Shown here: in pieces, positions 1 through 64,000 of the stretch
How the letters are laid out: each line of letters starts with the position of its first letter
How positions within the stretch are numbered: the stretch's first letter is position 1
Assembly (NCBI RefSeq): GCF_001412595.2
Contig: NZ_CP012640.2
Coordinates: 4,216,001 to 4,280,000, forward strand
DNA: 64,000 bases
DNA from: Massilia sp. WG5
GTDB taxonomy: Bacteria; Pseudomonadota; Gammaproteobacteria; Burkholderiales; Burkholderiaceae_D
Direction: 5' to 3'
Made by a program: the position numbers and the translations under genes
Notes under the pieces: generated by a model
The model's input: the letters and a program-made list of their open reading frames with translations, nothing else
Database searches by the model: none
What the model was told of the DNA's origin: nothing

Positions 1-101
1 AGGGCGCCGGACAGCTCTACGACCTGCTCACGGCAGTGGTCGACGACGTGTTCGGCCGTCTGTATCCCGATGTGCGCATCCCCGCCCGGCAGGACACCTA
101 G
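1..101 (+). CDS. C-terminal end of an unidentified protein (partial)
   Basis: An open frame runs in from the left edge and ends at a TAG at 99-101, giving 32 residues that end in [11 protein letters not shown]. Codon use fits the neighbours, with G or C in nearly all third positions. The tail is too short to assign a family. Its stop codon and the stop codon of the convergent TonB receptor share the palindrome CTAG (98-101), so the two genes end on top of each other. The strand and the end are clear; the identity is unknown. Confidence 0.6.
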
Positions 102-2215
102 AAGCGGTACTGCATGCTGGCGCCGATGACCCAGTTGCGGCCCGGCGCGGCTTCGTAATAGCGGCGGTTGCTGTCGCCAACGATCACCGAGCCGATGTAA
201 TTGCGGTCGAGCAGGTTGTTTACGCGCGCATACTCTTTCACCCGCCAGGCGCCGAGCTGCTGCTGGGCCTGCACGCGCAGGTTGGCGATCATGTAGCCCG
301 GCGCCGGATTGGCCTGGTTGGCATCGTCCGGATACATCTTGGTGTTCGCGATCGTCTCGAGCGCCGCGCCGTAGCGGTCAGCCTCATCCTTCCAGCCAAG
401 CTCGCCGTACAGGCTGGCGTTCGGCACGCCCGGCAGGCGGCTGCCCGCGAGGACGGCGCCGAAGCCTTCGTCGTAGACGGCGCGCAGGACGCTCAGGGCC
501 AGCCTGCCGGTCCAGTTGCGCCGCCACGCGGCGTCGAGCGACAGTTCGCCGCCCTGACGCAGGGTCGCGCTGGCGTTGCGGTAGCTGGTGCGTCCGCCGG
601 AAGCGCTGTCGACCACCAGCTCGTCGCTGGTCTTCACCTGGAACACGGCCGCATTGATGCGCACGCCGTCCATCGGCATGGCTTTCACGCCGGCCTCCAA
701 ATGCGTGCTCTTGGCCGGCGCCAGCGCGAAATTGAAGCCGCCGCCGACGCCCGAGTAGAACACCTCGTTCAGGGTCGGGGTCTCGAAGCCGCGCGCGGCG
801 CTGGCGTAAACGTTCAGGCCGGGGTTCACCTTGTAGAGGACGCCGAGCAACGGCGTCGTGTGGTGGTAGCTGACGCTGCCGCTGTCGTTGCCGTTGGCGA
901 GGTAGCGGTCCTCGACGTCGAAGTCGACCCGGCTGTGGCGCAGGCCGGCGCTCAGCACCCAGGGGCCGCGCTCCCATTCGAACTGGGCATACGGGTCGAG
1001 GTTGTTCACGTCGTCGTTCTCGTCGCGGCGCAGGCGGCCCTTGACGCCGAACTCGCTGCCCACGAAGTTTTCATACCCCTTGCGGTCGTCGTTCGAGGCC
1101 CCCGCCTCGATGCCGAAGGTCGAGCGCAGCGTGCCGTCGAGGAGGGGCCGCGACATGTTCCAGTTGGCGTCGATACCGTGGAAGTCGCGGTCGAAGTCGA
1201 CCACGCCGCCCGAGTGGCTCGGCGGCGCCTGGAAGCCTTGCGAGAAAGCCTGGTACTGGATCACGCGGCGGTTGCCGACGTAGGCGGTGACGTGCAGCCG
1301 GTCGCTGCCGAAGCGCTGTTCCCAGGTCGCGCCCAGCTGCTGGTGGTCGATGCTCTTGCGGGTGTTGTAGCGCTCGGCGTAGGTGCGCTGCGGATTCTGC
1401 GGGTCGCTGGTGTCGATCTCGCCCGCGCGCGGGTCGCGCTGCCAGGTGGCCCAGGTGGCGCCGAGCGGGTCTTGCGTATCGTCCTGGCGCAGTCCGCCGG
1501 CGACGAGCACCAGGCGGCTGGTCGAACTCGGCGTGAAGCTGAGCTTGGCATAGGCCTGGTCGCGCCGGGCGGCGCTGTGGCTGCGGTAGCCGTCGGTGTC
1601 GAAACGGGACGCATCCAGCAGGTAGCCGACGCCGCCGGCGCTGCCGCTCGCGTTCAGGTCGGTCTTGTGGCTGCCGTAGCTGCCGGCGCTGACGTTCAGT
1701 TCGACCTCCTGCGCGCCCTTCGGATCGCGCGTAAACATCTGGATCACGCCGCCGGAGTGGTTGCCGTACAGGGCCGAGAAGGGGCCGCGCAGCACTTCGA
1801 TGCGCTCGGCCAGGTCGAGGTCGAAGGTGGCGGCCTGGCCCTGGCCGTCGGGCATGGTGGCCGGAATGCCGTCGGCGATCAGGCGCACGCCGCGCACGCC
1901 GAAGGCCGAGCGGGCGCCGAAGCCGCGCGACGAGATCTGCAGATCCTGCGCATAGTTCTGGCGGTTCTGCACCACCAGCCCCGGCACCGCGGCCAGGGCT
2001 TCGGAGACGTTCACGCGCGGCTGGGCCGCGCCGATCTGCGCGGCGTTGACGACGTCGATCGAGGCCGGCAGGTCGAAGCTCAGGTGTTCGGCGCGGCTGC
2101 CCGTGACCACGACCACATTGGTCGGCGTGGTCGCGTCGTCGGCGGCGAAGACAAGGGATGCATTGGCGGCGGACAGCGCCGCGATGACGCTGGAAGCGAG
2201 TACGTGGTGTTTCAT
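98..2215 (-). CDS. pqqU: TonB-dependent outer-membrane receptor, PqqU/YncD-like (PQQ uptake)
   Basis: This 705-residue protein has a signal peptide (about residues 1-24, cut near VFA|ADD), a plug domain from about 30 to 160 and a beta-barrel ending in the aromatic residue F. Segments such as [39 protein letters not shown] and [13 protein letters not shown] match, from memory, the E. coli receptor PqqU (YncD), which imports the redox cofactor pyrroloquinoline quinone using TonB energy. The start chosen is the ATG at 2213-2215, because the signal peptide begins there; the frame stays open upstream only as a shadow of the aldehyde dehydrogenase. It diverges from exaC, which links PQQ scavenging with alcohol or aldehyde oxidation. 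That link is inference; the TonB family is certain and the PqqU subfamily likely. Confidence 0.85.
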
Positions 2216-2306
2216 TTTTTCTCCGTGATCTCGGCACGCACTATACCTGCCGGGCAGGAAATCCGCTGCGCGCTTGCTCCATCGGCCTGTGTCAATCTGG
2301 AGCAGG

Positions 2307-2322
2307 TGTCCCGGAACAGGAC
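2307..2322. promoter_or_regulatory. Candidate activator site: inverted repeat GTCC-N7-GGAC
   Basis: An imperfect dyad with half-sites GTCC (2308-2311) and GGAC (2319-2322) lies about 55-70 bp upstream of the sigma-54 promoter of exaC. Sigma-54 activators of the AcoR type bind dyads upstream of their promoters, so this is a candidate target. No consensus was available for comparison, so confidence is low. Confidence 0.25.
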
Positions 2323-2376
2323 GCATCGCCGGCCGGGGCGCCCGTGTCGTCCCTCGGGGCGATGCCGCGGCCGGGC

Positions 2377-2391
2377 TGGCACGGCGCTTGC
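2377..2391 (+). promoter_or_regulatory. Sigma-54 (-24/-12) promoter of exaC
   Basis: The sequence TGGCAC-GGCGC-TTGC matches the sigma-54 consensus TGGCAC-N5-TTGC, with GG (2378-2379) and GC (2390-2391) separated by ten bases. Transcription would start near 2402, about 54 bases before the exaC ATG. A sigma-54-dependent activator is encoded two genes away (4328-6235), which supports the call. Confidence 0.75.
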
Positions 2392-2455
2392 GAGAGTGGG
2401 GCGGTGTCGCACACACCGGCCGGCAGGCCAACAACCAACGAGAAAAGAGGATGAC

Positions 2456-3976
2456 ATGAACCTGGCAGACATCAGCAAACTCGGCGTCGCAAACCCCTTC
2501 CGTCAGCGCTACGACAACTACATCGGCGGCCAGTTCGTTGCGCCGGTCAAGGGCGAGTATTTCGCCAACGTAACCCCGATCACCGGCCAGCCCTTCTGCG
2601 AAGTGGCGCGCTCGACCGCGGAAGACATCGACGCCGCGCTCGACGCTGCCCATGCCGCCAGGGAAGCCTGGGGCAAGACCTCGCCCACCGAGCGTGCCAA
2701 CATCCTGAACAAGATCGCGGATCGCATGGAGCAGAACCTCAAGATGCTCGCGACCGCCGAAACCATCGACAACGGCAAGCCGATCCGCGAGACGATGGCG
2801 GCCGACCTGCCGCTGGCGATCGACCATTTCCGCTACTTCGCCGGCTGCATCCGCACCCAGGAAGGCGCGATCTCGACCATCGACCACGAGACCTACGCCT
2901 ACCACTTCCATGAGCCGCTGGGCGTGGTCGGCCAGATCATCCCCTGGAATTTCCCGATCCTGATGGCGGTGTGGAAGCTGGCGCCCGCGCTCGCGGCCGG
3001 CAACTGCGTCGTGCTCAAGCCGGCCGAACAGACCCCGGCCTCGATCATGGTGCTGATCGAGCTGATCGGCGACCTGCTGCCGGCCGGCGTGATCAACATC
3101 GTCAACGGCTACGGCCTGGAAGCCGGCAAGCCGCTCGCTTCCAGCAAGCGCATCGCCAAGATCGCCTTCACCGGCGAGACCGGCACCGGCCGCCTGATCA
3201 TGCAGTACGCGGCGCAGAACCTGATCCCGGTGACGCTGGAACTGGGCGGCAAGTCGCCGAATATCTTCTTCGCGGACGTGATGGATGCGGACGACGAGTT
3301 CTTCGACAAGTGCCTGGAAGGCTTCGCCATGTTCGCGCTGAACCAGGGCGAGGTCTGCACCTGCCCGTCGCGGGTGCTGGTGCAGGAATCGATCTACGAG
3401 AAGTTCATGGAGCGTGCGCTGGCGCGGGTCGCCCGGATCAAGGCCGGCAATCCGCTCGACGAGAGCACCATGATCGGCGCCCAGGCCTCGCAGGAGCAGC
3501 TCGAGAAGATCCTGTCCTACCTCGACATCGGCCGCCAGGAAGGCGCCGAGGTGCTGGCCGGCGGCGAGCGCGCCACCCACGAGGGCGACCTGTCCGGCGG
3601 CTACTACGTGCATCCGACCGTGTTCAAGGGCGATAACCGGATGCGCATCTTCCAGGAAGAGATCTTCGGCCCGGTGGTGTCGGTCACCACCTTCAAGGAC
3701 GAAGCCGATGCCCTGCGCATCGCCAACGACACCCTGTACGGCCTGGGCGCCGGCCTGTGGACCCGCGACGGCAGCCGCGCCTTCCGCGTCGGCCGCGCGA
3801 TCCAGGCGGGCCGGGTCTGGACCAACTGCTACCACCTGTACCCGGCGCATGCGGCCTTCGGCGGCTACAAGCAGTCGGGCATCGGGCGCGAGAACCACAA
3901 GATGATGCTCGATCACTACCAGCAGACCAAGAACCTGCTGGTGAGCTACAGCCCGAAGGCGCTCGGCTTCTTCTGA
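2456..3976 (+). CDS. exaC: NAD-dependent aldehyde dehydrogenase, ExaC/AldB/AcoD type
   Basis: This 506-residue cytoplasmic enzyme oxidises acetaldehyde or similar aldehydes to the acid with NAD+. The fold is the standard aldehyde dehydrogenase: nucleotide-binding motif around PWNFPIL, the general-base segment [12 protein letters not shown], and the catalytic cysteine in [11 protein letters not shown], a form typical of ExaC-like enzymes. The C-terminal segments [14 protein letters not shown] and [13 protein letters not shown] also fit that subgroup. The ATG at 2456 is preferred over an out-of-frame ATG at 2451 and has a GAGG ribosome site just upstream. A sigma-54 promoter lies 65-79 bp upstream, and DUF779 follows six bases after the stop. 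In pseudomonads ExaC works after a PQQ-dependent ethanol dehydrogenase; that enzyme is not in this window. Confidence 0.93.
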
Positions 3977-4327
3977 CGCTTATGCCAACCGAAGCGATGG
4001 TGACGCCGATCGAGCGCGTGACCGCGACGCCTGCCGCGCTGGCCTTCCTCGGCGAGCTGCGGCAGCGTCACGGACCGCTGATGTTCTTCCAGTCCGGCGG
4101 CTGCTGCGACGGCAGCGCGCCGATGTGCTACCCGGCGGGCGAGTTCAACATCAGCGATACCGACGTCTGCCTGGGCAGCCTGGACGGGACGCCGTTCTAC
4201 ATGGGGCGGGAGCAGTTCGGCTATTGGGAGCACACCCAGCTGATCATCGACGTGGTGGCCGGTAACGGCGGCATGTTCTCGCTCGATAACGGCACCGGCC
4301 GGCGCTTCCTGACCCGCTCGCGGCTGT

Positions 4328-6235
<1,908 letters not shown>

Positions 6236-6445
6236 CCCATGTCTCCTGGTTGGCCCTGGACTGCGGCTCTATCGGTGGAAGTCGACTATTGATTAATGTA
6301 GCACGCAACAGCCCCCTTGCATTCACTGGCCTCCATTTGCTATAGTTCGCGTCCTGCTTCTGCAGCGCACGAAAAGTTTAATGGAATCAACTATTTAAAC
6401 TTGTTTAAACGGCCATGCCGAGTGCGCTACAGAAAAACGGAGGGG

Positions 6446-6474
6446 TTGACGAGTTAAGCGAAACACTGCATAAT
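6446..6474 (+). promoter_or_regulatory. rrn P1 promoter (sigma-70)
   Basis: A -35 box TTGACG (6446-6451) is followed after 17 bases by a -10 box CATAAT (6469-6474). Initiation is expected near 6481, about 245 bases before mature 16S. It is the best sigma-70-like match in the region and is correctly placed for a ribosomal operon. Confidence 0.7.
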
Positions 6475-6536
6475 CTCATTCCTCTGCTGCTGACGAACAA
6501 AACGATTCGTCGCAATGGCAAGCAGATCAGAACACA

Positions 6537-6547
6537 GTTCTTTAACA
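6537..6547 (+). promoter_or_regulatory. rrn leader boxA antitermination site
   Basis: GTTCTTTAACA resembles the Nus-dependent boxA consensus TGCTCTTTAACA and recurs in the 16S-23S spacer at 8570-8580. It would load the Nus complex so that the non-coding rRNA transcript resists Rho. Confidence 0.7.
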
Positions 6548-6550
6548 ATC

Positions 6551-6563
6551 AACAGTCGATAAG
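6551..6563 (+). other. 5' arm of the 16S precursor processing stem
   Basis: The 13 bases at 6551-6563 are perfectly complementary to 8302-8314 downstream of 16S. Such stems bring the two ends of pre-16S together for RNase III cleavage. Confidence 0.75.
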
Positions 6564-6585
6564 TGTGGGCGTTTGATGAAGTGCC

Positions 6586-6607
6586 AGCAACCGCGTAAGC
6601 GGTTGCT
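6586..6607 (+). other. Leader hairpin before 16S
   Basis: A perfect 9-bp stem (AGCAACCGC, 6586-6594; GCGGTTGCT, 6599-6607) closes a GTAA tetraloop. It lies between the processing arm and mature 16S, and no T-run follows, so it is a structural leader element rather than a terminator. Confidence 0.6.
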
Positions 6608-6725
6608 GAATGCTTAAATTATCAAATGTTCACACAAAAGAAATACGTTGCTCAGCAATGAGTAACGGTCAGTATTTTGAGTGAGCGACACGTTGTCTGC
6701 GAAAGCGGATGACAAAACAGAGATT

Positions 6726-8261
<1,536 letters not shown>

Positions 8262-8301
8262 GAGTGGCACTGGAGCGAAAGCTCAGCATCAAGCGCCTAC
8301 G

Positions 8302-8314
8302 CTTATCGACTGTT
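8302..8314 (+). other. 3' arm of the 16S precursor processing stem
   Basis: This segment is the exact reverse complement of 6551-6563, 44 bases past the 16S 3' end and before tRNA-Ile. Confidence 0.75.
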
Positions 8315-8340
8315 CATGAAGTTAAACGAGAAGAGTTTTC

Positions 8341-8417
8341 GGGGCTGTAGCTCAGCTGGTTAGAGCACCGTGTTGATAACGCGGGGGTCGTTGGTTCGAG
8401 TCCAACCAGCCCTACCA
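8341..8417 (+). tRNA. tRNA-Ile (anticodon GAT)
   Basis: A 77-base cloverleaf with acceptor stem GGGGCTG/CAGCCCT, D-loop AGCTGGTTAGA, anticodon GAT in GTTGATAAC, T-loop GGTTCGAGTCC and an encoded CCA end. The position in the 16S-23S spacer is the usual one. Confidence 0.96.
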
Positions 8418-8432
8418 CGTTAGATGTATGTC

Positions 8433-8508
8433 GGGGGATTAGCTCAGCTGGGAGAGCACCTGCTTTGCAAGCAGGGGGTCGTCGGTTCGATCCCGTCATC
8501 CTCCACCA
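8433..8508 (+). tRNA. tRNA-Ala (anticodon TGC)
   Basis: A 76-base cloverleaf with acceptor stem GGGGGAT/ATCCTCC, anticodon TGC in CTTTGCAAG, T-loop GGTTCGATCCC and an encoded CCA end. It follows tRNA-Ile by 15 bases, the standard Ile-Ala spacer arrangement. Confidence 0.96.
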
Positions 8509-8569
8509 CTCTTCATCACTGCATTTATCCAAGTTCAGAGCAAACTGAGTTTCGATAAGTGTAGTTCTC

Positions 8570-8580
8570 GTTCTTTAACA
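8570..8580 (+). promoter_or_regulatory. Spacer boxA before 23S
   Basis: GTTCTTTAACA repeats the leader boxA exactly and lies 150 bases before 23S, where a second Nus loading site is expected. Confidence 0.7.
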
Positions 8581-8730
8581 ATCTGGAAGAAGTAAAGTTT
8601 TCTTTAAGCGTGTAATTGGTCTAACGACCGAATGCACACTTAGGGTAGTAATCTGTTGTATCAACAAACAAAGTAAGCTGTCATTTGCCTATGACGTTCT
8701 CTATTACTCATGTAGAGGCCAACGTTATAG

Positions 8731-11621
<2,891 letters not shown>

Positions 11622-11736
11622 CTATAACCTTGGCAGTCTTGCCGGGTTTTGACAGCTGCTTGTTGAGACAACAGATAAAACACTTCTTCCAGATTCAGCG
11701 TATCGCTTGCATCCCGAGCGGTCCGCGTACAAGTCA

Positions 11737-11853
11737 TGCCTGATGACCATAGCAAGTCGGTACCACCCCTTCCCATCCCGAACAGGACCGTGAAACGACT
11801 TTGCGCCGATGATAGTGCTGCAACCAGTGTGAAAGTAGGTTATCGTCAGGCTA
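11737..11853 (+). rRNA. rrf: 5S ribosomal RNA
   Basis: About 117 bases. The 5' end TGCCTGATGA pairs with the 3' end TCGTCAGGC, and the internal segments CCCATCCCGAACAGGACCG and GCGCCGATGATAGTG are typical of 5S. It lies 115 bases after 23S, and a strong terminator follows at once. Confidence 0.95.
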
Positions 11854-11859
11854 ATTATT

Positions 11860-11900
11860 AAGCAAAGCCCACTGAGTAGATACTCAGTGGGCTTTTTGCT
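11860..11900 (+). terminator. Intrinsic terminator of the rrn operon
   Basis: A 12-bp perfect stem (GCCCACTGAGTA 11867-11878, TACTCAGTGGGC 11881-11892) with a two-base GA loop is followed by TTTTT. Flanking AAGCAAA and TTTTGCTT extend the pairing. Confidence 0.93.
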
Positions 11901-12041
11901 TTGGGTGGCCGCTTTTTCATCGGGGTTTGGCCAAATTTACATAGGCAAAAGCCCCACAAAATCGCATATCGAATAAATATTTGCTGGAGTCAACAGGCGG
12001 GCCTACGGTAGCATTCCGCTTTTGTTATTCCGACCTTCACC

Positions 12042-13781
12042 ATGACCGCCACTAGCGACACCATCCCGCAAGCCAAGCGGCCCAGGCATCTCCGCCTTGC
12101 TGCATTGATGGTGTCGTTTTCCTGCCTGACCGTGGCGATCACGGTCCTGCTGCAACTGCTCCTCGCCGATTATTACGCCATCGAACACGCCTCCGAACAG
12201 GCAAGGCTGCGCCTGCAGCAACTGTCCTGGCAGATGCGCGATTCACTCGACCGCACCCTGGACCAGGCCGTGCGCGATGTCTACCTGCTGTCGACCCTGC
12301 CTCAGGTACAGCGTCCGGACGACCCGGCTGCCACGCGCCGGATCCTCGACAACGTGCAGCACCATTTCAGCGATTACGCCTGGATCGGCCTCGCCACCGC
12401 CGACGGCAAGGTCGTGGCTGCCACTGGCGGCCTGCTGGAACACCGCGACGTCAGCGCCCGGCCCTGGTTCCATACAGGCCAGCAGGGGCTCACGGCCAAC
12501 GACTACCATCCGGCCGCCCTGTTAGGGCAACTGCTGCCGCGTACCCCCGATCCCTGGCGCTTCGTCGACGTCGCCGGACCGATCCGCAATGCCGACGGCA
12601 GCTTGAGCGGCGTGCTCGCCATCCACCTGAGCTGGGCTTGGGCGCGCAGCCTGGCCCGTGAGCTGCTGACGCCGGCGCAGCGCGATATCGGCGCCGAGAT
12701 CATCGTCGTACGCAGCGACGGCATAGTCCTGCTCGGCCCCGCCGACATCCTTGAAAAGCGTATCTCGACCAGCAGCCTGACACTGGCCCAGCAGGGGCAG
12801 ACCGGCGCCGTCACGGAGCGCTGGCCCGATGGCCGGGTGTATGTGACGGGCTACAGCAAGAGCGGACGCAGCCGTGAGGGTTCCGACCTGCACTGGGCGG
12901 TGCTGGTGCGGCAGACGGAACAGGCGGCGATGGCCTCGGCGCATCGCTTCGAACGCCGCGCATTGTGGTTCAGTCTGCTACTGGGAGTGATCCTGGCCGG
13001 CGTCGCGGCCCTGCTGGCGCGCCGCATCGTGGCGCCCCTGAAAGCGCTGAGCGGCGCCATCGAGAACATCGCCCAGGCGCCCGAGCAGGCGCATCCGGAT
13101 GCGATTCCCCTGGCCGGCGGCTTTCACGAAGCCGGGGTCCTGTCGGATGCGCTGCGCGGCCTGATTCGCAGCGAACGCCGCCATCACGCCGAGCTCGAGG
13201 CAATGAACGCCCATCTGGAGGAAACCGTGGCGGCCCGGACCGCCGAGCTGCAGGGGCTGCTGATGCGCGATGTGCTGACCGGCCTGCCCAACCGGCGCGC
13301 GCTGATGCAGGCCTTGCCGGAAGCGATTGCCCGTGCGGGCCGGCTGGAACGTCCGTGCGCGGTGCTGTTCCTCGACATGGACGGCTTCAAGCAGATCAAC
13401 GATACCCGCGGCCACGAAGAGGGCGACGAGCTGCTGCGCCAGTTCGGCGTCCGCATCGCGAATTGCATCCGCGAGACCGACATGGCGGCCCGGTTGGCAG
13501 GCGACGAATTCGTGGTGATCCTGGAGATGCTGAGCGATGCGGCCGACGCGGCGGCCAAGGCCGAGTACCTGCTGGGCCAGCTCTCCCGTCCGTTCATCCT
13601 GGGCAGCGGCAGCGTGCAGGTGGGGGCCAGCATCGGGGTGGCCCTGCAGATGCCGCATCAGCAGCCGGATCCGGCGCGTCTGCTGGCATGCGCCGACCAG
13701 GCAATGTACGAGGCCAAGCGCAAGGGCAAGAGCCGGGTCGCGATGGCGCCGGCGCAAGCCGAGTCTGCCGAGGCGCGTTAA
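12042..13781 (+). CDS. Membrane diguanylate cyclase with periplasmic sensor domain
   Basis: A 579-residue protein with two transmembrane helices (about 20-42 and 308-330) enclosing a Cache-like periplasmic domain (DYAWIGLATADGKVVAATGG, residues 113-132). A HAMP-like linker, a short coiled coil (about 380-405) and a C-terminal GGDEF domain (about 410-568) follow. The signature reads AGDEF instead of GGDEF; the aspartate and glutamate needed for c-di-GMP synthesis are kept. An RxxD inhibitory site (RETD) lies exactly five residues upstream, so product inhibition is likely. The role is c-di-GMP synthesis in response to an unknown extracytoplasmic ligand. It begins 140 bases after the rrn terminator and appears monocistronic. 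No clear ribosome site precedes the ATG. Confidence 0.9.
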   Translation: MTATSDTIPQAKRPRHLRLAALMVSFSCLTVAITVLLQLLLADYYAIEHASEQARLRLQQLSWQMRDSLDRTLDQAVRDVYLLSTLPQVQRPDDPAATRRILDNVQHHFSDYAWIGLATADGKVVAATGGLLEHRDVSARPWFHTGQQGLTANDYHPAALLGQLLPRTPDPWRFVDVAGPIRNADGSLSGVLAIHLSWAWARSLARELLTPAQRDIGAEIIVVRSDGIVLLGPADILEKRISTSSLTLAQQGQTGAVTERWPDGRVYVTGYSKSGRSREGSDLHWAVLVRQTEQAAMASAHRFERRALWFSLLLGVILAGVAALLARRIVAPLKALSGAIENIAQAPEQAHPDAIPLAGGFHEAGVLSDALRGLIRSERRHHAELEAMNAHLEETVAARTAELQGLLMRDVLTGLPNRRALMQALPEAIARAGRLERPCAVLFLDMDGFKQINDTRGHEEGDELLRQFGVRIANCIRETDMAARLAGDEFVVILEMLSDAADAAAKAEYLLGQLSRPFILGSGSVQVGASIGVALQMPHQQPDPARLLACADQAMYEAKRKGKSRVAMAPAQAESAEAR

Positions 13782-13806
13782 GCACGCGCCGGCGCCTGAA
13801 GACGGT

Positions 13807-14148
13807 TCAGACGCCCCAGAGGACGTCGGTGCCCTGGTTGCGCGCGGCGCGCAGCATTTCCAGCAGCGGATAGGCGCGGGTCGAGAAGCTTACCGCTTCG
13901 GCCGGCTCGTGCTCGCCATCTTCGCCGTCGCCGGAATGGGCCTTGACGTCCTGTTCGACTTCGTCCGTCGCCTGGTGCTTGCGGCTTTCTTCGATTTCAC
14001 GCTCGAGCAGTTGCACCGCCTTGTTGGCTTCTTCGGCGGTGATGACGCCGCGCTCGGGATCCTTGTGCAGCAGATCGAAGATGCGCTGGGCATGGTCCTG
14101 CACCATGAGGACGTTGGGATAGGCTTTGGATTTGAAGGTGATTAGCAT
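13807..14148 (-). CDS. DUF1840 family protein
   Basis: A 113-residue cytoplasmic protein beginning MLITFKSKAYPNVLMV, the hallmark start of DUF1840, a family found mainly in beta- and gammaproteobacteria. The middle segment (EEANKAVQLLEREIEESRK) should be helical, followed by an acidic linker. No enzymatic motif is visible and the function is unknown. It converges on the cyclase gene with a 25-base gap. Confidence 0.85.
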   Translation of the reverse strand: MLITFKSKAYPNVLMVQDHAQRIFDLLHKDPERGVITAEEANKAVQLLEREIEESRKHQATDEVEQDVKAHSGDGEDGEHEPAEAVSFSTRAYPLLEMLRAARNQGTDVLWGV

Positions 14149-14227
14149 AGCTGTCTCGTTCGATCATTCGTGACTAAACGATAACACGAGTAGCCGCAAG
14201 ATGTCGGTGCGCAGCCACACGTTGGGT

Positions 14228-15781
14228 TCAGGACGGGCGCCGCCGCATCAGCCAGGCCAGCGCCAGCGCCAGCAGGGCCGCCGCCAGCAGGCCGGCCGCC
14301 ATCAAGGCCGTCGAGCCCGCCGATGCGCCGCTCTCCGCCGCCAGCGATACCAGCAGCCAGCCGAGGCCGCCCCAGCAGAGCGTGTTGATACCCTCCATCA
14401 CCACACACAGGAAGTTTTCCTTGCCGCGCATCTTGAAATCGCTGCGCTTGACCGGGCGGCCCAGCCAATTGACGATCAGGGCGGCGCTCAGCACGGCCCC
14501 CACCACCACGAAGCCGATCAGCAGCCCGGCCAGCGTCGCACGCACGAGTAGCCACAGCAGGGGCAGGGTGACCAGCAGCAGCGGCGGCATCACCGAAGCC
14601 GCCAGCTTGGCCAGCTTGACGATGCGGCCGGCCGCGGGCGACGATTGCAGCAGGTCCGGCGCATCCTCGGCGCCGACGATGATCCAGGTCAGCGAGCTGG
14701 TCAGCGAACTGCATAGGAGGGCGAGACCGGCGCCAATCGCCGGGCCCGGCGCATCGTTGTTTCGTAAAACCAGGAACAGCATTGGCACCAGGTAGACCAG
14801 TTGCAACAGCACCTGGGAGATCAGGTGCGGATCGCGCGCGATCAGCCGCCATTCCTTGACCACCACCGTATCGAACAGGCTGCGCCGGAACTGCAGGCGC
14901 ACCGCCCCGGCCGGCCTGGCGGCCGCACGGACATTGCTGGCCGCCTGCTGCAGGCCATGCACGAAGAAGCGATGGGTGCGGCCCACCGTCAGCGCGAACG
15001 CGGCGATGCCCAGCAGGGCCATGCCCAGCGTCGGCAGCGGGTCGCCGAGCACGGCGCGGCCGGGCAGCCACAGCGGGCTGTCGGGCGCCAGCCAGGGCGA
15101 TGCCGCCAGGCGGCGCAGCGTGCGTTCGGCGGCGCCGGCATCGGCGCCGTGCGAGAACATGGAGTAGGACTGCGACAGTAGGAACAGCAGGGCGCCCGCC
15201 ACCGCACCCAGCACCTGGGCCAGCACGCGCGTGCGGCGCGCGCCCAGCAGGCGCACCAGCGCCAGCGTGAGCAGCATGCCGAGACAGCCCATCAGCGTGG
15301 CGGTGGTAATGATCGCCACGTACACGCCGACCCAGCGGACATGCCCCAGCGCCACGCCGACGTGGACCAGGGGCCCGAACAGGAACAGGTAGAGCGCCGC
15401 GCCGGCCAGGATCACGCCCAGCAGGCGCACCGTGAAGATGCTGCGCGACGACAAGGGCGAGGACAGCAGCAGGTCGAGGTCGCCGCGCTCGAACAAGGCC
15501 ATTACACTGGCCCTGAGCGCGGACGCGAGCATCAAGGTAGCGATTGCCGCCAGCACCAGTGTCGCCAGGATCGCGAATCTGGGGTCCATGACGCCGCCGG
15601 ACGGCAGCTTGCGCAGCACGACGAAGGCCAGCACGTGCAGCACCAACCAGGCGCCGATCCAGACGCCGATGCTGGCCCAGCTCATGCGTCGCCGTCCTCC
15701 CTTGTTGACGGCCGCGTTATACCAGGCCAGCCGCAGTTCGTGGCCCAGCAGCCAGCGGCTCGAGCCCGGCGCCGCCTTCAC
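14228..15781 (-). CDS. ABC exporter permease subunit
   Basis: A 517-residue integral membrane protein with roughly ten to twelve hydrophobic segments (for example IGVWIGAWLVLHVLAFVVL near the N-terminus and a very hydrophobic alanine/leucine-rich C-terminus). Long cytoplasmic loops separate them, and no ATP-binding motif is present. The start chosen is a GTG at 15779-15781, whose GTGA overlaps the stop of the ATPase gene, a classic translational coupling. With the next two genes it forms an operon lipoprotein-ATPase-permease. The substrate is unknown; the pattern fits an ABC-2-like exporter of a lipid, peptide or drug. Confidence 0.82.
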   Translation of the reverse strand: MKAAPGSSRWLLGHELRLAWYNAAVNKGGRRRMSWASIGVWIGAWLVLHVLAFVVLRKLPSGGVMDPRFAILATLVLAAIATLMLASALRASVMALFERGDLDLLLSSPLSSRSIFTVRLLGVILAGAALYLFLFGPLVHVGVALGHVRWVGVYVAIITTATLMGCLGMLLTLALVRLLGARRTRVLAQVLGAVAGALLFLLSQSYSMFSHGADAGAAERTLRRLAASPWLAPDSPLWLPGRAVLGDPLPTLGMALLGIAAFALTVGRTHRFFVHGLQQAASNVRAAARPAGAVRLQFRRSLFDTVVVKEWRLIARDPHLISQVLLQLVYLVPMLFLVLRNNDAPGPAIGAGLALLCSSLTSSLTWIIVGAEDAPDLLQSSPAAGRIVKLAKLAASVMPPLLLVTLPLLWLLVRATLAGLLIGFVVVGAVLSAALIVNWLGRPVKRSDFKMRGKENFLCVVMEGINTLCWGGLGWLLVSLAAESGASAGSTALMAAGLLAAALLALALAWLMRRRPS

Positions 15782-16521
15782 GCCTGCTCCGTCAGCTGCA
15801 GGAACACGTCTTCCAGGCTGTCGCCATGGGTGCGCTCGCGCAGCTCGGCCAGTGTGCCTTCCGCGATCAGGCGTCCCTGGCGGATGATGCCGATGCGCTG
15901 CGCCAGGCGCTCGGCCACCTCGAGGATGTGGGTGGTCAGGATCACGGTGCCGCCCTTCGCGACGTGCGACACCAGCAGGTCCTTGACCTGGCGCGCCGCG
16001 GCGGCGTCGAGGCCGGTCAGCGGCTCGTCCAGGATCAGCAGCTCGGGTTCGTGGATCAGGGCGCCCGCCAGGGCCAGCTTCTGCTTCATGCCGCGCGAAA
16101 AACCTTCGGTCAGCTCGTGCGCATGTTTCGTCAGGTCCAGCCAGTCGAGCAGGCGGCGTGCACGCGGTTCGGCGTCTTCCGCGGCAATGCCCCACAGGCC
16201 GGCGACGAATTCCAGGTACTCGGTCGGCTTGAGCTTGCCGTACAGGAGCGGGTCGTCCGGCAGATAAGCCATCTTCTGCTTGGCCGCGCCGGGATGGGCG
16301 GCGAGGTCGATGCCGAGCACCTCGACCTGGCCGGAATCCGGCGCCAGCAGGCCGGTGACCATGCGCAGCGTGGTGGTCTTGCCGGCGCCGTTCGGGCCGA
16401 GCAGCGCGTACAGCTCGCCGCGCCTGACGCTCAGGTCGATGCCGTCGACGGCCGGACGGCCGAACGCCTTGCGCAGGGCGCGCAATTGCAGTGCTGGGGT
16501 ATCGTGGGTGTCGCTGTTCAT
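15778..16521 (-). CDS. ABC transporter ATP-binding protein
   Basis: A 247-residue ATPase of the ABC-2 exporter type. Visible motifs are Walker A GPNGAGKTT (about 42-50), a signature region reading FSRGMKQKLALAGAL, Walker B LLILDEPLTGLD and the switch histidine in ILTTHILEVAE. It powers the permease encoded immediately downstream. The ATG overlaps the TGA of the lipoprotein gene (ATGA), and its own stop overlaps the permease GTG. Confidence 0.92.
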   Translation of the reverse strand: MNSDTHDTPALQLRALRKAFGRPAVDGIDLSVRRGELYALLGPNGAGKTTTLRMVTGLLAPDSGQVEVLGIDLAAHPGAAKQKMAYLPDDPLLYGKLKPTEYLEFVAGLWGIAAEDAEPRARRLLDWLDLTKHAHELTEGFSRGMKQKLALAGALIHEPELLILDEPLTGLDAAAARQVKDLLVSHVAKGGTVILTTHILEVAERLAQRIGIIRQGRLIAEGTLAELRERTHGDSLEDVFLQLTEQA

Positions 16522-17033
16522 GGCTTGAAGGAGGTGAGGAACTGCTCGACCTGCTCGGCCGGCATGGCATCGGCCTTGCCGAGCACAATGACCTGGTAGA
16601 AGCGCTTGCCGCGCGCTTCGAAATGGCCGACCAGGCGCACCGGCGCGCCCCTGGCGCTGCCGCTGGCCTCGACATCGCGGCTGGCCTTGCCGGGTGTGGC
16701 GGCGTCCTTCTGGCTGCTGACGGTGGCGCCGATATTGCGCACCAGCGCTTCCTGCATGGCCGCCAGCGCGGCCTGGGCGCGCGCCTCGTCCGGCGCCTCG
16801 GCCGAGCCGACCGCGAAGGTGGTGCCGTCGACGTCGGCCGCCGTCATCGTCATGCTGACCTGCATGCCGTCGAGGTCGATCGTGCGCGTAAAACTGGCAG
16901 GTTTGGCCGGGAACATGACCCGGTAGGGCGCGTCCGGACTGGCATAGTCGCGCCAGTTGTATTTGGGGCTGCAGGCGGCGAGCAGGAAGCTGGCCAGCAG
17001 GAGGGCAAACGCCGACGGGAGACGGATGTTCAT
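16518..17033 (-). CDS. Predicted lipoprotein, first gene of the ABC exporter operon
   Basis: A 171-residue protein with a lipoprotein signal peptide; the lipobox LLAAC places the acylated cysteine at residue 21. The mature part shows alternating beta-strand character (YRVMFPAKPASFTRTIDLDG) without a named domain that I recognise. The overlap with the ATPase start suggests that it serves the exporter as an envelope component or periplasmic partner, which is inference. Confidence 0.75.
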   Translation of the reverse strand: MNIRLPSAFALLLASFLLAACSPKYNWRDYASPDAPYRVMFPAKPASFTRTIDLDGMQVSMTMTAADVDGTTFAVGSAEAPDEARAQAALAAMQEALVRNIGATVSSQKDAATPGKASRDVEASGSARGAPVRLVGHFEARGKRFYQVIVLGKADAMPAEQVEQFLTSFKP

Positions 17034-17098
17034 GGAACGATGGTATCAGCGCCCCGCGCCGCCGGCCAGTACAACCGTTGATGTTTTGCAATTAATCT

Positions 17099-18628
17099 TC
17101 AGGCCTCGATGAGCCCGCGCCGGTATTGGATCGCCTCGGCCACGTGCGCCGATTGCACCCGCGTGGAATCCGCCAGGTCGGCGACCGTGCGCGCCACCTT
17201 CAGCACCCGGTGATAGGCGCGCGCCGACCAGTGCAGGTGGCGCATCGCGCCGCGCAGCAGCTGCTCGGCGTCGTCGTCGAGTTCGCAATGGCGGTCGATC
17301 TCGCGCGTCGACAGGCGCTGGTTGGCCTTGCCCTGGCGCGCCAGCTGGATCGCATGGGCCTGCGCCACGCGTCCGGCGATCGCGCTGCTGGCTTCGCCGT
17401 CGGCCTGGGCCGCCATCGATTCCGGCGCCATGCTGGACACCGGCACCTGCAGGTCGATGCGGTCGAGCAGGGGGCCGGAAATCTTGTCTTGGTAGCGCAG
17501 CACCGCGTCCTGGCTGCAGCGGCATTTGCCGGACGGGTGGCCCAGCCAGCCGCAGGGGCAGGGATTCATGGCCGCGATCAGTTGAAAACTGGCGGGGAAG
17601 TCGGCCTGGCGCGCCGCGCGCGAAATCGTGATGTGGCCGGATTCCAGCGGCTCGCGCAGCACTTCCAGCACGTGGCGGCTGAACTCGGGCAGTTCGTCGA
17701 GGAACAGGACCCCATGGTGGGCCAGCGAGATCTCGCCGGGACGCGGCACCCCGCCGCCGCCGACCAGGGCCATGCCCGAGCTGGTATGGTGCGGGCTGCG
17801 AAAAGGGCGGCGGCGCCAGCGTTCGATCGAAAAGCGCCCGGCCAGCGACTGGATCGCCGCCGACTCCAGCGCTTCTTCGTCGCTCAGCGGCGGCAGCAGG
17901 CCCGGAAAGCGCGAGGCCAGCATGCTCTTGCCGGCGCCGGGCGGGCCGACCAGCAAGACCGAATGCAGCCCGGCCGCCGCGATCTCGAGGGCGCGCTTGA
18001 CGTGCTGCTGGCCCTTCACATCGGCAAAGTCGGGGTAGCTCGGCGGCGCCAGGGCAGATGGCGGACGGTGGCGCGCCAGCCGCGCCTCATTCGCCTCTTT
18101 ACCGGCCTGGGCCGCGAAGTGCGCGCACACCTCCAGCAGGGTGCGCGCCGGATGGATGGCGGCATCGCTCACCAGCGCCGCCTCGTCGGCATTCGCCTGC
18201 GGCAGCACGAAGGCGCGTCTGGCGCCGTCCGGGCTGCGGTGCATGGCGAAGGTCATCGCCAGCGCGCCACGGATCGGGCGCAATTCTCCCGACAGCGAGA
18301 GTTCGCCGGCGAACTCGTAGCGGTCCAGCGCATCGCAGGGAATCTGTTCCGAGGCCGCCAGGATGCCGAGCGCGATCGGCAGGTCGAAGCGGCCCGATTC
18401 CTTCGGCAGGTCGGCTGGGGCGAGGTTGATGGTGATGCGCCGGTTCGGCAGTTCGAAGCCGGAATTCTGCAGCGCGGCGCGGACCCGGTCCTTCGATTCG
18501 CGCACCTCGGCATCCGCCAGGCCGACGATGGCCATGCCCGGCAGCCCGTTCGCAAGATGCACTTCGACGCTGACGGCGGGCGCGTCCATGCCGGCCAAGG
18601 CCCGGCTGCGCAGTACTGCAAGACTCAT
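17099..18628 (-). CDS. comM: YifB/ComM family Mg-chelatase-like AAA+ ATPase
   Basis: A 509-residue protein with the full ComM architecture. An N-terminal ChlI-like domain (AVSVEVHLANGLPGMAIVGL) is followed by the AAA+ core with Walker A GPPGAGKSMLASR (about 217-229) and Walker B VLFLDELPEF, the cysteine cluster CPCGWLGHPSGKCRC and a C-terminal Mg-chelatase domain ending HVAEAIQYRRG. ComM is a hexameric helicase that drives branch migration during integration of transforming DNA, so the strain may be naturally competent. It diverges from the small membrane protein at 18738. Confidence 0.92.
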   Translation of the reverse strand: MSLAVLRSRALAGMDAPAVSVEVHLANGLPGMAIVGLADAEVRESKDRVRAALQNSGFELPNRRITINLAPADLPKESGRFDLPIALGILAASEQIPCDALDRYEFAGELSLSGELRPIRGALAMTFAMHRSPDGARRAFVLPQANADEAALVSDAAIHPARTLLEVCAHFAAQAGKEANEARLARHRPPSALAPPSYPDFADVKGQQHVKRALEIAAAGLHSVLLVGPPGAGKSMLASRFPGLLPPLSDEEALESAAIQSLAGRFSIERWRRRPFRSPHHTSSGMALVGGGGVPRPGEISLAHHGVLFLDELPEFSRHVLEVLREPLESGHITISRAARQADFPASFQLIAAMNPCPCGWLGHPSGKCRCSQDAVLRYQDKISGPLLDRIDLQVPVSSMAPESMAAQADGEASSAIAGRVAQAHAIQLARQGKANQRLSTREIDRHCELDDDAEQLLRGAMRHLHWSARAYHRVLKVARTVADLADSTRVQSAHVAEAIQYRRGLIEA

Positions 18629-18737
18629 GGCGATCCTGTCGGAATGAAGACTTGCAGATGGTGAGGGCAGGCCGCCGCGCCATTGTTGAGAGCGGCCAAA
18701 CGTGCGGCCGGCTCAGACGAGGCTGTATAGTGCCGGG

Positions 18738-19034
18738 ATGCCGAAACTGATCCTGAGCTGCGCCGTGCTGGCGCTGTTGTTCTGCCTGCTGTGCGGGCCG
18801 GTGCTGTATGTGGCGCTGCGCTTCCGGCGGCGGGGGGATGTGGCGGCATTGCGGCCGCTGCGCTTCGTCTGGCTGGCGCAGCTGGCGCTGGCCGCGGTCC
18901 TCGTCTTCATGGCCGACGATGCCCGGCTGGGCAATCCCGTCGGCGTCATGCTGGGCATCGTCATCGGCGTGAGCCTGGGCGGTGCCGCCGTGTTTGGCCT
19001 GTGGCGCCTGGTGCGGCGCCTCGCCTTTCGCTGA
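18738..19034 (+). CDS. Small hypothetical membrane protein
   Basis: A 98-residue protein with three predicted transmembrane helices (residues about 3-22, 38-56 and 66-86) separated by short arginine-rich loops. The ATG at 18738 was chosen because the hydrophobic segment starts there; an in-frame ATG at 18702 would add a polar tail. I do not recognise a family. Its stop lies two bases from the end of the convergent ubiK gene. Codon use is normal for the region, which supports it as a real gene. Confidence 0.6.
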   Translation: MPKLILSCAVLALLFCLLCGPVLYVALRFRRRGDVAALRPLRFVWLAQLALAAVLVFMADDARLGNPVGVMLGIVIGVSLGGAAVFGLWRLVRRLAFR

Positions 19035-19036
19035 GC

Positions 19037-19282
19037 CTATACCTTCTGTTCCGCCGCCAGCTTCGCTTCCAGTTCCGCCACGCGCCGTTCCAGTGCATCG
19101 AGCTTGGCACGGGTCTTGGCCAGCACCTGGGCCTGGATATCGAACTCTTCGCGCGTCACCAGGTCCAGTTTCGAAAAGCCCTGGGTCATCATGGCCTTGA
19201 CGTTGCGCTCGATGTCCTTGGCCGGCGAATTCTCGATCGCCTGGTTGATCCTGCCCTGCAGGTCGTTGAAGAAGCTATTCAT
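19037..19282 (-). CDS. ubiK: Ubiquinone biosynthesis accessory factor UbiK (BMFP domain)
   Basis: An 81-residue protein with an N-terminal amphipathic helix (NSFFNDLQGRINQAIENSP) and a C-terminal coiled coil (LAKTRAKLDALERRVAELE) around the family motif KLDLVTREEFD. UbiK helps assemble the soluble Ubi complex that makes ubiquinone. The ATG at 19282 is preferred over one two codons upstream, because the ribosome site GGAAAG abuts the upstream ATG but lies six bases from this one. The nitrogen-regulated promoter region of torF begins directly upstream. Confidence 0.87.
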   Translation of the reverse strand: MNSFFNDLQGRINQAIENSPAKDIERNVKAMMTQGFSKLDLVTREEFDIQAQVLAKTRAKLDALERRVAELEAKLAAEQKV

Positions 19283-19372
19283 ATCCATCTTTCCATAGTG
19301 AAGCCGCCGCGCACCTGCAGTGTGCACAGACAGTGCGCACCCTTTTCGTGCACCTGTCGCTGATTTAGTGCG

Positions 19373-19389
19373 TGCACCCGAACGGCGCA
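19373..19389 (+). promoter_or_regulatory. NtrC-type enhancer site upstream of torF-glnK-amtB
   Basis: TGCACC-CGAAC-GGCGCA differs by one base from the NtrC consensus TGCACC-N5-GGTGCA. Its centre lies about 124 bases before the expected sigma-54 start site, a normal enhancer distance. Further GTGCAC/GTGCGC-like half-sites at 19321-19355 may be weaker binding sites. Confidence 0.65.
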
Positions 19390-19478
19390 CGCCTCGCGGC
19401 GTCGTTTGTCATTTTTTTGCATACCCAGAGTAAGGGCGAAGCCGCGAAATACAAGGCTGGCCGCGCCATTCCTGGGGG

Positions 19479-19494
19479 TGGCACGCATCCTGCT
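19479..19494 (+). promoter_or_regulatory. Sigma-54 promoter of torF-glnK-amtB
   Basis: TGGCAC-GCATC-CTGCT keeps the essential GG (19480-19481) and GC (19492-19493) ten bases apart and differs from consensus mainly at the first T of the -12 box. Start of transcription is expected near 19504, leaving a leader of about 80 bases before the porin gene. Confidence 0.7.
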
Positions 19495-19582
19495 AAAGCA
19501 ACCATACAACATACAAAACAGGAACGCGAAGTCTGGATTGTAAACCCATCAGGTTCAAAGTTCATTTACAAGGGAGTGTCGT

Positions 19583-20685
<1,103 letters not shown>

Positions 20686-20695
20686 GGAGAACCCG

Positions 20696-22243
20696 ATGAT
20701 TCGCACAATCACAAAACTGATCGCAGGCTTCACCGTCGCCATGGCGCTGGGCAGTTCGCTGCCGGCCATGGCCCAGGATGCCGCCAAGCCCGCCGCCGCG
20801 GCCGCCGTCGCCGCCGATGCAGCCTCCGCACCGGCGGCCGCGCCTGCCGCACCGGCAGCCGCTGCAAGCGCTGCAGCCACCCCGGCCGCGGCGGCCGCCG
20901 CACCGGCCGCCGCGCCGACCCCGCAGAAGGGCGACACCGCCTGGATGTTCGTCGCCACCCTGCTGGTGATCATGATGACGATCCCGGGCCTGGCCCTGTT
21001 CTACGGTGGCCTGGTGCGCTCGAAGAACATGCTGTCGGTGCTGCTGCAGGTCTTCATGATCTTCGCCGTCATCATCGTGCTGTGGTGCATCTACGGCTAC
21101 TCGCTGGCGTTCACGGAAAACAATGCCTTCATCGGCGGCTTCGACCGTCTCTTCCTGAACGGCATCTGGGATCCGGTCAAGGCCAGCTTCTCGACCGCCG
21201 CCACCTTCAGCAAGGGCGTGGTGATTCCCGAGTTCGTCTACGTCGCCTTCCAGGGCACCTTCGCCGCCATCACCTGCGGCCTGATCGTCGGCGCCTTTGC
21301 CGAGCGCGTCCGCTTCGCCGCGGTGCTGGCCTTCGTGGCGCTGTGGTTCACCTTCGGCTACCTGCCGATCGCCCACATGGTCTGGTTCTGGACCGGTCCG
21401 GACGCGATCACCAGCGCCACCCTGGCGACTGAAACCGCGAAGGGCGGCTGGCTGTGGCAGAAGGGCGCGCTCGACTTCGCGGGCGGCACCGTGGTGCACA
21501 TCAATGCCGCCGTCGCCGGCCTGGTCGGCGCGATCATGATCGGCAAGCGCATCGGCTACGGCCGCGAACACATGGCGCCGCACTCGCTGACCATGACCAT
21601 GATCGGCGCTTCGCTGCTGTGGGTGGGCTGGTTCGGCTTCAATGCCGGCTCGGCGCTGGAAGCGGGCGACGTCGCCGCGCTGGCCTTCATCAACACCCTG
21701 CTGGCGACCGCCGCGGCCACCGTGTCGTGGGTATTCGGCGAGTGGATCACCAAGGGCAAGCCGTCGATGCTGGGCGGCGCCTCGGGCGCGGTGGCCGGCC
21801 TGGTCGCCATCACCCCGGCCTGCGGTTTCGTCGGTCCGATGGGCGGCCTGATCATCGGCCTGCTGGCCGGCGTGGTCTGCCTGTGGGGCGTGAACGGCCT
21901 GAAGCGCCTGATCGGCGCCGACGACTCGCTGGACGTGTTCGGCGTGCACGGCGTGGGCGGCATCATGGGCGCGCTGCTGACCGGCGTGTTCGCCGCGCCG
22001 CAGCTGGGCGGGCAGGGCATCTTCGACTACACCACCAACAAGATGTCGGCCGATCCGTACTCGATCGCCAGCCAGGTGCTGATCCAGCTCGAAGCCGTCG
22101 GCACCACCATCCTGTGGTCGGCCGTGGTCTCGCTGATCGCGTATAAACTGGTCGATATCGTGATCGGGCTGCGCGTGCCGGAAGAGCAGGAACGCGAAGG
22201 CCTGGACATCACCAGCCACGGCGAATCGGCTTATCATTCCTGA
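20696..22243 (+). CDS. amtB: Ammonium transporter AmtB
   Basis: A 515-residue Amt/Rh channel. It has a signal peptide (MAQ cleavage near residue 23), then an unusual alanine/proline-rich linker of about 55 residues (roughly 24-78) before the first core helix (TAWMFVATLLVIMMTIPGLA). Eleven core helices follow. The pore twin-histidine positions lie in PIAHMVW and VFGVHGVGG, and the family signature FGFNAGSA is present. The start at 20696 follows a GGAG ribosome site. The long low-complexity linker is periplasmic and expendable in appearance. A terminator follows the stop. Confidence 0.96.
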   Translation: MIRTITKLIAGFTVAMALGSSLPAMAQDAAKPAAAAAVAADAASAPAAAPAAPAAAASAAATPAAAAAAPAAAPTPQKGDTAWMFVATLLVIMMTIPGLALFYGGLVRSKNMLSVLLQVFMIFAVIIVLWCIYGYSLAFTENNAFIGGFDRLFLNGIWDPVKASFSTAATFSKGVVIPEFVYVAFQGTFAAITCGLIVGAFAERVRFAAVLAFVALWFTFGYLPIAHMVWFWTGPDAITSATLATETAKGGWLWQKGALDFAGGTVVHINAAVAGLVGAIMIGKRIGYGREHMAPHSLTMTMIGASLLWVGWFGFNAGSALEAGDVAALAFINTLLATAAATVSWVFGEWITKGKPSMLGGASGAVAGLVAITPACGFVGPMGGLIIGLLAGVVCLWGVNGLKRLIGADDSLDVFGVHGVGGIMGALLTGVFAAPQLGGQGIFDYTTNKMSADPYSIASQVLIQLEAVGTTILWSAVVSLIAYKLVDIVIGLRVPEEQEREGLDITSHGESAYHS

Positions 22244-22260
22244 TCGCCGCCTGTGCCGCC

Positions 22261-22286
22261 AAAAGCGCCCTCCGGGGCGCTTTTTT
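22261..22286 (+). terminator. Intrinsic terminator after amtB
   Basis: AAAAGCGCCC and GGGCGCTTTT pair around a short loop (6 GC pairs plus A-T pairs) followed by TTTTTT, 18 bases after the amtB stop. Confidence 0.9.
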
Positions 22287-22374
22287 GCTTTTCGGATAGG
22301 ATGTCTCTTTAAAAACAGGACAATGCCCCTATATTGCATTTCCCACATCGCTAAGAAGCCCCAAGGACGTCACC

Positions 22375-23676
22375 ATGGTTCCCCACCTTGCCACAGCCCT
22401 CAACGGTCCCCTGCTGGACCTGGAAAAGAAGATCCTCGAAGCCACCCCCGCCATCGAGCGCTGGTTCCGCCTCGAGTGGCAGGAGCATACGCCGCCGTTT
22501 TATTGCTCGGTGGATTTGCGTAACGCCGGCTACAAGCTGGCGCCGGTGGATACCAACCTGTTCCCTGGCGGCTTCAACAACCTCTCGACCGAGATGCTGC
22601 CGCTGACCGTGCAGGCGGCGATGGCGGCGATCGACAAGTATTGCCCGGACGCGCGCAACCTGCTGCTGATTCCGGAATCCCATACGCGCAACCCGTTCTA
22701 CCTGCAGAACGTGCAGCGCCTGATGCAGATCTTCCGCCAGACCGGCCTGCACGTGCGCCTCGGTTCGCTGTCGCCGGAAGTGACCCAGCCGACCCCGTTG
22801 GCCCTGCCCGACGGCAACATGCTGGTGGTCGAGCCCCTGGTGCGCTCGCCCAACGGCCGCCGCGTCGGCCTGGCCGACTTCGACCCCTGCACGATCCTGC
22901 TGAACAACGATCTGTCGGCCGGCATCCCGAGCATTCTCGAAAACATCCACGAACAGTCGCTGCTGCCGCCGCTGCACGCCGGTTGGGCGATACGCCGCAA
23001 GAGCAACCACTTCAAGGCCTTCGACGAAGTCGCGAAGAAGTTCGGCAAGCTGATCGACATCGACCCCTGGCTGGTGAACCCGCTGCACAACAAGTGCGGC
23101 GAGGTGAACTTCCAGGAAGACGTGGGCATGGAGTGCCTGGCCGACAACGTCTCGGCCCTGCTGTCGAAGATCAAGAAGAAGTACAAGGAATACGGGATGA
23201 AGGACCAGAAGCCCTTCGTCATCGTCAAGCCGGACGCCGGCACGTACGGCATGGGCATCATGACCGTCAAGGATGCATCCGAGGTCAAGGACCTGAACCG
23301 CAAGCAGCGCAACAAGATGTCGGTCATCAAGGATGGCGTCACCGTCACCGACGTGCTGATCCAGGAAGGCGTGCCGACCTTCGAATCGATCAACGACGCG
23401 GTGGCCGAGCCGGTCGTGTACATGATCGACCGCTACGTGGTGGGCGGTTTCTACCGCGTCCACGCCGAACGCGGCATCGACCAGAACCTGAATGCGCCGG
23501 GCTCGCAGTACGTGCCGCTGGCGTTTTCTCAGCAGCATGCGGTGCCGGACCTGAAGGCCAAGCCGGGCACGGCGGCGCCGAACCGCTTCTACGTCTACGG
23601 CGTGGTGGCGCGGCTGGCGTTGCTGGCGGCTTCGCTGGAGATGGAGCGCACGGATCCGGATCCGGAGATCTACTGA
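22375..23676 (+). CDS. gshA: Glutamate-cysteine ligase (proteobacterial GshA type)
   Basis: A 433-residue cytoplasmic enzyme making gamma-glutamylcysteine, the first step of glutathione synthesis. It resembles the GshA form of betaproteobacteria and Acidithiobacillus rather than E. coli GshA. Conserved stretches are FYCSVDLRNAGYKLAPVDTN and FPGGFNNLS near the N-terminus and KPDAGTYGMGIMTVKD in the ATP-grasp-like part. The next enzyme, GshB, lies 0.9 kb downstream on the same strand. Its last seven bases overlap the end of the opposing methyltransferase gene. Confidence 0.92.
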   Translation: MVPHLATALNGPLLDLEKKILEATPAIERWFRLEWQEHTPPFYCSVDLRNAGYKLAPVDTNLFPGGFNNLSTEMLPLTVQAAMAAIDKYCPDARNLLLIPESHTRNPFYLQNVQRLMQIFRQTGLHVRLGSLSPEVTQPTPLALPDGNMLVVEPLVRSPNGRRVGLADFDPCTILLNNDLSAGIPSILENIHEQSLLPPLHAGWAIRRKSNHFKAFDEVAKKFGKLIDIDPWLVNPLHNKCGEVNFQEDVGMECLADNVSALLSKIKKKYKEYGMKDQKPFVIVKPDAGTYGMGIMTVKDASEVKDLNRKQRNKMSVIKDGVTVTDVLIQEGVPTFESINDAVAEPVVYMIDRYVVGGFYRVHAERGIDQNLNAPGSQYVPLAFSQQHAVPDLKAKPGTAAPNRFYVYGVVARLALLAASLEMERTDPDPEIY

Positions 23677-24371
23677 TCTTTCCGCGCCATGTAGATGAAA
23701 TGGGAGCGCAATAGCGGCACCAGCGCTCCCAGCACTTCCGGCAGCAGCCAGGGCAGGCGCGACATTGCCCGGCCCAGCGGCGGCGCCAGTATCAGGGTGC
23801 GGTAATGCCGCTGCTCGGCCGGCCAGAAGCGCAGCAGTTCGACATCGGTGACCTTGCGCATGCCGGTGTTGCGCCCGCTGCCGTAGCGGGAATCGAAGAT
23901 CATCGTCCAGCCGCCCGGCTTCAGGACCCGCCACATGTCCGCGGCCAGTGCGCGCCGCGCGTCTTCGTCGGGGAGCGTCGAGAACACGGCGTGGGCGCTG
24001 ACCAGGTCCATGCTGTTGTCGGGAAAGGGCTCGAGCCGGCCCAGGTGCCAGCGAACGCCGGCCGCCGTGTGCAGGCGCGCGTACTCGAGGCGTTCCGGCT
24101 GAAGCTCGGCGCCGGCCAGGCAGGAAGGCGTGGCGCCCCAGTCGATCAGCCGGCGCAGGAAATCGCCGTGGCCGCAGCCGACGTCGAGCACGCGCACGGC
24201 CGACAGGTCGCGCCCGACGGTGCGCGCCAGCAGGCTGGACAGCACGCGCGCACGGGCCGCTTCCTGGCGCACGATGTCCGGCCGATGCCAGGCCGGGCGC
24301 GCCGATGCGGCGCCGCCTTGCCACTGGCGATACACATCGTTGATGCGTTCCTGCTCGGCCTGGTTGCTCAT
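23670..24371 (-). CDS. Class I SAM-dependent methyltransferase
   Basis: A 233-residue protein with the Rossmann-type motif VLDVGCGHGDFLRRL (about 62-76), the acidic motif II (GAELQPERLEYAR) and the motif III region DLVSAHAVFSTLPDE. The C-terminal part is basic and hydrophobic (LLRSHFIYMARK). The substrate cannot be told from sequence; the layout resembles small-molecule or lipid methyltransferases (Methyltransf_11). It is placed backwards between gshA and gshB and diverges from gshB over 194 bases. Confidence 0.85.
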   Translation of the reverse strand: MSNQAEQERINDVYRQWQGGAASARPAWHRPDIVRQEAARARVLSSLLARTVGRDLSAVRVLDVGCGHGDFLRRLIDWGATPSCLAGAELQPERLEYARLHTAAGVRWHLGRLEPFPDNSMDLVSAHAVFSTLPDEDARRALAADMWRVLKPGGWTMIFDSRYGSGRNTGMRKVTDVELLRFWPAEQRHYRTLILAPPLGRAMSRLPWLLPEVLGALVPLLRSHFIYMARKDQ

Positions 24372-24565
24372 CGTTTACCTCCTAGGCCGACCATGATCCG
24401 CAAGCCCCCTGCGCGCACGCTTGAGAGCCCGCAAATGCAGCCCGAATAAATGCTTTTTTGCCAATAGGAATCGGCCGAGCAGGCGAGGCCGGCGCTTCTG
24501 GCCGGCTTTCCGCGAGAATCCGCGTTTCCGGCTAAAATCGATGCATTGTCCCGACTGGAACCAAC

Positions 24566-25513
24566 ATGAAAATCGCTTTTCTCGCCGACCCGCTGTCCGG
24601 ATTCAAGATCTACAAGGACTCGACTTTCGCGATGATGCGGGAGGCGGCGCGCCGCGGCCACCAGATCTACGCCTTCGAACAGCGCCACATGGTGCTGGAG
24701 CAGGGCGTGGTGACTGCCGACGTGGTCGAGATCACGCTGACCGGCGATCCGGACGAGTGGTACATCGCGGGCGAGGCCAGCACCGTGCGCCTGTCCGAGT
24801 TCGACGCCGTCATCCAGCGCAAGGATCCGCCCTTCGACATGGAATACGTGTACGGCACCTACCTGCTGGAGCTGGCCGAGCGCCAGGGCGCGCGCGTGTT
24901 CAACAAGCCTTCGGCAATCCGCGACCACAACGAAAAGCTGACCATCGCCCAGTTCAGCGAGTTCACCTCGCCGACCCTGGTGTCCTCCTCGGCGACGCGC
25001 CTGCGCGCCTTCCACGCCGAGCACGACGACGTGATCTTCAAGCCGCTCGACGGCATGGGCGGCGCCGGCATCTTCCGCGTCAAGGACGACGGCCTGAACC
25101 TCGGCTCGATCATCGAGACCCTGACCGACAACGGCGCGCGCACCATCATGGCCCAGAAATACATCCCGGCCATCGTCAAGGGCGACAAGCGGGTGCTGGT
25201 CATCGACGGCAAGCCGGTGCCCTTCGTACTGGCGCGCATCCCGCAGGGCGGCGAAGTGCGCGGCAACCTGGCGGCCGGCGGCGTCGGCGTGGCCCAGCCG
25301 ATTTCCGCGCGCGAGCGCGAGATCGCGGAAGCCCTCGGCCCCAAACTGGCCGAGCGTGGCCTGTTGCTGGTAGGATTGGATGTGATCGGCGATTTCCTGA
25401 CCGAGGTGAATGTCACCAGCCCGACCTGCTTCCAGGAGATCACCGACCAGACCGGCTTCGACGTGCCTGCGATGTTCATCGACGCAGTCGAGCGCCGCGC
25501 TTCGAATACTTGA
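24566..25513 (+). CDS. gshB: Glutathione synthase
   Basis: A 315-residue ATP-grasp ligase that adds glycine to gamma-glutamylcysteine. Family segments include an N-terminal FLADPLSGFKIYKDST, the ATP-binding loop KPLDGMGGAGIFRV (about 154-167), RVLVIDGKPVPFVLARIP and the metal-binding LVGLDVIGDFLTEVNVTSP. The length matches E. coli GshB. It begins a tight run gshB-EIIA-HPr-EI on the plus strand. Confidence 0.97.
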   Translation: MKIAFLADPLSGFKIYKDSTFAMMREAARRGHQIYAFEQRHMVLEQGVVTADVVEITLTGDPDEWYIAGEASTVRLSEFDAVIQRKDPPFDMEYVYGTYLLELAERQGARVFNKPSAIRDHNEKLTIAQFSEFTSPTLVSSSATRLRAFHAEHDDVIFKPLDGMGGAGIFRVKDDGLNLGSIIETLTDNGARTIMAQKYIPAIVKGDKRVLVIDGKPVPFVLARIPQGGEVRGNLAAGGVGVAQPISAREREIAEALGPKLAERGLLLVGLDVIGDFLTEVNVTSPTCFQEITDQTGFDVPAMFIDAVERRASNT

Positions 25514-25543
25514 CCCGCACATGAGCAGGCGACAGGAAAGGAC

Positions 25544-25948
25544 ATGGTAGGCATTCTTCTGATGACCCACGCACCGCTGGGCCAGGCATTCATCGCGGCG
25601 GTCGCGCACGTGTTTCGCGGCCCGACCGAGCGCTTCGAGGCGATCGACGTGACCGCGGACCAGGACACGAGCGAGGTCAACCGCCTTGCGACGGAAGCGA
25701 TCCGGCGCCTGGACGACGGCGACGGCGTGCTGGTCATCACCGACATCAAGGGCGGCACGCCGTCCAACTGCTGCAATTCGCTGCACGATGCCGGCCATGT
25801 GGAAATCATCGCCGGCATCAGCCTGCCGATGCTGCTGCGCGCCATCACCTATCGGCGTGACACCCTCGACGTGGTGGTCGAGATGGCCCTGGCCGGCGCC
25901 CAGAACGGCGCGGTCCGGGTCGACAACCGGATCCGCGTCGGTACTTGA
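25544..25948 (+). CDS. PTS EIIA component, mannose family
   Basis: A 134-residue EIIA-Man domain. The phosphorylated histidine is H9 in LLMTHAPLG, and the central motif VLVITDIKGGTPSN is typical of the fold. It accepts phosphate from HPr encoded next. No EIIB, EIIC or EIID is encoded here, so this stand-alone EIIA is probably regulatory, as proposed for similar betaproteobacterial clusters. It starts 30 bases after gshB. Confidence 0.9.
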   Translation: MVGILLMTHAPLGQAFIAAVAHVFRGPTERFEAIDVTADQDTSEVNRLATEAIRRLDDGDGVLVITDIKGGTPSNCCNSLHDAGHVEIIAGISLPMLLRAITYRRDTLDVVVEMALAGAQNGAVRVDNRIRVGT

Positions 25949-25988
25949 GTTGATACTTGAGTTTAATGAACGAGACTACAACGAGAAC

Positions 25989-26258
25989 ATGATTCAACAG
26001 GAACTTGAGATCATCAACAAGCTGGGCCTGCATGCCCGCGCTTCCGCCAAATTCACCCAGCTGGCGGCGAAATACAAGAGCGACGTCTGGCTGACCCGCA
26101 ACGCGCGCCGCATCAACGCCAAGTCCATCATGGGCGTGATGATGCTGGCCGCCGGCAAGGGCGCCAAGGTGACGCTCGAAGCCGACGGCCCGGACGAACA
26201 GGAATGCATCGCGGCCCTCGCGGGCCTCATCAACGACAAGTTCGGCGAAGGCGAGTAA
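25989..26258 (+). CDS. ptsH: Phosphocarrier protein HPr
   Basis: An 89-residue HPr. The active histidine is H15 in NKLGLHARASAKF, and the regulatory serine is S46 in NAKSIMGVMML, so control by HPr kinase is possible although no hprK is seen here. It passes phosphate from enzyme I to EIIA. It lies 40 bases after the EIIA gene and 38 bases before ptsI. Confidence 0.96.
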   Translation: MIQQELEIINKLGLHARASAKFTQLAAKYKSDVWLTRNARRINAKSIMGVMMLAAGKGAKVTLEADGPDEQECIAALAGLINDKFGEGE

Positions 26259-26296
26259 TGCCGGACTCCCGAGGCGGCCGGTTCCAAGGACCATCG

Positions 26297-28054
26297 ATGG
26301 CATCGTTCACACTGCATGGCATTCCGGTCTCGCGCGGGATCTCGATCGGGCGCGCGCACCTGCTCACGCCGGCCGCGCTCGACGTCAAGCACTACCTGGT
26401 GGCGGAAGAGCAGGTCGAGGCCGAGGTCAGGCGCCTGCAGCACGCGATCGCCGAGGTGCACCGCAGCCTGCAGGAGTTGTGGAACGAGCTGCCGAAGGAT
26501 GCCCCGACCGAGCTGGGCGCCTTCATCGACGTGCACGTGCTGATCCTGTCGGACCCGATGATCTCGGAAGCGCCGCTCGACATCATCCGCAGCCGCCACT
26601 ACAACGCCGAGTGGGCGCTGGTGACCCAGATCGACGAGCTGTCGGCGCAGTTCGACGAGATCGAGGACGAGTACCTCCGCGAACGCAAGCAGGACATCCA
26701 GCAGGTCGCCGAGCGCGTGCTGAAGGTCCTGATGGGCACCGCGCTGGCGGCGCCACCCGTGCGCGTCGCCGGCGAGGACGAGTTCCAGCCGCAGATGATC
26801 GTGGTCGCCCACGACATCTCGCCGGCCGACATGCTGGCCTTCCGCGACCGCTCCTTCGTCGGCTTCGTCACCGACGTCGGCGGCCAGAACTCGCACACCG
26901 CGATCGTCGCGCGCAGCCTGGACATCCCGGCGGCGGTCGGCATGAGCCAGGCTTCGCGCCTGATCGAGCAGGACGACTGGGTGATCGTCGACGGCGACGC
27001 CGGCGTCGTGATCTGCAATCCGAGCGCGCTGGTGATGGACCAGTACCGCGCCCGCCAGGCTTCGTTGATGAAAGCCCGCAAGCGCCTGCTGAAGCTGAAG
27101 AAGACCCCGGCGGTCACGAAGGACGGCACCCCGATCACGCTGCTGGCCAATATCGAGCTGCCGGACGATTGCGCGCCGGCGCTGGACGCGGGCGCGGTCG
27201 GCGTCGGCCTGTTCCGCTCCGAATTCCTGTTCATGGGCCGCGGCGCGCATGGTGTCCGGATGCCCGGCGAGGACGAGCAGTTCGAGCAGTACCGCAAGGC
27301 GGTGCTGGCGATGAAGGGCCGCCCGGTCACGATCCGCACGCTGGACGTCGGCGCCGACAAGCCGCTCGATCCCACCGAGCATACCGCGCTGAACCCGGCC
27401 CTGGGCCTGCGCGCGATCCGCTACTGCCTGGCCGAGCCGCAGCTGTTCCTGACCCAGCTGCGCGCGATCCTGCGTGCCTCCGCCTTCGGCAAGGTGCGGA
27501 TCCTGATCCCGATGCTGGCGCATGCCTTCGAGATCGACCAGTCGCTCGGCATGATCGAGCAGGCCAAGCAGCAGCTGCGCGAACAGAACATCAAGTTCGA
27601 TGACGGCATCGAGGTCGGCGCCATGATCGAGATCCCGGCCGCCGCGCTGGCGCTGCCGATGTTCGTCAAGCGCATGGATTTCCTGTCGATCGGCACGAAC
27701 GACCTGATCCAGTACACGCTGGCGATCGACCGCGTCGACTACGAGGTGGCGCACCTGTACAATCCGCTCCACCCGGCGGTGCTGAACCTGATCGCGATGA
27801 CGATCGACGCCGGCCGCAAGGCGGGCATCGACGTCGCCGTGTGCGGCGAGATGGCGGGCGACACCAAGCTGACCCGCCTGCTGCTGGGCATGGGCCTGCG
27901 CGAATTCTCGATGCATCCGGCCCAGCTGCTGGCGGTCAAGCAGGAAATCCTGAACAGCGACCTGGCCACCCTGACGCCGCGCACCCGCCGTATCCTGCGC
28001 GCGATGGAACCGGCGGCAATCGCCGAAGCCGTCGAGCAGCTGCAAACCCTGTAA
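26297..28054 (+). CDS. ptsI: Phosphoenolpyruvate-protein phosphotransferase (enzyme I)
   Basis: A 585-residue enzyme I that takes phosphate from PEP. The catalytic histidine H200 lies in GGQNSHTAIVARS. The PEP-binding barrel shows VGLFRSEFLFMGR, IRTLDVGADK, SIGTNDLIQYTLA and the active cysteine in DVAVCGEMAGD. The ATG at 26297 is preferred because AAGGA precedes it by seven bases; an in-frame ATG at 26258 overlaps the ptsH stop and would add 13 polar residues. It completes the short PTS chain EIIA-HPr-EI. Confidence 0.96.
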   Translation: MASFTLHGIPVSRGISIGRAHLLTPAALDVKHYLVAEEQVEAEVRRLQHAIAEVHRSLQELWNELPKDAPTELGAFIDVHVLILSDPMISEAPLDIIRSRHYNAEWALVTQIDELSAQFDEIEDEYLRERKQDIQQVAERVLKVLMGTALAAPPVRVAGEDEFQPQMIVVAHDISPADMLAFRDRSFVGFVTDVGGQNSHTAIVARSLDIPAAVGMSQASRLIEQDDWVIVDGDAGVVICNPSALVMDQYRARQASLMKARKRLLKLKKTPAVTKDGTPITLLANIELPDDCAPALDAGAVGVGLFRSEFLFMGRGAHGVRMPGEDEQFEQYRKAVLAMKGRPVTIRTLDVGADKPLDPTEHTALNPALGLRAIRYCLAEPQLFLTQLRAILRASAFGKVRILIPMLAHAFEIDQSLGMIEQAKQQLREQNIKFDDGIEVGAMIEIPAAALALPMFVKRMDFLSIGTNDLIQYTLAIDRVDYEVAHLYNPLHPAVLNLIAMTIDAGRKAGIDVAVCGEMAGDTKLTRLLLGMGLREFSMHPAQLLAVKQEILNSDLATLTPRTRRILRAMEPAAIAEAVEQLQTL

Positions 28055-28066
28055 AACAAGAAGCTC

Positions 28067-29206
28067 ATGGGATCGATTGGAATAGTCTCACCGCAGGCGA
28101 TGCATTTCGCCGAGCCGCTGCGCCTGCAAAGCGGCGCCACCATCGGCGACTACACGCTGATGTATGAAACCTATGGCACCCTGAACGCCGACAAGTCGAA
28201 CGCGGTGCTGATCTGCCACGCGCTGAACGCCTCGCACCACGTCGCCGGCCATTACGAAGGCGAAGCCAAGAGCGCCGGCTGGTGGGACAACATGGTCGGT
28301 CCCGGCAAGCCGGTCGACACCGACCGCTTCTTCGTCATCGGCGTCAACAATCTCGGCTCCTGCTTCGGCTCGACCGGGCCGATGCACACGAATCCCGCCA
28401 CCGGCAAGCCCTACGGCGCGGCCTTTCCCGTGGTGACGGTGGAAGACTGGGTTGCGGCCCAGGCGCGCCTGGCCGACCGTCTCGGCATCGAACAGTTCGC
28501 CGCCGTGATGGGCGGCTCGCTGGGCGGCATGCAGGCGCTGGCCTGGAGCATCATGTTCCCCGAGCGCCTGCGCCACTGCATCGTGATCGCCTCGACGCCG
28601 AAACTCTCGGCCCAGAACATCGCCTTCAACGACGTCGCGCGGCAGGCCATCCTGACCGACCCGGACTACCGCGGCGGCGACTTCTACGAGCACGGCGTGG
28701 TGCCGAAGAACGGCCTGAAAGTGGCGCGCATGGTCGGCCACATCACCTACCTGTCGGATGACGACATGGCGGAGAAGTTCGGCCGCAAGCTGCGCAACGC
28801 GGCCGAGAGCGACGACTACAAATTCGGCTTCGGCGTCGACTTCGAGATCGAGTCCTACCTGCGCTACCAGGGCGACAAGTTCTCGGAATACTTCGACGCC
28901 AATACCTACCTGCTCATCACCAAGGCGCTCGATTACTTCGATCCGGCGCGCGAGCATGGCGGCAGCCTGCCCAAGGCGCTGGAGAATACCCGGGCCCAGT
29001 ACCTGATCGCCTCGTTCACCACCGACTGGCGCTTCGCGCCCGAGCGCAGCCGCGAGATCGTCGAGGCGCTGCTGGCCAACCGCCGCAAGGTCACCTATGC
29101 CGAGATCGACGCCCCGCACGGGCACGACGCCTTCCTGCTGGAGGACCCGAAGTACATGAATATCGTGCGCGCCTACTACGAGCGCATCTGGAAGGAGGCC
29201 GCATGA
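28067..29206 (+). CDS. metX: Homoserine O-acyltransferase MetX
   Basis: A 379-residue alpha/beta-hydrolase-fold enzyme that acylates homoserine at the start of methionine synthesis. The nucleophile is S151 in [12 protein letters not shown]; the later Asp and His lie near TTDWRF and [10 protein letters not shown]. Many proteobacterial MetX proteins use succinyl-CoA rather than acetyl-CoA, and the donor cannot be fixed by eye. It starts 12 bases after ptsI and overlaps metW by four bases. Confidence 0.94.
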
Positions 29207-29820
29207 AGTTCGAAGACCTGAGCACGCTGCGCCCCGACCTGGCCTTCATCGCCCACTGGGTGCGGGAAGGCTCGCACGTGCTGGACGTGGGTTGCGGCGA
29301 CGGCGCCATGCTGCGCTACCTGGAACGCAGCCGCGGCTGCACCGGCTATGGCGTCGAGATCGCCGACGACAAGGTGCTGGAAAGCACACAGCGCGGCATC
29401 AGCGTGATCCAGCACGATATGGAGCAGGGCCTGGACCTGTTCGGCGACAACGCCTTCGACGTGGTGCTGTGCCTGTCCTCGCTGCAGATGATGCAGCACG
29501 TGGAGGCGCGCCTGCGCGACATCGTGCGGGTCGGCCGCGAAGCCATCGTGTCCTTCCCCAACTTCGCCTACTGGCCGCACCGCATGTCGCTGATCCGGGG
29601 CCGCATGCCGGTCTCGCGTTCGCTGCCCTACCAATGGTTCGACACGCCCAACGTGCGCTACGCGACGATCCACGACTTCAAGGATCTGGCCGAGAAATGC
29701 GGCCTCGAAGTGCTGGATTACGTGGCGCTGGCCGAGGGCCGGGTGGTGTCCTTCCTGCCGAACCTGCGCGGCAGCCTGGCGGTGTTTCGCCTGCGCAAGA
29801 AAGATATGGTCGTCACTTAA
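29203..29820 (+). CDS. metW: Methionine biosynthesis protein MetW
   Basis: A 205-residue protein with a SAM-binding motif ([17 protein letters not shown], about residues 26-42) and the family segments [19 protein letters not shown] and [20 protein letters not shown]. MetW partners MetX in many proteobacteria. The ATGA overlap with metX shows translational coupling. Ends cleanly before the peptidase gene. Confidence 0.95.
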
Positions 29821-29886
29821 CGGTGCGCTTCTGTATGCTTGGGTATGATGCGCCGTATTGACAGCCATTGTGCAATGGAGACGACC

Positions 29887-30786
29887 ATGAAAAAGTTGAA
29901 GCAGGCAGTGGCCGTACTGGCCTTGTGCGGCATTGTGCAGGTTGCGCCGGCGCAGGACCGTGGACAGCGCGGCCAGGTGGTGCAGGACGGGATCGCCGTC
30001 AAGCCGCTGAAAGGCGGCGCCCTGCGCGACCTGCTGGCGCCGGAAGGTGCGATGGACCAGCAGGCCGCCCAGCAATACACGGCGCTGATGAGCAAGGCGC
30101 AGGAGCAGGGGGCGCTGGTGCCGGCCGGCGATCCGCAGGTCAAGCGCCTGCGCGCCATCGCCGAGCGCATCATCCCGCATACCACCCGCTGGAACCAGGA
30201 TGCCCAGCAGTGGAAATGGCAGGTCAACCTGCTGAAATCGGACCAGGTGAACGCCTTCTGCATGCCGGGCGGCCGCATCGCCTTCTTTACCGGCATCATC
30301 GACAAGCTCAAGCTCACGGACGACGAGATCGCCGCCGTGATGGGACACGAGATCGCCCACGCCCTGCGCGAGCACGGGCGCGACCGCCAGGCCAAGGCGA
30401 CCACCACGGGCCTGGCCTCGTCCGCGCTCGGCGCCCTGTTTTCAGCCTGGTCGGGCTACGACGTGCGCGGCCTGGCCAACACGGCGGGCCAGCTGTACGT
30501 GCTGAAGTTCTCGCGCGACGAAGAGCGCGAAGCCGACCTGGTCGGCCTGGATATCGCGGCCCGCGCCGGCTACGATCCGCGCGCCGGCATCGCCCTGTGG
30601 AACAAGATGGCGGCCCTGAACCAGAGCGGCGCGCCGATCGACCTGCTGTCCACCCACCCGGGCGGCGCCAACCGCATCCAGCAGATCCAGGACCACATGA
30701 ACGTGCTGCTGCCCCTGTACGCGCGCACCAAAGGCACCTCGGTGGACCGCCTGCCGCCGTATCGCAGTAATGTCGCGCTTCGTTAG
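29887..30786 (+). CDS. M48 family metallopeptidase, periplasmic
   Basis: A 299-residue zinc peptidase with a signal peptide (MKKLKQAVAVLALC, cleavage near APA|QDR, about residue 22). The zinc motif is HEIAH (H154-H158) and the third ligand lies in SRDEEREADLVGLD. This matches Oma1/BepA-like peptidases involved in outer-membrane protein quality control. The ATG at 29887 has GGAG eight bases upstream and starts the signal peptide; upstream in-frame ATGs at 29839 would bury it. Its 3' end overlaps the pseudouridine synthase start by 17 bases. Confidence 0.9.
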   Translation: MKKLKQAVAVLALCGIVQVAPAQDRGQRGQVVQDGIAVKPLKGGALRDLLAPEGAMDQQAAQQYTALMSKAQEQGALVPAGDPQVKRLRAIAERIIPHTTRWNQDAQQWKWQVNLLKSDQVNAFCMPGGRIAFFTGIIDKLKLTDDEIAAVMGHEIAHALREHGRDRQAKATTTGLASSALGALFSAWSGYDVRGLANTAGQLYVLKFSRDEEREADLVGLDIAARAGYDPRAGIALWNKMAALNQSGAPIDLLSTHPGGANRIQQIQDHMNVLLPLYARTKGTSVDRLPPYRSNVALR

Positions 30787-31714
30787 GAAAGGCCACCAGG
30801 CCGAAGCCAATGCCCATGTGCCGCTGCCGGTGCGCGACGGCGTCGCGCCCAGCTATCTGTGGATCACGGAAACCCGGCCGGGCGGCATGCTGGCCTTTCT
30901 CGAAGAGCGTTTCCCGGACGTCGGCGGCCCGCCCTGGAGCGAGCGGCTGGCGCGCGGCGACGTGGTCGACGCCAAAGGCGAGCGCATGCAGGCCGGCAGC
31001 CCCGTGCGCCAGGGCATGCGCATCTGGTACTACCGGGAGCTGGAAGAAGAAACGCCGATTCCCTTCGAGGAGCGGATCCTGTTCCGGGACGAGCACCTGC
31101 TGGTGGTCGACAAGCCGCACTTCCTGCCGATGATCCCGACCGGGCGCTTCCTGCGCGAGACGCTGCTGGTGCGCCTGAAGCGCAGGCTCGAATTGCCGCA
31201 CCTGACGCCGATCCACCGCCTCGACCGCGAGACGGCCGGCGTGGTGATCTTCTCGCACAACATCAAAACCCGCGGCACCTACCAGTCGATGTTCCAGAAG
31301 CGGGTTATAACCAAGACCTACGAGGCGCTGGCGCCGCTGCTGTCCGGCCGGGATTTTCCGTTCACCTACCGCAGCCGGATGGTCGACGGCGAAAAGTTCT
31401 TCGTCATGAAGGAAGAGCAGGGCGAGCCGAATTCGGAAACCCTGGTCGAGCTGATCGAGCGCCGCGGCGGCCTGGCGCGCTACCGCCTGCATCCGCACAC
31501 CGGCCGCAAGCACCAGCTGCGCCTGCACATGGCCTCGCTGGGCGCGCCGATCCTGAACGATGCCTTTTATCCGGTGGCGCTGCCCTGCAAGGGCGACGAT
31601 TTCTCGGCGCCGCTGCAGCTGCTGGCGCGCCGGATCGCCTTCGACGATCCGCTCACCGGCGAAGCGCGCAGCTTCGCCAGCGAGCGCGAGCTGGACTGGC
31701 CTTACAGTGCGTAG
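30770..31714 (+). CDS. RluA-family pseudouridine synthase
   Basis: A 314-residue enzyme converting uridine to pseudouridine in rRNA or tRNA. The catalytic aspartate is D152 in the motif HRLDRETAGVV. Other family segments are LLVVDKPHFLPM and the C-terminal HPHTGRKHQLRLHMASLGAPI. The exact RNA target is not clear. It overlaps the peptidase gene by 17 bases and converges on xthA with a 13-base overlap. Confidence 0.9.
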   Translation: MSRFVRKGHQAEANAHVPLPVRDGVAPSYLWITETRPGGMLAFLEERFPDVGGPPWSERLARGDVVDAKGERMQAGSPVRQGMRIWYYRELEEETPIPFEERILFRDEHLLVVDKPHFLPMIPTGRFLRETLLVRLKRRLELPHLTPIHRLDRETAGVVIFSHNIKTRGTYQSMFQKRVITKTYEALAPLLSGRDFPFTYRSRMVDGEKFFVMKEEQGEPNSETLVELIERRGGLARYRLHPHTGRKHQLRLHMASLGAPILNDAFYPVALPCKGDDFSAPLQLLARRIAFDDPLTGEARSFASERELDWPYSA

Positions 31715-32472
31715 TCGATGATCAGGGGCGCGTGGTCCGAGAAGCGCTCGTCCTTGTAGATCGAGACGGCATGCGCCCTGGCGGCGATGCCCGGGGTGGC
31801 GACGTGGTAGTCGATGCGCCAGCCCACGTTCTTCGCATAGGCCTGGCCGCGGTTGCTCCACCAGGTGTAATCGGCGGCTTCCGGCGCCACCGCGCGGTGC
31901 ACGTCCACCAGGCCCAGTTCGTCGAACAGACGGGTCATCCACGCGCGCTCCTCCGGCAGGAAGCCGGAGTTCTTCTGGTTGCTTTTCCAGTTCTTGAGGT
32001 CGATTTCCTTGTGCGCGATGTTCCAGTCGCCGCAGATGACGACTTCACGTCCCTCGGCCTTCAGTTCCTGCAGGTGCGGCAGGAACACGTCCATGAAGCG
32101 GAACTTGGCTTCCTGGCGCTCCGGCGAGGACGAGCCGGAAGGGCAGTAGACCGAGATCACGGTCAGGGCGCCGACGTCGCAGCGGGTGTAGCGGCCTTCA
32201 TTGTCGAACTCGACGCAGCCGAAGCCGGTCCGGACCGCGTCCGGCTTGCTGCGGCTGTACACGCCGGTGCCGGAGTAGCCCTTCTTTTCGGCGTAGTGAA
32301 AATGGCCGTGGTAGCCGTGCGGCGCGAGGAACTCCTCGGTCATGTCGGCCTGCTGGGCTTTCAGCTCCTGCACGCAGATGAAGTCGGCGTTCTGGGTCGC
32401 CAGCCAGTTGAAGAAGCCTTTTTTGTGGGCGGAGCGGATACCGTTCAGGTTCGCGGAGATAATTCTTGGCAT
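31702..32472 (-). CDS. xthA: Exodeoxyribonuclease III
   Basis: A 256-residue AP endonuclease/3'-exonuclease of the EEP fold acting in base-excision repair. Motifs in order: ANLNGIRSA (N), CVQELKAQ (metal-binding E), YCPSGSSSPER, CGDWNIAH (D, N), GWRIDYH and the terminal SDHAPL (catalytic His). Length is normal. It diverges from pyrE. Confidence 0.95.
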   Translation of the reverse strand: MPRIISANLNGIRSAHKKGFFNWLATQNADFICVQELKAQQADMTEEFLAPHGYHGHFHYAEKKGYSGTGVYSRSKPDAVRTGFGCVEFDNEGRYTRCDVGALTVISVYCPSGSSSPERQEAKFRFMDVFLPHLQELKAEGREVVICGDWNIAHKEIDLKNWKSNQKNSGFLPEERAWMTRLFDELGLVDVHRAVAPEAADYTWWSNRGQAYAKNVGWRIDYHVATPGIAARAHAVSIYKDERFSDHAPLIIDYAL

Positions 32473-32539
32473 GGATGAAAGGAAGGGGCAGGACGAATTT
32501 CGAAGGATAAGAGTGTAACGCGTTTTGACCTATATCAAC

Positions 32540-32617
32540 ATGTTCCTCATCGACCGGCACCTGGTCAAGCCCGTCAATCCCGCCCCGGTGGTGCAGCTGG
32601 CGGCAACCGGCGGTTAG
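32540..32617 (+). CDS. Candidate small ORF in the pyrE leader
   Basis: A 25-codon ORF begins at ATG 32540 and ends 37 bases before pyrE. It encodes MFLIDRHLVKPVNPAPVVQL followed by AATGG. Nearly all third codon positions are G or C, as in real genes here, but no good ribosome site is seen and short ORFs arise easily in GC-rich DNA. It may be a leader peptide or chance. Confidence 0.25.
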   Translation: MFLIDRHLVKPVNPAPVVQLAATGG

Positions 32618-32653
32618 AATAGCGGCTTTACAGACCAGATCAGGGGTAGTTCC

Positions 32654-33310
32654 GTGGACAATCTGCGCCAGCAGTTCATTGCGTTTTCCGTCGAAGCCGA
32701 AGTGTTGAAGTTCGGCCAGTTCCTCACCAAGGCCGGCCGCCAGTCGCCGTATTTCTTCAACGCCGGCCTGTTCCACGACGGCGCCACGCTGGGCAAGCTG
32801 GCCCAGTTCTACGCCCAGACCCTGCTCGATTCGGGCATTGAATTCGACATGCTGTTCGGCCCGGCCTACAAGGGCATCACGCTGGCGTCCGCCACCGCGG
32901 TGGCGCTGGCGGCGAAGGGCCGCGACACCTCCTTCGCCTACAACCGCAAGGAAGCCAAGGACCACGGCGAGGGCGGCACCATTGTCGGCGCCCAGCTCAA
33001 GGGCAAGGTCGTGATCATCGACGACGTGATCTCGGCCGGCACCTCGGTGCGCGAATCGGTGCAGATGATCCGCGCCGCCGGCGCCGAGCCGGCCGCGGTG
33101 CTGATCGCGCTGGACCGCATGGAACGCGGCGGCAAGGACGGCGTGCTGTCGCCGCTGTCGGCGGTGCAGGAAGTCAGCCAGAACTACGGCATTCCGGTGA
33201 TCTCGATCGCCAACCTGTCCGACCTGTTCGCCTACCTGTCGGCCGATCCTTCGATGGCGCAGCACAAGGATGCGGTGGCGGCGTATCGCGCGCAGTACGG
33301 GGTGGCGTGA
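32654..33310 (+). CDS. pyrE: Orotate phosphoribosyltransferase
   Basis: A 218-residue enzyme of pyrimidine synthesis joining orotate to PRPP. The PRPP-binding motif is VVIIDDVISAGTSVRE (about residues 118-133). The orotate-loop region FAYNRKEAKDHGEGG and FGPAYKGITLA are also clear. The start is a GTG at 32654, because no in-frame ATG gives the conserved N-terminus. It ends just before a bidirectional terminator shared with gatB. Confidence 0.96.
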   Translation: MDNLRQQFIAFSVEAEVLKFGQFLTKAGRQSPYFFNAGLFHDGATLGKLAQFYAQTLLDSGIEFDMLFGPAYKGITLASATAVALAAKGRDTSFAYNRKEAKDHGEGGTIVGAQLKGKVVIIDDVISAGTSVRESVQMIRAAGAEPAAVLIALDRMERGGKDGVLSPLSAVQEVSQNYGIPVISIANLSDLFAYLSADPSMAQHKDAVAAYRAQYGVA

Positions 33311-33329
33311 TCCGGCCGCGGCCGGCATG

Positions 33330-33358
33330 AAAAAACCGGGGACAAGCCCCGGTTTTTT
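33330..33358. terminator. Bidirectional intrinsic terminator between pyrE and gatB
   Basis: CCGGGG (33336-33341) and CCCCGG (33347-33352) form a stem around ACAAG, flanked by AAAAA on the left and TTTTTT on the right. It can therefore stop both pyrE (plus) and gatB (minus) transcripts. Confidence 0.9.
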
Positions 33359-33375
33359 GTTGGCGGCATTCGGCT

Positions 33376-34836
33376 TCAGGCCGCCAGTTTCTTCTTCAGC
33401 AGCTCCGTCACCTGGGCCGGATTGGCCTTGCCCTTCGAGGCCTTCATGCACTGGCCGATCAGGGCGTTGATCGCCGCTTCCTTGCCGGCGCGGTACTGCT
33501 CGACCGATTTCGCATTGTTGGCCAGGACCTCGTCCACGATCGCTTCGATCGCGCCGGTGTCCGAGATCTGCTTCAGGCCTTCGCGCTCGATGATGGCGTC
33601 GGCCAGGTGCTCGTCGCCCGATTTGGCTTCCCACATCAGGCTGAACACCTTCTTGCCGGCGTTGTTCGAAATCGTGCCGTCGGCGATGCGCTTGAGCAGC
33701 AGGGCCAGTTGCGAGGCCTCGACCGGCGAGTCGATGATGTCGACGCCTTCGCGGTTCAGGGCCGAGGACACGTCGCCCATCAGCCAGTTGGCGGCGGCCT
33801 TGGCGTTTTCCTTGCCGGCCTTGGCCACCACGGCTTCATAGTAGGTGGCCATGCCCTGCGAGCCGGTCAGGATCAGGGCGTCGTACTCCGGCAGGCCGTA
33901 GTCGCTGGTGAAGCGGTCGCGCATCGCGCCCGGCAGTTCCGGCATGTCGGCCTTGATGCGCTCGATCCAGTCCTGCGAGATCGTCAAGGGCGGCAGGTCC
34001 GGGTCCGGGAAGTAGCGGTAATCCTGCGCGTCTTCCTTGGTGCGCATCGAGCGGGTTTCTTTCTTGTCCGGGTCCCACAGGCGGGTCGCCTGGATCACCT
34101 TGCCGCCGTCTTCGATCAGCTCGATCTGGCGCCGCACTTCGTAGTGGATCGCCTCTTCCATGAAGCGGAAGGAGTTCAGGTTCTTGATCTCGCAGCGGGT
34201 GCCGAATTCCTTCTGGCCGACCGGGCGCACCGAGACGTTGACGTCGCAGCGGAAGGAGCCTTCCTGCATGTTGCCGTCGCAGACGCCCAGCCACATCACC
34301 AGCGAGTGCAGGGCCTTGGCGTAGGCCACCGCCTCATTCGCGCTGCGCATCTCCGGCTCGGAGACGATCTCGAGCAGCGGCGTGCCGGCGCGGTTCAGGT
34401 CGATGCCGCTCATGCCATGGTAATCCTCGTGCAGCGATTTGCCGGCATCCTCTTCCAGGTGGGCGCGGGTCAGGTTGATGGTGCTGGTGACCATCTTGCC
34501 GTCCTTCTCGTAGGCGAAGGTGAGGGTGCCGCCCTGGACCACCGGATCTTCGAACTGGCTGATCTGGTAGCCCTTCGGCAGGTCGGGGTAGAAGTAGTTC
34601 TTGCGCGCGAACACGGAGCGCGGCGCGATCTTCGCGCCGACCGCCAGGCCGAAGCGGATCGCGCGTTCGACCGCGCCGCGGTTCAGCACCGGCAGCACGC
34701 CCGGCAGCGCCAGGTCGACCGGGCTGGCCTGGGTGTTCGGCTCGGCGCCGAACTGGATCGAGCTGCCGCTGAAGATTTTCGAATTGGTCGTGAGCTGGAC
34801 GTGGTTCTCAAGACCGATGACGACTTCCCATTGCAT
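33376..34836 (-). CDS. gatB: Asp-tRNA(Asn)/Glu-tRNA(Gln) amidotransferase subunit B
   Basis: A 486-residue GatB that activates misacylated tRNA for transamidation. The N-terminal signature [10 protein letters not shown] and the segment [20 protein letters not shown] are present, with the YqeY-like C-terminal domain ending [17 protein letters not shown]. It is the last gene of gatCAB, 12 bases after gatA. Confidence 0.97.
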
Positions 34837-34848
34837 GTTCTGTTCTCC

Positions 34849-36324
34849 TTAGACGCCGTCGGGTGTGCGGGTGTGCCAGTCGGTGGCTTGCTGGTACTGG
34901 TGCGCGATGTTCAGCAGCCTGGCTTCGCTGAAATAGTTACCGATGATTTGCAGGCCGACCGGACGCTTGGCGTTTTTCTCGCCCTGGCCGAAACCGACCG
35001 GGATCGACATGCCGGGCAGGCCCGCCAGGCTGGTCGACAGGGTGAAGATGTCGGCCAGGTAATTGGCGACCGGGTCGTCCGATTTGGCGCCCAGGTCCCA
35101 GGCCACGGTCGGGGCCACCGGGCCCATGATGACGTCGCACTTGTCCTTGAACGCGGCCTGGAAGTCGTCGGCGATCAGGCGGCGGATCTTCTGCGCCTGC
35201 ACGTAGTAGGCGTCGTAGTAGCCGTGGCACAGCACGTAGGTGCCGACCATGATGCGGCGCTGGACTTCCTTGCCGAAGCCTTCCGCACGCGTTTTCTTGT
35301 ACATGTCCTGCAGGTCCTTGTACTCCTGCGTGCGGTAGCCGTAGCGGACGCCGTCGAAGCGCGACAGGTTGCTCGATGCCTCCGCGGGGGCAATGATGTA
35401 GTAGACCGGGATCGACAGCGAGGTCTTCGGCAGCGAGATCTCGACCAGGGTCGCGCCCAGCTTGACGAACTGGTCCAGCGCGGCGCGCACGGCCTGCTCG
35501 ACGTCCGCGGCCAGGCCTTCGCCGAAGTACTCTTTCGGTACGCCGATCCGCAGTCCATTCAAGGGCTGGTTCAACTGGCGGGTAAAGTCCTCGCGCGCAT
35601 TGCCCTGTTCGGCGGTGAGGCTGGTCGAGTCGCGCTCGTCGAAGCCCACCATCTCGTTCAACAGCAGGGCGCAGTCCTCGGCGGTGCGCGCCATCGGGCC
35701 GCCCTGGTCGAGCGAGGAGGCGAAGGCGATCATGCCGAAGCGCGACACGCGGCCGTAGGTCGGCTTGATGCCGGTGATGCCGCAGAAGGCGGCCGGCTGG
35801 CGGATCGAGCCGCCGGTGTCGGTGCCGGTCGCGGCCGGCGCCAGGCGCGCGGCGATCGCGGCGGCCGAGCCGCCCGAGGAGCCGCCCGGCACCGCCAGGG
35901 TATCCCAGGGATTCTGGACCGCGCCGAAGCTCGAGTTCTCGTTGGCCGAGCCCATCGCGAACTCGTCGCAGTTCAGCTTGCCCAGCGTGACCATGCCGGC
36001 ATCCAGAAACTTCGTGACCACGGTCGCATCGAACGGGCTGACGTAGTTACCCAGCATCTTCGAAGCGGCGGTCGAGCGCCAGCCTTTGGTGACGAAGATG
36101 TCCTTGTGCGCGATCGGGATGCCGGTCAGCGGGCCGGCCGAACCTTCGGCGAAGCGCGCGTCGGCGGCCTGGGCCTGGGCCAGCGACAGCTCGGCGTCGA
36201 CGTGCAGGAAGGCGTTGTGCTGGCTCGCGGCGATGCGGTCCAGGTAGTGGCGGGTCAGCTCGGTCGCCGAGATCTGTTTCGAATGCAGGAGCGTCGACAG
36301 TTCTTTGATGGTTTTGTTGTGCAT
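34849..36324 (-). CDS. gatA: Asp-tRNA(Asn)/Glu-tRNA(Gln) amidotransferase subunit A
   Basis: A 491-residue amidase-signature protein releasing ammonia from glutamine. The catalytic region is [15 protein letters not shown] with [16 protein letters not shown], and the catalytic lysine lies in [12 protein letters not shown]. The ATG at 36324 has GGGGAG seven bases upstream; a more upstream in-frame ATG (36384) would add 20 unrelated residues. It follows gatC by 87 bases. Confidence 0.97.
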
Positions 36325-36411
36325 AATTTTACTCCCCAAATGGGCTTGAAGAACCGTAGCGAGCATCGCAAACCGAAAATGCAACGCGCAGCAGGTTATT
36401 CGATGCCCAGT

Positions 36412-36711
36412 TTATTCGATGACTTTCGGGACCAGGTAAAGGCCGTCCTGGGTTTTCGGCGCCGGCGCCTGGTAGTCGGCGCGGCGGTTTTCCTCGGTCA
36501 CCACGTCCTCGCGCAAGCGCAGCGGCAGGGCGAGCACGGCCGCCAGCGGCTGCGACAGCGGCTCGACGCCGGTGGTGTCGACGGCCTGCATCTGCTCCGC
36601 CAGGGCGAAGATGCCGTTCAGTTCATTCAGGGCGATCTCGGCATGGGCTTCGTCCATGTCGAGCTGGGCCAGGTTGGCAATCCGTTTTACGTCTGAGAGA
36701 GTCAGGGACAT
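36412..36711 (-). CDS. gatC: Asp-tRNA(Asn)/Glu-tRNA(Gln) amidotransferase subunit C
   Basis: A 99-residue GatC beginning [20 protein letters not shown], with the family segments [20 protein letters not shown] and a C-terminal [10 protein letters not shown]. It holds GatA and GatB together. First gene of the operon. The last ten bases of its coding region are repeated once just downstream (TTATTCGATG). Confidence 0.95.
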
Positions 36712-38086
<1,375 letters not shown>

Positions 38087-38096
38087 TCGGCTCCTG

Positions 38097-38139
38097 ACGC
38101 GGACAGGCGACGCGCTTGCGCGTGGCCTGTCCGCGTTTT
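38097..38139 (+). terminator. Hairpin with T-run between mreB and mreC (attenuator)
   Basis: A 12-bp perfect stem (ACGCGGACAGGC 38097-38108, complement 38125-38136) carries an inner 6-bp stem (ACGCGC/GCGCGT) and is followed by TTTT. It begins 11 bases after the mreB stop. Since mreC and mreD must still be expressed, it probably ends only part of the transcripts. Confidence 0.75.
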
Positions 38140-38213
38140 CTGCATTCGTCATGGTAGTGTGTCTTCACGTCGGCGCCCGGCCTCTCTGACGGCCGCCCTC
38201 ATTATTGGAAGTC

Positions 38214-39422
38214 ATGGAATACAGTCCTCCGCCGCTCTTCAAGCAAGGCGCTCCCGCCAGGGTCAAGGTGACGGTGTTCGCTCTCGTCTCGATCGCACTG
38301 CTTGTCGTCGACGCGCGGTTTCATGCGCTCACCGCGGTGCGCCAGGTCGCGGCCACGGTCCTTTATCCTTTCCAGATGGTCGCCCTGATGCCGCGCGATG
38401 CGATGAGCAACATGGGCAGCTATTTCTCCTCGATCTCCGCCTTGCAGAAGGAAGTCCGCGACCTGAAGAGCCAGCAGGTGGCAATGGCCCAGGCCATGCA
38501 GCAGGCCCAGCTCCAGATGGCCGAGAACGGGCACCTGCGCAAGCTGATGGATGCGCGCGAACATCTGCCGGTGCGTTCGATGATGAGCGAGATCCTGTAC
38601 GATGCGCGCGACCCGTCGACCCGCCGCGTGGTGCTCGACCGCGGCATGCGCAGCGGCGTCAAGCTCGGCCTGCCCGTGATCGATAACGCCGGCGTGGTCG
38701 GCCAGGTCACGCGCGTGTTCCCGTTCACCGCCGAAGTCACGCTGCTGACCGACAAGGAGCAGGCGATTCCGGTGCAGGTGCTGAGGAACGGCCTGCGCAG
38801 CGTCGCCTATGGCCGCGGCCAGTCCGGCATGCTGGACCTGCGCTTCGTGGCGCCGAACGCCGACATCCAGGTCGGCGACGTGCTGGTCACCTCCGGCCTG
38901 GACGGCATGTACCCGGCCGGCCTGGCGGTGGCCAAGGTCGTCCAGGTGGAAAGCGTGGCCCAGGGCGCCTTCGGACGCGTGGTGTGCCAGCCGCTGGCCG
39001 GCATCGACCGCCACCGCCAGCTGCTGATCGTGATGTCCGACGAGCCGGCGCAGCCGCGCCCGCCGGCGGAAGCCCCGAAGAGCAACGGCAACAACACCTC
39101 GCGCCGCAACCTGCCGAAGATGGAACCGATCCCGCTGCCGCCGCTGGCGCCGCAACCGCTGCCGCCGGCCCAGCAGCCGGCCGCCGCCGCCAACGGCGTC
39201 CCGGCAGCCGCCGGCACGCAGCCGGCCACGACACCGGCTACGACACCGGCTGCAGCGCCGGCAACTGCCGCGCCGGCTCCGAACCGTAAGGCCGCGCCGG
39301 CGCGCGCCACGCCGCCCACGACCACGACCGGCGCCGCGCCGGCCGCCCCGCGTAACCCGGCCGCCGGGGCGCCCGCCGCCGCACGTCAGCCGGCTGCGGC
39401 CCGGACCGGGGAGGGCGCATAA
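38214..39422 (+). CDS. mreC: Rod shape-determining protein MreC
   Basis: A 402-residue bitopic membrane protein: one transmembrane helix (about 22-40), a coiled coil (about 75-115) and a periplasmic beta-domain (VLDRGMRSGVKLGLPVID and GDVLVTSGLDGMYPAGLAVA). The C-terminal 120 or so residues form a proline/alanine-rich low-complexity tail with repeated TTPA units, longer than in E. coli MreC. MreC links the cytoskeleton to PBP2. ATG 38214 was chosen over a TTG at 38205. Its TAATG overlaps mreD. Confidence 0.93.
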   Translation: MEYSPPPLFKQGAPARVKVTVFALVSIALLVVDARFHALTAVRQVAATVLYPFQMVALMPRDAMSNMGSYFSSISALQKEVRDLKSQQVAMAQAMQQAQLQMAENGHLRKLMDAREHLPVRSMMSEILYDARDPSTRRVVLDRGMRSGVKLGLPVIDNAGVVGQVTRVFPFTAEVTLLTDKEQAIPVQVLRNGLRSVAYGRGQSGMLDLRFVAPNADIQVGDVLVTSGLDGMYPAGLAVAKVVQVESVAQGAFGRVVCQPLAGIDRHRQLLIVMSDEPAQPRPPAEAPKSNGNNTSRRNLPKMEPIPLPPLAPQPLPPAQQPAAAANGVPAAAGTQPATTPATTPAAAPATAAPAPNRKAAPARATPPTTTTGAAPAAPRNPAAGAPAAARQPAAARTGEGA

Positions 39423-39937
39423 TGCCGAACCGTCCGCACTACATCCTGCTGCCGGTCAGCCCGCTGTTCATCGCCTTCAGCCTGATCTGCGCCTTCATGC
39501 TCAACCTGATGCCCTGGGGACGCTGGGTCGGCGCGCCGGATTTCGTGGCGCTGGTGTTGGTCTTCTGGGGTATCCACCAGCCGCGCAAGGTCGGCATCGG
39601 CATCGCCTTCTCGATGGGCCTGCTGATGGACGTGCACGACGCCACGCTGCTCGGCGAGAACGCGCTGGCCTACACGCTGCTGTCCTACCTGGCGATCATG
39701 ATTCACCGCCGCGTGCTGTGGTTCCCGCTGGTGACGCAGGCGATGCACGTGTTCCCGCTGCTCTTGATGACGCAGGCGATCCAGGTGATGGTGCGCTTCG
39801 CCGTCACCGGACGCTTCCCGGGCTGGCTGCACTTCATCGAGAGCGTGATCGCGGTGGCCCTGTGGCCGGCCATCACCTGGCTGCTGCTGGCGCCGCAACG
39901 GCGTGCGGTCGACAAGGACCATACCCGTCCAATCTGA
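39422..39937 (+). CDS. mreD: Rod shape-determining protein MreD
   Basis: A 171-residue protein with five or six transmembrane helices (for example FIAFSLICAFMLNLMPW and PDFVALVLVFWGIH). The family motif GIAFSMGLLMDVHDATLLGE is present. It is a Rod-complex membrane subunit. Its ATG overlaps the mreC stop by one base. A structured repeat element starts four bases after the stop. Confidence 0.94.
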   Translation: MPNRPHYILLPVSPLFIAFSLICAFMLNLMPWGRWVGAPDFVALVLVFWGIHQPRKVGIGIAFSMGLLMDVHDATLLGENALAYTLLSYLAIMIHRRVLWFPLVTQAMHVFPLLLMTQAIQVMVRFAVTGRFPGWLHFIESVIAVALWPAITWLLLAPQRRAVDKDHTRPI

Positions 39938-39940
39938 TGA

Positions 39941-40070
39941 GGACCTCGCAAACCTGCTGTGCGTTGCAGATTCGGCCTGCGATGCTCCGCTACGGCGGAC
40001 CGGCCGTACCGTAAATACGGCTGCGCTTCTCGGCCGAATCTGCGGCCGCTCGCGACGGTTTTCGAGGCCC
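39941..40070 (+). repeat. Intergenic palindromic repeat element, copy A (mreD-mrdA)
   Basis: The element is bounded by 14-base inverted repeats (39941-39954 and 40057-40070, two mismatches) and begins four bases after the mreD stop. Next to the left arm lies a 33-base core (39954-39986) that recurs with one mismatch at 58466-58498. Inside, GCAGATTCGGCC (39966-39977) pairs perfectly with 40032-40043, and GCCGTA/TACGGC forms a small hairpin near 40003-40020. It fills most of the gap before mrdA. No coding potential is seen, and no known family is recognised. Confidence 0.8.
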
Positions 40071-40099
40071 CCGATACGTTTCGTATGAATCATTTTTGA

Positions 40100-42076
40100 A
40101 TGACAGAGATTAAAGACAACGATCGCGAGATCCACCATTTCCGCATGCGCCTCTCGGCGCTGGTGGTGCTGGTGTTCATCTGCTTCGGCCTGCTGGTGGC
40201 CCGCTTCGTGTGGCTGCAGGTGGTCAAGCACAACCAGTACATGGCGCAGGCCGAGGACAACCGCATCGCCCTGGTGCCGATCGTGCCCAACCGCGGCCTG
40301 ATCCTCGACCGCAACGGCGTGGTCCTGGCCAGCAACTACTCGGCCTACACGCTCGAGATCACGCCCTCCAAGCTGGAAGCCAACCTCGACTCCGTGATCG
40401 ACGAGCTGGCCAAGCTGGTGACGATCGAGCCCAAGGATCGCAAGCGCTTCAAGCGCCTGCTGGAAGAGTCGAAGAACTTCGCCAGCGTGCCGATCCGCAC
40501 CCGCCTGACCGACGACGAGGTCGCGCGCTTCACCGCGCAGCGCTTCCGCTTCCCCGGCGTCGAGGTGCAGGCGCGCCTGTTCCGCCAGTACCCGCTGGGC
40601 GAGATCGCCTCGCACGTGCTGGGCTTCATCGGCCGCATCAACCAGCGCGAAGCCAAGGCGATCGAGGACAGCGAGGATGCCGCCAACTACAATGGCACCG
40701 ACCACATCGGCAAGGAAGGCCTGGAGAAGAGCTACGAACACCAGCTGCATGGCCAGACCGGCTATGAGGAAGTCGAGCGCTCGGCCGGCGGCCGCGCGAT
40801 CCGCACGCTGTCGCGTACGGCGCCGGTGCCGGGCTCGAACCTGATCCTGTCGATCGACATCGAGCTGCAGAAGGTGATCGAGGAAGCCTTCGGCGACTTC
40901 CGCGGCGCACTGGTCGCGATCGAACCCGAGACCGGCGACGTGCTGGCCTACGTGTCGCGGCCGGGCTTCGACCCCAACCTGTTCGTCGACGGCATCGACA
41001 GCCAGAGCTGGAACGAACTGAATACCTCGCTCGACCGCCCGCTGATGAACCGTCCGCTGTCCGGCACCTATCCGCCCGGCTCGACCTTCAAGCCCTTCAT
41101 GGCCCTGGCGGCGCTGGAGATGGGCAAGCGCCGTCCGGAGCAGGGCATCAGCGATCCGGGCTTCTTCATGCTCGGCGGCCACCGCTTCAACGACGACAAG
41201 CCCGGCGGCCACGGCTACATCGACATGTACCGTTCGATCGTGATGTCCTGCGACACCTATTACTACCAGCTCGGCAACGACATGGGCATCGATGCGATCA
41301 GCGGCTTCATGAAGCAGTTCGGTTTCGGCTCGCCGACCGGAATCGACCTCGAGCACGAAAAAGCGGGTGTGCTGCCTTCGCAGGAATGGAAGCGCGAGCG
41401 CTTCAAGCGCAACCGCGCAGCCCAGAAATGGGTCGGCGGCGACACGATCTCGATCAGCATCGGCCAGGGCTTCAACAGCTACACCATGCTGCAGCTGGCG
41501 CATGCGGTGGCGACCCTGGCGAACAACGGCGTGATCATGAAGCCGCACCTGGTCAAGATCCTGGAGGACGGCGGTACCAAGCAGCGCACCCTGACCGTGC
41601 CGAAGGAATCCGGCCGCATCCCGCTGAAGCAGGAAAACATCGAGATCATCAAGCACGCCATGGTGGGCGTGACGCAGGACCAGAGCGGCACCGGCTTCCG
41701 GGCCTTCCAGAACGCCGGCTACATCGCCGGCGGCAAGACCGGCACCGCCCAGGTGGTCGGCCTGAAGGGCGCCAAGTACAACCATAACGTCACGCCGGAA
41801 CGCCTGCGCGACAACGCGCTGTTCACGGCCTTCGCGCCGGCCGACAAGCCGCGGATCGCGATCGCGATGGTGGTCGAGAACGCCGGCTTCGGCGCCAGCT
41901 ATGCCGCGCCGATCGCGCGCAAGGCGCTCGACTACTACCTGCTGGGCAAGCGTCCGGGCGACAAGGCCAAGCCGGCGGTACCGAAGGAAGACCTGGCGGT
42001 TCCCGAAGAATCCTTCGGCCCTAACGCCGGCCTGCCCAAGCCGCCGGGCGGTGAAACCCCTGGCAACAAGGAGTAA
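40100..42076 (+). CDS. mrdA: Penicillin-binding protein 2 (peptidoglycan DD-transpeptidase)
   Basis: A 658-residue class B PBP: an N-terminal membrane anchor (about 18-40), a pedestal domain and a transpeptidase domain. The acylated serine is S328 in PPGSTFKPF, the second motif is in MSCDTYYYQLG and the KTGT motif in GGKTGTAQVVG. It crosslinks peptidoglycan during side-wall elongation with RodA, whose gene starts three bases after its stop. Confidence 0.96.
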   Translation: MTEIKDNDREIHHFRMRLSALVVLVFICFGLLVARFVWLQVVKHNQYMAQAEDNRIALVPIVPNRGLILDRNGVVLASNYSAYTLEITPSKLEANLDSVIDELAKLVTIEPKDRKRFKRLLEESKNFASVPIRTRLTDDEVARFTAQRFRFPGVEVQARLFRQYPLGEIASHVLGFIGRINQREAKAIEDSEDAANYNGTDHIGKEGLEKSYEHQLHGQTGYEEVERSAGGRAIRTLSRTAPVPGSNLILSIDIELQKVIEEAFGDFRGALVAIEPETGDVLAYVSRPGFDPNLFVDGIDSQSWNELNTSLDRPLMNRPLSGTYPPGSTFKPFMALAALEMGKRRPEQGISDPGFFMLGGHRFNDDKPGGHGYIDMYRSIVMSCDTYYYQLGNDMGIDAISGFMKQFGFGSPTGIDLEHEKAGVLPSQEWKRERFKRNRAAQKWVGGDTISISIGQGFNSYTMLQLAHAVATLANNGVIMKPHLVKILEDGGTKQRTLTVPKESGRIPLKQENIEIIKHAMVGVTQDQSGTGFRAFQNAGYIAGGKTGTAQVVGLKGAKYNHNVTPERLRDNALFTAFAPADKPRIAIAMVVENAGFGASYAAPIARKALDYYLLGKRPGDKAKPAVPKEDLAVPEESFGPNAGLPKPPGGETPGNKE

Positions 42077-42079
42077 GCG

Positions 42080-43198
42080 ATGCCAGCACATATTCCCGAG
42101 CGGCGCTCGCTGAGCCGGCGCCTCAAACCCTATCTCCTGGTGTTCGACGGCCCGCTGGCCTTGATCCTGTTCCTGCTGTTCTCGGTCGGCACACTGACCA
42201 TGAGCTCGGCCGGCCACGACTTCCCGGGCCGCATGGAAGGGCAGATGCGCAACATCCTGCTGTCCTTCACCGTGATGTGGATCGCCGCCAATATTCCGCC
42301 GCAGATGCTGCTGCGGCTGGCCGTGCCGATCTATACCTTCGGCGTCACGCTGCTGGTCGCGGTGGCGCTGTTCGGCACCATCAAGAAGGGCGCGCGGCGC
42401 TGGCTGCACGTGGGCGTCGACATCCAGCCGTCCGAGATCCTCAAGATCGCCACGCCGCTGATGCTGGCCTGGTATTTCCAGAGCCGCGCCGGCTTCATGC
42501 GATGGCAGAACTTCATCGTCGCCGCGGTCCTGCTGCTGGTCCCCTTCGGCCTGATCGCCAAGCAGCCCGACCTCGGCACCGCGCTGCTGGTGGGCGCTTC
42601 CGGCTTCTATGTGATCTTCCTGGCCGGCCTGTCGTGGAAGGCCCTGCTGGCCCTGTTCGCGAGCGGTTGCGCGGCCCTGCCGGTGGCATGGTCGATGATG
42701 CACGACTACCAGCGCGATCGCGTGATGACACTGATCGATCCGACCTCGGACCCGCTGGGCAAGGGCTTCCACATCATCCAGTCGACCATCGCGATCGGTT
42801 CCGGCGGCGTGAGCGGCAAGGGCTACATGCACGGCACCCAGGCCTATCTCGAATTCATCCCCGAACGCACCACCGACTTCATCTTTTCGGTGTATTCGGA
42901 AGAATTCGGCCTGATCGGTAACTTGGTGTTACTGTTCTTGTATCTTCTGCTCATCGGGCGCAGCATGATGATCGCTGCGAATGCCCCGAATCTGTTCACA
43001 CGCCTGCTGGCGGGCGCGGTCTCGATGATGTTCTTTACTTATTGTTTCATTAACATGGGTATGGTCAGCGGGATCCTTCCCGTGGTCGGAGTTCCACTTC
43101 CTTTCATGAGCTATGGCGGAACTGCGTTGACTACTTTGGGGCTCTGCAGTGGTATATTGATGAGTATTCAAAGACACCGCAAACTGGTGCAGACCTGA
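42080..43198 (+). CDS. rodA: Peptidoglycan glycosyltransferase RodA
   Basis: A 372-residue SEDS-family polymerase with about ten transmembrane helices. Family segments are LMSYGGTALTTLGLCSGILMS at the C-terminus (conserved PFMSYGG) and KQPDLGTALL; the catalytic aspartate of SEDS proteins is expected in the large extracellular loop near EFIPERTTDFIFSV. It extends glycan strands with PBP2. The rlpA start lies one base past its stop. Confidence 0.96.
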   Translation: MPAHIPERRSLSRRLKPYLLVFDGPLALILFLLFSVGTLTMSSAGHDFPGRMEGQMRNILLSFTVMWIAANIPPQMLLRLAVPIYTFGVTLLVAVALFGTIKKGARRWLHVGVDIQPSEILKIATPLMLAWYFQSRAGFMRWQNFIVAAVLLLVPFGLIAKQPDLGTALLVGASGFYVIFLAGLSWKALLALFASGCAALPVAWSMMHDYQRDRVMTLIDPTSDPLGKGFHIIQSTIAIGSGGVSGKGYMHGTQAYLEFIPERTTDFIFSVYSEEFGLIGNLVLLFLYLLLIGRSMMIAANAPNLFTRLLAGAVSMMFFTYCFINMGMVSGILPVVGVPLPFMSYGGTALTTLGLCSGILMSIQRHRKLVQT

Positions 43199-43199
43199 C

Positions 43200-44264
43200 A
43201 TGAAAGAGAACGCAACGACCGTTCGCGCAGTACGAGGCCGGTGTTTGCCAGCGGTCATTGCGTTAGCATCTGCAACGCTGATCACCGGCTGCAGTACGAC
43301 CGAGAATGGCGAACACAAGAGCCTGATTCCGCTGCCCTGGAAACACAAGGTGGCAACCCGGAACGGCAAGATCGATACCGACCTCCCCAGGTTGCCCGCA
43401 GCCGGTTCCGGCCGCGGGGGCTATTACCAGGACGACGGCCCCGGCGACAATCCGCCGGCCGGCTTGCGCGACATGCCCGATGCGGTCGTCAAGTACGAAC
43501 CGTACGCCAAGTTCGCCAACAAGCCATACTCGGTATTCGGCCAGACCTACGTCCCGCTGATCAACGACGAACCCTTCAGCCAGCGCGGCGTGGCCAGCTG
43601 GTATGGCGTGAAGTTCCACGGCCAGCGCACCTCGTCGGGCGAGCCCTACGACATGTACAAGATGACGGCCGCGCATCCGACGCTGCCGATCCCGTCCTAT
43701 GCCCGCATCACCAGCATGGAAACCGGCAAGTCGGTGGTGGTGCGCATCAACGACCGTGGTCCCTTCCATTCGGACCGCATCGTCGACGTCTCGTACACGG
43801 CGGCGCTGAAGCTCGGCTTGCTGGGCAAGGGCAGCCACCAGGTCGAGGTCGAGCGCCTGTTCCCGGACGACCCGACCCGCGTCGCGACCGTGCGCCGCGC
43901 CGCCACCTCGGCCGCGCAGGCCGCGCCGGCGCCGGCCGAGATCGCGGCCCTGATGCTGGAAGACCGGGTTGCGATGGACAGCGCCGCCGTGGCGCGTCCC
44001 GAATCGCCATCGCGGGCGGACGGGAGCACAAGCCTCAAGTCCGGCTACTACCTGCAATTGGGCGCCTACGGCCGCGAGGGCAAGGCGGAAGAGATGAGCG
44101 AGGCGCTGAAGAAGTCCGGCGTGTCGCAGGCAATCGACGTGGTGCGCTCGGGATCCGTCAACCGCCTCTACAGCGGTCCTTTCGAGACCCGCGCGATGGC
44201 GCAGGAAGCGGCGCGTTCCTTGCCGAAGTCGCTGGGGCTGAAACCGATCGTCGTGCGCCGCTGA
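43200..44264 (+). CDS. rlpA: Septal ring lytic transglycosylase RlpA
   Basis: A 354-residue lipoprotein; the lipobox LITGC puts the acylated cysteine at residue 31. The double-psi beta-barrel domain (GVASWYGVKFHGQRTSSGE with VRINDRGPFHSDRIVDVSY, about 130-220) carries the catalytic DRGPF-type region. A C-terminal SPOR domain (YYLQLGAYGREGKAEEM, about 280-352) binds denuded glycan at the septum. It ends the mre-mrd cluster, the usual place for rlpA. Confidence 0.94.
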   Translation: MKENATTVRAVRGRCLPAVIALASATLITGCSTTENGEHKSLIPLPWKHKVATRNGKIDTDLPRLPAAGSGRGGYYQDDGPGDNPPAGLRDMPDAVVKYEPYAKFANKPYSVFGQTYVPLINDEPFSQRGVASWYGVKFHGQRTSSGEPYDMYKMTAAHPTLPIPSYARITSMETGKSVVVRINDRGPFHSDRIVDVSYTAALKLGLLGKGSHQVEVERLFPDDPTRVATVRRAATSAAQAAPAPAEIAALMLEDRVAMDSAAVARPESPSRADGSTSLKSGYYLQLGAYGREGKAEEMSEALKKSGVSQAIDVVRSGSVNRLYSGPFETRAMAQEAARSLPKSLGLKPIVVRR

Positions 44265-44268
44265 CGAA

Positions 44269-44291
44269 GCGTGGGCACCACGTGCCCACGC
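44269..44291. other. Convergent-gene hairpin between rlpA and the SPOR gene
   Basis: A perfect 10-bp stem (GCGTGGGCAC 44269-44278, GTGCCCACGC 44282-44291) with a CAC loop lies four bases after the rlpA stop and between convergent genes. No T-run follows on either strand, so termination is possible but not shown. Confidence 0.45.
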
Positions 44292-44316
44292 GTGACGCCG
44301 GCACATCGTTAGCCGC

Positions 44317-45057
44317 TTACCGGCAGTTCTTCGTCTCCGCATCCGACACCGCATCCGCCGCCGCCACGACCCGCTCGCGCGTATCCGCTTCGATATCGCG
44401 GAAGCGGTAGACGTAGCGTGTAGCTTGCGGTCCACGCGGCGTGATGCGGGCGGTGTGCACGCCCTGCTTGTTCAGCTGCGCCAGCAGGGTCTGGGCCCCG
44501 CTCTCGGTCTTGAACACGCCCAGCGAGATCGCCCACTTCAGCGGCGACTCCCCCTGCATGATGAAGAAATTGGTGAGGCCCAGGTTGCGTAGTTCGCCGG
44601 CCTTGCGGTCGGCCGCTTCCTTGCTGCCTTGCGGCGGAATATTCACCAGGTAGCTGGTCACGTCCTGGGCTTGCACGGCCTGGCGGGATTGCCGCTCGCC
44701 CAGGTCGAGCGCGGCCAGGCGCGACTCGAAGCGCTTCGCCTCGCCGGCGCTGAAGGTGCCGACATCGATGCAAAGCAGCGGCTTCGCCGGCGCGGCCGCC
44801 GGCACCGCCGCTGCGCTTGCCTGTCCGGACGCCGCGGCCGGCGCGCTGGCCGGTTCGGCCGCAGCCGCAGGCGTCGCTACCGCCTTCGCGGCTTCGGCCT
44901 GCTCGTTGGTCAGCAGGGTCAGTCTGGCGGCTTCCAGTTGCGGCTTGATGCGCGCGCGCTCTTCTTCGCTCCCCTTGCTGGCGCCGAGGAAGACCTGGGC
45001 ATAGGCGAACAGGGCGGCGTTCAGGAACAGCAGCGACCAGAAGACGAATCTCAACAC
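44317..45057 (-). CDS. SPOR-domain inner-membrane protein
   Basis: A 246-residue bitopic protein: a transmembrane helix at the N-terminus (FVFWSLLFLNAALFAYAQVF), an alanine-rich linker (about 60-95) and a C-terminal SPOR-like domain (LKWAISLGVFKTESGAQTLLAQLNKQ). SPOR domains recognise glycan strands lacking stem peptides, so it should gather at the division site. It closes the minus-strand run argS-SPOR-SDR-birA-coaX. The precise role is unknown. Confidence 0.82.
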   Translation of the reverse strand: MLRFVFWSLLFLNAALFAYAQVFLGASKGSEEERARIKPQLEAARLTLLTNEQAEAAKAVATPAAAAEPASAPAAASGQASAAAVPAAAPAKPLLCIDVGTFSAGEAKRFESRLAALDLGERQSRQAVQAQDVTSYLVNIPPQGSKEAADRKAGELRNLGLTNFFIMQGESPLKWAISLGVFKTESGAQTLLAQLNKQGVHTARITPRGPQATRYVYRFRDIEADTRERVVAAADAVSDAETKNCR

Positions 45058-45066
45058 GGCGTTTTC

Positions 45067-45813
45067 CTATGGTGTGGTGGACGCGATGGCGGCCGCATGC
45101 AGGCCGACCAGCACGATATTATCCTGCATCCGGTACGGCACCGACAAAGCCGGCGCCACATGGCCGGCCGCACCGCCCGAGACGATGCACAGCTCCGCCG
45201 GCAGGCTTGCTACGGCGCGCTCGATGGCGCCCGCCTGGGCCGAGATGCAGCCGGAGCGGATCGCATCCAGCGTGTTGTCGGCGAAGGCCGGGGGCAGGAC
45301 TGCTTCCGCGCTGGCGGCGGGCAACTGGGCGGTGCCGCGCGCGAGCGACTCCAGCATCAGGCCCAGGCCGGGCAGGATCATCCCGCCCAGGAATTCGCCC
45401 TCGCCCGACACGGCGTCCACGGTGGTCGCGGTGCCGCAGGTGGCGACCACCAGGGCCTTGCCGGGCGCCAGCGCGCGTGCGCCCAGTGCGGCGGCGAAGC
45501 GGTCCGCGCCCAGCTGGGTCGGGTTGCGGTAGCGGTTGCGCAGCCCGGCCAGCTCGGCCTGGGCCCTGAACCATTCGAGTTTCGCGATCCGCAACCGTAA
45601 CAGCAGCCGCGCCAGGCGCTCGTGCATGGCGGCGCCGGCCACGTTCGAGACGATCGCGCGCGTGACGCCGTGGCCGGCCCAGGCGGACCGCAGGCTGTCG
45701 ACTTTGTCATGCAGCACGGCGCCGTGGGCGAGCCAGTCGCCCGGCGCCGCGCCGTCCTGCGCGAGGGCCCACTTGATCCGGGTATTGCCTGCATCGACCA
45801 GCAGCATCGTCAT
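45067..45813 (-). CDS. coaX: Type III pantothenate kinase
   Basis: A 248-residue ASKHA-fold kinase that phosphorylates pantothenate in coenzyme A synthesis. Motifs are LLVDAGNTRIKWA (phosphate 1), GADRFAAALGA, VVATCGTATTVDAV and the C-terminal VSGGAAGHV. It follows birA by nine bases, a frequent pairing in betaproteobacteria. Confidence 0.95.
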   Translation of the reverse strand: MTMLLVDAGNTRIKWALAQDGAAPGDWLAHGAVLHDKVDSLRSAWAGHGVTRAIVSNVAGAAMHERLARLLLRLRIAKLEWFRAQAELAGLRNRYRNPTQLGADRFAAALGARALAPGKALVVATCGTATTVDAVSGEGEFLGGMILPGLGLMLESLARGTAQLPAASAEAVLPPAFADNTLDAIRSGCISAQAGAIERAVASLPAELCIVSGGAAGHVAPALSVPYRMQDNIVLVGLHAAAIASTTP

Positions 45814-45822
45814 GCGCCCACC

Positions 45823-46587
45823 TCAGCCCTTGATGCGCAGCGAGACGTCGCCGGCGACGATGGCGATGCGGCCGCCTTCCGTATCCAGCAGCAGGCGGCC
45901 GGCGTCGTCGACCCCGGCGGCCAGGCCTTCGTGCAGGATCTCGCCGCGGTCGAGGATGGTGACCAGCTGGCCCTGCCAGCCATGCAGCAGGTTCCAGCGC
46001 GCGCTGAAGGCGCCGAAGCCGGCCTGGTCGAACAGGCGCAGGGCGTCGGCCAGGCCGTCCAGCAGCGCGGCCAGCAGGGTGTCGCGCTCCATGCGCGCCA
46101 GCCAGGGCACGGCGGCCACCGAGCGGCCGATCTGCTGTTCCAGTTCGTCCGGCATGACCAGGTTCAGGCCGATGCCGATCACGGTCCACACGCCGCCGTC
46201 AGCGGCGGACGCCGTCTCCACGAGGATGCCGGCCAGCTTGTCGCCATCCTTCAGCACGTCGTTCGGCCACTTCAGCTGTACCGGCTGGCCGAGCCGGCCC
46301 AGGGTTTCGGCCAGCGCGGCGCCGACCGCCAGCGGCAGGCCGGTCAGCTTTTGCAGGCCGCCGCCGAATTTCCAGGCCAGCGAAAAGGTGAGGGAGTGGC
46401 CGGGGCTCGAAAGCCAGCTGCGTCCGGCGCGCCCGCGTCCCGCGGTCTGGTGCTCGGCGGCCAGCAGCACCGGCGCCGCCAGCGCGGGCGCGCGGGCCAG
46501 CAGGTCGGCATTGGTCGAGCCGGTTTCAGGCACCACTTCGACGGCAATGCCGGAAGACGACAGCGACATGATGTGCCCGGCGTTCAT
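45823..46587 (-). CDS. birA: Biotin-[acetyl-CoA-carboxylase] ligase
   Basis: A 254-residue biotin protein ligase with the biotin-binding motif AGRGRAGRSW (about 69-78), VPETGSTNADLL and LKWPNDVL. It lacks the N-terminal winged helix of E. coli BirA, so it is a ligase only and not a repressor. A strong GGAGG ribosome site precedes the ATG at 46587, and the ATGA overlap couples it to the SDR gene upstream. Confidence 0.93.
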   Translation of the reverse strand: MNAGHIMSLSSSGIAVEVVPETGSTNADLLARAPALAAPVLLAAEHQTAGRGRAGRSWLSSPGHSLTFSLAWKFGGGLQKLTGLPLAVGAALAETLGRLGQPVQLKWPNDVLKDGDKLAGILVETASAADGGVWTVIGIGLNLVMPDELEQQIGRSVAAVPWLARMERDTLLAALLDGLADALRLFDQAGFGAFSARWNLLHGWQGQLVTILDRGEILHEGLAAGVDDAGRLLLDTEGGRIAIVAGDVSLRIKG

Positions 46588-47366
46588 GCAGCCTCCTTTC
46601 TGGCCTTCTGCGGCGCACGCGCGAATAGCGCATCGAAGACGAAGTTCGGCAGTACGCGCAGCAGGCCGGCGACGAGGCCCATCTGCCAGGGGATCACGCG
46701 GAAGCTCGCGCCGGCGCCGATGGCGTCGACGGCGCGGGCCGCGAAGCGCTCGGCCGGCATCAGGAAGGGCATGGGAAATCGGTTATTGCTGGTCATGGGT
46801 GTATCGATATAGCCGGGCGCGATGGTCACGACCCGGATGCCGTAGGGGCGCATCTCCAGGCGCAGCGATTCGCAATAGCTGTGCACCGCCGCCTTCGAGG
46901 CGCAATAGGCGCCGGCGCCTTTCATGCCCCGGATACCGGCCACGCTGCCGATCGCCACCAGGCGCCGCGCCCCGGGCTGCGCTTTCATCGCGCCGATGAA
47001 GGGCGCGAAGGTGGCGATGACGGCGTTCACGTTGGTGGCGAACACGGCGTCGAACAGGGGCAGGTCTTCGGGGCGCTCGGTCAGGGTGCCGTGCGAGATG
47101 CCGGCCGAGGCGATCACGACGTCGGCGCCGCCGTTCGCATCGATGAAGTCGCGCGCCGCATCCGCCAGCGCGGCGTGGTCGGTAAGGTCCAGCGCGTAGA
47201 CACGGTGGCGTTCGGAATGGGGGAGGGTTGCGACCAGGGCCTCGAGCAGGTCGCGCCGGCGCGCCAGAAGGCCGAGCACGGCGCCCCTGGCCGCATACTC
47301 GCGCGCCAGTGCGGCGCCGATGCCGCTGGACGCGCCGGTGATGAATACGCGCAGCGGCTGCGCCAT
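46584..47366 (-). CDS. Short-chain dehydrogenase/reductase
   Basis: A 260-residue classical SDR. The cofactor loop is TGASSGIG (about 10-17), the motif equivalent to NNAG reads IASAGIS, and the catalytic Ser and YxxxK lie in IGSVAGIRG and YCASK. The C-terminus is basic and hydrophobic (PNFVFDALFARAPQKARK), as in membrane-associated SDRs. The substrate is unknown. It couples to birA by a four-base overlap. Confidence 0.9.
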   Translation of the reverse strand: MAQPLRVFITGASSGIGAALAREYAARGAVLGLLARRRDLLEALVATLPHSERHRVYALDLTDHAALADAARDFIDANGGADVVIASAGISHGTLTERPEDLPLFDAVFATNVNAVIATFAPFIGAMKAQPGARRLVAIGSVAGIRGMKGAGAYCASKAAVHSYCESLRLEMRPYGIRVVTIAPGYIDTPMTSNNRFPMPFLMPAERFAARAVDAIGAGASFRVIPWQMGLVAGLLRVLPNFVFDALFARAPQKARKEAA

Positions 47367-47369
47367 GGA

Positions 47370-48101
47370 TCAGCGCTGGTTGCGCACGATGGCGACGTCG
47401 ACGCCGCTGTCGAGCAGCTTGGCGCGCGCCTTGTTCATCGATTCGACATGGTTGTACGGGCCGATGCGCACGCGGTGCAGCACGCCGCTGTCGCTGGTGC
47501 GGTCGCTGATCGCGGCCTCGAAGCCGAGCAGGGCCAGCTTGGCGCGGGTGGCCTCGGCGTCCGACATGTCGCGGAAGGCGCCGGCCTGCAGGTAATAGAT
47601 GTACTCGCCCGCGGCGGCGGCCGGCGCGGCCGGGCTTGCGGCAGGCGCCGCGGCAGGCACGGCAGCGGCCGTCGCCAGCGGATGGCTGTCACGCGCCGCA
47701 GGCGGCTTGGCGGCCGGCTTGGCTTCCATGCTGGCGATCGCCTGGCCCAGCGGATCCGCCGATGCGGCCGGTGCGGCCGGCGCAGCAGGGGCGGCGGCGG
47801 GGTCGGCCGGCTTGGCGCTGCGCGCCGCCGCCTTTTCCGTCACTTCCTTGTTCGCTTCGCGCGCGGCGTCGCGGTTGGCGTACATCGGCTTGTTCGGATC
47901 CATCGCCTGGCCTGGTGCCGGATCGGCCGGGCGGCCGGACTTGGCGACCTTGTCGGTAAACGGCGAGGCGCCCTTGGTGATCGTCAGGGCCACCGCGACG
48001 GCGATGCCGAGGCCGACGATCAGCCCGATGATCAGGCCGGTGAGCGTGCTGCCGCGCTGGCGCGCGACGGCACGGATGGTACGGGAACGGAAAGCGGTCA
48101 T
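47370..48101 (-). CDS. SPOR-domain protein (FtsN-like layout)
   Basis: A 243-residue bitopic protein: a basic cytoplasmic tail, a transmembrane helix (LTGLIIGLIVGLGIAVAVALTI split around residue 20-42), a long Ala/Pro-rich linker and a C-terminal SPOR domain (YYLQAGAFRDMSDAEATRAK). This is the FtsN arrangement, and genes like it sit after argS in many betaproteobacteria. The ATG at 48101 lies 32 bases after the argS stop. Whether it is the true FtsN is not settled by sequence alone. Confidence 0.85.
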   Translation of the reverse strand: MTAFRSRTIRAVARQRGSTLTGLIIGLIVGLGIAVAVALTITKGASPFTDKVAKSGRPADPAPGQAMDPNKPMYANRDAAREANKEVTEKAAARSAKPADPAAAPAAPAAPAASADPLGQAIASMEAKPAAKPPAARDSHPLATAAAVPAAAPAASPAAPAAAAGEYIYYLQAGAFRDMSDAEATRAKLALLGFEAAISDRTSDSGVLHRVRIGPYNHVESMNKARAKLLDSGVDVAIVRNQR

Positions 48102-48133
48102 TGCTTGCTGGGGCGCGTGGTTGAATGAAAGGG

Positions 48134-49846
48134 TTACATCTTCTCGGGCGCCGAGACGCCGATCAGGGCCAGGCCGTTGCGCAGCACCTGGCGGGTCGCG
48201 GTGGCCAGGGCCAGGCGCGCGCGCTTCAGCGCTTCGTCGTCGTCGAGCAGCCATTTGTGCGCGAAGTAGTAGCTGTGCAGCTCGCCGGCCAGTTCGCGCA
48301 GGTAGAACGCGACCTGGTGCGGCCCGAGCTCCTGCTGGGCGCGCTGCAGCATCTCCGGATAGGCGGCCAGCTTGGCCAGCAGGCTCGCTTCGTGCGGCTG
48401 GGTCAGCGGCGACAGGTCGGCGTCGACGAGATCGGCTTCGTTGCCGCCCCAGTTGGCCAGGGCCGAGCAGATGCGGGCGTGGGCGTACTGCACGTAGTAG
48501 ACCGGGTTCTCGTCGTTGGTGGCCAGGGCGACGTCGACGTCGAACACGAACTCGGTGTCGGCCTTGCGCGAGATGAGGAAGAAGCGCACGGCGTCGCGGC
48601 CGCGCGTGACGTCGCCGTTGCCCGACCATTCGATCAGGTCGCGCACGGTCACGTAGGAGCCGGCGCGCTTGGAGATCTTGACCTCCTCGCCGTTCTTCAT
48701 CACGGTGACCATCTTGTGCAGCACATAATCAGGATAACCGCGCGGGATACCGATATTTACCGCCTGCAGGCCGGCGCGCACGCGCGCGATGGTGCCGTGG
48801 TGGTCGCTGCCCTGGACGTTGATGGCCTGGTCGAAACCGCGCTTGAACTTCTGGATGTGGTAGGCGACGTCCGGCACGAAATAGGTGTAGGTGCCGTCGG
48901 ACTTGCGCATCACGCGGTCCTTGTCGTCGCCGTAGTCGGTGGTCTTCAGCCACAGGGCGCCGTCCTGCTCGTAGGTGACGCCGGCGTCGACCAGGGCCTG
49001 CACCGCGGCTTCGACCTTGCCCTCGGTGTAGAGCGAGGATTCGAGGTAGTAGTTGTCGAACTTGACCCCGAAGGCCTGCAGGTCCTGGTCCTGCTCGTTG
49101 CGCAGGTAGGTGACTGCGAAGCGGCGGATCGATTCGATGTCGTTCACGTCGCCGGAGGCGGTGGCCGGCTGGCCGTCGCTGGCCGACACGGTCTTCTTCG
49201 CCAGGAAGTCGTCGGCGATGTCCTGGATGTAGTCGCCGTTGTAGGCCGACTCGGGCCACTCGGCGTCGCCCGGCTTGAAGCCGCGCGCGCGCGCCTGCAC
49301 CGAGGTCGCCAGGGTGGCGATCTGCACGCCGGCGTCGTTGTAGTAGAACTCGCGGGTGACCTTGTGGCCTTGGGCTTCGAACAGCGCGGACATGGAATCG
49401 CCCAGCGCGGCCTGGCGGCCGTGGCCGACGTGCAGCGGGCCGGTCGGGTTGGCGGAGACGAATTCGATGATCACATGGTGGCCGTTGCCGGCATCGCTGC
49501 GGCCGTAGGCTGCGCCCTGCTGCAGGATGGTGCGCGCCACCGACTGCTTGGCGGCGTCGGCCAGGCGCAGGTTGATGAAGCCGGGACCCGCGATGTCGGC
49601 GGCGGCGATCAGGCCTTGCGCCTTCGGATCGGCCTGCAGGGCGGCGACCAGGCGGGTGGCCAGCTCGCGCGGATTGGTCTTCAGCGGCTTGGCCAGCTGC
49701 ATGGCGATATTGCAGGCGATGTCGCCATGGGTCGGGTCGCGCGGACGCTCCAGCGCGATGTTCGGCGTCAAATCGGTGCCTTCCACGATGGGAGCCAGTG
49801 CAGCCTGGAACAGGGCAACGATTTCTTGTTTTTGTTGGGCGAGCAT
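48134..49846 (-). CDS. argS: Arginine-tRNA ligase
   Basis: A 570-residue class I synthetase. The HIGH motif appears as [13 protein letters not shown] and the KMSKS-equivalent as KISKRAG; the C-terminal DALR domain includes [16 protein letters not shown]. The start at 49846 gives the normal N-terminus [17 protein letters not shown]; the in-frame upstream extension is not conserved. It heads the minus-strand run of six genes and diverges from rsmB. Confidence 0.96.
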
Positions 49847-50017
49847 GAATGTGGTCGAAAATGAAATGGTTGGGGCCTGGATGCAGGCAAACATCGGTCA
49901 TTATACTGGTTTGACGCAACGCGGAATACGTTCCCGGCCATTGCCCCAAAGCTTCGTTTAAGCCTGCGCAACGCTTAACCGCTACAATGTGCGTCTTTAT
50001 GCATTGACCGATTCGCC

Positions 50018-51619
50018 ATGACTGAAAAGCGCCCGACGCTCACCCTCAAACCCAAGGCCAAGGCCAAGGCCAAGGCCAAGGCCACCCCTGGGGCCGCGCG
50101 TCCGGGACAGAACAAGTCCGGCCCCGCACGGCCGCAGGCCAAGGGCGGCCAGGGCAAGGGCGCGCACGACAGCCCGCGCGCCGCGCGCGGTCCGGCGCCG
50201 CAGGAACGCCCGGCGCCGGCTTCGATCCCGCAGAGCAGGGCGCCATCGAGCGTCGACGAAGCCCCGCGCCTGCGCCAGAGCCATGAGCTCAAGGTCCCGG
50301 CCCAGCTCGATTACCGGCCGGCGCTGAAAACCGATTCGCTCGCCTTTGCGCTGCTCGGCGCGGCCAGCAGCCTGGCCCGCGTGTGGAACGGGACCGCGCT
50401 GCCGCAGGCCCTGGCCGAGGTGGTCCAGGCGTATGAGGCGACGCCGCAGGCGCGCGGCGCGATGCAGGACATCGCCTACCGCACGATGCGCCAGCTGGGC
50501 CGCAGCGAGACCCTGCTGGCCATGATGACGAGCAAACCGCCGGAACCGCCGATGCTGGCCGCCCTGTTGTGCGCCGCGCTGGCCCTGCTCGATCCGCCGG
50601 AAGGCAGCCAGCCGCCTTATGAAGCCTTTACCGTGGTCGACCAGGCGGTCGGCGCGGCCGCCGCGCATCCGGATTTCGCACACGCCAAGGCGATGGTGAA
50701 CGCGGTGCTGCGCCGCTTCCTGCGCGAGAAGGACGGCCTGCTCGGCGAGGCGCTGGCGCAGCCGCTGGCGCGCTGGAATTATCCGCAGTGGTGGATCGAC
50801 GCCGTGCGCACCGCCTATCCGCAGCAGTGGCAAGCCATCCTCCAGGCCGGCAACCGCCAGCCGCCGCTGACCCTGCGCGTCAACCTGCGCAAGACCAGCG
50901 TCGACGCCTACATGGACACCCTGGCCGCGGCCGGCATCGACGCCTCGCGGGTCGGGCCAAGCGCGCTGCGCCTGGCCCAGGCCATGAACGTGATGCAGAT
51001 CCCCGGCTTCGAGCAGGGCCTGGCGTCGGTGCAGGACGCCGGCGCCCAGCTGGCCGCACCGCTGCTCGACCTGCGTGACGGCATGCGCGTGCTGGATGCC
51101 TGCGCCGCCCCCGGCGGCAAGAGCGGCCACATCCTCGAAACCGCCGACGTCGACCTGACCGCGCTGGACGTCGACAGCCGCCGCCTGGCGCGGGTCGACC
51201 AGAACCTGCAGCGCCTGGGCCTGCAGGCGACCGTCAAGACGGGCGCGGCCGAACACGCCGACTGGTGGGACGGCCGCCAGTACGACCGCATCCTGGCCGA
51301 CGTGCCCTGCACGGCCTCCGGCATCGTGCGGCGCCATCCGGACATCCGCTGGTTGCGCCGCAAGAGCGATACCCACCAACTTGCAACACTTTCTACCAAA
51401 ATACTCGACAATCTTTGGCAGATGCTGCGGCCCGATGGTAAATTGCTGTTCGTGACATGTTCGCTCTGGCCGCAGGAATCGGAAGCGCAGGCCGCCGCCT
51501 TCGCGGCGCGCCATGGTGCGGTCCGTCTCGATGCGCCGGGCCAGCTTCTTCCAACGAGCGGTGCCGGGCAGGATCATGATGGTCTGTTCTATGCCCTGTT
51601 CCAGAAGGCCGGGGCGTGA
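50018..51619 (+). CDS. rsmB: 16S rRNA m5C967 methyltransferase RsmB with basic N-terminal extension
   Basis: A 533-residue enzyme, about 100 longer than usual. The extra N-terminal 90 residues are basic, low-complexity and contain four to five KA units encoded by tandem AAGGCC hexamers. An NusB-like domain follows (about 105-235), then the methyltransferase with SAM motif VLDACAAPGGKSGHI and the two cysteines in ADVPCTASG and LLFVTCSLWPQE. It methylates C967 of 16S rRNA. It heads the conserved row rsmB-DUF4390-ntrY-ntrX. Confidence 0.93.
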   Translation: MTEKRPTLTLKPKAKAKAKAKATPGAARPGQNKSGPARPQAKGGQGKGAHDSPRAARGPAPQERPAPASIPQSRAPSSVDEAPRLRQSHELKVPAQLDYRPALKTDSLAFALLGAASSLARVWNGTALPQALAEVVQAYEATPQARGAMQDIAYRTMRQLGRSETLLAMMTSKPPEPPMLAALLCAALALLDPPEGSQPPYEAFTVVDQAVGAAAAHPDFAHAKAMVNAVLRRFLREKDGLLGEALAQPLARWNYPQWWIDAVRTAYPQQWQAILQAGNRQPPLTLRVNLRKTSVDAYMDTLAAAGIDASRVGPSALRLAQAMNVMQIPGFEQGLASVQDAGAQLAAPLLDLRDGMRVLDACAAPGGKSGHILETADVDLTALDVDSRRLARVDQNLQRLGLQATVKTGAAEHADWWDGRQYDRILADVPCTASGIVRRHPDIRWLRRKSDTHQLATLSTKILDNLWQMLRPDGKLLFVTCSLWPQESEAQAAAFAARHGAVRLDAPGQLLPTSGAGQDHDGLFYALFQKAGA

Positions 51620-51657
51620 GACTTCCCGATAACACGCTTTTTTAAGGCCTGGCCCTA

Positions 51658-52221
51658 GTGATTGCTCGATTTTTCCGTCTGCTCGTTTGCCAGCTGCTGC
51701 TGGTCTTCGCATGCGGCGGCGCCCATGCGGCCGAGGGGATCGAGATCACCAGCGCCGGCATCGAAGCCTCCGACGACGGCTACCGCCTGCGGGCCAATTA
51801 TTCCTTCGACCTGACGCCCGGCCTCGAACAGGCCGTGATGCATGGCGTGCCCCTGTATTTCACCACCGAGATCGAGCTGACCCGGCCGCGCTGGTGGTGG
51901 ACCGACGACAAGGCCGTTTCCAAGCGCCGCACGGTGCGCCTGCATTACGACCTGCTGACCCGCCAGTACACGGTGATGGTGGTCGGCAGTCTCCAGCAAA
52001 GCTACCCGACGCTGGAAGAGGCGCTGTTCCTGATCCGGCGTCCGAACCGCTGGCTGATCGCCTCGCGCGGCGATCTCAAGCCCGGCGAAACCTACAACGT
52101 GACCCTGCGCATGTTCATGGACCGCGAATACCTGCAGAAGCCGCTCCAGGTCGATGCCTTCAACAATGCCGACCTGCGCCTGGCTTCGCACAAGAAGACC
52201 TTCACCTACCGGGCGGAGTAA
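51658..52221 (+). CDS. DUF4390 domain protein, secreted
   Basis: A 187-residue protein with a signal peptide (FFRLLVCQLLLVFACGGAHA, cleavage near residue 25) followed by a beta-rich domain with LYFTTEIELTRPRWWW and the C-terminal LASHKKTFTYRAE. This matches DUF4390, a family found directly before ntrY in betaproteobacteria. The start is a GTG at 51658. Likely periplasmic; the function is unknown, and its place suggests a link to NtrY signalling. Confidence 0.85.
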   Translation: MIARFFRLLVCQLLLVFACGGAHAAEGIEITSAGIEASDDGYRLRANYSFDLTPGLEQAVMHGVPLYFTTEIELTRPRWWWTDDKAVSKRRTVRLHYDLLTRQYTVMVVGSLQQSYPTLEEALFLIRRPNRWLIASRGDLKPGETYNVTLRMFMDREYLQKPLQVDAFNNADLRLASHKKTFTYRAE

Positions 52222-52224
52222 GCG

Positions 52225-54540
52225 GTGACCCAGGTCCTGCGCTACGCACTCGTGATCGGCAGCGCGATCGGCTCGATCCTGCTGTTCCTGCTCGCCTCGG
52301 CGTCCGACAACTCGGGCTTCTTCGACCGTAATTACTCCTGGCTGCTGGGGCTGAACGCCGCGGTCGCCGGCGCGCTCCTGATCCTGGTGATCGTCGCCCT
52401 GACGCGCCTGTACGCGCGCCACAAGGCCGGCAAGTTCGGCTCGCGCCTGATGACCCGCCTGATGCTGCTGTTCGCCGGCATCGGCATCCTGCCCGGACTG
52501 GTGATCTTCATGGTCTCGGTGCAGTTCGTGTCGCACTCGATCGAGTCCTGGTTCGACGTCAAGATCGAGGCCGCGCTCGACTCCGGCCTGAACCTGGGCC
52601 GGGCCGCGCTCGACGAATCGCTGTCCGAGCTGGGCGCGAGCGCCAACACCACCGCCGCGACCCTGGCCGGGCAGGACCCGGTCAGCGCGCGCGTGATCCT
52701 CACGCGCCTGGTCAGCGAAGAGACCGGCATGCAGAGCGCGCTGCTGCTGTCGGCCGAGGGCCATGTGCTGGCTTCCGCGGCCGAAGACCCGCAGGTCGAC
52801 CTGGCGCCTGACCTGCCGACCCCGCAGATGCTCAAGCGGGCAGGGTTGCCGGGCGGGTATGCGCAGTCCGAAGGCAGCGCCGAGCGCGAGTTCCGCGACT
52901 TCCAAGGCGCCGGCGCGTCGAGCGGCCTGGACATGGCGACCGGCCTGCGCCAGCGCGTGGTAGTGGCGGTGCCCGAGCCGCCCGGCACGGCGCCGCGCTA
53001 CCTGCAGCTGATGCAGTCGGTGCCGATCAACCTGGCCTCCAACGCCCAGGTGCTGCAGGACGCCTACAGCACCTACCAGAACCGCGCCTTCGCCCGCACC
53101 GGGCTGCGCAAGATGTACATCGAGACCCTCACGCTGACCCTGCTGCTGGCGATCTTCTCCGCGATCGGCAGCGCCTTCCTCATCGCCGGCAACCTGGCGC
53201 AGCCGCTGCTGGTGCTGGCCGAGGGCACGCGCGCGGTGGCCGAAGGCGACCTGTCGCCACGTCCGATCGTCGAGACCAACGACGAACTCGGCACCCTGAC
53301 CCAGTCCTTCAACGCCATGACCGGCCAGCTGTTCGAGGCCCGCTCCGCGGTCGAGCGCAACCGCGCCGCGCTGGAAAGCGCCAAGGCCCACCTCGAATCG
53401 GTGCTGGCGAACATGTCGGCGGGCGTGATCGTGATGGATGCCGACGGCGTGGTGGTCAACTCGAACGACGCCGTGCATCGCATCCTGCAGATCGACGCGA
53501 ACGCGCTGGCGGGCCGTCCGCTGGACGCGATCGAGGGCCTGGAATCGTTTGCCGGCGCGGTCACGCGCGCCTTCTCGACCCAGAGCGCGGCCCAGAGCGC
53601 GCACTCGGCCGGAAAGCATGGCCGCCGGCATGGCGACCAGCGCGCCCACTGGCAGCAGCAGATCGAGGTGCCGCGCCGTCCCGGCACCAGCGACGATCAC
53701 GACCTGACCCTGCTGGCGCGCGGCTCGCGCCTGCCGGTGGGGGTGGGCAGCGGCTTCATCGTGGTGTTCGACGACATCTCGGACGTGATCTCGGCCCAGC
53801 GCTCGGTAGCCTGGGGCGAGGTCGCGCGGCGCCTGGCGCACGAGATCAAGAACCCGCTGACGCCGATCCAGCTGTCGGCCGAGCGCCTGCAGATGAAGCT
53901 GTCGGACAGCCTGGATCCGCAGAGCGCTGCATTGCTGAAGAAGGGCACCGACACCATCGTCAACCAGGTCGACGCCATGAAGCGCATGGTCGACGACTTC
54001 CGCGACTATGCCAAGGCGCCGCCGGCGGTGCTCGAGCCGCTCGACCTGAATGACCTGATCACGCAGATCCTCAACCTGTACCTGGCCGAGGACGAGTCGG
54101 ACGTCATCCATGCGGTCCTGGCGCCGAACCTGCCGCGCGTGATGGGCGACGCCACCCAGTTGCGCCAGGTGATCCACAACCTGCTGCAGAATGCCCAGGA
54201 CGCGCTGGCCGACGCGCCGCCGGCCGACGAGCCGGCGCGGGTAGACGTCGTCACCGAGGCCATTCACTTCGAAGGCGCGGACGGCGCCGCCGGCACCGCG
54301 GTGCGCCTGGCGATCGTCGACAACGGTCCCGGCTTCGCCCCGAAAATCCTGTCGCGCGCCTTCGAACCCTATGTCACGTCGAAGGCGCGCGGTACCGGCC
54401 TCGGCCTGCCGATGGTCAAAAAGATCGTCGATGAACACGGTGGCCGCATCGATGTCGGCAACCGCGCGGATGGATCTGGCGCTTCGGTATCGATTTTGCT
54501 GTTAAAGTTAGCGCCAAAGGCGAACTTGGCCGAAGTGTAA
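52225..54540 (+). CDS. ntrY: Sensor histidine kinase, NtrY family
   Basis: A 771-residue kinase. It has three to four transmembrane helices: two near the N-terminus, one at about 85-105 and one at about 300-320. The sensor region between the last two is large and periplasmic, and a HAMP domain (about 320-370) and a PAS domain (about 385-520) follow. The phosphorylated histidine lies in RRLAHEIKNPLTPIQLSAE, and the ATPase motifs NLLQNAQDAL, DNGPGFAP and GTGLGLPMVKKI are intact. An insertion rich in His and Arg (53611-53655) interrupts the PAS region. GTG start, three bases after DUF4390. It should phosphorylate the regulator encoded next. Confidence 0.93.
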   Translation: MTQVLRYALVIGSAIGSILLFLLASASDNSGFFDRNYSWLLGLNAAVAGALLILVIVALTRLYARHKAGKFGSRLMTRLMLLFAGIGILPGLVIFMVSVQFVSHSIESWFDVKIEAALDSGLNLGRAALDESLSELGASANTTAATLAGQDPVSARVILTRLVSEETGMQSALLLSAEGHVLASAAEDPQVDLAPDLPTPQMLKRAGLPGGYAQSEGSAEREFRDFQGAGASSGLDMATGLRQRVVVAVPEPPGTAPRYLQLMQSVPINLASNAQVLQDAYSTYQNRAFARTGLRKMYIETLTLTLLLAIFSAIGSAFLIAGNLAQPLLVLAEGTRAVAEGDLSPRPIVETNDELGTLTQSFNAMTGQLFEARSAVERNRAALESAKAHLESVLANMSAGVIVMDADGVVVNSNDAVHRILQIDANALAGRPLDAIEGLESFAGAVTRAFSTQSAAQSAHSAGKHGRRHGDQRAHWQQQIEVPRRPGTSDDHDLTLLARGSRLPVGVGSGFIVVFDDISDVISAQRSVAWGEVARRLAHEIKNPLTPIQLSAERLQMKLSDSLDPQSAALLKKGTDTIVNQVDAMKRMVDDFRDYAKAPPAVLEPLDLNDLITQILNLYLAEDESDVIHAVLAPNLPRVMGDATQLRQVIHNLLQNAQDALADAPPADEPARVDVVTEAIHFEGADGAAGTAVRLAIVDNGPGFAPKILSRAFEPYVTSKARGTGLGLPMVKKIVDEHGGRIDVGNRADGSGASVSILLLKLAPKANLAEV

Positions 54541-54590
54541 ATCGCGCTTAGAATCTGGGCTGTGAGGGTCAGACAGGAAGGCAATACAAG

Positions 54591-55328
54591 ATGGCGAACA
54601 TACTCGTAGTTGACGATGAAATGGGAATTCGCGAGCTGCTCTCGGAGATCCTCGGCGACGAGGGCCACGTGGTGCAGCTGGCCGAGAACGCCCAGCAGGC
54701 CCGGACGGCACGCCAGCAGGGCGCGCCCGACCTGGTCCTGCTCGACATCTGGATGCCGGATACCGACGGCGTTACCCTGCTCAAGGAGTGGCAGCGCGAT
54801 GGCCTGCTCAGCATGCCGGTGATCATGATGTCGGGCCATGCCACCATCGATACGGCGGTCGAGGCGACCCGCATCGGCGCCCTGAATTTCCTCGAAAAGC
54901 CGATCGCCCTGCAGAAGCTGCTGAAGGCGGTGCAACAGGGCCTGACCCGGGCCCAGGAAGTGGCGCGCGCCCCGGCCATCGCGCCGCGCCCGGCCGTCGC
55001 CAGCAGCCCCATGCCCGAGCCGAACAGCATGCCGAGCGCGCCGATGTACGCGCCCCAGCCGCCGCAGAACGGCGCGATCGGCATCGCCCGCCCGGTCAGC
55101 AACGGCGAAGCCCATGCGCATGGCTACACCCTGTCCTTCGACCTGCCGCTGCGCGAGGCGCGCGACGCCTTCGAGCGCATGTATTTCGAGCACCACCTGG
55201 GCCGTGAAGGCGGTTCCATGACCCGCGTGGCCGAGAAGACCGGCCTCGAGCGCACCCACCTGTACCGCAAGCTCAAGCAGCTTGGCGTCGAGCCCGGCAA
55301 GCTGGGCAAGAAGAACGCCAGCCAATGA
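54591..55328 (+). CDS. NtrX-like response regulator without AAA+ domain
   Basis: A 245-residue regulator with a receiver domain (about 1-118; phosphoacceptor D52 in LVLLDIWMP, conserved T/K in MMSGHAT and EKPI). A proline/alanine-rich linker (about 128-180) leads to a Fis-type helix-turn-helix (MTRVAEKTGLERTHLYRKLKQLG, split around 210-232). True NtrX has a sigma-54-activating AAA+ domain in the middle; here it is absent and no remnant such as GAFTGA is seen. It must therefore act as a classical DNA-binding regulator. It overlaps the next gene by four bases. Confidence 0.88.
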   Translation: MANILVVDDEMGIRELLSEILGDEGHVVQLAENAQQARTARQQGAPDLVLLDIWMPDTDGVTLLKEWQRDGLLSMPVIMMSGHATIDTAVEATRIGALNFLEKPIALQKLLKAVQQGLTRAQEVARAPAIAPRPAVASSPMPEPNSMPSAPMYAPQPPQNGAIGIARPVSNGEAHAHGYTLSFDLPLREARDAFERMYFEHHLGREGGSMTRVAEKTGLERTHLYRKLKQLGVEPGKLGKKNASQ

Positions 55329-55729
55329 CGGCGGCGCCCCCCGGCCGCGTGACCACGACCCTGGTCACGGGCGCCTCGGCGGGCGCACGCGAGCAGGCCA
55401 TCCACGACGCATTGATGTTGCCGGGATTGCAGCAGGATGGTGCAAAATCCGCTGTGATCCTGGAAGGCCTCGCGTCTGGTACTTCCCCTCTCGATAATCT
55501 CCCTGAACACATCCTGTTCGCGCGCATTGCCCCCGGTTGCCTGTGCTGCGACGGCAACCTGGTTTTGCGTGTAACATTGAATCGCATGCTGCGCCAACGA
55601 CCCGAGCGCCTCTTCATCGGCGTCGCCCGCAGTGAGCACCTTGATCAGTTGCGATCGTGGCTGCAGGCCGAGCCATACGATCAGCTGCTTTGGCTGACCC
55701 CCAACCTGATCTCGTCGTCTGGTAACTGA
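55325..55729 (+). CDS. Short CobW/COG0523-like protein with degenerate P-loop
   Basis: A 134-residue protein. The N-terminus TTTLVTGASAGAREQA aligns with the CobW-type start (TGFLGAGKTT) but lacks the lysine and threonine that bind nucleotide. The middle shows APGCLCCDGNLVLRVTLNRM, the GCxCC metal-binding signature of that family, followed by RPERLFIGVA. Full family members have 300 or more residues, so this is about a third of one. The ATGA overlap with the NtrX-like gene indicates co-expression. It might bind a metal without GTPase activity; it could also be a decaying remnant, although its codon use looks maintained. Confidence 0.65.
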   Translation: MTAAPPGRVTTTLVTGASAGAREQAIHDALMLPGLQQDGAKSAVILEGLASGTSPLDNLPEHILFARIAPGCLCCDGNLVLRVTLNRMLRQRPERLFIGVARSEHLDQLRSWLQAEPYDQLLWLTPNLISSSGN

Positions 55730-55890
55730 GTTCGCTCATAGGATAGCGCCTACAGTTTCTCAGGCATTTCCGGATACTTGAAATCGGTTGAGACAGCCCC
55801 ACCTCAGCATTGAAGTGGACCGCAAGTCATCATTGGCTGCCCGCCGCCGGGCACCAAGCTTCGCCAATCTGATCGAGTGAAGGAGTCATC

Positions 55891-56148
55891 ATGAACATGA
55901 TCTATAACAGCGAGCAGTACAGCGTCGTCGAATTTGGCGTCGATCACAACCTCGAAGCCCTGCGCTTCGGCGGTTACGAGATCGTCGACAAGTCCGGTCG
56001 CCGCGAAGCATTCATCGGCGGCAAACTGGCTCAGGCATTCCGGCGTGACGTGAACAATCTGATCGCAAGCGAGCCGACGATGGAAGAGATCGACGAGTTC
56101 CTGGGGTCCTACGATACCTTGATGAGCCAGCCGGTCGTCCTGCACTGA
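55891..56148 (+). CDS. DUF3567 family protein
   Basis: An 85-residue cytoplasmic protein with the recognisable DUF3567 sequence (MIYNSEQYSVVEFG, then GGYEIVDKSGRREAFI). The family is confined largely to betaproteobacteria, and its function is unknown to me. A strong AAGGAG ribosome site precedes the ATG. The 160 bases upstream carry no gene. Confidence 0.87.
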   Translation: MNMIYNSEQYSVVEFGVDHNLEALRFGGYEIVDKSGRREAFIGGKLAQAFRRDVNNLIASEPTMEEIDEFLGSYDTLMSQPVVLH

Positions 56149-56157
56149 ACGCACCGT

Positions 56158-56190
56158 CCGGGCCCGTCGTCTTTACCAAGACCGGCCCGG
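56158..56190 (+). other. Stem-loop after DUF3567
   Basis: CCGGGCC (56158-56164) pairs with GGCCCGG (56184-56190); inside, GTCTT (56169-56173) pairs with AAGAC (56178-56182) around TACC. No T-run follows. Possible weak terminator or mRNA end structure. Confidence 0.4.
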
Positions 56191-56216
56191 CAGTCAAGCC
56201 ATGGTAAGCTTGATGC

Positions 56217-56987
56217 ATGTGTCAATTACTTGCCATGAATTGCAATGTCCCGACTGACATTGTCTTCAGCTTCACCGGTTTCGCCCACCGCGGCGGCCGC
56301 ACCGATACCCACCATGACGGCTGGGGCATCGCTTTCTTCGAGGGCGCCGGCGTTCGCCATTTCGTCGATCACCAGGCCGCCATCGCTTCCCCGATCGCCG
56401 AACTGATCAAGCAGTACCCGATCAAGTCGCTGAACGTCATCGCCCACATCCGCAAGGCCACGCAAGGCCAGGTTGCGCTGGAAAACTGCCATCCTTTCGT
56501 GCGCGAGCTCTGGGGCCGCTACTGGGTCTTCGCCCACAACGGCGACCTGAAGGCCTTCAAGCCGACCCTCGACGGCGCCTTCCACCCGGTCGGCAACACC
56601 GACAGCGAACATGCCTTCTGCTTCCTGCTGCAGGAACTGCGCGCACGCTTCGGCGACCGCGCACCGGCCATGCCGGCCCTGCGCGCGGCGATCCGCGACC
56701 TGGTCCATGTGATCGCCCGCCACGGCACCTTCAACATGATGCTGTCCGACGGCACGGCCCTGTTCGCGCATTGTTCGACCAAGCTGTGCTACGTGATCCG
56801 CCAGTACCCCTTCGACAAGGCCTGCCTCGCCGATGAGGACCTGTCGGTCGATTTTTCCCAGGTCACCACGCCAAACGACCGGGTCGCCATCATCGTCACC
56901 ACGCCGCTGACGACCAACGAAACCTGGACCGAATTCGCGCCGGGCGAGCTGAAGGTCTTCGTCGACGGCTTGCCGCAGCCGGAATAG
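56217..56987 (+). CDS. Class II glutamine amidotransferase, YafJ-like
   Basis: A 256-residue Ntn-hydrolase of the glutamine amidotransferase type. The nucleophile is C2, exposed after removal of Met1 (MCQLLAMN). Conserved segments are HRGGRTDTHHDGWGIAF, HIRKATQGQV and VFAHNGDLKAF. No synthase domain is attached, as in YafJ proteins, and the acceptor is unknown. No clear ribosome site precedes the ATG, but the Met-Cys start is diagnostic. Confidence 0.92.
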   Translation: MCQLLAMNCNVPTDIVFSFTGFAHRGGRTDTHHDGWGIAFFEGAGVRHFVDHQAAIASPIAELIKQYPIKSLNVIAHIRKATQGQVALENCHPFVRELWGRYWVFAHNGDLKAFKPTLDGAFHPVGNTDSEHAFCFLLQELRARFGDRAPAMPALRAAIRDLVHVIARHGTFNMMLSDGTALFAHCSTKLCYVIRQYPFDKACLADEDLSVDFSQVTTPNDRVAIIVTTPLTTNETWTEFAPGELKVFVDGLPQPE

Positions 56988-57099
56988 CGCCAGCGTGATC
57001 GGAAGGGCACGTTTTTTTGTTGAAAATAGTGCCTAAAAGCCACTAGATGGGCGGAATGGGGTAAAGTACTTTGGTGTACAAGCCGCCGAAGAGTCTGCG

Positions 57100-58449
57100 A
57101 TGACCGAAACCCCGAGACAGGAACAAGCCGACCACCCCTTGCGGGTGCGTGACTTTTACCTCGGCCGCCAGCCCGTGCTGGACCGTAACCAGTCCCTGTT
57201 CGGCTACGAGCTGCTGTTCCGCAGTGCGCCGCTCGGCCAGGCGAACATCGGACAGGGAACGATGGTGGCCGGCGCACCGGCCGCCACGGCGCCGTCGCCC
57301 GGCCTGAACGCCACCGCCGCCGTCATCGCCCACGCCGCCCAGCTCGGCCTGGCGCGTGCGATCGGCGATGCGCACTGCTTCCTGAACGTCGATACCGACG
57401 TGCTGGGCAGCGACATCTTCGCCTTCCTGCCCCGCGAGCGCACCGTGCTCGAACTGGCCGCCTCGGTGGCGCCGGACGAGGCCATGCTGGCGCGCCTGGC
57501 CGAGCTGGCCGGGCACGGCTTCCAGTTCGCACTGGACGGCATCGGCAGCAGTACCGCTGCGGCGGATTCGGACAATGCGGGGCGCCTGCAGAAACTGCTG
57601 CCGCTGGCGCGCTTCGTCAAGCTCGACCTGCGTACCACCGCGCAGCCGACGCTGGCCGCCCTCGTGGCGCGCCTGCACGGCATGGGCAAGACCGTGGTGG
57701 CGGACAAGGTCGAGACCCGCGAGGAATACCAGGCCTGCCTCGAGCTCGGCATCGATTACTTCCAGGGCTATTATTTCGCCCACCCTTCGGTGCTGGGCGG
57801 GCGCAAGTTGTCGCCCTCGCAGCTGGCGGTGATGAACCTGATGAACCTGATCATCTCGGACGTCGACAACGCCGACATCGAGCGCGCCGTGAAGCGCGAC
57901 GTGACCGTGGCGATGAATCTGCTGCGCCTGGTGAACACGCCGGCCGTCGGCGCGCGCCAGCGCATCGACTCGGTGTCCCAGGCGCTGCTGGTGCTGGGAC
58001 GGCGCCAGCTGCAGCGCTGGCTGCAGATCATGCTGTATGCCGAACCGGGCACGCGCGGCCACAACCAGACTCCGCTGCTGATGCTGGCCACGACCCGCGG
58101 CCGCCTGATGGAACTGCTGGCCCAGCGCCTGCGTCCGGGCCAGCGCTACCTGTCCGAGATCGCCTTCACGGTCGGCATCATGTCGCTGATGGATGTCCTG
58201 TTCGGCATCCCGATGGCGGACATCGTCGAGCAGATCCCGGTCAGCGACGAGATCAGGAACGCGCTGCTGCGCCGCGGCGGCTTCTTCGGCGAGCTGCTCA
58301 AGCTGGCCGAATGCATCGAGCAGCCCGACCAGCAGGACGAGGGCGCGCTGCCGGCGCTGCGCGGGCTGGCGATTTCGGGCGACGACATGGTGGAGCTGGA
58401 GATGTCCGCTTTCCAGTGGTCCGACAGTGTCGTGAGGTACGCGATCTGA
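57100..58449 (+). CDS. EAL-HDOD signalling protein (degenerate EAL)
   Basis: A 449-residue protein with an EAL-like domain (about 18-225; FYLGRQPVLDRN, GYELLFRS) and an HDOD domain (about 230-430; VMNLMNLIISDVDN, AMNLLRLVNTPA). The EAL motif reads ELL and the metal-binding DDFGTG segment reads DGIGSS, so c-di-GMP hydrolysis is unlikely. Similar YuxH/CdgJ-type proteins act as regulators of motility or c-di-GMP pathways. A copy of the intergenic repeat begins four bases after the stop. Confidence 0.9.
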   Translation: MTETPRQEQADHPLRVRDFYLGRQPVLDRNQSLFGYELLFRSAPLGQANIGQGTMVAGAPAATAPSPGLNATAAVIAHAAQLGLARAIGDAHCFLNVDTDVLGSDIFAFLPRERTVLELAASVAPDEAMLARLAELAGHGFQFALDGIGSSTAAADSDNAGRLQKLLPLARFVKLDLRTTAQPTLAALVARLHGMGKTVVADKVETREEYQACLELGIDYFQGYYFAHPSVLGGRKLSPSQLAVMNLMNLIISDVDNADIERAVKRDVTVAMNLLRLVNTPAVGARQRIDSVSQALLVLGRRQLQRWLQIMLYAEPGTRGHNQTPLLMLATTRGRLMELLAQRLRPGQRYLSEIAFTVGIMSLMDVLFGIPMADIVEQIPVSDEIRNALLRRGGFFGELLKLAECIEQPDQQDEGALPALRGLAISGDDMVELEMSAFQWSDSVVRYAI

Positions 58450-58452
58450 ATG

Positions 58453-58518
58453 CGCCTTGAGCAAGCTGCTGCGCGTTGCAGATTCGGCCTGCGATGCTCG
58501 CTACGCTTGCTCAAGGCG
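58453..58518 (+). repeat. Intergenic palindromic repeat element, copy B
   Basis: Perfect 14-base inverted repeats (58453-58466 and 58505-58518) enclose a 38-base loop that holds the 33-base core shared with copy A (58466-58498, one mismatch). The element begins four bases after the stop of the EAL-HDOD gene and ends 29 bases before the ABC gene. The arm sequence differs from that of copy A while pairing is kept. Confidence 0.85.
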
Positions 58519-58547
58519 TCGACACGCTAACAATAGGACGGGAAAAT

Positions 58548-59504
58548 ATGGCCTCTGTACTGCTAAGCGTTCATAACCTGGTCAAAACCTATGGTGCACG
58601 GCGCGCGGTGGACGGCGTCTCGTTCCGCGTGCTGGCCGGCCAGACAGTTGGCCTGCTGGGCCCGAACGGCGCCGGCAAGTCGACCGTGGTCGGCATGCTG
58701 TGCGGCCTCCTGAACCCGGACGCCGGCGAGATCTTCCTGGGCGGCGAACGCGTCGGGCCGGGCGCCGCTTCGGTCAAGCGCAGGATCGGCGTGGTGCCGC
58801 AGGACCTGGCGCTGTACGAGGACCTGTCCGCGCTCGAGAACCTGCGCCTGTTCGGGGCGCTCTACGGCTTGCGCGGCAAGCTGCTGGCCGAGCGGATCGA
58901 TATCGTGCTTGGCCAGGTCAACCTGCTCGACCGCGCGCGCGACAAGCCGGCCACGTTTTCCGGCGGGATGAAACGGCGCCTGAACATCGCCGCCGCCCTG
59001 ATGCACGATCCGCAGCTCCTGATCCTCGACGAGCCGACCGTCGGCGTCGATCCGCAGAGCCGTAACGCCATCTTCGACACCCTGGAAGCCCTGCAGGCCC
59101 AGGGCAAGTCCCTGATCTACACCAGCCACTACATGGAAGAGGTGGAGCGCCTGGCCGACCACATCGTCATCATCGACCATGGCAAGGTCCTGGCCGACGA
59201 GAGCCCGGCCTCGCTGCACAGCCGCCTGGCGGCCCAGGCCGCGCTGCGGGTCGAACTCGCCGAGCCGGCCCATGCCGGCCTGCTGGATGGCCTGCGCGCG
59301 CATCGCGGCGTGATCTCGCTGGCGTGCTGCGAACTGGCCAGCAAGGGCGCCGCACTGGACATCGGGCTGGCGCAGGCGACCGATGCCTTGCCCGTGATGG
59401 GCTGGCTGCAGCAGGCCGGTTGCCGACCGCTGCATTTCGCCACCGCCCGCACCAGCCTCGAAGATATTTTCCTGAACCTGACCGGGCGCAGCCTGCGCGA
59501 CTGA
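58548..59504 (+). CDS. ABC-2 exporter ATP-binding protein
   Basis: A 318-residue ATPase with Walker A GPNGAGKSTVVGM (about 39-51), signature FSGGMKRRLNIAAAL, Walker B LLILDEPTVGVD and switch histidine in IYTSHYMEEVE. A C-terminal extension of about 80 residues ends SLEDIFLNLTGRSLRD, the usual tail of YhhJ/NodI-type exporters. The ATG at 58548 follows GGACGGGA. It is paired with the permease gene one base downstream. Confidence 0.93.
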   Translation: MASVLLSVHNLVKTYGARRAVDGVSFRVLAGQTVGLLGPNGAGKSTVVGMLCGLLNPDAGEIFLGGERVGPGAASVKRRIGVVPQDLALYEDLSALENLRLFGALYGLRGKLLAERIDIVLGQVNLLDRARDKPATFSGGMKRRLNIAAALMHDPQLLILDEPTVGVDPQSRNAIFDTLEALQAQGKSLIYTSHYMEEVERLADHIVIIDHGKVLADESPASLHSRLAAQAALRVELAEPAHAGLLDGLRAHRGVISLACCELASKGAALDIGLAQATDALPVMGWLQQAGCRPLHFATARTSLEDIFLNLTGRSLRD

Positions 59505-59505
59505 G

Positions 59506-60789
59506 ATGAGCGCCTTTTTAGCCATGGTCCGCAAGGACCTGATCCTGTTCCTCTCGGACCGCCGCGCGCTCATCATGACGCTGGTGCTGCCGATCGTGAT
59601 CGCGGCCTTCTTCGGCTCCCTGTTCGGCGGCGGCGGCAAGGGCAGCGCGATCGAGGTCGCGCTGGTGCAGCAGGACGGCAGCGAGGTCGGCGCGAAGATC
59701 GCCGCCGGCCTGAAAGGCGACCCGAACCTGCGCATCACCCCGATGACGATGGCGGATGCGGAGAAGGCCGTGCGCAAGGGCGAGCAGAAGGTGGCGATCG
59801 TGCTGCCGGCCGGCTTCGGCGAAGCGGCCGGCGCGGCGCTGTTCGGCGGCGGCGAAAAACCGGTCATCCCGCTGCTGTACGACCCCTCGCAGCCGGCCGT
59901 GCTGGGCATGGTGAAGGGCATGCTGACCCAGCAGGTGATGTCGGCCGTGAGCGCCGAGATGTTCAGCGGGAAGATGGGCCAGGAGCTGACCGAGCGCAGC
60001 CTGCGCCAGCTCGACCGGCGCGCACAGGACGACCCGGACAGCCGCGCATTGCGCGACATGCTGGCCAGCGTGCAGAAGTTCCAGGCGCTGCCGCAGAAGC
60101 CCGGCGCGCAGGGCGGACAGGGTGCGAAGGGCCTGAGCATGCCTTTCGCCACGGCGGACAGGCAGCTTTCCAGCGGCGCGGCGGAGCAGGGCTACAACCC
60201 GTATGCGCATGCCTTCGCCGGCATGGGCGTGCAGTTCATCCTGTTCATGGGCATCGACATGGGCATCGGCATCCTGCTGGCGCAGCGCAGCGGCGTGTGG
60301 AACCGCCTGCTGGCCGCCCCGGTGAGCCTGACCCAGGTGCTGCTGGCGCGCGCGGCTTCCGGCGCCGTCATCGCCTTTGTCCTGCTGTGCATCGTGTTCG
60401 CGGTGGCGGCGGGCGTGTTTGGCGTGCGCATCGCCAGCCTGCCGGGCTTCATCGGGATGGCGCTGTGTTTCGCCATGCTGACCGCCAGCCTGGGCTTGCT
60501 CATCGCGGCCTTCGGCAAGACCCCGGAAGCGGCGCGCCGCATCGCGATGTTCGCGGTCCTGATCATGGTGATGCTGGGCGGGGCCTGGATGCCGTCCTTC
60601 CTGTTCCCTGAATGGATGCAGAAGCTGACGATGGCGGTGCCGACCCGCTGGGCGGTGGATGGCCTGGACGCCATCACCTGGCGCGGCATGGATGCGCTGG
60701 CGGTGGCGCCGGCGATGGCGGTGCAGCTGGGGTTTGCGCTGGTGTTCGGGGCGCTGGCGGTGTGGAAGTTCGGGCGCGCGCAGCGATAA
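59506..60789 (+). CDS. ABC-2 exporter permease
   Basis: A 427-residue ABC-2 permease: one N-terminal transmembrane helix (ALIMTLVLPIVIAAFFGSLF), a large extracytoplasmic domain (about 50-240) and five C-terminal helices (for example LLCIVFAVAAGVFGV, LGLLIAAFGKTPEAARR). This is the layout of YbhS/YhhJ-type drug or lipid exporters. The stop codon overlaps the A-run that was the T-run of the former metH terminator. Confidence 0.9.
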   Translation: MSAFLAMVRKDLILFLSDRRALIMTLVLPIVIAAFFGSLFGGGGKGSAIEVALVQQDGSEVGAKIAAGLKGDPNLRITPMTMADAEKAVRKGEQKVAIVLPAGFGEAAGAALFGGGEKPVIPLLYDPSQPAVLGMVKGMLTQQVMSAVSAEMFSGKMGQELTERSLRQLDRRAQDDPDSRALRDMLASVQKFQALPQKPGAQGGQGAKGLSMPFATADRQLSSGAAEQGYNPYAHAFAGMGVQFILFMGIDMGIGILLAQRSGVWNRLLAAPVSLTQVLLARAASGAVIAFVLLCIVFAVAAGVFGVRIASLPGFIGMALCFAMLTASLGLLIAAFGKTPEAARRIAMFAVLIMVMLGGAWMPSFLFPEWMQKLTMAVPTRWAVDGLDAITWRGMDALAVAPAMAVQLGFALVFGALAVWKFGRAQR

Positions 60790-60804
60790 AAAAACGGGCC
60801 GTGC
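60788..60804 (-). terminator. Left half of the metH terminator, split by the IS
   Basis: The A-run 60788-60794 and the arm ACGGGCC (60794-60800), plus GTGC, fit GGCCCGT at 62249-62255. Joined without the IS they form a 7-bp stem with a GTGC loop and, on the minus strand, a run of T. Confidence 0.85.
60801..60804. repeat. Target-site duplication, left copy (GTGC)
   Basis: GTGC directly abuts the left end of the IS and recurs directly after the right end (62245-62248). IS3-family elements make duplications of three to five bases. Confidence 0.8.
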
Positions 60805-60838
60805 TGAACTGACCCCGTAAAGTTGGACGGTTAGTTTA

Positions 60839-61798
60839 TTAAGCGGCCAAGGCCTGAGTCCTGTACTGAACAGGACTCAGGCCTTTTAGTTTGAGCTTGA
60901 TACGGTCGTGATTGTAATAGCGGATGTAGCGGGTCAGTTCAACCTGCAGGACGTCGATGTTGGCGAATTTGTTCAGGTAGAAGCACTCGGACTTGAGCAC
61001 GGCGAAGAAGCTTTCCATGGTCGCGTTGTCGAGGCAGTTCCCTTTGCGTGACATGCTCTGCACGAGCCCGCGTTCCCGAAGAATGCGTTGGTAGGCTGGC
61101 ATACGATACTGCCATCCCTGGTCGGAGTGCAGCATGGGTTTATCCTGTGACGAAAGCTTGCGCAATGCCTTCTTGAGCATCGAACTCACCAGGTCGAATG
61201 CAGGGCGCCGGGATGTTTCGAAGGCCACGATTTCACCGTTGTATAGGTCCAGGATTGGCGAAAGGTACAGTTTCTCGCCAGCGACGTTGAACTCGGTAAC
61301 GTCCGTCACCCACTTCTGGTTTGGACCTGCAGCTGTGAATTTGCGTTGTAACTCGTGAGGTGCAGCGTGACCTATCTCTCCTTTGAACGAGCGATATCTC
61401 TTGGGGCGCACCAATGACTTCAATCCCAGCACCGTCATCAATCGCTGTACGGTCTTATGGTTGACGAGCGTTCCTGTCTGACGAATGGCTGCGGTGACAC
61501 GCCGATAACCGTAACGACCCTTGTGACGGGCGAAAACGGATCGGATCATGGTCTTGAGCTGCTGATGTTTATCGCTCGCTTGCCGCGTCTTGAGTTGGTA
61601 GTAGAACGTGCTGCGAGCCAGCCCGGCGAACGCAAGCAAACCCGCAAGCGGATACTGCTGCCTTAGTTCCTGCACTATTTGCGCTTTGTCGGCGGCGTCG
61701 CCTTCTGCTTGGCTTGAACTAAGGCTCGCAACTTTTTTAGGTACGCATTCTCCATGCGCAGCTGATTCAACTCGGCCAACAACTCGTCGCGAGTACAC
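60839..61798 (-). CDS. IS3-family transposase OrfB (DDE domain)
   Basis: The frame covers 320 codons, but translation normally enters by -1 frameshift from orfA near 61732. It holds the HTH_21 helix (RYGYRRVTAAIRQ) and the DDE catalytic core: D in KWVTDVTEF, D in LHSDQGWQY and E in ATMESFFAVLKSE. The C-terminal YNHDRIKLKLKGLSPVQYR is typical. The first 30 or so residues before the slippery site are a shadow of orfA. Confidence 0.93.
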   Translation of the reverse strand: MYSRRVVGRVESAAHGECVPKKVASLSSSQAEGDAADKAQIVQELRQQYPLAGLLAFAGLARSTFYYQLKTRQASDKHQQLKTMIRSVFARHKGRYGYRRVTAAIRQTGTLVNHKTVQRLMTVLGLKSLVRPKRYRSFKGEIGHAAPHELQRKFTAAGPNQKWVTDVTEFNVAGEKLYLSPILDLYNGEIVAFETSRRPAFDLVSSMLKKALRKLSSQDKPMLHSDQGWQYRMPAYQRILRERGLVQSMSRKGNCLDNATMESFFAVLKSECFYLNKFANIDVLQVELTRYIRYYNHDRIKLKLKGLSPVQYRTQALAA

Positions 61799-62199
61799 TT
61801 TTCATCGTCGGGCGACGGCTCTGGTTTTGTTGTTGGAGCAGACATCTGCTTGGGCCTTCCTCGTGGGCGTGCTATCAGTGCGTCGAAACCGCCTTCTCGA
61901 TAACTGCGCTCCCATATGCCTACCGCTGCGTGATTGCGGATATTGAAAGCAGCTGCTGTTTGGCCGAATGACAGCTCATTGTCCCACATGTGCTGCAGCA
62001 CCGACAGCTTGAACTCCGCACTATACGAGCTGTGCTTCTTCTTGAGTCCGTCCTTGCCATGCACACGATACAAGCTGACCCAGTGCTCTACAGATGAACG
62101 TTGACAACCGTACTTCCTCGCTAAGGTCTTGCTGCCCCTTCGCTTGACCAAGTATTCCTGGACAATCTTGAGCTTGAACCGCTCATCGTACTTCGTCAT
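61675..62199 (-). CDS. IS3-family OrfA (helix-turn-helix)
   Basis: A 174-residue DNA-binding protein with two helix-turn-helix units (VKRRGSKTLARKYGCQRSSV and SFGQTAAAFNIRNHAAVGIW) and a C-terminal leucine-zipper-like stretch (LLAELNQLRMENAYLKKL). It binds the IS ends and provides the N-terminus of the OrfAB transposase. The ATG at 62199 is preferred; an in-frame start at 62226 lies within the terminal repeat. Confidence 0.9.
   Translation of the reverse strand: MTKYDERFKLKIVQEYLVKRRGSKTLARKYGCQRSSVEHWVSLYRVHGKDGLKKKHSSYSAEFKLSVLQHMWDNELSFGQTAAAFNIRNHAAVGIWERSYREGGFDALIARPRGRPKQMSAPTTKPEPSPDDEKCTRDELLAELNQLRMENAYLKKLRALVQAKQKATPPTKRK
61732..61738 (-). promoter_or_regulatory. Programmed -1 frameshift site A6G
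   Basis: On the minus strand the heptamer A AAA AAG occurs in CTA AAA AAG TTG (orfA frame). A -1 slip re-reads AAA AAA GTT, which is exactly the orfB frame. This is the standard way IS3-family elements make the OrfAB transposase. Confidence 0.88.
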
Positions 62200-62200
62200 G

Positions 62201-62237
62201 AAAAAACCCCAAAAGTTGGTGTCCAACTTTTGGGGTT
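62201..62237 (-). terminator. Hairpin plus T-run at the IS right end, before orfA
   Basis: A perfect 15-bp stem (62205-62219 and 62223-62237) with a three-base loop is followed on the minus strand by TTTTTT and then the orfA ATG. It overlaps the right inverted repeat. The orfA ribosome site (GGGG) lies in the stem. It should stop transcription entering from metH and hide the start of orfA. Confidence 0.8.
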
Positions 62238-62244
62238 CAGTTCA

Positions 62245-62248
62245 GTGC
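62245..62248. repeat. Target-site duplication, right copy (GTGC)
   Basis: Matches 60801-60804 and directly follows the right inverted repeat. Confidence 0.8.
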
Positions 62249-62255
62249 GGCCCGT
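62249..62255 (-). terminator. Right half of the metH terminator, split by the IS
   Basis: GGCCCGT is the exact complement of ACGGGCC at 60794-60800. It lies eight bases from the metH stop, where an intrinsic terminator would be expected. Confidence 0.85.
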
Positions 62256-62263
62256 CTTTCACA

Positions 62264-64000
<1,737 letters not shown>

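Follow-up and report, generated by a model that had tools for sequence, protein, structure and literature searches.

Introduction

Insertion sequences (ISs) of the IS3 family that enter hairpin-forming DNA have been described previously. IS1397 and ISKpn1 insert in the palindromic units, or REPs, of enterobacteria, a preference attributed to the transposase, and five of five copies of ISPsy8 in Pseudomonas syringae occupied the axis of symmetry in a REP hairpin, with a 3-bp duplication (PMC1525189). Insertion of IS3-family elements in REP loops has accordingly been published, and the target of ISPsy8 is a REP of fixed sequence, terminators not being reported there (PMC1525189). The element described here, from Massilia sp. 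WG5, is like IS1397 and ISKpn1 in its family and in having hairpin-forming palindromes as targets, and like ISPsy8 in its insertion at a hairpin symmetry axis; it differs from all of them in that these palindromes are terminators rather than REPs.

Group IIC introns are mobile elements that are tied to terminator stem-loops. They comprise a ribozyme and a reverse transcriptase, and their insertion point is behind the stem rather than within its loop, whereas the element studied here had no reverse transcriptase match in Pfam or NCBIfam and was inserted in the loop. We recognised no report of terminator-loop targeting by an IS in the literature searched, most subscription journals being outside its scope.

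The element at the metH locus

The stretch of DNA that was analysed (the window) comprises 64,000 nucleotides of contig NZ_CP012640.2. Its features at the metH locus are as follows.

59506..60789, plus strand: ABC-2 permease gene (PF12698), convergent with metH, stop codon at 60787-60789
60794..60800: ACGGGCC, one arm of the terminator stem that the IS divides, adjoined by the A-run at 60788-60794 (sequence; fold of the rejoined site)
60801..60804: GTGC, copy 1 of the target duplication, the terminator loop
60805..62244, minus strand: IS3-family element, 1440 bp, with 24-bp imperfect terminal inverted repeats (TGAACTGA...) (sequence and profile matches)
60839..61798, minus strand: orfB, transposase with integrase core, 319-aa ORF (rve PF00665, NF033516)
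60850..60884, plus strand: inward-facing right-end hairpin AGGCCTGAGTCCTG..CAGGACTCAGGCCT, followed by TTTT, within the 3' end of orfB (-29.4 kcal/mol; covariation in relatives)
61675..62226, minus strand: orfA, helix-turn-helix protein, ATG at 62199-62197 (HTH_28, HTH_Tnp_1)
61738-61732, minus strand: AAAAAAG, possible frameshift site in the orfA/orfB overlap (motif position)
62205..62237, minus strand: inward-facing left-end hairpin AACCCCAAAAGTTGG..CCAACTTTTGGGGTT, followed by a T-run; the terminal repeat forms its 5' arm (-22.5 kcal/mol)
62245..62248: GTGC, copy 2 of the target duplication
62249..62255: GGCCCGT, second half of the split stem (sequence; fold of the rejoined site)
62264..63991, minus strand: metH, 3' part, stop codon at 62266-62264 (Met_synt_B12 PF02965 and PRK09490 matches)

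The ends of the element (TGAACTGA.../...TCAGTTCA) are TG...CA repeats and are accompanied by a short duplication, as is characteristic of the IS3 family, and its match to NF033516 (339.5 bits, cut-off 160) identified an IS3-type DDE transposase. The two ORFs matched transposase and helix-turn-helix families only (Pfam, NCBIfam). In the IS3 family, two frames are joined by a programmed frameshift; here orfA overlaps orfB, and the AAAAAAG motif, a possible site for it, lies inside the overlap. The 319 residues of orfB represent the span given by the ORF caller, and the real start may differ if the protein is made by frameshifting. Relatives with NCBI names were ISEcB1, ISKpn1, IS150 and ISPsy9.

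The terminator that was hit lies between two convergent genes, metH and the ABC permease gene. ACGGGCC and GGCCCGT are perfect complements and, when rejoined as ACGGGCC-GTGC-GGCCCGT, have the duplicated GTGC as their loop. On the minus strand, the rejoined site folded into a hairpin of 36 nt (-18.8 kcal/mol), followed by TTTTTTT. The coordinates, the GTGC duplications and this fold with its T7 tail confirmed the claims of the initial annotation that the IS is in the loop of the metH terminator and that its removal restores a perfect 7-bp hairpin. The hairpin is followed by a T-run on the minus strand, as had also been claimed, but what begins eight bases after the metH stop is the stem rather than the T-run. 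It is plausible that a terminator loop is, as proposed there, a neutral site for insertion.

The metH end was matched in all 62 genomes of the genus, and 30 loci were returned, one of which was the window's own. An empty allele, sought as a copy of the hairpin in the 75 bases after the estimated metH stop (which was off by some bases in several rows), was seen in none of the 29 other loci. Several of these loci show other hairpins after the stop.

Other copies in the same genome

The genome of the window contains four full copies of the IS, all four in terminator-like loops, and the insertion was centred on the hairpin loop in each, a feature common to the REP-loop inserters. Their duplications (4-5 bp, as displayed) were GTGC, CGCG, CGCGA and CGTGT, with stems of about 7 bp and A- and T-runs outside. 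The neighbours were metH and the permease gene, secA and the gene of a MerR-type regulator and, for the other two copies, a gene for an OmpA-like barrel protein and a gene with dihydrolipoamide-dehydrogenase-like domains. Two REP motifs, with 34 and 12 matches, are present in this genome, and none of the four copies was in a REP.

Chance occupation of such sites was counted at 62356 window positions, leaving out the IS itself and with the score of the metH site itself as the threshold. Hairpins alone reached this score at 1509 positions (2.4%), and hairpins with an A- or T-run of at least 4 did so at 43, a frequency of 6.9e-4, or about 7e-4 per copy. If insertion were uniform and independent, four hits in four copies would have a probability of roughly 2e-13. 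We consider it very likely that the element targets terminator loops.

Insertion sites of related elements

Relatives were obtained from 80 named loci, from 62 genus, 294 family and 398 phylum genomes, from extra copies in several genomes and from 13 E. coli records. The IS ends were placed by means of terminal repeats and duplications, independently of any hairpin. The 211 loci with a match gave 117 unique sites after removal of 19 with less than 50% identity, 30 without ends, 4 at an edge, 38 duplicates and 3 with N; outgroup elements below 50% identity had few usable ends and are outside the counts. Several sites per genome are included among the 117, and among the 92 of these with a duplication of at least 3, and such sites are not independent.

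The relatives demonstrated that loop-centred insertion recurs in homologues. The median score of a hairpin centred on the duplication was 24 at the 117 sites versus 8 at control offsets in the same flanks. A score of at least 15 was obtained at 92 of the 117 sites versus 409 of 6318 control offsets, and a score of at least 22 at 71 sites versus 67 offsets. The mean score was 22.7 at offset 0, fell to 14.4 at -2 and 12.3 at +2, and was about 6-8 from 4 nt outward. Among the 92 duplication sites, 77 had a centred hairpin and 82 a hairpin within 7 nt. The initial annotation had proposed inspecting other copies, in this and related genomes, for unstructured targets; these proved few, as 10 of the 92 sites failed the hairpin cut (L086, L088, L096, L098, L101, L110, L127, L147, L195 and L249), and 4 of the 10 were still classed as REP (L088, L110), terminator (L098) or doubtful terminator (L127) sites.

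The two arms of a site paired better with each other than with arms of other sites. A score of at least 22 was found for 59 of 92 sites with their real arms versus 81 of 1380 combinations with arms exchanged between sites, and in the terminator class for 47 of 57 versus 80 of 855. Stem pairs swapped C-G for G-C across sites with pairing kept. The target in this branch has the shape of an A-tract, a mostly G+C stem of about 6-7 bp, a loop of mostly 3-5, the second stem arm and a T-tract. Relatives on Bacillota plasmids were in hairpins at three of three sites, one of them terminator-like, and a copy of ISPsy9 (L262) had no clear hairpin. Duplication length did not correlate with loop length (52 sites), and the orientation of the IS relative to the terminator had no clear bias (T-run longer in 16, A-run longer in 24, equal in 12; n=52). 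Of seven control terminators, a set too small as a control for unusual bidirectionality of the targeted ones, six had an A-run too.

ISEcB1 and empty sites in E. coli

ISEcB1, found in E. coli B and others, has an OrfB 58.8% identical to that of the window, and it or a near relative matched in 119 of 5426 E. coli genomes. The 13 records opened represented four distinct sites: nuoN/yfbM (ten records), sseA, fumA/fumC and a plasmid. The gene next to the fum site carries the annotation fumB in the records; we take it to be fumA. When the flanks were joined, three of the four sites read as a rejoined terminator and the fourth, on the plasmid (L249), had no clear hairpin, so ISEcB1 is not perfectly strict.

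The joined flanks were matched in a single place, over at least 80% of their length, in 4160 (nuoN), 5271 (sseA) and 5343 (fum) of the 5426 genomes. E308 is identical to the nuoN query and one MG1655 record is 99.2% identical at fum, while for other strains, e.g., DH5alpha, the match covers only 64% of the nuoN query. The empty nuoN and fum sites were read directly from E308 and MG1655, and each is a terminator hairpin that has the duplicated bases at its loop. Empty alleles of this relative have the sequence of the rejoined hairpin.

Target classes and lineages

The 92 duplication sites comprised 57 terminators, 2 doubtful terminators, 18 REPs, 8 IS66-associated hairpins, 1 other and 6 unassigned; these labels were derived from text patterns with hand corrections (22 names) and are partly a matter of judgement, of which the hairpin counts are free. 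At the two loci inspected, the hairpin of the IS66 class lies across or next to the start of a small ORF that precedes IS66-like genes, so named from their arrangement. The initial annotation did not contain the observations that a broad lineage shares the trait, that sister lineages use other classes of hairpin and that the IS has terminator-like hairpins.

The targets were also compared genome by genome. All seven copies in G266 (two with swapped flanks) and all five in G308 (four of them at the loop edge, off centre) were in terminators. All seven copies in G202 were in TTCCCGC REPs, a motif with 174 matches in that genome, and in G012 the four resolved copies (of five) were in GTCCCCGC REPs (104 matches). 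Both resolved copies in G018 were in terminators, though these two REP motifs, both also present in the window's genome, match 121 and 15 times there. REPs are therefore at hand yet unused in some genomes and used in others, which indicates that the choice of target belongs to the element.

A quick tree was made from 82 OrfB rows; L266 and three others had no long OrfB and were omitted, as were 38 further names, mostly near-copies. Terminator-class rows occurred throughout, near the root as well as at the tips, REP-class rows were in five separate places and those of the IS66 class fell within a single well-supported set of 12. For the 66 rows with a clear class, 6 changes of target class were required. 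ISKpn1, whose OrfB is 54.4% identical to that of the window, grouped with two terminator-class elements; the copy examined (L261) was in a weak REP-like hairpin with a score of 15.5. IS150 is like the window's element in its family and related transposase. Its joined sites, few in number (n=3), scored 9, 9.5 and 16, one of them passing the loose cut of 15, and two of the seven IS150 copies fetched interrupt genes. With IS150 as the sole outgroup, our guess would be that terminators are the ancestral target.

Terminator-like hairpins at the ends of the element

The new feature of these elements is the presence of inward-facing, terminator-like hairpins at both ends of the IS, mainly in those of the terminator class. 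At the metH locus, a transcript from metH would pass an IS-end hairpin within about 63 bases of the stop codon and one from the permease gene within about 99. A first, strict detector registered 0 of 42 left ends and 1 of 42 right ends among the terminator group; because it required G+C-rich inner stems, the pair of the window's own element escaped it. The criterion used here, a fold of -8 kcal/mol with a T-rich tail, was chosen post hoc, after the window's hairpins and that earlier result had been seen.

Of 43 distinct terminator-class elements, which include 4 doubtful ones and 1 from Bacillota, 40 qualified at the left end, 39 at the right and 36 at both. A close relative of ISEcB1 in Kluyvera (L104) has both, and the ISPsy9 locus L262 is outside all of these counts. 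The pair was found in 1 of 9 REP-class elements (ISKpn1), 0 of 4 IS66-class elements and 0 of 8 unassigned ones, including IS150 (L267), which has no end hairpins by this criterion and in this respect is unlike the window's element. It was also found in 2 of 2 elements from Bacillota whose target hairpin was not assigned to the terminators, and in 0 of 2 elements in other hairpins. On the tree, the association of target class with end hairpins had 3 to 5 independent contrasts and is not significant; none was reversed for the pair of ends.

The right-end hairpin covaries among relatives. Across 38 distinct sequences, 97.0% of cells were paired versus 88.0 in shuffles, double changes numbered 53 versus 19.1 and the score was 0.348 versus 0.177, with 0 of 500 shuffles as high; the rows had been picked for folding into a hairpin, which favours pairing, and the shuffles leave relatedness in. 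The covariation was lost on sliding the partner. At one pair, C-G, A-U and G-C occurred in 13, 12 and 9 rows, respectively.

Recognition of the target and function of the end hairpins

If insertion were widespread and only copies in harmless intergenic spots persisted, the four own copies and most of the inspected neighbours would be expected directly behind genes, as they are. Any intergenic position would be equally harmless, however, yet the hairpin score drops within 2 nt of the centre, and the equally harmless REPs of the same genome are unused, so that we regard survivorship as a highly improbable explanation. A second alternative is a transposase that recognises a G+C core and, about 8-12 bp from the centre of the site, symmetric A/T tracts, the pairing of the arms being incidental to terminators. 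These tracts are nearly fixed, with A-T at positions 8-11 in 37-42 and at position 12 in 30 of the 52 terminator-class stems, and exchanged arms of the terminator class still reach a score of 15 in 371 of 855 cases. Loop-centred relatives nevertheless use REP and IS66-associated hairpins, most of which have no A/T tracts, and we consider recognition of sequence unlikely. The stem core varies yet pairs and most sites of the other classes are without the tracts, which favours structure; the element probably recognises structure rather than sequence, and in this branch the A/T tracts may serve as an additional cue. The structural target choice suggested by the initial annotation was supported by the four own copies, the homologues with their position control and the empty ISEcB1 alleles of E. 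coli.

What the end hairpins do is a separate matter. They could serve the transposase by blocking outside transcripts, or be ancestral features lost elsewhere for other reasons. The transposase genes of IS10 and IS50 are protected from read-through, a precedent for such a role in other ISs, and the left hairpin is directly before the orfA start; the 3 to 5 independent contrasts on the tree are also too few for significance. On the other hand, the transcription faced by the right hairpin is antisense, the pair is mostly absent from elements in REP and IS66 hairpins, and no contrast was reversed for it. This explanation is a realistic possibility that we place somewhat short of probable, and it overlaps with the replacement of terminators, as the hairpins could do both jobs. 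Replacement of the broken terminator is, in our estimation, slightly favoured as the function of the end hairpins.

Overall, we have good confidence that this is an IS3 lineage that inserts in the loops of palindromic hairpins, terminators in this branch. The transposase would recognise the extruded hairpin or its two-fold symmetry and join the IS across the loop by strand transfer, so that the loop becomes duplicated. The two inward-facing end hairpins may then provide the termination needed by both flanking genes, which would make the insertion transcriptionally mild; we infer that it breaks one terminator and supplies two. We speculate further, at slightly less than even confidence, that this widespread lineage is built for transcriptionally silent insertion: it would find terminators by their fold, split the loop and restore two-way termination with its end hairpins, the pair being mostly lost after a switch to REP or IS66 hairpins, and target class would be a switchable property of the transposase tied to the need for repair.

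Breaking a terminator should normally give read-through into the next gene. If the above reading is correct, entering terminator loops while carrying replacements would be a simple way for a transposon to stay harmless. Relatives with terminator, REP and IS66-hairpin targets make the reading of DNA structure by a DDE transposase testable, and with ISEcB1 the question can be addressed in laboratory E. coli. Such elements may be of use for placing cargo behind genes without breaking them.

Copies in viral contigs

The same pipeline applied to viral contigs (IMG/VR) returned 20 loci, 10 with both ends and 7 with duplications. A centred hairpin with a score of at least 15 was present at four of the seven duplication sites (L271, L272, L273 and L277); L276 and L279 had an off-centre hairpin by eye, and L269 had none. 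Of the three sites without a duplication, L278 failed and L275 and L281 passed, the latter just at the cut. The viral set thus behaved similarly to the main set, if less cleanly.

Hairpin Targets of Relatives of the Element

Analyses of the flanks of a sister set of elements identified a distinct hairpin type, GTGTCC[AG]C..G[TC]GGACAC, adjoining IS66-like genes (named from their gene arrangement), as the insertion target.

Sister-set loci in the IS66-associated hairpin: L054, L056, L057, L060, L061, L063, L072, L083

Judged from sequence, the hairpin of one IS here serves another IS as its insertion target. Two further elements, on Lysinibacillus and Cytobacillus plasmids (L264 and L265), apparently occupied one shared hairpin, in opposite orientations; that plasmid hairpin is perhaps an unnamed Bacillota repeat.

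At the E. coli nuoN/yfbM site, the element of strain 510016 (L243) occupied the same site as that in REL606 (L242), although its left half-loop differed from that of L242 and it lacked a matching duplication. A broken element adjoining ugd in E. coli SCPM-O-B-9504 (L266), with 79% DNA identity to ISKpn1, lay in a terminator-like hairpin rather than a REP, and was without a duplication.

Hok genes adjoined five of the seven fetched E. coli copies of the outgroup IS150 (hokA in three cases, hokB and hokE in one each), and the same IS150 site may recur among them.

IS150 copies adjoining hok genes (E. coli): L267, L289, L291, L292, L294

Crosswise-Fitting Flanks and an Adjoining ORF

Two IS copies in genome G266 (L156 and L157) lacked matching duplications. 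The left flank of each paired with the right flank of the other, giving duplications CTCG and CAAG, and this crosswise fit looks like the product of recombination between the two copies.

An ORF adjoining one of the four full WG5 copies (L003, 2976-3656, minus strand) matched Y1_Tnp at 21.6 bits, under the Pfam cut-off of 23, and perhaps encodes a REP-associated transposase.
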